From a virus: DNA of 23,373 nucleotides. Positions within the stretch are counted from its first letter, which is position 1. The number at the start of each line of letters is the position of its first letter. Both the position numbers and the translations under genes were made by a program. Positions 1 to 23,373 of the stretch are shown piece after piece. Location: positions 1 to 23,373 of IMG/VR virus record IMGVR_UViG_3300009609_000067, one strand, 5' to 3'. The notes under the pieces were generated by a model, which was not told where the DNA came from, searched no databases, and worked only from the letters and a program-made list of their open reading frames with translations.

Positions 1-14
1 CCCTCACGCGAGTT

Positions 15-1649
15 ATGCCTAAGTCATTGATTCCACACCCCTTACACACGCCCACGAAACGTGAGCGGCGTGGGGGGTGGAACCGCAACGCACCCGTCAA
101 AGGCACGGCACAACAGAAGCCCGCCGCCGCACAGGATCCGATCGCGTTTATTAACCGGCTGACGCACACGAAAGGCAGCTTCGCGGGGCAACCCTTCAAC
201 TTGCGCCCCTGGCAAGTGCGGATTCTGAAGAAGCTGTTCAAGAAGCGGCGGGATGGGCTGCGGCAGTATCGAACGTGTTTACTCATGCTGCCGCGGAAGA
301 ATGGGAAGAGTGAGCTCGCTGCCGCGATTGCGTTGTATGGCTTACTGGCGGATGGGGAAGCCGGGGCCGAAGTCTACAGTGCCGCGGCGGATAAGGATCA
401 AGCGGGGATCGTGTTCGGGGTGGCCGCGCAGATGATCCGCAACGATCCCGTGCTCTCGCAAAGCTGCTACATCGTGGATTCGCAGAAGCGTATTGAGCAC
501 CAGTCGAGTGCGAGCTTCTATCGAGCGATCAGTGCGGAAGCCTACAGCAAGCATGGTTACAATTCCGCAATCGTGGTGTATGACGAACTCCATGCGGCGG
601 GCAGCGATCGACGGCTCTACGATGTGCTGTCCACGTCCATGGGTGGCCGCACGCAACCGTTATTCTTGGTGATCTCCACGGCGGGCTTTGATAAGCATTC
701 GATTCTGTGGGAGCTCTACACGCACGCGAAGAAGGTGCAGGAGAATCCCGCGCTCGATCCGTCCTTCCTGCCGATTCTGTATGAAGCCCCACCCGATGCC
801 GATTGGACATCGGAGAAAGTGTGGAAGAAAGCCAATCCCGCGTTAGGCGATTTCCGCAGTCTCGAAGATATCCAGATTGCGGCGAAGCGGGCGAAAGAGA
901 TCCCCGCGCAAGAAAACAATTTCCGCAGACTGTTTTTGAATCAGTGGACGGAGCAGGATACGCGGTGGTTATCACTGGCCGCATGGGATGCGTGTAAGAG
1001 CGAAATCGATTGGGAGACGTTTACGGGGAAGCGCTGTTATCTCGGGCTGGATTTGAGTCGCACCACCGACTTAACCGCGGTGGTAGCCGTGTTCCCCGAT
1101 GCGATGGGCCCGGGCTTCGCGGTGCTGCCGCACTTCTTCGTGCCCGCGGATCGGATCCCCGAGCGGGTGACACGCGATCGGGTGCCATATGACGAATGGG
1201 CGCGGCGGGGGAGTCTCACCGCGTGCCCGGGCCCTGCGGTGAATCAGCAGCAAGTGCGGCAGTATGTGAACGAACTGTGCGAACGGTTTGATGTGCGGAT
1301 GGTGGCGTATGACCCTTACAATGCCGTCGAATTGATCCGCCAGTTAGAGCAAGAAGATGCAGTGCCGTGCGTGAAGGTGCGCCAAGTGAAAGCGGCGTTA
1401 TCCTCTCCGTCAAAAGCTCTTGAGCACGCGGTGCTGACGGGCACCTTACGCCATGATGGACACCCCGTCTTACGGTGGAATGTCGGGAACGTGGCGATCG
1501 AGATTGATGCGGCGGGGAATATTCAGCCGAGCAAAGCGAAATCGACGGAGCGCATTGACGGGATCTCGGCGCTGGTGACGGCGCTGGATGCCATGGAGCG
1601 GAACGATCACACGCCCACACCAAGCTATTCACTCGAAGTCTGGGGGTAG
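15..1649 (+). CDS. terL: Terminase large subunit (HK97/Terminase_1 type)
   Basis: This is the ATP-driven DNA packaging motor and headful or cos nuclease, which docks on the portal. The 544-residue product has the ATPase domain first: a Walker A motif at residues 92-99 (LPRKNGKS) and a hydrophobic Walker B strand ending in D190-E191. The C-terminal nuclease domain shows the expected acidic residues, D346 in GLDLS, D433 in AYDPYN and D515 in RIDGIS. Length and motif order are normal for the family. The ATG has no clear ribosome site in the few bases available, and the frame stays open to the window edge, so an earlier start outside the window is possible. No small terminase subunit precedes it in this window; an HNH nuclease gene lies at the opposite window end, which would be just upstream if the map is circular. 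Confidence 0.95.
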   Translation: MPKSLIPHPLHTPTKRERRGGWNRNAPVKGTAQQKPAAAQDPIAFINRLTHTKGSFAGQPFNLRPWQVRILKKLFKKRRDGLRQYRTCLLMLPRKNGKSELAAAIALYGLLADGEAGAEVYSAAADKDQAGIVFGVAAQMIRNDPVLSQSCYIVDSQKRIEHQSSASFYRAISAEAYSKHGYNSAIVVYDELHAAGSDRRLYDVLSTSMGGRTQPLFLVISTAGFDKHSILWELYTHAKKVQENPALDPSFLPILYEAPPDADWTSEKVWKKANPALGDFRSLEDIQIAAKRAKEIPAQENNFRRLFLNQWTEQDTRWLSLAAWDACKSEIDWETFTGKRCYLGLDLSRTTDLTAVVAVFPDAMGPGFAVLPHFFVPADRIPERVTRDRVPYDEWARRGSLTACPGPAVNQQQVRQYVNELCERFDVRMVAYDPYNAVELIRQLEQEDAVPCVKVRQVKAALSSPSKALEHAVLTGTLRHDGHPVLRWNVGNVAIEIDAAGNIQPSKAKSTERIDGISALVTALDAMERNDHTPTPSYSLEVWG

Positions 1650-1651
1650 CC

Positions 1652-1837
1652 ATGCCACGCCGGAGAGGACGCCCACCCGTGGATCCCGCGGGCCGCTCGG
1701 TGACACTCTCGATCACCCTTACCCAGCAGGATTTCGATCGGTATTGCGTGCAGGCGGTGCGGGCGGCGGTGAGTGTGCCCGAGATTATCCGCCGCGAACT
1801 GGAGAATAAAAAATTGAATAATCGCCAATCGCCCTAA
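1652..1837 (+). CDS. Small ribbon-helix-helix-like DNA-binding protein
   Basis: This 61-residue basic protein starts two bases after the terminase stop, with a G-run (1642-1646) serving as a possible ribosome site. An arginine-rich N-terminus (MPRRRGRPP) is followed by one predicted beta strand (SVTLSITL) and two helices (residues about 24-54), the pattern of Arc/CopG/MetJ ribbon-helix-helix proteins. Such proteins dimerise and bind operator DNA through the strand. Its place between terminase and capsid genes is unusual for a regulator. It could regulate late genes, or take the DNA-recognition role of the missing small terminase subunit; that second idea is only a guess. The fold assignment rests on pattern, not on a database match. 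Confidence 0.6.
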   Translation: MPRRRGRPPVDPAGRSVTLSITLTQQDFDRYCVQAVRAAVSVPEIIRRELENKKLNNRQSP

Positions 1838-1857
1838 GCCCCCCGATACTCCATGCG

Positions 1858-3720
1858 GTGCTCACCCACGCGCATGCGGTGCTTCACGTCAAATCGGTAG
1901 ACACCGACACCCGCACGATCACGGGGATCGCCACCACGCCCACCCCCGATCGGCAGGGGCACGTCTTCGAGCCCTTAGGCGCCAGTTACACGAATCCGCT
2001 GCCCTTACTCCTACACCACGATACGAAGTTGCCCGTGGGGCGGGTGACGTTACAGCGGGCCACGGCCGCGGGGATCGCATTCACCGCGACACTGCCGCAC
2101 ATTACCGAGCCCGGGCCCTTGCAGAGTCGCGTGGATGAAGCGTGGCAGAGCATCAAAGCCGGGATCCTGATGGGTGTCTCGGTGGGCTTCCGCATTCTCG
2201 AAGCCGTGCCCGGGCGCAAGGGCAGTGAGACCTTCCACCTCACGCAAACCGAAATCTGTGAATTAAGCCTTGTGACGGTGCCCGCGAATATGGATTGCAC
2301 CATTCACACGGTGAAAAGTTTGGATGCCCCGTATATGGCCGCGCTTGGCCCGCGTAACCCGCTCCGCGATAGGGGCACGCCCACAAGGCACAAGACCATG
2401 ACATTGCAAGAGAAGATTTCCGACTTTCAAAACGCCCGAGCCGCGAAGGTGGCCCGCATGGCGGCGATCGTGGACACCGCGGGGCCTGATACAACACTGG
2501 AAGAGCCGCAGCGGGAGGAATACGACGGGCTCTCCCTCGACGTGAAGTCGATCGATGCGGATCTCGTGCGCTTTCACGAGCTCGAACGGGTGAATGTCAC
2601 CACGGCCACGCGGGTGGAGGGCAACGGCACGAAAGCCGCGGGCGATGTGCGCTCCCCGTATTCTGTCGTCAGCGTGAAAGACAACGCGCCGAAGGGGCAG
2701 GCGTGGATCCGCTCGGTGATGGTGCAAGTGCAGGCGAAGGGCGATTCGTTCCGAGCGATGGAGCTCGCGAAGCAATACCGCGATCCCAACGTAGACTTGC
2801 TCGTGAAAGCCGCGGTGGCTCCGGGCACCACGCTGGATCCCGCATGGGCGCAAGCGCTGGTGCAGATCAACGCGCTCACGGGCGAATTTATCGAGATGTC
2901 ACGCCCCGCCACGATACTGGGGAAGATCTCCGGGCTCACTAAGGTGCCGTTCAACACACAGGTGCCGATTCAGACAGGCGGTGGCACCTACAAGTGGGTT
3001 GGGCAGGCAAAAGCCAAGCCCGTGGGCAAGCTCACCTTCGGCACGGCCACGCTCGGCATGGCGAAAGCCGCGGGGATCATCGTGCTGACGGAAGAGCTCA
3101 TCAAAACATCCAATCCCAACGCGGAAGACATCGTGCGGCGGGATATGGTGGCGGGGATCGCGCAATTTCTCGACCAGCAATTCACCGATCCCACCGTGGC
3201 GGAAGTGGCGCAAACTTCTCCCGCATCGATCACCAACGGGGCCACGACGGCGGCTTCCGTGGACACGCCCAAAGGGGATCTCGGGCTCATCATCGGGCAC
3301 TTCACCGCGCAGAATGTGACGTTGAATCAGCTCACGATCATCATGTCGCAGACCAATGCGTATGCCATGGGGCTCGCGACAAATGCTCTTGGGGTGCCGA
3401 TGTATCCGGGTGTGGGGGTGAATGGCGGGAGCACCAACGGGCTCACGATCATTGCGTCCAACGTCGTGGGCACCAACGTGATCGCCTTGGCCCCTGAATA
3501 CATTCTCTACGCGGATGACGGCGGAGTCGCGATCGATGTGAGCCGGGAAGCCACGCTCCAAATGAACGATACGCCCACGAGCCCCACCGATGCCACGGTG
3601 GTCTGGACGAATATGTTTCAGGACAACTTGGTGGCGCTCAGAGCGGAGCGGTTCATCAACTGGAAGCGGGCCGCGGCCAATGCGGTCTACTACCTCACGG
3701 GTGCGGTGTATCCCATCTAA
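1858..3720 (+). CDS. Fused HK97-type prohead protease and major capsid protein
   Basis: One 620-residue frame carries two proteins usually encoded separately. Residues 1 to about 155 are an S78-type prohead protease: a GIATTPTPDRQG strand, a candidate catalytic histidine in LLHHD (H53/H54), SVGFR at 108-112, and the candidate serine S137 in ELSLVTVPAN. After a linker rich in R, P and G (about 156-180), residues 181-245 form a helical, probably coiled-coil scaffold (delta) segment, followed by the HK97-fold coat domain to the C-terminus. The start is a GTG with no clear ribosome site; no better upstream start exists in frame. M181 (ATG at 2398) could start a free 440-residue capsid protein. 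Known phages with this fusion release the capsid by self-cleavage. Here the fusion precedes the portal gene, the reverse of the common order. Confidence 0.9.
   Translation: MLTHAHAVLHVKSVDTDTRTITGIATTPTPDRQGHVFEPLGASYTNPLPLLLHHDTKLPVGRVTLQRATAAGIAFTATLPHITEPGPLQSRVDEAWQSIKAGILMGVSVGFRILEAVPGRKGSETFHLTQTEICELSLVTVPANMDCTIHTVKSLDAPYMAALGPRNPLRDRGTPTRHKTMTLQEKISDFQNARAAKVARMAAIVDTAGPDTTLEEPQREEYDGLSLDVKSIDADLVRFHELERVNVTTATRVEGNGTKAAGDVRSPYSVVSVKDNAPKGQAWIRSVMVQVQAKGDSFRAMELAKQYRDPNVDLLVKAAVAPGTTLDPAWAQALVQINALTGEFIEMSRPATILGKISGLTKVPFNTQVPIQTGGGTYKWVGQAKAKPVGKLTFGTATLGMAKAAGIIVLTEELIKTSNPNAEDIVRRDMVAGIAQFLDQQFTDPTVAEVAQTSPASITNGATTAASVDTPKGDLGLIIGHFTAQNVTLNQLTIIMSQTNAYAMGLATNALGVPMYPGVGVNGGSTNGLTIIASNVVGTNVIALAPEYILYADDGGVAIDVSREATLQMNDTPTSPTDATVVWTNMFQDNLVALRAERFINWKRAAANAVYYLTGAVYPI
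2385..2400 (+). promoter_or_regulatory. Possible internal translation start of the capsid protein
   Basis: An AAGG stretch lies about ten bases before an in-frame ATG at 2398, exactly where the protease and linker end and the capsid delta domain begins. Ribosomes starting here would make a 440-residue capsid precursor without protease. The match to a Shine-Dalgarno site is short and the spacing is slightly long, so this is a suggestion only. Confidence 0.35.
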
Positions 3721-3725
3721 CGCCC

Positions 3726-5111
3726 ATGCTGTTACGGGTGGGCCGTTACGAGCTCAGTCTAAAAGCCTTCCGGGCCCCGCTCACCCGAGCGGGATCCGGG
3801 GGGTGGTTCCCGATCGTGCGGGAGCCCTTCACGGGCGCGTGGCAGCAGAATCAGGAGGTCCCGGGCACCACCGCGCTCAGTAATCCCACGGTGTTCGCGT
3901 GCGTCACCCTGATCGCGGCGGATGTGGCCAAGCTGCATTTGCGGCTGGTGGAAATCGACGACGAAGGGATCTGGACGGAAACCAGTAACCCCGCGTATTC
4001 GCCAGTCCTACGGAAGCCGAATCGCTATCAGACGGTCGTGAAATTTATCGAGCAGTGGATCACGTCCAAGCTCGTGCATGGCAACACCTACGTCTTGAAG
4101 GAACGCGATCAGCGGGGCGTGGTGAAAGCCCTGTATGTGCTGGATCCCACCCGCGTGGTGCCGCTCGTCACGCAAGACGGCGCGGTGTATTACGAGCTCC
4201 GCCGCGATGATCTCTCGGGCATCGGGGGTGTGTCAGGACAGGTCACGGTGCCCGCAAGCGAAATCATTCACGACATCATGATCCCGCTGTTCCATCCGCT
4301 GATGGGCGTGTCTCCGCTGTATGCGTGCGGGGCCACGGCGCTGCATGGGCTGACGATGCAGTCACAAAGCACGAAATTCTTCGCACAGGGGGCCCGCCCC
4401 AGCGGGATCCTGACGGCACCCGGAGAAATCCCACGTGACAAAGCGATCGAATTGAAAGAGCGCTGGAATACCGAATTCAGTGGCGAGAATGCGGGCAAGG
4501 TGGCGGTGCTCGGCAACGATCTGAAATACGAAGCGCTGATGTCCAATGCCGTCGATTCCGAACTGATCAAACAGTTGGATTGGACGGCAGAAACGATCTG
4601 TAGCTGCTACCACGTGCCCCCGTTCAAGGTGGGCGTGGGCGATGCCCCGCCCTATAACAACGTGGAGCCGATGAACCAGCAGTATTACAGCGATTGCATT
4701 CAAAGCCTGCTGGTGTCCTTCGAAACGGTGCTGGATGAAGGGCTGGGGCTGGAGGGCACACCCTACGGCACGGAATTCGATGTGGATGATCTGATCTGGC
4801 TGGACACCGTCACCCGCACGAAGGCGGCCGCGGATGCGATCGGCTCGGGCGCCATGGCCCCGAACGAAGCCCGCAAGAAATGGTTTGGCTTGGGCTCGGT
4901 GCCCGGGGGCGATTCCCCGATGGCACAGCAGCAGTATTACAGCTTGGCCGCGCTCGCCCAGCGGGATCGCGATCAGCCCTTCTCGAAGCCCGCGCCAGCA
5001 CCCCCAGCCCTGCCGCCAGCACCCGAAGCGGATGCGGATGACGGGGAGAAAGCCTTCACGGCGTTTAGTCTCGCCCTCTTGCGGAAGGATTGGAGCGCGG
5101 ATGCCCTTTGA
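3726..5111 (+). CDS. Portal protein (HK97 family)
   Basis: The portal forms the twelve-fold ring at one capsid vertex through which DNA enters and leaves, and it binds terminase and the connector proteins. The 461-residue length is normal for the HK97-type family. Recognisable family features are the N-terminal NPTVFACVTLIAADVAKL helix (about residues 53-70), the wing segment with VHGNTYVLKERD, the MGVSPLYACG region near 193, FFAQGARPSGIL near 217, and a C-terminal stem region followed by an alanine/proline-rich tail. The ATG is five bases after the capsid stop, with no clear ribosome site. The last 11 bases overlap the next gene. Confidence 0.92.
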   Translation: MLLRVGRYELSLKAFRAPLTRAGSGGWFPIVREPFTGAWQQNQEVPGTTALSNPTVFACVTLIAADVAKLHLRLVEIDDEGIWTETSNPAYSPVLRKPNRYQTVVKFIEQWITSKLVHGNTYVLKERDQRGVVKALYVLDPTRVVPLVTQDGAVYYELRRDDLSGIGGVSGQVTVPASEIIHDIMIPLFHPLMGVSPLYACGATALHGLTMQSQSTKFFAQGARPSGILTAPGEIPRDKAIELKERWNTEFSGENAGKVAVLGNDLKYEALMSNAVDSELIKQLDWTAETICSCYHVPPFKVGVGDAPPYNNVEPMNQQYYSDCIQSLLVSFETVLDEGLGLEGTPYGTEFDVDDLIWLDTVTRTKAAADAIGSGAMAPNEARKKWFGLGSVPGGDSPMAQQQYYSLAALAQRDRDQPFSKPAPAPPALPPAPEADADDGEKAFTAFSLALLRKDWSADAL

Positions 5112-5595
5112 TGCGCCCGCCCTCGCTGACGTGGTGGAGACGGTGATCAAGACGGCGCTGGCCCCCGTGGTGGCCCGCGTGAAGGCACTGGAGCACACGG
5201 GCATGGATGCGGACGCCGTGGTGGAATTGATCGCCACACTGCGGGAACGGATCGCCCGCCTTGAAGCGGTGCCCACGCAGCCCGGGCCGCAAGGGCCCCC
5301 GGGGCTCGATGGCTTGGGCTTCGATGCTTACACGGTGGACTATGACGGGGAGCGCACCTTCACGCACAAGTGGAGCTCCGGCGAGTGCTCGAAAGAGATC
5401 ACCTTCCGCACCCCGATCGCGATTTACCGTGGCGTGTATCTCGACGGCAAAGTGTATGAACGCGGGGATCTCGTGACGCTCCGCGGTTCCGTCTATCACT
5501 GCGATGTGGACACCACGAGCCGTCCGGGTGATGGGAAGGATTGGACGCTGGCGGTGAAAAGCGGGAAGGACAGCAAAGCCCCATGGCCGCGGTGA
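5101..5595 (+). CDS. Head-associated protein with a short collagen stretch and a carbohydrate-binding-like domain
   Basis: The 164-residue product starts at an ATG inside the end of the portal gene, five bases behind GGAG (5092-5095). Residues 1-60 are helical with a heptad-like pattern (LRERIARLEA), suggesting a trimeric coiled coil. Residues about 60-70 are a short Gly-X-Y run (GPQGPPGLDG). The C-terminal part contains GVYLDGKVYERGDLVTLRG and YHCDVDTTSRPGDGKDW, a pattern typical of small carbohydrate-binding modules (CBM5/12-like) on phage surface proteins. Between portal and connector genes, it is probably a capsid fibre or decoration protein binding glycans outside the particle. Role and fold are inferred from motifs. 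An upstream in-frame extension through the portal gene is open but is not considered coding. Confidence 0.65.
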   Translation: MPFDAPALADVVETVIKTALAPVVARVKALEHTGMDADAVVELIATLRERIARLEAVPTQPGPQGPPGLDGLGFDAYTVDYDGERTFTHKWSSGECSKEITFRTPIAIYRGVYLDGKVYERGDLVTLRGSVYHCDVDTTSRPGDGKDWTLAVKSGKDSKAPWPR

Positions 5596-5888
5596 TTACC
5601 CTCGCAGAAGCGAAACGGCAATTGAAGATCCGCGATACGGATCACGATCTCGAAGTGCAAGCCGCGCTCACGGATGCGGATGCGGTGATCCGGGCGTATC
5701 TGAACGACATGAACGACGAAGCGTGGACAGACACCACCGCGCCCGCCCCCGTGAAGCGGGCCACGCTGTTGCTGACCTCGCAGTTGTATGACAACCCGGG
5801 CGATGCGGGCATGGCGGAATACGAAGAGACATGGAGCGCGATTCGCAGCGTGTTGGCATCCTGGGGCCGCACCCCTACGCTGGCGTAA
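5583..5888 (+). CDS. Head-tail connector protein (gp6-like, Phage_connect_1)
   Basis: The 101-residue product has the family's typical opening, a VITLAEAKRQLKI segment followed by DHDLEVQAALTDADAVIRAYL, then a second helical half with KRATLLLTSQLYDNPG. Proteins of this type form a ring under the portal and begin the neck. It starts at the ATG inside the end of the preceding gene (13-base overlap), with AAGGA about 12 bases upstream. Its stop shares a base with the next start (TAATG), so translation is probably coupled. The assignment rests on family pattern and position directly after head genes. Confidence 0.8.
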   Translation: MAAVITLAEAKRQLKIRDTDHDLEVQAALTDADAVIRAYLNDMNDEAWTDTTAPAPVKRATLLLTSQLYDNPGDAGMAEYEETWSAIRSVLASWGRTPTLA

Positions 5889-6220
5889 TGGCGATCGGAT
5901 CGTATCGGCACGTCGTGACGGTGCAGGATCCCACGGCGCTGATGCCTGATGGCGAAGGCGGGTGGACGGAAGGGTGGGCGGATCTCGATCCGGCGAAGTG
6001 GGATGTGAGCATCATTCGGGCCACAGCTCGGGATCTCGAACGGGTGGGGGCGGGCACGATATTAACGACGGCCACGCACGTGATCGAGGGCCGCTATCGC
6101 GAGGATGTGAGTCTCACCACCCGCCTGCTGTTTGAAGGGCGGGTCTTCGCGATCACGGGGATCGATAACGTGGAAGAGCGAGACATCACGCTGCGGTTAA
6201 TCGCTGAGGAGCAAATCTAA
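5888..6220 (+). CDS. Head closure / head-tail joining protein
   Basis: The 110-residue product resembles SPP1 gp16-like head-tail joining proteins (Phage_H_T_join). It opens with GSYRHVVTVQDP, followed by a G/W-rich loop (GEGGWTEGWADL), the AKWDVSIIRATARDLERVG segment, and a C-terminal strand pair with LFEGRVFAITGIDN and RDITLRLIAEE. Such small beta-barrel proteins close the portal channel after packaging. The chosen ATG overlaps the previous stop; a 19-codon longer reading within the previous gene is open but less likely. Confidence 0.8.
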   Translation: MAIGSYRHVVTVQDPTALMPDGEGGWTEGWADLDPAKWDVSIIRATARDLERVGAGTILTTATHVIEGRYREDVSLTTRLLFEGRVFAITGIDNVEERDITLRLIAEEQI

Positions 6221-6609
6221 TGGCCAATAACCGCATGACGATCGAAGGCTTGGACGAATTCACGCAACTGCCGCGGCACTTGCGGGAACTGTCGGATCCG
6301 ATCGTGCGCTCGCATGCGGAACGGGCTTACAACGATGTGCGGAGCTCCTACAAGGTGATCACGGGCACGCTGCGGGATGGCGTGGTGATGAATGCCCTGG
6401 CCACGGGCGATCCCTACACCACCGCGTATGTGGTGGCGTCCACCGCGGTCTATGCCCCCGCGTATGAATTCGGCAGGCAGACGGACAAAGCCCGCCGTGG
6501 GCGTCCCACGTTTCTGCCGATTACGCAGCGGGAACAGTCCGCGAAATCTCGGGCCGTGGCCGCGATGCTGCGGGAACAGGGCTTCGTGGTGACGGGTGAG
6601 GATGCCTAG
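6220..6609 (+). CDS. Neck / tail-completion protein, HK97 gp10-like
   Basis: The 129-residue product begins with a strand and helix (MTIEGLDEFTQLPRHLRELS), followed by a long helix and a beta section containing AYEFGRQTDKARRGRPTFLP. Family members carry this YxxEFG...RPxxxP pattern near the C-terminus. HK97 gp10-like proteins sit at the head-tail junction or help complete the tail. It starts in a TAATG overlap with the preceding gene, and its TAG stop overlaps the GTG of the next gene, consistent with one coupled operon. Confidence 0.8.
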   Translation: MANNRMTIEGLDEFTQLPRHLRELSDPIVRSHAERAYNDVRSSYKVITGTLRDGVVMNALATGDPYTTAYVVASTAVYAPAYEFGRQTDKARRGRPTFLPITQREQSAKSRAVAAMLREQGFVVTGEDA

Positions 6610-7046
6610 TGCATGCGGATCTGAGCGCGATCGATGCGGCGATCTATAACGCGCTCGCGAGTGATTCCGCGCTCCGGGCCCTCATGCCCGATGGCGTGTT
6701 TTGGGATATCGCCCCGGGGGCCGATCACTTCGTGCTGATCGCCCGCAGTGACGGCGAGCACATGAATGCCCTGGCGGGTGAGGATGGGTGGGATCGCGTC
6801 ACGTATACGGTGCAAGCCGTCGATCGCGATGCCAGCGTGGTGGACGTGAATGATGCGGCATTTCGGATCCACGAGCTCTTGCACTATGGCTTGCAGGATG
6901 TGACGGCGGGCAATTACACGGTGATGCATATCGAGCGGGTGTTACCGATTCGCTACATGGAAGTCGATCCGCAGAATACCGCTGCACGGTGGCAGCACCA
7001 CGGTGGCCAGTATCAAGTGATGGTGTGCCCGTCTACGCGGGCCTAA
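6609..7046 (+). CDS. Tail terminator / tail completion protein (DUF3168-like)
   Basis: The 145-residue product begins at GTG in a TAGTG overlap. It has the layout of tail terminator proteins: an N-terminal helix (AIDAAIYNALASDSALRALM), a strand with GVFWDIAPGADHFVLIAR, a central ysis of beta strands (TYTVQAVDR), a helix with DAAFRIHELLH, and a final strand carrying GGQYQVMV. These proteins cap the upper end of the tail tube and join it to the head. The role follows from position just before the major tail protein and the overall pattern; no catalytic residues are expected. Confidence 0.72.
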   Translation: MHADLSAIDAAIYNALASDSALRALMPDGVFWDIAPGADHFVLIARSDGEHMNALAGEDGWDRVTYTVQAVDRDASVVDVNDAAFRIHELLHYGLQDVTAGNYTVMHIERVLPIRYMEVDPQNTAARWQHHGGQYQVMVCPSTRA

Positions 7047-7056
7047 GGGGGAGCGC

Positions 7057-7668
7057 ATGGCAGCGACATTACGACGGCACGGATCGAAGGGCGATGTGCT
7101 GATGGATCCCACGGGCGGATCCTCGGCGGTGCACGTGGCGAGTTTGAACGGCTGGACGGCGGATTTCAGCAGAGAGGCGGTAGACGTTACCGCATTCCTA
7201 GACACCACGAAGGTATTCCTACAGGGCACCATGACGGCGCAAGGGACCGTCAAGGGCTGGTGGGAAGCGATCGGGAGCAAGATTCTGTTTGATGCCGCCT
7301 TCGGGGATGTCGCGGTGTTCCTGAAGTTAGTGCCCTCGACGTTAGACACGGGCGTGGCGTTTTCCGGGCCTGCGAATCTCTCCATGTCCATTGAAGTGGC
7401 TGTGGATGGTGCGGTGACGGTGAACGGCACGTGGTCAGGGGCGGGCCCCTGGAGTCTCGGCACGGGCATCGTGGCCACGGGGGCCACGGCAGGCACCCCG
7501 GGCACGTTCACGCCCGCGGGGGCGGATACGCCCGCGAATCTCGCCGCGATGACGGGCAAGACGGCGAATCCCGCCACAGCGTGGACGACGGGCCAGCATG
7601 TGGTGCTCGGGGATGCCAGCAAAGCCTATTGGAATGCCACCGCGTGGGTGGCGGGGCAAGCCGCATAA
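7057..7668 (+). CDS. Major tail (tube) protein
   Basis: The 203-residue product follows a strong ribosome site (AGGGGGAG, four bases before ATG), which fits a protein needed in many copies. It is rich in G, A, T and V and contains the strand patterns of siphovirus tube proteins, including VTAFLDTTKVFLQGTMTAQG and LSMSIEVAVDGAVTVNGTW. The last 60 residues (TPANLAAMTGKTANPATAW onward) form a separate alanine/threonine-rich domain of the kind displayed on tail-tube surfaces, with a WTTGQHVVLGD...YWNATAW motif seen in sugar-binding-like modules. It lies between the tail terminator and chaperone genes, as expected. Confidence 0.85.
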   Translation: MAATLRRHGSKGDVLMDPTGGSSAVHVASLNGWTADFSREAVDVTAFLDTTKVFLQGTMTAQGTVKGWWEAIGSKILFDAAFGDVAVFLKLVPSTLDTGVAFSGPANLSMSIEVAVDGAVTVNGTWSGAGPWSLGTGIVATGATAGTPGTFTPAGADTPANLAAMTGKTANPATAWTTGQHVVLGDASKAYWNATAWVAGQAA

Positions 7669-7671
7669 CCG

Positions 7672-7989
7672 ATGCTGCGGGGCACCGTGGCCGCGGTGAA
7701 ATGGCATTACTACACCGCCGCGGCAGTCAACGGCTACACCGTCACCCGCACCGCGGGCGTGATCACGCTGGTGGCCACAGTGGTGATGCGGGATCCGTTC
7801 AAGCTGTCCATGCGCCCGCTGATCTTTGAAGCCCCGCATAAGGCGGGCTCGTGGAAGTGGCCGATCGTCACTTACACCCTTGCGGAGAACGGGCGACTCA
7901 CCGCCACGCTGGGGCCGGAAATTCTCGATAAGGTGGAACTGGGGCCACCGAAAGATCTATGTCTCGATTTCTCAAACCCGAAATCGTAA
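7672..7989 (+). CDS. Small conserved tail-region protein of unknown function
   Basis: The 105-residue product starts three bases after the tube-protein stop, and its last 31 bases overlap the chaperone gene. It contains YYTAAAVNGYTVTRTAG, a central basic segment (MRPLIFEAPHKAGSWKWPI) and LTATLGP near the C-terminus. I recognise this layout from small proteins next to tail tube genes in other siphoviruses, but no function is known to me. No signal peptide or membrane segment is visible. It is probably structural or an assembly factor. Confidence 0.65.
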   Translation: MLRGTVAAVKWHYYTAAAVNGYTVTRTAGVITLVATVVMRDPFKLSMRPLIFEAPHKAGSWKWPIVTYTLAENGRLTATLGPEILDKVELGPPKDLCLDFSNPKS

Positions 7990-8339
7990 GGATCAATCTC
8001 ACAGGCGGGGATTGGATCACGATCAAGAAGCAGTTGACCGCAGGGGAACAGCGGCGGGTGTTTGCCCGCAGCACCAAGGGGGCCCGGGCGGGGCAACCGA
8101 TCGATATCGATCTAGAAACCGCGGGGGTGTCCAATGTCGTGGAGTATCTGATCGACTGGAGCTTCACCGATCACGCGGGGCACCCCGTGCCCATTAAGGA
8201 CATGCCCGCGGAATATGTCATGGCCACGCTGAACAGTCTCGATAGTGATTCCTTCAACGAGATCCAGCAGGCCATTACGGATCATGAAGCCGCGCTAGCA
8301 GAGGAAAAAAAACTTCAGGCTACCGCGAGCGGATCGTGA
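7959..8339 (+). CDS. Tail assembly chaperone (gpG-like, zero-frame product)
   Basis: The 126-residue protein starts with SRFLKPEIVRINLTGGDWI, then a region typical of phage chaperones, ending in a helical stretch (YVMATLNSLDSDSFNEIQQAITDHEAALAEEKK). Gene position between tube and tape measure is the classic place for the lambda G/GT pair, which holds the tape measure and recruits tube subunits. Eight consecutive A bases (8305-8312) sit near the 3' end. A -1 slip there bypasses the TGA and adds 48 residues (see the frameshift entry). Confidence 0.82.
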   Translation: MSRFLKPEIVRINLTGGDWITIKKQLTAGEQRRVFARSTKGARAGQPIDIDLETAGVSNVVEYLIDWSFTDHAGHPVPIKDMPAEYVMATLNSLDSDSFNEIQQAITDHEAALAEEKKLQATASGS

Positions 8340-8458
8340 GTGATCTGCGGATCTGCCGCGTGATGCGCTGGACATATGGCGATGTCCTGGCGCTCCCGCA
8401 CGATGTGTATGAAATTCTGATCGCGGAACTCTCGAAGGATGCCAGCGAGCTGATCTAA
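7959..8458 (+). CDS. Tail assembly chaperone, -1 frameshift product (gpGT-like)
   Basis: Slipping back one base on A_AAA_AAA at 8306-8312 gives a 166-residue protein: 118 zero-frame residues followed by 48 in the -1 frame. The extension continues TSGYRERIVSDLRICRV and includes RWTYGDVLALPHDVYEIL, a conserved-looking sequence typical of the T part of GT-type chaperones. It ends at TAA 8456-8458, whose last base starts the tape measure ATG. The region between the zero-frame stop and the tape measure would otherwise be unexplained, and it has no good start of its own. The annotation is a fusion across the slip, with base 8312 read twice. Confidence 0.85.
8305..8348 (+). promoter_or_regulatory. 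-1 ribosomal frameshift signal: A8 slippery run plus hairpin
   Basis: The slippery run is A8 (8305-8312), read in zero frame as GAA AAA AAA CTT, and it contains the perfect A_AAA_AAA heptamer. Sixteen bases downstream, GCGGATC (8329-8335) can pair with GATCTGC (8342-8348), with one G-U pair and a six-base loop. The hairpin spacing is longer than the usual five to nine bases, so the hairpin is less certain than the slippery run. Confidence 0.75.
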
Positions 8459-10734
8459 TGGCCCTCACTGCCAAATTCATAGCCGACTTCACGAGCTTTT
8501 ACGATGCGGTGCAAAAAGCCACCGTGAAGGTGCGGGATCTCCACGATGAAGCCAATAAGGCCACGGGTGGCTTCAATAAGATGGTGGATTCCCTCTCCGG
8601 CGACAAGCTGCGCCAGCAAGCCACGCTTATGGTGCGAGCCGTGGAGGAAGTCGGCGGGGCGTCCAAGCTCACCGATGCGGAGATGAAACGCATCAACGCG
8701 ACGATGACGGAAACGATCGCGAAGATGCAAAAGATGGGGATCGAAGCCCCGAAGAGCTTTACCGATCTGCAAAAAGCCACGGAAGGCGCGAATAAAGCCA
8801 CGTTCGATTGGAAGTCCACGCTGATGAGTGCCGCGGGGGTGGTGGGCGTGGCCTTCTCCGCCAATGCGCTGAAGAATTTTGCCCTGGACGTGATCGCGAC
8901 GGCGGGCACGATAGGCGACATGGCGGAGAAGTTGGGGATCTCCGCGGAAGCGGTGCAGCGCTTTAGCTACGCAGCGGAACAGAGCGGGGCCACGATCGAA
9001 ACGGTGGACAGCGCGATCAAGAAGATGAACGCGAACCTGTCCGAAGGCAGCAAGAGCACGAAGGAAGCCCTGCACGCGGCGGGGCTGGAATTCGATGCCA
9101 TTCGGAAGATGGCCCCCGAGCAAGCGTTTACCGCGATCGGGGATGCGATTGCCCGGATCCCTGATCCGATGACGCGATCGCAAGTGGCCTTAGAGCTCTT
9201 CGGTAAAGCGGGGCAAGAATTACTCCCCACGTTTCTGGCAGGGATTAAGGCGATTGGCGATGAAACAGTGGTGATGACGGATGACACCATTGCCCGCCTA
9301 AAAGCTGCCGAAGACATGTGGCGGAAAGCGTTTAACACCGTGAAGGTGTATGGCGCGGAAGCCATCGCCGTGCTGTTCCAAGTGGGCGAAGCATGGCAAC
9401 GCAACGCGAAGCTCTTCGCAGAAGCGGCGAATCCGATTGTCGCGATCCGCAAAGGGATCCGTGAAATGGATTTAACCGCGAATGCCGCAGCACAATCCGC
9501 ATCCGACTTAGGCGCGATGGTGGCCACGATCCCCGCCCCCGCCATGGCCACCGCTGCGGCCCTGAAGCCCGTGGGGATGAATGCGGCACAAGCCGCAGCC
9601 ACGATCGATGTGATGAATGCGTCACTGACGAAAACCACGCCCGCGATGCTCGCCGCGGCGGAAGCGGCGAGACGGTGGGAAGTGGTGATCGAGCGGGATC
9701 GGCATGAAGCGTATCTGCTCGGGGAATCCGCCGTGGCCGCATCGCAGAACGTGGCGGGCTTCACGATCCGCATGAGTGAAGCCGTGCAGATTAATCGCGA
9801 TTTCTCCACGGTGCTCACGGAATCCACGATCAAGGCGGATAGCTTCGGGCATGTGCTCACGTCAAATGTGATGCCCTCATTGCAGGGGATCGGGAACGCC
9901 ACGCACCAAGCGGGGCTTAGGGCGCAAGAATCCGCCAGCCGTCAAGAGATCCTGAACAACCGCATGGATGATGTCACCAGCATCCTGGGCGGGATTCAGA
10001 CGCAGTGGGCACAGATGGCCGTGGTGGCCTCTCGATCGATCCAAGGGATCACCAACGATCTGATCTCGGGGAATTGGGTGGGGGCGATCGTCAAAGCGAG
10101 TGCGGCCCTTGGGGGCTTCATTGCCAAGCTGTTTAGTGCGTCCGAAGAATCCAAAAAAGTCAGCCCGATGCGGGATGAATTCTTCCGCCTGCAAGGGGGC
10201 TTGGAACGGCTGAATCCGCGGGTGCAGGAGCTCGAAGGCAATCTCTCTGCCGTGCAAGCGGTGTTTGACGCCAAGACGGTGCAGCAATATGACGCCGCGG
10301 TGGCGAATCTGAATCGCATTCTGGAGAAGGATAAAACCGCGCTCGATAACGCGACGGATGCGGCGGATGAGTATGCCGCGACGATCAAGAAGATTCCCAG
10401 CAAGGTGCCGATCGAATTCCGCTACTCCACGAGCGGGAACAAGCCGAGTGAAGCGGGGGATGTGCCCGGATTCCAAGGGGGCACGGGTGGCAAGTTTGTG
10501 AACTTCGGCGCGGGCACCCTCGCGATGCTGCACGGGAAAGAAGCGATCGTGCCGGAATCCGCGGTGGCGAAAGCCACAGGCGGGGGCGCTGCGCTCGGGG
10601 GCAGTGTCACGATCAATGTGAATGCCCAAGGGGCCTTCTTCGATACCCCCGGGGATCTGCAACGGCTGGCGGCAAAAGTGAATGATGCGTTAACCGCAAA
10701 GTATGGCCTCACCAATCGCAACCGCGCTGCATGA
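8458..10734 (+). CDS. Tail tape measure protein
   Basis: This is the largest gene, 758 residues, starting in a TAATG overlap with the frameshift product. Tape measure proteins fill the tail tube, set its length and are ejected with the DNA. Visible features are an alpha-helical N-terminus with K/A/E-rich repeats, a hydrophobic stretch at about 118-155 followed by DMAEKLGISAEAVQRFSYAAEQSG, a second hydrophobic segment near 537-560, and a C-terminal glycine-rich motif (GGTGGKFVNFGAGTLAMLHG, then KEAIVPE) common in this family. At the usual 0.15 nm per residue it would specify a tail of roughly 110 nm. No peptidase or lysozyme motif was seen. Confidence 0.92.
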   Translation: MALTAKFIADFTSFYDAVQKATVKVRDLHDEANKATGGFNKMVDSLSGDKLRQQATLMVRAVEEVGGASKLTDAEMKRINATMTETIAKMQKMGIEAPKSFTDLQKATEGANKATFDWKSTLMSAAGVVGVAFSANALKNFALDVIATAGTIGDMAEKLGISAEAVQRFSYAAEQSGATIETVDSAIKKMNANLSEGSKSTKEALHAAGLEFDAIRKMAPEQAFTAIGDAIARIPDPMTRSQVALELFGKAGQELLPTFLAGIKAIGDETVVMTDDTIARLKAAEDMWRKAFNTVKVYGAEAIAVLFQVGEAWQRNAKLFAEAANPIVAIRKGIREMDLTANAAAQSASDLGAMVATIPAPAMATAAALKPVGMNAAQAAATIDVMNASLTKTTPAMLAAAEAARRWEVVIERDRHEAYLLGESAVAASQNVAGFTIRMSEAVQINRDFSTVLTESTIKADSFGHVLTSNVMPSLQGIGNATHQAGLRAQESASRQEILNNRMDDVTSILGGIQTQWAQMAVVASRSIQGITNDLISGNWVGAIVKASAALGGFIAKLFSASEESKKVSPMRDEFFRLQGGLERLNPRVQELEGNLSAVQAVFDAKTVQQYDAAVANLNRILEKDKTALDNATDAADEYAATIKKIPSKVPIEFRYSTSGNKPSEAGDVPGFQGGTGGKFVNFGAGTLAMLHGKEAIVPESAVAKATGGGAALGGSVTINVNAQGAFFDTPGDLQRLAAKVNDALTAKYGLTNRNRAA

Positions 10735-12460
10735 CGGACCCGTCGATCAGCCGGGGGAACAGGCATATCTCTATGCGCGATCGGGGATCGCCCGTTCCGC
10801 CACCACGCGATCCAACTATGTCGCGGTGCAAGTGGGGATTGATTGGATCGTGCGGGATACCGCGGGCAACATTATCAGCACCACCGATCTGAGCGGGAGT
10901 GTGCTGATGCACACACTTCACGTGTCGCAGGCCATCAACGATGAGCCCGATACGTGCAGCTTCACGCTCCGCCCGCAGGATCCGCCCGCGGCAATCCCGC
11001 AAGTCGGGCAGGAGATCCGCATCACCTGGGCTCCGGGCGGGCCCCCGATCTTCCACGGGTATATCGTGACCGCGCAACGCGATTGGCGGCTCGCGAATCT
11101 ACAACCCCCGTGGGTGGCGATCCACTGCCAAGATCCCATGTGGCGCTTCGATGCGCGTTTGGTTAATTATCGGTTCCCCGCGCAATCGGTGACGGCCTCG
11201 ATCGCGTTTCTCGTGAAATGGTTTTGTAATACCAGCATTCTGGATACCTTCGGGGTCCCCGTGCCCTCAGCGTTCGATTTTCACACCACGTTTGTGGAAG
11301 CGGGGATGCCGTCACTCCCAGCCTTTGACGTGGTTAATCAGCGGCCATCCACGGTGATGCGAACATTACTCGCGGCGGTGAATGGGGGGTTTTATCTGGA
11401 GGGCTTTGAAGTGCATGCCTGGGCGAATAGTCTGAGCGAGCCGCGGCAAAGTAACCCCGTGCCCCTCACCGTGGGCCTCAAAACCTTGCACACGTTTCGG
11501 CACACGACGGATGCCACGCAAGTGCGGCGACGGGTGCTCGTCGAAGGACGCCGCACCGCCATTACGATGGCGTTACCCGCCGTGGCGGATCAATCGCCAG
11601 CGATCCTCGGCGTGCCCGTGCAGGATGCCACCATGTTTCCCACGGGCTTGCCTGATGGCGTGAGCACACTGGCCCGGTTGGGCACGCAATGGGTGCGGAT
11701 CCAAGATCCGAATAGTGTGACCGCGAACGGGGCGAATCCGCCGCAAACGAAAACCCAAGCCGCGTTCACCGTGGGGCAGTTGGGCATGTCACTGACCGCC
11801 ATGCCGATCACCCCCCCCGCCACAGGGTGGATCCGCATCGGCAATCAGTATGCGTATTACAAAGCGTGGCAGGGCACCCATACGGCGGATGGGTGGCAAA
11901 TCTTCTTTTTCACGCCCGCGGATGTGGGGGGCCCGTTACCGTATGGTGTCTTTACCGTGCCGATCGCGGCGGGTGAAATCGTCGAATGGGTAGATGCGGT
12001 CACCAATCTACAGCCCCACGGACTCACATGGCCGCTGCAATTCCCCAATCCCGCCCCCGGGGATGTGACGATCCGGGCGCATGTGACCGAAACCCCGATG
12101 GTCACGATCGCGGTGGCAGCGACCGCACACGATCAGTGGCCCCCGCTGGAAGGCTTCGTGCAGGATGGCCGCTACAGCTACGCTGGAGCGCAAGCGCGGG
12201 CGGATGCGGATCTGGCGGCATTCAAGGATCCACTGATCACGGTGGAATGGGACACGGATGATCTCAACGCGATCCCCGGGCGGGCGCAAGCGATGGCGCT
12301 GGCGAGTGACACGATCGATCCCGCGATTACAACGACGGTGACGATCCTGCGGGTGGATTTGAGCTTTCCGCTTCGCACACTGCCCCCCCGCCGATCGTGT
12401 GCCGGGGGCACGGTGAAGCCGAGCTCGTTTATGGATCTCGTGGTCACGACACAAAACTAA
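10703..12460 (+). CDS. Tail tip / baseplate hub-like protein
   Basis: The 585-residue product starts at an ATG inside the tape measure gene (32-base overlap), directly downstream as expected for distal tail or hub proteins. Residues about 60-125 (MHTLHVSQAINDEPDTCSF, then FHGYIVTAQRDW) resemble the N-terminal beta-barrel of gp27/gpD-like hub proteins. The middle contains long beta-rich segments with repeated aromatic and proline residues, and the C-terminus has TITTTVTILRVDLSF. It probably forms the tail-tip ring and may combine functions carried by two or three genes in larger phages, since no separate distal tail protein is seen. Family assignment is by pattern and position. Confidence 0.65.
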   Translation: MASPIATALHDGPVDQPGEQAYLYARSGIARSATTRSNYVAVQVGIDWIVRDTAGNIISTTDLSGSVLMHTLHVSQAINDEPDTCSFTLRPQDPPAAIPQVGQEIRITWAPGGPPIFHGYIVTAQRDWRLANLQPPWVAIHCQDPMWRFDARLVNYRFPAQSVTASIAFLVKWFCNTSILDTFGVPVPSAFDFHTTFVEAGMPSLPAFDVVNQRPSTVMRTLLAAVNGGFYLEGFEVHAWANSLSEPRQSNPVPLTVGLKTLHTFRHTTDATQVRRRVLVEGRRTAITMALPAVADQSPAILGVPVQDATMFPTGLPDGVSTLARLGTQWVRIQDPNSVTANGANPPQTKTQAAFTVGQLGMSLTAMPITPPATGWIRIGNQYAYYKAWQGTHTADGWQIFFFTPADVGGPLPYGVFTVPIAAGEIVEWVDAVTNLQPHGLTWPLQFPNPAPGDVTIRAHVTETPMVTIAVAATAHDQWPPLEGFVQDGRYSYAGAQARADADLAAFKDPLITVEWDTDDLNAIPGRAQAMALASDTIDPAITTTVTILRVDLSFPLRTLPPRRSCAGGTVKPSSFMDLVVTTQN

Positions 12461-12470
12461 GGACGTTTCT

Positions 12471-12926
12471 ATGCCGATCACCCGCAGCGTGTGGATCGAT
12501 GATGACGGCTCAGGCACCACGGGCACGGTGCTAAACAATAGCGAGCTCCAAAAAATTTATAACAATATCGACGGACAAATCACGATGGGGGATTGGGTGC
12601 CCGTTGATGCGAGTGGGGCGGGGCTGGTGTTCAATGTCCTCGGATCGCGCTACTGGCAATTCGATAAACTGGTGATGATCGATACGGTGTTCGTCTATCC
12701 CGCCACGGCGAATAGTGCCACCGCGGCGATTGGCGGATTGCCGTTTCCCAATGGGCAGACATATGGCGGCTTCTACTCCGCGAATGCGGCGGTGAACTTG
12801 ACGTATTTGGTCAATCCGGGCGCATCGGTGTTTACGCCCCAAAAAATTGTGGCCGCTGCGAGCTTCACGAATGCGGAACTCAGCGGGGTGGGGCTCACGA
12901 TCGTGGGCGTCTATCTGCGAGCATAA
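12471..12926 (+). CDS. Short tail fibre-like protein
   Basis: The 151-residue product follows a good ribosome site (AAGGA, about seven bases before ATG). Its N-terminus contains NNSELQKIYNNIDGQI, a pattern seen at the start of many phage fibre and receptor-binding proteins. The remainder is beta-rich with YWQFDKLVMIDTVFVYPATANSATAAIG, consistent with a single jelly-roll-like domain. Lying between the hub and the last late genes, it is the best candidate for receptor binding here, but it is short for a fibre. Function is inferred. Confidence 0.55.
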   Translation: MPITRSVWIDDDGSGTTGTVLNNSELQKIYNNIDGQITMGDWVPVDASGAGLVFNVLGSRYWQFDKLVMIDTVFVYPATANSATAAIGGLPFPNGQTYGGFYSANAAVNLTYLVNPGASVFTPQKIVAAASFTNAELSGVGLTIVGVYLRA

Positions 12927-12934
12927 GGAGTTCT

Positions 12935-13258
12935 ATGGCCGCACCATTTCCGCCACAAGGGCAGCAGCAGCCGCACACCGAACGCCCGCTGAAAGTCTAC
13001 GGCGAGCAATACGTGCCGCCGGGGCTCCCCGTGGGCGCGGTGATCGATCCGGTCGGGGGGGGTGGCTTGCCGATCTTCTCGGATGGGCAACCCCGCGTGC
13101 TGACACCCGCGGGCTGGGTGGTCTTGCATGCCACCGAGTGGGTGATCAGTAGTCGGTTTACCGGGCAGCCACAAGAGGTGATCAGCGCGGAAGAATTCGC
13201 GGAACGCTTCGGGCCTGGTGGGGGCGCACCATTACCCGCAGAAGGGAGCACCACGTGA
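12935..13258 (+). CDS. Small proline/glycine-rich virion-region protein of unknown function
   Basis: The 107-residue protein follows a strong AAGGAG ribosome site. The first 60 residues are proline- and glycine-rich, with repeated PPG and GGGG, a composition common in flexible linkers and tail accessory proteins. The segment WVVLHATEWVISSRFTGQPQEVISAEEFAERFG has more regular structure. No signal peptide or membrane helix is visible. The stop overlaps the next GTG. I do not recognise its function. Confidence 0.6.
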   Translation: MAAPFPPQGQQQPHTERPLKVYGEQYVPPGLPVGAVIDPVGGGGLPIFSDGQPRVLTPAGWVVLHATEWVISSRFTGQPQEVISAEEFAERFGPGGGAPLPAEGSTT

Positions 13259-13425
13259 TCACGTTTCTGTTCCTGCTGATCATCCTGGGGTGTGCGTTGT
13301 ATCTCGTGGAGACGTATATCCCCATGGCGGCACCCATTCGGATCGTGATCCGGGTGGTGGTGATCCTGCTGCTGCTGTGGTATCTCCTCAGCCTGTTCGG
13401 ACTCGCACCGACGCCCCCGCGGTAG
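13255..13425 (+). CDS. Small two-helix membrane protein (Thivi_2564-like; possible holin)
   Basis: This 56-residue product starts at GTG overlapping the preceding stop (GTGA). It has two hydrophobic helices, residues about 2-18 and 30-50, joined by a turn containing ETYIPMAAPIR. The turn and second helix (VVVILLLLWYLLSLFGL) resemble a small membrane protein family found in phages and proteobacteria. Two membrane spans and a late-gene end position fit a holin, but no endolysin gene is adjacent, so the lysis role is open. Confidence 0.6.
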   Translation: MITFLFLLIILGCALYLVETYIPMAAPIRIVIRVVVILLLLWYLLSLFGLAPTPPR

Positions 13426-13442
13426 GCATGCGACGATGACGT

Positions 13443-13637
13443 ATGGATCCCGTGGTGCTGGATCTGGTCTGCGAAGCCATTGCAGGCGGCTTGTGTGAAA
13501 CCGATCGCGATTTGCGTGAACTGCTGCGGGCCCTGGAGCGGCTCACCGCCAGCGAGCCCCGAGCGGTGCCCGTGGTGAAACCCCGCACACCCAAGGCGGG
13601 GGTCGTGCTTGGGGGTTTCCCGCAGTTTAGGAAATGA
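13443..13637 (+). CDS. Small hypothetical protein, last late gene
   Basis: The 64-residue product is mainly helical in its first 40 residues (VLDLVCEAIAGGLCETDRDL, then RELLRALERL), followed by a basic, proline-containing tail ending GGFPQFRK. It lies 17 bases after the small membrane protein and is the last rightward gene before attP. A hairpin begins at its stop codon. I do not recognise it; coding status rests on spacing, codon use like its neighbours, and plausible helix periodicity. Confidence 0.5.
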   Translation: MDPVVLDLVCEAIAGGLCETDRDLRELLRALERLTASEPRAVPVVKPRTPKAGVVLGGFPQFRK

Positions 13638-13664
13638 AGCCCTACTACGATCACGGTAGGCTTC
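13636..13664. terminator. Hairpin at the end of the late operon
   Basis: GAAGCC (13636-13641) pairs with GGCTTC (13659-13664), and TAC/GTA continues the stem past a bulged C. It coincides with the end of the last late gene and faces a convergent operon. There is no T-run after it, so it may act with Rho or not be a terminator. Confidence 0.3.
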
Positions 13665-13695
13665 GGGAACCGACAAAAGCTGTCGAAAACCTGAC

Positions 13696-13717
13696 CCCCG
13701 CCTAAAAGACGGCGGGG
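13696..13717. terminator. Strong GC hairpin between convergent operons
   Basis: CCCCGCC and GGCGGGG form a perfect seven-base stem around an eight-base loop. On the minus strand a short T-run follows seven bases after the stem, so it could stop the leftward integrase transcript. On the plus strand only A bases follow. It may also be part of the attP structure. Confidence 0.35.
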
Positions 13718-13720
13718 CTC

Positions 13721-13800
13721 AAAAACGGGAATAGATCGGGAATGGAAATCCCCGTTTACCCCCTTTATTCCCGTTTTTCTCCTTCGCTGTTCCCGTTTTT
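13721..13800. repeat. Left-arm integrase-site repeats of attP
   Basis: AAAAACGGGAATA (13721-13733) recurs as its exact inverse at 13766-13778 and as a one-base variant, also inverted, at 13788-13800. Weaker copies lie at 13735-13745 and 13748-13759. Together with the copies to the right of the tRNA-like core they look like arm-type sites for the integrase N-terminal domain. The function is inferred from arrangement. Confidence 0.7.
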
Positions 13801-13805
13801 CCAAG

Positions 13806-13820
13806 CCCTCGAATTGAGGG
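13806..13820. repeat. Short inverted repeat next to the attP core
   Basis: CCCTC and GAGGG flank GAATT. It lies between the left-arm repeats and the tRNA-like core and may be a binding site or simply chance. No further evidence was seen. Confidence 0.3.
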
Positions 13821-13848
13821 ATTTACTAGGGAAAAAGGGGATAAAGGG

Positions 13849-13898
13849 TGGTGGGCGCTGTGGGAATCGAACCCACCGCTTTCGCCGTGTGAAGGCGT
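13849..13898 (-). other. attP: attP core: 3' half of a tRNA-Val(CAC) gene
   Basis: On the minus strand this reads as the 3' part of a tRNA: a four-base-pair anticodon stem with loop TTCACAC (anticodon CAC at 13889-13891), a five-base variable region, a perfect T arm with loop TTCGATT (13860-13876), acceptor strand AGCGCCC, discriminator A and an encoded CCA (13849-13851). The matching 5' acceptor sequence GGGCGCT and a proper D arm are absent from the next 60 bases, so this is not a working tRNA gene. Many temperate phages carry such a half to restore the host gene after integration. Integrase lies about 470 bases away. Confidence 0.82.
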
Positions 13899-13941
13899 CG
13901 AACTTCAGCCGACTATGCTAGGGATTATGAGGATTTGGAGA

Positions 13942-13966
13942 GAAAACGGGAACAATACGGGAATGG
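13942..13966 (+). repeat. Right-arm integrase-site repeats of attP
   Basis: GAAAACGGGAACA (13942-13954) and AATACGGGAATGG (13954-13966) are two adjoining direct copies of the motif found left of the core. Having copies on both sides at different spacings is the P/P' arm layout of tyrosine-recombinase phages. Between here and 14027 I see only a C/G-rich stretch with no gene. Confidence 0.68.
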
Positions 13967-14027
13967 CTCTGCAAGGCACCTAATAGGCCCGCCACGCGAC
14001 GATCGCCCCCGGGGTGGGGGTTAGCTA

Positions 14028-14141
14028 TCACTTTTGCCACCGTGCCTTCATGGCGTGATAGGCGCGTTCCCCGAGCACCCGGAACGGCCACGTAAAGAGC
14101 TCATACAGCACCGCCAGCCCGATGATCTGCCACGTGGTCAC
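14028..14141 (-). CDS. Tiny membrane-associated protein downstream of integrase
   Basis: This 37-residue frame starts at GTG overlapping the previous gene's TGA, with AGGAG nine bases upstream. It encodes a hydrophobic segment (IIGLAVLYELFTW) and a basic C-terminus (HAMKARWQK), consistent with one short membrane helix. It is the last gene of the leftward operon before attP. It is too short for confident recognition; the overlapping start and ribosome site are the support. Confidence 0.45.
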   Translation of the reverse strand: MTTWQIIGLAVLYELFTWPFRVLGERAYHAMKARWQK

Positions 14142-14368
14142 TTGCCCATGCTCCTGCGGAGCCGGTCGATCGGGCTCTCCTCAGTTTCCGTGGCCCCGCC
14201 CTGCACGCTGATCGTAATTTCCTTTCCAGCCGTGGGGGCATACTCCCAATAGCCCGTGGTGGGATTGGGCGTGCGATGCACGCCACGCTTCATGGCAATC
14301 GCCACTGTCGGATCGCGCAAGAGCTTTTCAAGCTCGATCAGGATTTCGCGGATCATGGCTTCTTCCAT
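14138..14368 (-). CDS. Small hypothetical protein coupled to integrase
   Basis: The 76-residue product starts in a TGATG overlap with the integrase stop. Residues 1-28 form a helix (MIREILIELEKLLRDPTVAI), followed by a G/Y/W-containing beta-like section (TTGYWEYAPTAGKEITISVQ) and a charged C-terminus with RLRRSMGK. No known domain is recognised. Immediate translational coupling suggests a role with integrase, or simply shared expression in lysogeny. A longer reading into the integrase gene is open but is an out-of-frame extension and was rejected. Confidence 0.6.
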   Translation of the reverse strand: MEEAMIREILIELEKLLRDPTVAIAMKRGVHRTPNPTTGYWEYAPTAGKEITISVQGGATETEESPIDRLRRSMGK

Positions 14369-15516
14369 CACTTCGCCACCCCGTGCAGCTTCTCGATCGC
14401 CGCTCGCATTTCGTCCTGCGTGACTTCGTTGTATTCCCGCAGCAGCATGTCCGAATCCTTCCAGCCCCCGATGGCCTGCACCACGGAGACAATATCCGAG
14501 CTCGTGCCCGTGCGAAGGAGCCGGATCGCCCCCGTGCGGCGGGTGCTCCAGTGGAACGTATTCCCGCCCACCTTCTTGCCCCACGGCACCTTCACCCGAG
14601 CGGCCACGCGGCGGCACAGCGTGAGATACGCATGGGTGCGGAGGGCTTCGGACTCCGCGGGATCGTCTGCCGTCGCCGTGCGGCGATGGGGGAACAGGAA
14701 CGCACTGTAGTTGTTATCGGGCAAGGCGGCGATGCCTTCGCGCACCCGCGGGGAGAGGGGGATATCAATCTCCACCCCATTCTTCGGATCGAGGGCCCGC
14801 AGGGCACCCCGCTCCACGTCTACCTTCCGCAGGTCGATCACGTCCGAGAGTCGCAGCAGCGAATCCACGGCGATCATGAAGACAAGGGCATCCGCGGGAT
14901 TCTGAAAGCCCGCCAGCATCTTGGCTTCTTCTTCTTTCGACATGACGCGCTTTTGTCGCACGATGATCTTCTGTGACGTGCCCAAGCCCCCCACCCCCGC
15001 GATCGGGCTGGCGGTGAGATACTTCGGCACCGCGGCTTTGAGAATCGACTTCAGCAGATTGATCTCCCGCTTCACCGTGGCCGCGCTCGGGGGCGGGATC
15101 ACCCGCCGTGGGCCCTTCGTGCCCCCGAACCGCTCCACGATCGTGGGCGTGGTCAGCCGCTGCGCCCGCCATGCCAGCACCACATCGCGATCGATTTCCG
15201 TTAACAGCAACGCCCCGAATGCGGCCCTGAGCCGCGGCAGGATCTGCCGTTCCCGCACCCGCCCCTTGTGCGTGGCGATGTGATCGCGATCGTAGATCGT
15301 CACCCATGCGTCAAACGTGATCGGCTGGATCGTGGCCCGATGCACGCCATTGGCGAGTTCCAGCATGCGCTTGTGGTAGAGCGCATCCGCGATCGTCTTG
15401 CTGTCCTTCTTCTCGTGGCGGGTGGTGCCGATGCGGATCTTGGTGTTTTCCTTCTGCTTGGTGGGCTCAAGAAACAACCAGTAGTAGGGCGAGTCGGGGC
15501 GGGTGTAGACACTCAT
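14368..15516 (-). CDS. int: Tyrosine-type phage integrase
   Basis: This 382-residue site-specific recombinase would integrate phage DNA at the tRNA-Val gene and, with an excisionase, remove it. The N-terminal 60 residues (YYWLFLEPTKQKENTKIRIG) resemble arm-binding domains; residues about 66-165 form the SAM-like core-binding domain. The catalytic domain shows R222 (LLRLSDVIDL), K246 (DPKNG), H322 and R326 (HWSTR), W352 in the usual second histidine position (GGWKDSDM), and nucleophile Y362 (LREYNEV). The ATG at 15516 was chosen because the domain starts there; a 17-residue upstream extension lacks conserved sequence. It lies minus-strand, facing attP, about 470 bases from the core. Confidence 0.93.
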   Translation of the reverse strand: MSVYTRPDSPYYWLFLEPTKQKENTKIRIGTTRHEKKDSKTIADALYHKRMLELANGVHRATIQPITFDAWVTIYDRDHIATHKGRVRERQILPRLRAAFGALLLTEIDRDVVLAWRAQRLTTPTIVERFGGTKGPRRVIPPPSAATVKREINLLKSILKAAVPKYLTASPIAGVGGLGTSQKIIVRQKRVMSKEEEAKMLAGFQNPADALVFMIAVDSLLRLSDVIDLRKVDVERGALRALDPKNGVEIDIPLSPRVREGIAALPDNNYSAFLFPHRRTATADDPAESEALRTHAYLTLCRRVAARVKVPWGKKVGGNTFHWSTRRTGAIRLLRTGTSSDIVSVVQAIGGWKDSDMLLREYNEVTQDEMRAAIEKLHGVAK

Positions 15517-15529
15517 GGATCGTTCGTTT

Positions 15530-15697
15530 CTAGAAGATCCACCGCGTGTCTCTGATCGCGGCGGCAATGTCGCGGAGCGGAGCTTCGAGCGGGTGCGGCT
15601 TCGGGGGCTTCGGCCACAGCTTCTCGCGGATGCTTAAGAAGCTCAGCACCGCTCCCATGGTCATGCCGATGCCGCTAAGAAAGCTCAGCGGCTCCAT
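15530..15697 (-). CDS. Small membrane protein upstream of integrase
   Basis: The 55-residue product has one predicted membrane helix near its N-terminus (LSFLSGIGMTMGAVLSFLSI) and a basic, proline-rich segment (KLWPKPPKPHP) that would be cytoplasmic, followed by an amphipathic helix (LRDIAAAIRDTRW). Its start lies inside the end of the preceding tiny gene (13-base overlap), giving a tightly packed leftward operon. No family is recognised. Possible roles include superinfection exclusion or membrane sensing, but nothing in the sequence decides this. Confidence 0.55.
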   Translation of the reverse strand: MEPLSFLSGIGMTMGAVLSFLSIREKLWPKPPKPHPLEAPLRDIAAAIRDTRWIF

Positions 15698-15786
15698 AGG
15701 GCATACGTCAAATAGGCAAGCACCAGCGTGACGAAGATCTGCAACGCGATCCCCAGCCATGTTTGCGCGAAGGGTTCGTTTCTCAA
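15685..15786 (-). CDS. Tiny TTG-start membrane protein
   Basis: This 33-residue frame starts at TTG (15786-15784), six bases behind a strong AGGAG ribosome site. It opens MRNEPFAQ and contains a single hydrophobic helix (TWLGIALQIFVTLVLAYLTYA) ending in WSR. It follows the preceding gene's stop by one base and overlaps the next gene, so it fills an otherwise silent gap. The ribosome site and helix argue for expression, although the rare start codon lowers confidence. Confidence 0.5.
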   Translation of the reverse strand: MRNEPFAQTWLGIALQIFVTLVLAYLTYALWSR

Positions 15787-15787
15787 T

Positions 15788-16027
15788 TCAGGCTCCTATC
15801 AGAAAACACAGCAAGACAAAGTGGGCACGGCTGGCGATCGTGGCACGGGCCGAGAGCTCCGCTCGCTCTCGCAGATCCGCAGCGAGATGGGCGACAAACG
15901 CGAGCGCAGACGGATCGAGATCCTTCAGGATGCGGGCATCACGCACAAGGCGACGTTCCAGCGAGATTGTGGCCTTCGCTGGGGTGGGCTTGGGAACGAC
16001 GACGAACGGCAGGAGTGTAGACGCCAT
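15788..16027 (-). CDS. Small hypothetical protein in the lysogeny operon
   Basis: The 79-residue product has a helical, charged middle (LERRLVRDARILKDLDP, then LAADLRERAEL) and a short hydrophobic C-terminus (FVLLCFLIGA) that could anchor it. The ATG follows a G-rich stretch that may serve as a weak ribosome site. It ends one base before the next tiny gene's start. I do not recognise a family. Confidence 0.5.
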   Translation of the reverse strand: MASTLLPFVVVPKPTPAKATISLERRLVRDARILKDLDPSALAFVAHLAADLRERAELSARATIASRAHFVLLCFLIGA

Positions 16028-16042
16028 TGTGTGGTGTGCCCC

Positions 16043-16171
16043 CTATTTCGCTCGACGGGTGGGTGTAGTCCGGGGTTTAGTCCGGGTGTGCGGAGACGTG
16101 GGGATCGGGTGCTGGGAATAGACCGTCACCCCTTCACGAAGCAGTGCCACGTAGGGCGGATCAATCAGCAT
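16043..16171 (-). CDS. Tiny hypothetical protein after the repressor
   Basis: A 42-residue frame starts with MLIDPPYVALLREGV and ends in a basic, threonine/proline-rich tail (PHTRTKPRTTPTRRAK). It begins 16 bases after the repressor stop; an alternative TTG start overlapping that stop would add eight residues. There is no strong ribosome site and no recognisable domain, so it may not be expressed. The C-terminal charge is compatible with nucleic-acid contact, nothing more. Confidence 0.35.
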   Translation of the reverse strand: MLIDPPYVALLREGVTVYSQHPIPTSPHTRTKPRTTPTRRAK

Positions 16172-16187
16172 CCGCTTCCAGATGTCT

Positions 16188-16697
16188 TCAATCAAGCGGG
16201 AGCAGGTGCGGGGCCACGTAGAGCCAGCGATCGAGCTCGGCCACCCGCTCGGGGGGGAGCGTGGCGAGCCGGAGCACCAGCTTACTGATGGCTTCTTCCG
16301 CAGCCGGATTCGAGAGCAGGACTTCGACGGCTTGGCGGGGGAGCCGCTTGGCCCGCATGTAGCCCCGCCCCACTTCGAGGTGCTCTTCATTCAGATCCGC
16401 GATCCGCGGATCCGTGGGCGCGATTTCGTCCGAGCGTAAGAGCTTGCGGATCGACGTGCCGAAGATCCCCGCGTATTTTTCGATGTTGCTGTCTTTCACC
16501 GCATGCCGCTGGCGATTCACTTCGATCGCTTGCAGCGTGCCCACGCTGATGCCTGCCTTCTCCGCCGCAGGAATCTGATCGAGCCCGCGCTCTACCCGCA
16601 GGGCTTTGAGCTTGCGCCCGATGCGTTCACGCTCTGCATCGGTCATACGCCAATTCTGTGGCGCTTCGGCAGGCTGGTCAACGCTAACTAGTTCCAT
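16188..16697 (-). CDS. C1-type lysogeny repressor with a helix-turn-helix
   Basis: The 169-residue product carries an HTH_3/XRE domain at residues about 22-75: IGRKLKALRVERGLDQIPAA, EKAGISVGTLQAIE and the following YAGIFGTSIRKLL helix. After it, a helical C-terminal region (about 90-169, with LVLRLATLPPERVAELDRW) probably serves dimerisation. No S24 serine/lysine peptidase domain is present, so it would not be cleaved in the LambdaCI/LexA way. I placed the start at ATG 16697 because the likely promoter lies just upstream of it, at 16727-16755; an earlier ATG at 16748 lies within that promoter and a later one at 16646 would remove a short N-terminal arm. It faces a Cro-like gene across a divergent control region. 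Confidence 0.8.
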   Translation of the reverse strand: MELVSVDQPAEAPQNWRMTDAERERIGRKLKALRVERGLDQIPAAEKAGISVGTLQAIEVNRQRHAVKDSNIEKYAGIFGTSIRKLLRSDEIAPTDPRIADLNEEHLEVGRGYMRAKRLPRQAVEVLLSNPAAEEAISKLVLRLATLPPERVAELDRWLYVAPHLLPLD

Positions 16698-16726
16698 ACG
16701 CAACGTCTTATCGAACCTCGCTACAG

Positions 16727-16755
16727 AGTGTAAATCATGGGTTGACAAGACGCAA
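16727..16755 (-). promoter_or_regulatory. Leftward promoter for the repressor/integrase operon
   Basis: On the minus strand, TTGCGT (16755-16750) and TACACT (16732-16727) are separated by 17 bases, a plausible sigma-70 pair. Each element matches the consensus at about four of six positions. Transcription would start near 16720, 20-odd bases before the repressor ATG. It overlaps the rightward promoter, so the two would interfere. Confidence 0.5.
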
Positions 16756-16770
16756 GTCCTTCGTTACCAT
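16742..16770 (+). promoter_or_regulatory. Rightward early promoter
   Basis: TTGACA (16742-16747, perfect -35) and TACCAT (16765-16770, four of six) are 17 bases apart. Transcription would start near 16777, right at the palindrome that follows. It would drive the Cro-like gene and the early operon. Confidence 0.68.
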
Positions 16771-16781
16771 ACCGAAATTAC

Positions 16782-16795
16782 TTGATCATGATCAA
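16782..16795. promoter_or_regulatory. Candidate operator: perfect 14-bp palindrome
   Basis: TTGATCATGATCAA is its own reverse complement and sits five bases past the predicted rightward start site, between the divergent HTH genes. A dimeric repressor or Cro protein bound here would block rightward transcription. A related, imperfect GTTGGATCAAC occurs at 19240-19250, before the replication-like gene. Confidence 0.65.
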
Positions 16796-16856
16796 CAAGT
16801 CTGGCGTTACACTTCGCGCTGTGGCGCAAAAACGGCAACGGCCCCGGGTGCTGTCC

Positions 16857-17081
16857 ATGCAACTGAAAACCGCTCGCAGGCTGGCGGGGCTCACGCAGCA
16901 AGAGCTTGCCGATCGGGCAGGGCTCGATAACACGTTTATCTCAGTGGTGGAGAACGGCAAGCGAGACATTCACGCGGTGGGCTACGCCACGGTCGTGCGC
17001 TTATGCCGTGCCCTTGGGGTGGAACCTGAGGAGCTCTTCCCCGTGCCTGATGAACTTGTCACCACGGAGGGCAAGCGATGA
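16857..17081 (+). CDS. Cro-like HTH transcriptional regulator
   Basis: The 74-residue product is almost entirely one XRE/HTH_3 domain: MQLKTARRLAGLTQQELADR, recognition helix region NTFISVVENGKRD, and the closing helix ATVVRLCRALGVEPEELF. It lies divergent from the repressor, the usual Cro position. The ATG at 16857 was chosen because the domain begins there. Starts at 16788 (ATG) or 16782 (TTG) would add a basic 23- to 25-residue arm but would place the start within the operator and a few bases from the predicted transcript start. GTG at 16848 is another option. The stop overlaps the next ATG, indicating coupling. Confidence 0.82.
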   Translation: MQLKTARRLAGLTQQELADRAGLDNTFISVVENGKRDIHAVGYATVVRLCRALGVEPEELFPVPDELVTTEGKR

Positions 17082-17302
17082 AGCTGGCCGCACCCGCGAA
17101 GCCTGCCGTGGCTTCCCCGTATCTCACGACGAAGGAAGCCATGGCGTATCTGCGGCTGAATGATCCGGGGGCCCTGTATGACCTGATGAAGGAGCAGGGC
17201 CTGCCGTATCTGCGGTGCGGGGGCCGCTATCGGTTTGACGTGCGGGAGCTCGATGCATGGCTCCGCGGCACCACGGCCCTGGAGCTCAGGCGGGCGAAGT
17301 AA
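17078..17302 (+). CDS. Excisionase-like helix-turn-helix protein
   Basis: The 74-residue product has a MerR/excisionase-type winged HTH: YLTTKEAMAYLRLNDPGALY, then the wing-like YLRCGGRYRFDVRELDAWLR. Such proteins bend DNA at attP to favour excision, or act as small regulators. A strong GGAGG ribosome site lies seven bases before the ATG, and the start overlaps the Cro-like gene's stop (ATGA). Expression with early genes, opposite to integrase, suits an excisionase, although a regulator is equally possible from sequence alone. Confidence 0.7.
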   Translation: MKLAAPAKPAVASPYLTTKEAMAYLRLNDPGALYDLMKEQGLPYLRCGGRYRFDVRELDAWLRGTTALELRRAK

Positions 17303-17305
17303 CCC

Positions 17306-18292
17306 ATGGGCAGGCGCTTCGTGGACATGGCGGTCATTCAGCGCCGCATGGCGGGGAAAGACGCACGGCGGAAGCAGGAAACGCTAGCGCGAGAAAGGCA
17401 GGCAGCGATGGATCGGTTAGCCCTCGCCCCACCCAAGGAACCCGACGCGGTATCCACGTCCGCGATCCTCCCGTCACCCGAAGTGCTGTCCAGCGTGTTG
17501 CTGGGCGGGAATCTGCGGGATCTCTCGCCCAAGCAGCAGGTCAGCTATTACGCGGCGGTGTGTGACTCACTCGGGCTCAATCCCCTCACGAAGCCCTTCG
17601 AGTTTATTACCCTCTCCGGCAAGCTCGTGTTGTATGCCACGCGGAACGCGACGGATCAGTTGCGGAAGAACTATCAGATCAGCGTGACGATCACGGCACG
17701 GGAGGTGATCGAGGATACCTACGTGGTGACGGCACGAGCCACGCTGCCGAGCGGGCGGGCCGATGAATCGATCGGGGCGGTGCCGATCGCAGGGCTGAAG
17801 GGCGAAGCCCGCAGCAACGCGATGATGAAGGCGGAAACGAAAAGCAAGCGACGCGTTACCCTCTCGCTCGTGGGGCTCTCCACCCTGGATGAATCCGAAG
17901 TGGACTCGATTCCGCATGCCGTGAAGATCGATCCGCCGCTGTTGGCATCGCAAGATGCACGTGATCCTGCGTCTGGATTGGGAGCTCCAGCGGCAGCGGC
18001 GGATCTCAATCAGCAGATTCCAGAGACGTGGAAGCCCTTCGCAAGCGAAAAGCTCACAGGCGTGATCGTGGCGGTGGAAGTCGAAACCCTACCCGGGAAG
18101 AAAAGCGGCCGCACTTATACGAAAAGCACCGCGGTGCTGGACTCGGGCGAGAGTGCCGCCACGCTGGACGCGGGCACCGCCGCGCAAGCCACGGCATTCA
18201 AGACGGCGGGGGATCGCGTAGTGATCACCGTGCGCCCGCACGACAAGCTCGGGAAGGAAATCGTGGGGATCGCGCTCGATGACGCGTTCTAG
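17306..18292 (+). CDS. Putative RecT/Rad52-like single-strand annealing protein
   Basis: The 328-residue product has a disordered, basic N-terminus (1-50), then a core at about 65-205 containing QQVSYYAAVCDSLGLNPLTK, FEFITLSGKLVLYATRNATD and a helix GEARSNAMMKAETKSKRRVT. The QLRK...GLNP...KAKRRV pattern is familiar from phage recombination proteins that coat ssDNA and anneal complementary strands, but the exact superfamily is uncertain. Residues 240-328 (LTGVIVAVEVETLPGKKSGR, then DRVVITVRPHDKLGKEIVG) look like a separate OB-fold-type beta domain, possibly ssDNA binding. It is four bases downstream of the excisionase-like gene and one gene before a PD-(D/E)XK-like nuclease, the standard annealase/exonuclease neighbourhood. 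Confidence 0.62.
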   Translation: MGRRFVDMAVIQRRMAGKDARRKQETLARERQAAMDRLALAPPKEPDAVSTSAILPSPEVLSSVLLGGNLRDLSPKQQVSYYAAVCDSLGLNPLTKPFEFITLSGKLVLYATRNATDQLRKNYQISVTITAREVIEDTYVVTARATLPSGRADESIGAVPIAGLKGEARSNAMMKAETKSKRRVTLSLVGLSTLDESEVDSIPHAVKIDPPLLASQDARDPASGLGAPAAAADLNQQIPETWKPFASEKLTGVIVAVEVETLPGKKSGRTYTKSTAVLDSGESAATLDAGTAAQATAFKTAGDRVVITVRPHDKLGKEIVGIALDDAF

Positions 18293-18302
18293 AGGGGGCG
18301 CC

Positions 18303-18563
18303 ATGGGCAAGCACTTACAGGCGGAACCGCTCGGAGACAAGCCCGAGGATTTCGATCCCTGGGCGGATGAGCTCGGCTGGTTTACCGATGTGGAAGGCAC
18401 GCAAGCCCTGCTCGGGGTGGTGATGGAGTATGCGCCCACGGAGTGCGTGCGGGCGCTGGCATCCGATCAGCGCTTGTGGGCGTGCCTCATGGCCCGGGGG
18501 CGGTTTGCGGATCGCAAGCGGTTTGAACTCGGGGTGCAGATCGGGAAGCTCGTGGGGGTGTAG
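18303..18563 (+). CDS. Small hypothetical protein between annealase and nuclease
   Basis: The 86-residue product follows a good ribosome site (AGAGGGGG) and starts at ATG 18303; an ATG at 18279 inside the previous gene would add eight residues without ribosome-site support. It is acidic in the first half (KPEDFDPWADELGWFTDVEG) and helical later (ALLGVVMEYAPTECVRALAS, then FELGVQIGKLVGV). No known fold is recognised. The stop and the next GTG share a base, and it sits in the recombination cassette. Confidence 0.6.
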   Translation: MGKHLQAEPLGDKPEDFDPWADELGWFTDVEGTQALLGVVMEYAPTECVRALASDQRLWACLMARGRFADRKRFELGVQIGKLVGV

Positions 18564-19078
18564 TGCAGCAACTGGCGTATACGTGGAGCGCAGATCACCC
18601 GGAGACACTCACCGTGCGGGAGATCCACGCGATCCGCACCGCCGTCTTCTCGGTGTTCCTGAAAGTCTCGAAGCTGTATGAGCGGATCACCCCGCTGTAT
18701 GTAGAGTTTGGCTTCACGCCCCCGAGCCCTGGCGTGATGGCGCGGGATCTCTCCGAAAAGATCGAAGTGGCGATCACGCAGCATTGCCCGAGCTTTCAAA
18801 AGTCGGGCACGCACCACGATCTGGCACGGCACGGCGCCATGTGGGAAGTGAAGATCTGCCACCACGGGCTCACGATTAATCAATCCGCCACCATCCGCGG
18901 GGAGCATTACATCGTGGTGAATTACGCGAAAGCCACGGTGGAGCCCACACGCATTTGGGTGCTGTGGGGGGCTGACGATGCGTGGTTCTCCCCACGGAAG
19001 GCGAATACGAATGCCCGACGGCTCCTGCACGAGCGGGCCGATTCCGCCATCCAAATGCTGTATGACGTGAAGGATTAA
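18563..19078 (+). CDS. Putative PD-(D/E)XK-like nuclease
   Basis: The 171-residue protein starts at GTG in a TAGTG overlap. A helix with E66/E68 (LSEKIEVAI) precedes a candidate catalytic strand pair: D86 in GTHHDLA and E95-V-K97 in MWEVKI, the spacing expected of PD-(D/E)XK nucleases. A basic C-terminal helix (ARRLLHERAD) and a WGADDAWFSPRK segment follow. If right, it would be the exonuclease or endonuclease partner of the annealing protein two genes upstream, processing DNA ends for recombination or replication. It is shorter than lambda exonuclease (about 226 residues), and its fold is predicted from motif only. Confidence 0.5.
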   Translation: MQQLAYTWSADHPETLTVREIHAIRTAVFSVFLKVSKLYERITPLYVEFGFTPPSPGVMARDLSEKIEVAITQHCPSFQKSGTHHDLARHGAMWEVKICHHGLTINQSATIRGEHYIVVNYAKATVEPTRIWVLWGADDAWFSPRKANTNARRLLHERADSAIQMLYDVKD

Positions 19079-19108
19079 GGGGGGCGAAAGTCGGCCAAAA
19101 AGCCCGTT

Positions 19109-19163
19109 GAAAGAAAGAAAGAAAGAAAAGAAAGAACCAAAGAAAAGAAAGAAAGAAAGAAAA
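19109..19163 (+). repeat. Polypurine (GAAA)n tract
   Basis: About 55 bases of nearly uninterrupted A/G, mostly GAAA and GAAAA units, broken once by CC. Such low GC is unique in this window. It lies outside genes, ahead of the replication-like gene. It could be a duplex-unwinding element of an origin, a protein-binding spacer or a mutation-prone tract; no function is shown. Confidence 0.85.
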
Positions 19164-19208
19164 CATTAAAGATGCACACAGACGAAAGGGCATGTGTTCC
19201 GTCCTCTC

Positions 19209-19238
19209 GGCTCCGCCTAAAGGCTCCGCCTAAAGGCT
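19209..19238 (+). repeat. Tandem 13-bp repeat with hairpin potential
   Basis: GGCTCCGCCTAAA occurs twice back to back (19209-19221 and 19222-19234), followed by a partial third start. Each junction forms GCC-TAAA-GGC, a small hairpin. Near the polypurine tract these may be iteron-like sites of a replication origin, which is inference only. Confidence 0.6.
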
Positions 19239-19263
19239 TGTTGGATCAACTAGCAAGGGAGAG

Positions 19264-19293
19264 ATGATGAAAGAGGAAATCGCGAATCGATGA
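19264..19293 (+). CDS. Possible nine-residue leader ORF
   Basis: MMKEEIANR is followed by a TGA that overlaps the next ATG (CGATGA). A GGGAG sequence lies just upstream of its double ATG. Translation of this short frame could couple ribosomes into the replication-like gene. It is a low-confidence call. Confidence 0.25.
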   Translation: MMKEEIANR

Positions 19294-19598
19294 AGAAATT
19301 CGAGGCGAAACTCCACGCCTTTCGCACCACCTATCCCGCGTATCGGCGGAAGGGCGGATCCGAAGTCACACAGGCCTTTGCCCGGGCCCTGCGGAAGGTG
19401 CCCTATGGCGTGATGCTGCACGCCTTGGAGCAGCACAAGCGATCGGTTCAATGGCAGACCCCGCGCTTTATTCCGGCGATCACGACATGGCTAAACGAAG
19501 AGCGATGGATCCAAATTCTCCCCGAACCCCCCGCGGCGAAGGTCAACGTCAAGCGGATGACGCCCTACCAGCACGCCAAGTATCTGGGGCTGAAGTGA
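19290..19598 (+). CDS. Replication-protein-like protein (C-terminal phage replication motif)
   Basis: The 102-residue product contains the pattern found at the C-termini of many phage replication initiator/DnaC-loader-type proteins: FRTTYPAYRRKGGSEVTQAF, a middle ALEQHKRS, and FIPAITTWLNEERW. It is much shorter than a full initiator and has no P-loop, so it may supply only the accessory protein-contact domain. It follows a region with repeats, which would suit an origin-linked replication protein. The ATG overlaps a possible nine-codon leader and is 13 bases behind AGAGGA. Its stop overlaps the next gene's GTG. Confidence 0.58.
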   Translation: MKKFEAKLHAFRTTYPAYRRKGGSEVTQAFARALRKVPYGVMLHALEQHKRSVQWQTPRFIPAITTWLNEERWIQILPEPPAAKVNVKRMTPYQHAKYLGLK

Positions 19599-19687
19599 AG
19601 CCCGATGCCCCACACTGTCCACGCTGTGGGAGTTACCAGTGGACGTATCGCGGCGATCGTCAGTGTTGTCTAGACTGTGGCCGATGA
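19595..19687 (+). CDS. Tiny zinc-ribbon protein
   Basis: A 30-residue frame starts at GTG overlapping the previous stop and ends overlapping the methyltransferase ATG (ATGA). It contains C8-P-R-C11 and C25-L-D-C28 with an intervening WTYRGDRQ, a compact zinc-ribbon with CxxC knuckles. The tight overlaps at both ends and the cysteine pattern argue for real coding. A longer reading through the preceding gene was rejected because the upstream residues have no cysteine pattern. Function unknown. Confidence 0.6.
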   Translation: MKPDAPHCPRCGSYQWTYRGDRQCCLDCGR

Positions 19688-20394
19688 CAGTCGGATCCCT
19701 CTTCAGCGGGATCGGTGGCTTTGACCTGGGCTTTGCGCGGGCGGGCTTCGAGATCACATGGCAAGTCGAGATCGACGACTACGCGAGCGCGGTGCTCGCC
19801 CAACACTGGCCGAACGTGAGGCGCTATCGCGATGTCCGAACTGTTACAGGAACCGACCTTGAATCAGTTGATGTTATTTGCGGAGGCTTTCCCTGTCAGC
19901 CGCACTCCCTCGCTGGCCAGCGTGGCGGATCGCACGACGAACGCGATCTGTGGCCCCAGTTCGCCCGAATTATTCGCGAGTCTCGGCCTCGGTGGGTGGT
20001 CGCAGAGAACGTGTCAGGGCTTCTATCCTCAGAGGCTGGACGGTTCTTTAGCACCATTCTCGGAGACTTGGCCGCGTGCGGGTATGACGCGGAATGGGAC
20101 TGCCTACCGGCTGCCGCCTTCGGCGCCCCTCACCGCAGAGATCGAGTCTGGATCGTGGCCTACCCTGGACGCGAGTCCGCACAAGTATCGGTTCCGCGGA
20201 TCTTCACAGCAGAGCAAGAGCCTCAACGGGATCCATGGTGGGCAGTTGAACCCGCTGTGGGCCGAATGGCTCATGGGATACCCGCTCGGTTGGACAGGCT
20301 TACCGGATTGGGCAACGCGATCGTTCCGCAGATCGCGGAATGGATCGCACGGCAGATCAAGACGGCAGAAGGGAACCGATGCGCTATGCGTTGA
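19684..20394 (+). CDS. dcm: DNA (cytosine-5) methyltransferase, compact phage form
   Basis: The 236-residue enzyme would transfer a methyl group from SAM to cytosine C5 in a short target. Motif I is LFSGIGGFDLGF (6-17), motif IV GGFPCQ with catalytic C71, motif VI ENV (108-110), motif VIII RRDRVW (151-156), and motif X GLGNA (208-212). It is shorter than typical bacterial Dcm proteins (about 330-470), mostly because the target-recognition region between residues 157 and 205 is small. ATG 19684 overlaps the zinc-ribbon stop. A second long frame lies inside it at +1 (see the nested gene). Confidence 0.93.
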   Translation: MTVGSLFSGIGGFDLGFARAGFEITWQVEIDDYASAVLAQHWPNVRRYRDVRTVTGTDLESVDVICGGFPCQPHSLAGQRGGSHDERDLWPQFARIIRESRPRWVVAENVSGLLSSEAGRFFSTILGDLAACGYDAEWDCLPAAAFGAPHRRDRVWIVAYPGRESAQVSVPRIFTAEQEPQRDPWWAVEPAVGRMAHGIPARLDRLTGLGNAIVPQIAEWIARQIKTAEGNRCAMR

Positions 20395-20425
20395 TCGTCG
20401 CGGCGTTTCTCAGCAGCGGGTGTGA
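19832..20425 (+). CDS. Nested +1-frame gene within dcm: phage SETWPRxGMTRNG / LNPxWxEWLMG-type protein
   Basis: A 197-residue frame lies inside the methyltransferase gene, one base out of phase, for all but its last 31 bases. Its sequence matches what I know as a recurring phage protein pattern: LFAEAFPVSRTPSLASV (15-31), SETWPRAGMTRNGTAYRLPP (77-96), ESGSWPT (105-111) and GGQLNPLWAEWLMGYPLGWT (136-155). These same bases encode motifs IV, VIII and the region before motif X of the methyltransferase in the other frame. GAGG about ten bases upstream could drive translation. It may be a genuine second product or a shadow conserved only because Dcm is; both are considered in the findings. The role is unknown. 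Confidence 0.5.
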   Translation: MSELLQEPTLNQLMLFAEAFPVSRTPSLASVADRTTNAICGPSSPELFASLGLGGWSQRTCQGFYPQRLDGSLAPFSETWPRAGMTRNGTAYRLPPSAPLTAEIESGSWPTLDASPHKYRFRGSSQQSKSLNGIHGGQLNPLWAEWLMGYPLGWTGLPDWATRSFRRSRNGSHGRSRRQKGTDALCVDRRGVSQQRV

Positions 20426-20984
20426 AATTGATATCGTGAATCCCACCCCCGTGGTGCAAGCGGCCCCGCCCCCAAGCAGTGGCAGCGGTGGCGGCACCAC
20501 GATCACCAACGTCAATACGAATACAAACACGAATCAAAACGATCGCTCAGACACCGCCCAGCTACCGCCCACCACGCCCCCAGCGGGCACAGGCACGGTG
20601 AATGGCGTCCTGCCCTTGCCCACCTATGGCGAGCATGTGACACGCGACATTGCGGGCCAGAATCCCAGCCTCCTCGCGAATAGCTGCCAAGAGCACACGG
20701 GCGAATCTGCGTGGCAGTTTCTGGATCTCGTGATCCGCACGCTGCGGGCGCAGGATCAGCGGTGGGGTTACTTGTGCAAAGACGCCCAATGCGTCACCTT
20801 CGCTCGCGACATCGTGGCCTATCGGGCGAGCAGTGGGGACACCGGGATCTGGATCGTGGACGTGATCGGCAATCACTGCCCGGGCGCGGGCACGGGCGAT
20901 GTGCCCACGGTGCGCTGGGGGATCCTGCCCTTTGAACTCGAACGACGGTGGGCGGGATCGCGAGTCGCGGGAGTGTTCCCCTAA
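20379..20984 (+). CDS. Phage lipoprotein with a low-complexity region
   Basis: The 201-residue product has a lipoprotein signal: MRYALIVAAFLSSGC with a cleavable lipobox ending at C15. A disordered T/N-rich stretch (TTITNVNTNTNTNQNDR) and a proline-rich segment follow, then a folded domain with cysteines (NSCQEHTG, LCKDAQC) and a WGILPFELERRW end. The ATG lies behind GAAGGGAA and within the end of dcm and the nested gene. It would sit on the periplasmic side or outer membrane of a Gram-negative host, possibly excluding other phages. A 13-residue longer start was rejected because it would spoil the signal peptide. Confidence 0.7.
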   Translation: MRYALIVAAFLSSGCEIDIVNPTPVVQAAPPPSSGSGGGTTITNVNTNTNTNQNDRSDTAQLPPTTPPAGTGTVNGVLPLPTYGEHVTRDIAGQNPSLLANSCQEHTGESAWQFLDLVIRTLRAQDQRWGYLCKDAQCVTFARDIVAYRASSGDTGIWIVDVIGNHCPGAGTGDVPTVRWGILPFELERRWAGSRVAGVFP

Positions 20985-21169
20985 TGCAGTTGCACTTACC
21001 GTGGTTTCCGCCCCTGCCCCCGCGGCTCTATGCGGGGCTGCATCCGTGTGGCACGTGGAACAAGCCGTGCGTGGTGGTGTGTAACGTGTGCGGCTACGAA
21101 GAAACCGCCCCTACGTGTTCCGCGGGGCAAGTGCTCGCCTATTGGCATGATGTGGATCACCATTCGTGA
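20984..21169 (+). CDS. Small cysteine-rich protein
   Basis: The 61-residue product starts in a TAATG overlap with the lipoprotein. It opens with MQLHLPWFPPLPPRLYAG and contains six cysteines or histidine-rich sites, including CNVCG and a final HDVDHHS, suggesting a bound metal. No family is recognised. Coding is supported by the coupled start, cysteine spacing and compact placement. Confidence 0.6.
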   Translation: MQLHLPWFPPLPPRLYAGLHPCGTWNKPCVVVCNVCGYEETAPTCSAGQVLAYWHDVDHHS

Positions 21170-21377
21170 TGTGGTGCGCTGCTACTTACGGGTGCTGGCC
21201 TGTGCATGGCTCTCCCGGGGCTTCGGGCATGGGGATCTCTGCATGAGCGGCGATGAACTGTGGACGGAGTGTAGGCACTGCGGGTGGAGCTCCATGGGGA
21301 TCTACGTGGACACCCGGAAGGTGCGACTCGCATGGAAGTATGACCGCCAGCGGATGCGGTTTCAGAGGGCGTCCTGA
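21150..21377 (+). CDS. Small protein with a CxxC metal-binding motif
   Basis: The 75-residue product begins at ATG 21150, overlapping the previous gene by 20 bases; GTG at 21171 or 21174 would give a shorter form. After a short hydrophobic stretch (YLRVLACAWLS) it has HGDLCMSGDELWTECRHCGW, with cysteines and histidine placed for a small zinc site, and a basic tail (LAWKYDRQRMRF). I recognise this type from phage accessory regions but know no function. An extended reading back to 21030 is unlikely. Confidence 0.5.
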   Translation: MWITIRDVVRCYLRVLACAWLSRGFGHGDLCMSGDELWTECRHCGWSSMGIYVDTRKVRLAWKYDRQRMRFQRAS

Positions 21378-21382
21378 TCGCC

Positions 21383-21514
21383 GTGATGATCTTCCGGCGG
21401 GTGGCGATGGCCCTTGGCACCGTGGCGATCGTGTGGGCGCTGTTGAGCCAAGCGTGCCCTACGGATGCGATCACGCCCCAGCATTTCGCTGCCTTCTTTG
21501 AGGCGAACCCATGA
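21383..21514 (+). CDS. Tiny single-helix membrane or secreted peptide
   Basis: A 43-residue frame starts at GTG 21383 (or ATG 21386). A hydrophobic segment (VAMALGTVAIVWALLSQAC) is followed by a short soluble end. It resembles a signal peptide or anchor; the SQAC sequence is not a good lipobox. Its stop overlaps the next ATG (ATGA). Too short for family recognition. Confidence 0.45.
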   Translation: MMIFRRVAMALGTVAIVWALLSQACPTDAITPQHFAAFFEANP

Positions 21515-21936
21515 ATCGCGATCGGGAAGTCTGGACCGAATGGTATGAGAAGCGGCTTCAGAAGCCCGAACCTGCGGCCCCGAAGCCGAATAAATACCAC
21601 GCCACGGTGGTGCATGTGGACGGCTTGCGCTTTGACTCCATGCGGGAAGCGGCCCGCTACAAGGAACTGCAAGTGCTGATTGCCGCGGGCGAGATTACCG
21701 ACTTGGAGATCCACCCGGGCTTCCCCCTCATGGTGCTGGAGCTCGGGCACGATGGGCCCCCGCTGATCCTGCACACCATCGGCATGTATCACGCCGATTT
21801 CAAATATCGCAACGTCCGCACCAACAATGTGATCGTGGAAGATGTGAAAAGCAAACCGACTCGGACAGAAGCCTATAAACTTCGCAAGAAATTCGTCGAA
21901 GCCCAACATCAACTCACGATCGTCGAAGTGGCATAA
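21511..21936 (+). CDS. DUF1064-type phage endonuclease
   Basis: The 141-residue product matches the DUF1064 pattern: NKYHATVVHVDGLRFDSMRE, ARYKELQVLIAAGEITDLE, YHADFKYRN, VEDVKS and a C-terminal KLRKKFVEAQH. These proteins carry a PD-(D/E)XK fold; the likely catalytic residues are E46, D96, and E110/D111 with K113. In phages they sit where a Holliday-junction resolvase such as RusA would. The ATG overlaps the preceding stop. Family recognition is good, but the true substrate is not settled. Confidence 0.82.
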   Translation: MNRDREVWTEWYEKRLQKPEPAAPKPNKYHATVVHVDGLRFDSMREAARYKELQVLIAAGEITDLEIHPGFPLMVLELGHDGPPLILHTIGMYHADFKYRNVRTNNVIVEDVKSKPTRTEAYKLRKKFVEAQHQLTIVEVA

Positions 21937-21955
21937 CGCCACGAAAGGAACAGCA

Positions 21956-22288
21956 ATGAATTCACGCATGGCGGTGATCACGTTCATGGATGACAGCGGG
22001 AGCGGCAGGCCGGATAACACGCTGCCCGGTTCCCCCAACTACCCCTCGCATGGCTTGCCCCCCGGAGCGGTGCAGTTGCCCGTCTATCCCTTCGATCCCA
22101 CGATGCCCGATCAGGGCTTGCCGCCTGCCCCTGGGCATCCTGATGCAGGCTTGCCCCCGTCACCCGGGCACCCCTCTGGCCAGCCGATTGTGCCCGGGCG
22201 GAAGTTTGTCGTGAAGTGGTTCGCGTGTCAGGGGCTGATCCTGGTGCCCGATCACACACTGCCCCCTACGGCGGAACCGAAAGCGTAA
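21956..22288 (+). CDS. Proline-rich repeat protein
   Basis: The 110-residue product follows an AAAGGAA ribosome site. Residues 20-80 consist of repeated units with LPG/LPP and PGHP (GLPPAPGHPDAGLPPSPGHP), which is a flexible extended repeat. The folded-looking C-terminus is RKFVVKWFACQGLILVPDHT. Such linkers can bridge domains or bind surfaces, but the function is unknown. Confidence 0.6.
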   Translation: MNSRMAVITFMDDSGSGRPDNTLPGSPNYPSHGLPPGAVQLPVYPFDPTMPDQGLPPAPGHPDAGLPPSPGHPSGQPIVPGRKFVVKWFACQGLILVPDHTLPPTAEPKA

Positions 22289-22290
22289 CC

Positions 22291-22425
22291 ATGCGACTCT
22301 TGCTGATCGCCATACTCGCAGTGCTGCTGGTGGCCTGCGGTGTGGCGATCCAAGGGCGCATTGACGTGGGTGAGGATGTGGGCAAGCCGCAAGCACAAAC
22401 CCCCTGCCCGCAGGAGCAACCCTGA
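22291..22425 (+). CDS. Short proline-rich lipoprotein
   Basis: The 44-residue product has a hydrophobic leader with a good lipobox (LLIAILAVLLVAC, C16), then a short mature part ending in QTPCPQEQP. This is the size and composition of an Rz1-type outer-membrane spanin, but no Rz partner lies nearby or in an overlapping frame. It may instead be an independent lipoprotein. The start is two bases after the previous stop, and the next gene's ATG directly abuts its stop codon. Confidence 0.55.
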   Translation: MRLLLIAILAVLLVACGVAIQGRIDVGEDVGKPQAQTPCPQEQP

Positions 22426-22629
22426 ATGGCGATTCATATCTCACGCCCCGTCGTGGATCTCTTACGTGAACGTGGCGTGTTACCGGAACACTGCCGAAAT
22501 ATTACGCTGACCGTGCCCGCGAACGGGGCCATGGTGATCACGTTTGAGATCTTCGTGGCCACCGAGCACTTGGATATTCTGGCGGAAGCCTTCGCGGCAG
22601 AAGCCGCACGCTCACGGGAGCAACCCTAA
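22426..22629 (+). CDS. Small conserved phage protein of unknown function
   Basis: The 67-residue product starts directly after the lipoprotein stop, with AGGAG nine bases upstream. It contains MAIHISRPVVDLLRERGVLP, then a strand pair (NITLTVPANGAMVITFEIF) and a C-terminal helix. I know this layout from accessory regions of other siphoviruses but no function. The TAATG overlap with the next gene shows coupling. Confidence 0.6.
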   Translation: MAIHISRPVVDLLRERGVLPEHCRNITLTVPANGAMVITFEIFVATEHLDILAEAFAAEAARSREQP

Positions 22630-22883
22630 TGGCGTTTGACCGTTGGTGGTTAGCAGATCCGACTATCTGGAGACAACTGAGCATGTCCGCGGTGCCGGAA
22701 CCGACAGATTACGAGATCACGGAAGCGATGCTCATCTACGGTGGTCGCTTCGTGTCTGCCCTGGGTGCATTGTTTCGTTGTGCCGATTCCGAGAATCAGC
22801 AGATCTTGAAAGCCGCGTTTCCGCACTATTGGGTGGAGTATCGCGAGCTCTATCTCACTGGCGGGCGAAGGCGGGATCCGTAA
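22629..22883 (+). CDS. Small conserved phage protein of unknown function
   Basis: The 84-residue product starts in TAATG, behind GGGAG (eight bases). It is helical, with ITEAMLIYGGRFVSALGALF and KAAFPHYWVEYRELYLTGG. The second segment resembles small phage proteins near the HNH/terminase end of genomes. No catalytic or metal-binding pattern was seen. Its stop overlaps the HNH gene start. Confidence 0.6.
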   Translation: MAFDRWWLADPTIWRQLSMSAVPEPTDYEITEAMLIYGGRFVSALGALFRCADSENQQILKAAFPHYWVEYRELYLTGGRRRDP

Positions 22884-23233
22884 TGCAGTGGTGTGCGGAG
22901 CAAGGGTGTGGGGTGCTCGTGCCGTCCGGGCGCTGTCCCAAACACGTGGACAGATCCCACAGTGTGAAGGGCACCGCAAGACAACGTGGCTATAGTTCAC
23001 GCTGGGATAGGCTGGCGCATGCCTTCCGCAAACAATACCCACTATGCGGGATGCGACCGCACAATATGGAACCGGTCATGTCACGGTGTCACGAGCACGG
23101 GATCCACACTGTGGCCACGTGCGTGGATCACGTGGTGCCCCACCGTGGGGATCTCCACCTGATGTGGGATGAAGATAACTGGCAGTCCTTGTGCTCCGCG
23201 TGTCACATGATCAAGACGGCGAAAGGCCAGTGA
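22883..23233 (+). CDS. HNH endonuclease
   Basis: The 116-residue product has CxxxxC and cysteine pairs that would hold zinc, and the HNH signature CVDHVVPHRGDLHLMWDEDN, then WQSLCSACHMIKT. Many phages place an HNH enzyme immediately before terminase, where it helps the terminase cut DNA during packaging. Its location at the end of the window fits that role if the map is circular. The start shares bases with the preceding stop (TAATG). Confidence 0.88.
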   Translation: MQWCAEQGCGVLVPSGRCPKHVDRSHSVKGTARQRGYSSRWDRLAHAFRKQYPLCGMRPHNMEPVMSRCHEHGIHTVATCVDHVVPHRGDLHLMWDEDNWQSLCSACHMIKTAKGQ

Positions 23234-23373
23234 TGTGCCCCTATTGTGGTGAGGAGAAGATGATCGAACGCACCACGATCGGATGGTTCTGTTCCGTGTG
23301 CGGGCGATCGTGGGGTGATCCTAGGGAGATGTGGGGGGGTATGGGGAGCTTTTTTCGACTTCCCCAGCCGGAC
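23233..23373 (+). CDS. Zinc-ribbon protein, cut by the window end
   Basis: The frame starts in TGATG with the HNH stop. The 47 visible residues contain CPYC (2-5) and CSVC (20-23), a zinc-ribbon, then a basic, G/M-rich stretch. The frame is open to the last base. Joined to the window start, it would add PSRELCLSH and stop at bases 28-30, overlapping the terminase ATG at 15 by 16 bases. This is consistent with a circular map but does not prove it. Confidence 0.6.
   Translation, partial: MCPYCGEEKMIERTTIGWFCSVCGRSWGDPREMWGGMGSFFRLPQPD

What the first reader, a model, noticed from the sequence alone, without database searches (positions are those of the whole stretch)
19832..20394. A second, family-like gene is nested in the +1 frame of the Dcm-type methyltransferase
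Seen: two long open frames over the same 563 bases. One carries all main cytosine-C5 methyltransferase motifs. The other carries SETWPRAGMTRNGTAYRLPP, ESGSWPT and LNPLWAEWLMGYPLGWT, a set of motifs I recognise as recurrent in phage proteins annotated on their own. The correspondences are exact: the bases for FPCQPHSL also give FPVSRTPS, those for RDRVWIVAYP give ESGSWPT, and those before the GLGNA motif give LNPLWAEWLMG. Inference: either both frames are translated and constrained, a rare dual-coding case spanning a catalytic enzyme, or the recurring 'family' in databases is largely a Dcm shadow. In either case this is worth resolving, because it would change how many phage genes are annotated.
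Basis: partly seen in the sequence, partly recalled or inferred. Interest (0 to 1): 0.85.

Follow-up and report, generated by a model that had tools for sequence, protein, structure and literature searches.

The report
Methyltransferase subunit hidden in second frame
One stretch of this phage's DNA is read in two ways to make what look like both halves of a DNA-methylating enzyme, an arrangement known from one characterised restriction-modification enzyme and found here in many phages, bacteria and archaea.

Summary
Frame 19684-20394 (alpha) is a C5-cytosine methyltransferase with motifs I-VIII and X but no motif IX. The +1 frame, 19832-20425 (beta, 197 aa), belongs to phrog_1008 and carries motif IX (LNPLWAEWLMGYPLGWT). 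Among 68 alpha genes fetched by the Dcm frame alone, the +1 frame has 42 stops against 269 expected under synonymous shuffling; the +2 frame has 637 against 637. A beta profile built from other organisms scores the real +1 frames at 195 bits and shuffled ones at 79 (68 of 68 above all shuffles). Nineteen ordinary single-chain methyltransferases show no effect. All 152 loci fetched by beta overlap an alpha, so no stand-alone beta was found. In mycobacteriophages the motif IX-X module sits in the alpha frame or the beta frame, which ties it to the enzyme. Best reading: a two-polypeptide enzyme of the M.EcoHK31I kind. That kind is known; its breadth, the frame-switching module and the conserved dual-coded beta N-part seem undescribed in the papers I could search. 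Expression and activity are untested.

The parts
19684..20394 (+). alpha: catalytic chain of a C5-cytosine DNA methyltransferase (236 aa from ATG 19684; GTG 19639 and TTG 19666 are alternative starts)
   Evidence: PF00145 2.3e-53 over motifs I-VIII only; phrog_363 9.5e-82; AlphaFold pLDDT 84.8, M.HhaI Z 26.6 over 216 residues
19832..20425 (+). beta: second chain in the +1 frame (197 aa), nested in alpha except for its last 31 bases
   Evidence: phrog_1008 2.8e-22; stop depletion and extra conservation beyond the alpha shadow
19817..19821 (+). TGAGG, possible Shine-Dalgarno site for beta, 10 nt before ATG 19832; it contains the last +1 stop codon (TGA 19817-19819)
   Evidence: read directly; starts with such cores are enriched across the family
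19699..19719 (+). alpha motif I, LFSGIGG
19882..19899 (+). alpha motif IV, GGFPCQ, with the catalytic cysteine
20002..20019 (+). alpha motif VI, ENV (in AENVSG)
20131..20157 (+). alpha motif VIII, HRRDRVWIV
20305..20331 (+). alpha motif X, GLGNAIVPQ
   Evidence: helix 215-235 in the alpha model
20060..20119 (+). beta N-part core, SETWPRAGMTRNGTAYRLPP
   Evidence: W80 P81 G84 G89 conserved in at least 90% of 94 betas; constrained in all architectures
20144..20164 (+). beta WPT element, ESGSWPT, first copy of the PTP repeat seen in longer relatives
20237..20296 (+). beta motif IX, GGQLNPLWAEWLMGYPLGWT
   Evidence: conserved P141 E145 M148 G149 P151 W154; equivalent stretch aligns to the end of PF00145 when it lies in one chain

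Best explanation
This is a two-polypeptide C5-cytosine DNA methyltransferase whose subunits come from one overlapping gene pair. Alpha folds as the catalytic large domain: SAM binding, the PCQ catalytic cysteine, ENV, motif VIII and the motif X helix. It lacks the small domain and motif IX. Beta is translated from an internal start in the +1 frame. It carries motif IX and probably part of the target-recognition surface, plus a conserved N-part (SETWPRAGM.RNG). The two are inferred to assemble into one enzyme that methylates a specific DNA site, most likely to protect the phage from host restriction. Shown here by sequence: both frames are constrained, beta is specific to this alpha class, and the motif IX-X module can belong to either chain. 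Inferred: translation of beta, assembly, activity, target site and biological role.
For: Stops in the +1 frame 42 against 268.6 expected, +2 frame 637 against 637.0, in 68 genes ascertained without beta. Cross-collection beta profile 195 bits real against 79 shuffled, 68 of 68; motif IX part 53.6 against 1.8 bits in 53 genes. Fourfold third positions change less in the overlap. Canonical C5 methyltransferases show no effect, 234 against 223. 152 of 152 loci fetched by beta overlap an alpha at the same offset, in phages, many bacterial phyla and archaea. Alpha's Pfam match ends at motif VIII and its model is the large domain plus the motif X helix. In mycobacteriophages the PTP, IX and X module lies in the alpha frame (PF00145 then covers nearly its whole length) or in the beta frame, and one pair differs by one frameshifting base inside the stretch. 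Internal starts with Shine-Dalgarno cores of 5 or more occur in 35% against 5% in shuffles. Precedent: M.EcoHK31I has motif IX alone in its smaller chain (PMC3404938).
Against: No expression, binding or activity data. Beta alone folds poorly (pLDDT 60), and no alpha-beta complex could be modelled. The window betas do not match PF00145 themselves; motif IX is assigned through the single-chain relatives. Alpha keeps a constrained stretch of its own opposite motif IX whose role is unclear.
Confidence: 0.85

Rival explanations
1. Dcm shadow: only the methyltransferase is real, and the +1 similarity follows from its conserved residues and codon bias.
For: A shadow does exist: shuffled alphas still score 79 bits, and a few canonical enzymes reach 20-33 bits against the beta profile.
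Against: Stops are depleted sixfold only in the +1 frame. The motif IX part has almost no shadow (1.8 bits). Synonymous sites are constrained. Canonical enzymes show no depletion.
Confidence: 0.03
2. Ribosomal frameshifting joins alpha's motifs I-VIII to beta's C-part in one chain, rather than two separately started chains.
For: Natural single-base indels do create such fused ORFs (L011, L022, L064), and single-frame relatives carry all motifs.
Against: In the window such a chain would lack motif X. The beta N-part, which overlaps alpha motifs VI-VIII, would be skipped, yet it is conserved. Internal starts with Shine-Dalgarno cores are enriched. No slippery-site search was made.
Confidence: 0.06
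3. Beta is a real protein with a different job, for example a regulator or inhibitor of alpha or of a host system, and the resemblance to motif IX is secondary.
For: The beta N-part stays constrained in mycobacteriophages whose motif IX lies in the alpha chain (30 of 30), so beta does something besides supplying motif IX.
Against: The C-part is the same module that occupies the motif IX-X place of single-chain enzymes, and alpha lacks motif IX wherever beta carries it in the loci read.
Confidence: 0.06

Closest known systems
M.EcoHK31I (YGGCCR), two-polypeptide C5 methyltransferase (Lee et al. 1995, cited in PMC3404938)
   Same: Larger chain with motifs I-VIII and X, smaller chain with motif IX. 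From memory, its beta gene is also nested in alpha in another frame.
   Different: It belongs to a restriction-modification system, while the window gene sits among phage genes. PMC3404938 places its TRD in the larger chain; the window alpha has only about 50 residues there. No direct sequence comparison was possible.
M.AquI (CYCGRG), two-polypeptide C5 methyltransferase (PMC3404938)
   Same: C5 methyltransferase split into two chains near the variable region. The mycobacteriophage group with L281 and L307 resembles it: alpha to motif VIII, beta with IX and X.
   Different: In the window, motif X is in alpha, and the two genes overlap almost completely.
M.HhaI and M.HaeIII, single-chain C5 methyltransferases
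   Same: Same catalytic fold and motifs I-VIII and X
   Different: They carry motif IX and a full small domain in one chain. Nineteen canonical C5 genes show no +1 signal.
phrog_1008, labelled 'DNA methyltransferase' in PHROGs
   Same: The window beta and all 94 aligned betas match it
   Different: The label describes the catalytic enzyme; the family is the beta chain, with motif X at its end only in part of the family.
Paenibacillus larvae phage genes Shelly gp55/gp56 and Leyra gp61/gp62
   Same: Same nested +1 arrangement, both frames annotated; Shelly's record notes 'g55 internal gene'
   Different: Annotation only; the records give no role for the inner protein.

Membership tests
[quoted passage not shown]
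   Motifs located; Pfam and NCBIfam matches stop at motif VIII; model shows large domain plus motif X helix
M.EcoHK31I-type two-polypeptide C5 methyltransferase | Motif IX is in the smaller chain | tested here: met
   LNPLWAEWLMGYPLGWT in beta; the equivalent module aligns to the C-terminal part of PF00145 in single-frame relatives. Assignment is by homology, not structure.
M.EcoHK31I-type two-polypeptide C5 methyltransferase | Smaller gene nested in the larger in another frame (feature from memory) | tested here: met
   19832-20425 in the +1 frame of 19684-20394; same offset in 152 of 152 loci
M.EcoHK31I-type two-polypeptide C5 methyltransferase | TRD in the larger chain (PMC3404938) | tested here: inconclusive
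   Window alpha has about 50 residues between motifs VIII and X, of which 189-209 are under pLDDT 50; longer relatives have PTP repeats here
M.EcoHK31I-type two-polypeptide C5 methyltransferase | Both chains needed for methylation | not testable with these tools
   Needs expression and an assay
M.EcoHK31I-type two-polypeptide C5 methyltransferase | Sequence homology to M.EcoHK31I alpha and beta | not tested
   Neither sequence nor the original paper was available
M.AquI-type two-polypeptide C5 methyltransferase | Smaller chain carries motifs IX and X | tested here: not met
   In the window motif X is in alpha; it is met in some mycobacteriophage relatives
Canonical single-chain C5 methyltransferase (Dcm type) | Motifs I-X in one chain | tested here: not met
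   Motif IX is absent from alpha; PF00145 covers 1-166 of 324
phrog_1008 | Profile match of the +1 product | tested here: met
   2.8e-22 for the window, 94 of 94 family members

The most novel reading that the evidence does not exclude
An ancient, widespread class of two-subunit methyltransferases in which the beta N-part (WPxxGMxRNG) is always dual-coded over the catalytic motifs VI-VIII of alpha. The recognition, IX and X module moves between the two chains by small indels, so that one lineage shifts between nested, single-chain-like and split architectures. The beta N-part would be a required element of unknown fold and role, and many 'hypothetical' or 'methyltransferase' entries would really be beta subunits.
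Probability: 0.5. Interest if true: 0.68.

Novelty: new member of a known kind. Interest (0 to 1): 0.56.

Why it matters
It turns a puzzling annotation (two overlapping 'methyltransferases', or a hypothetical protein alone) into a testable enzyme with two chains. Annotation that forbids long overlaps drops one half: of the records read, some list only the outer frame, some only the inner, some both. Neither Pfam nor NCBIfam has a model that hits the window's beta, and PHROGs labels it as the catalytic enzyme. It also offers a clear natural test bed for long dual coding, seen in phages, many bacterial phyla and archaea, with built-in controls (the +2 frame and canonical relatives).

Tried and rejected
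Stand-alone beta genes: SOVA965 and Mwe-JY08 looked stand-alone by annotation, but both have the alpha frame open. A conserved start codon at alpha's conserved Asp of DVR: GAT is no commoner there than elsewhere. Sequence search of the beta profile against PDB: nothing credible. Pfam scan of 94 betas: no consistent family. AlphaFold of beta alone: low confidence, so not used for a fold search. Profile comparison of the beta family with Babsiella gp54 aligned only the PTP repeats. Plasmid searches did not turn up a record named M.EcoHK31I or M.EaeI. Literature: in the held papers that mention M.EcoHK31I I found no discussion of its overlap or of its spread in phages, but the library lacks most subscription journals and the 1995 paper.

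Full report
What is there. The window is a tailed-phage or prophage contig: terminase, head, portal and tape-measure genes, integrase and HNH genes. Near its right end, frame 19684-20394 encodes a 236-aa C5-cytosine methyltransferase (PF00145 2.3e-53, phrog_363 9.5e-82). In the +1 frame, ATG 19832 to 20425 encodes 197 aa. The +1 product has no Pfam or NCBIfam match but hits phrog_1008, labelled 'DNA methyltransferase'.

Is it more than a shadow? I shuffled synonymous codons within each alpha gene, which keeps the alpha protein and its codon usage. For 68 distinct viral genes fetched with the alpha protein only, the +1 frame had 42 stops against 268.6 expected and was wholly open in 39 against 1.4 expected. 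The +2 frame, an internal control, had 637 against 637.0. A beta profile built only from 70 bacterial and archaeal loci scored these viral +1 frames at a mean of 195 bits; shuffled genes gave 79, and all 68 exceeded all their shuffles. Split by region, in 53 genes, the N-part gives 91.3 against 30.5 and the motif IX part 53.6 against 1.8 bits; for the window itself 77.7 against 28.6 and 50.2 against 2.0 (the N-part profile rests on 14 sequences only). Fourfold-degenerate third positions change less in the overlap than in alpha's own non-overlapped N-terminus, for example 0.28 against 0.55 at 70-80% protein identity (the pairs are not independent). As a specificity control, 19 canonical C5 methyltransferases taken from genomes by PF00145 show 234 +1 stops against 223 expected. 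So a shadow exists, but it explains only part of the N-part similarity and nearly none of the motif IX part. In the reverse test, with beta held fixed, alpha's own C-terminal stretch is also constrained (44.9 against 28.7 bits, above all shuffles in 75 of 93).

Does beta ever stand alone? No case was found. All 72 viral and 80 genomic loci fetched by beta have an alpha overlapping at the same offset. By their record titles the genomic loci include archaea, Pseudomonadota, Bacillota, Bacteroidota, Actinomycetota, Cyanobacteria, Planctomycetota and Spirochaetes. In a sample of one bacterial class phrog_1008 occurs in 14 of 289 genomes, and in a sample of one phylum in 3 of 296. One class-sample locus, L252, showed only the motif IX part, at weak score. 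Annotators vary: SOVA965 lists only the inner frame, Leyra lists both as methyltransferases, Shelly notes 'g55 internal gene', and vB_PlaS-1/A lists only the outer one.

What does beta do? Alpha matches PF00145 and TIGR00675 only up to motif VIII, and motif X follows after about 50 residues. Its AlphaFold model (pLDDT 84.8) is the methyltransferase large domain plus the motif X helix, with residues 189-209 under pLDDT 50. It matches M.HhaI at Z 26.6 over 216 residues. The canonical small domain and motif IX therefore seem to be missing from alpha. Beta's conserved C-part, LNPxWVEWLMGFPxGWT, is encoded by the DNA just before motif X. The strongest link comes from mycobacteriophage relatives. 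In one group the PTP repeats, EWMMGxPxGW and GNGVxPQQA run in the alpha frame; PF00145 then covers 1-314, 2-317 or 2-322 of 324 in three of four proteins tested, and phrog_1008's C-part matches the same residues in the two of these scanned. In another group alpha ends soon after motif VIII and beta carries the repeats, IX and X. L276 and L281, 95% identical over the stretch compared, lie one on each side; apart from a length difference at the end of the compared stretch, one frameshifting base separates them. A sequencing error there cannot be excluded. The beta N-part stays in +1 over alpha motifs VI-VIII in both groups and is constrained there too (57.9 against 16.2 bits, 30 of 30), so it has a role beyond motif IX that I cannot name.

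How is beta made? Among 158 alpha genes, an in-frame ATG or GTG shortly before the conserved beta region with a Shine-Dalgarno core of at least 5 bases occurs in 35% against 5% in shuffles, and of at least 6 in 19% against 1.7%. Part of this excess may come from the open frame itself, since the scan stops at a stop codon. The position varies between loci. In the window the last +1 stop is at 19817-19819, and ATG 19832 follows TGAGG by 10 nt. Independent internal initiation is the likeliest mechanism; it was not measured.

Comparison with the known. PMC3404938 states that M.EcoHK31I has motifs I-VIII and X in the larger chain and motif IX in the smaller, and that M.AquI splits with IX-X in the smaller. 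The window pair matches the first; the second mycobacteriophage group resembles the second. That M.EcoHK31I's small gene lies in another frame of the large gene is my recollection; the original paper was not held. So the window is a new member of a known kind. The breadth, the switching module and the conserved N-part are, as far as the held literature shows, not described.

Limits. All evidence is comparative. Expression, assembly, target site and biological role are inferred. Beta alone did not fold confidently. Bit scores depend on profiles from related loci, though profile and test sets came from different collections. Many loci are metagenomic, so single-base indels in them may be errors.

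Noticed in passing
20379-20394: All three forward frames are in use over 16 bases: the end of alpha, beta, and the start (ATG 20379) of a downstream 201-aa ORF that begins like a lipoprotein (MRYALIVAAFLSSGCEID) and has no Pfam or PHROG match.
   Followed up: partly
L264, L267, L269, L276, L281, L282 (mycobacteriophages): The PTP-repeat, IX and X module is in the alpha frame in some close relatives and in the beta frame in others. L276 against L281 differ by one internal frameshifting base after motif VIII; in L282 the indel falls inside motif VIII and may be a broken allele or an error.
   Followed up: partly
L011, L022/L023, L049, L064-L066: Single-base shifts join alpha's motifs I-VIII to beta's motif IX in one ORF, leaving motif X in another frame; real or sequencing errors.
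   Followed up: partly
L206 and L232: Two alpha-beta methyltransferase pairs, or parts of them, lie in tandem.
   Followed up: no
L003-L241, beta between the WPTP element and motif IX: The stretch varies greatly in length and often repeats a WPTP..D element; it lies over the variable region of alpha and may be part of target recognition.
   Followed up: no
19684-20394: Val codons of the gene are unusual for this phage: GTT 6 of 21, against 6 of 312 in ten other long ORFs of the window, as expected where a second frame limits synonymous choice.
   Followed up: partly
literature, PMC4722110: A Bacillus prophage orphan C5 methyltransferase is predicted there to share the M.EaeI or M.EagI target; it may be another alpha-beta pair. 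Its sequence was not examined.
   Followed up: no
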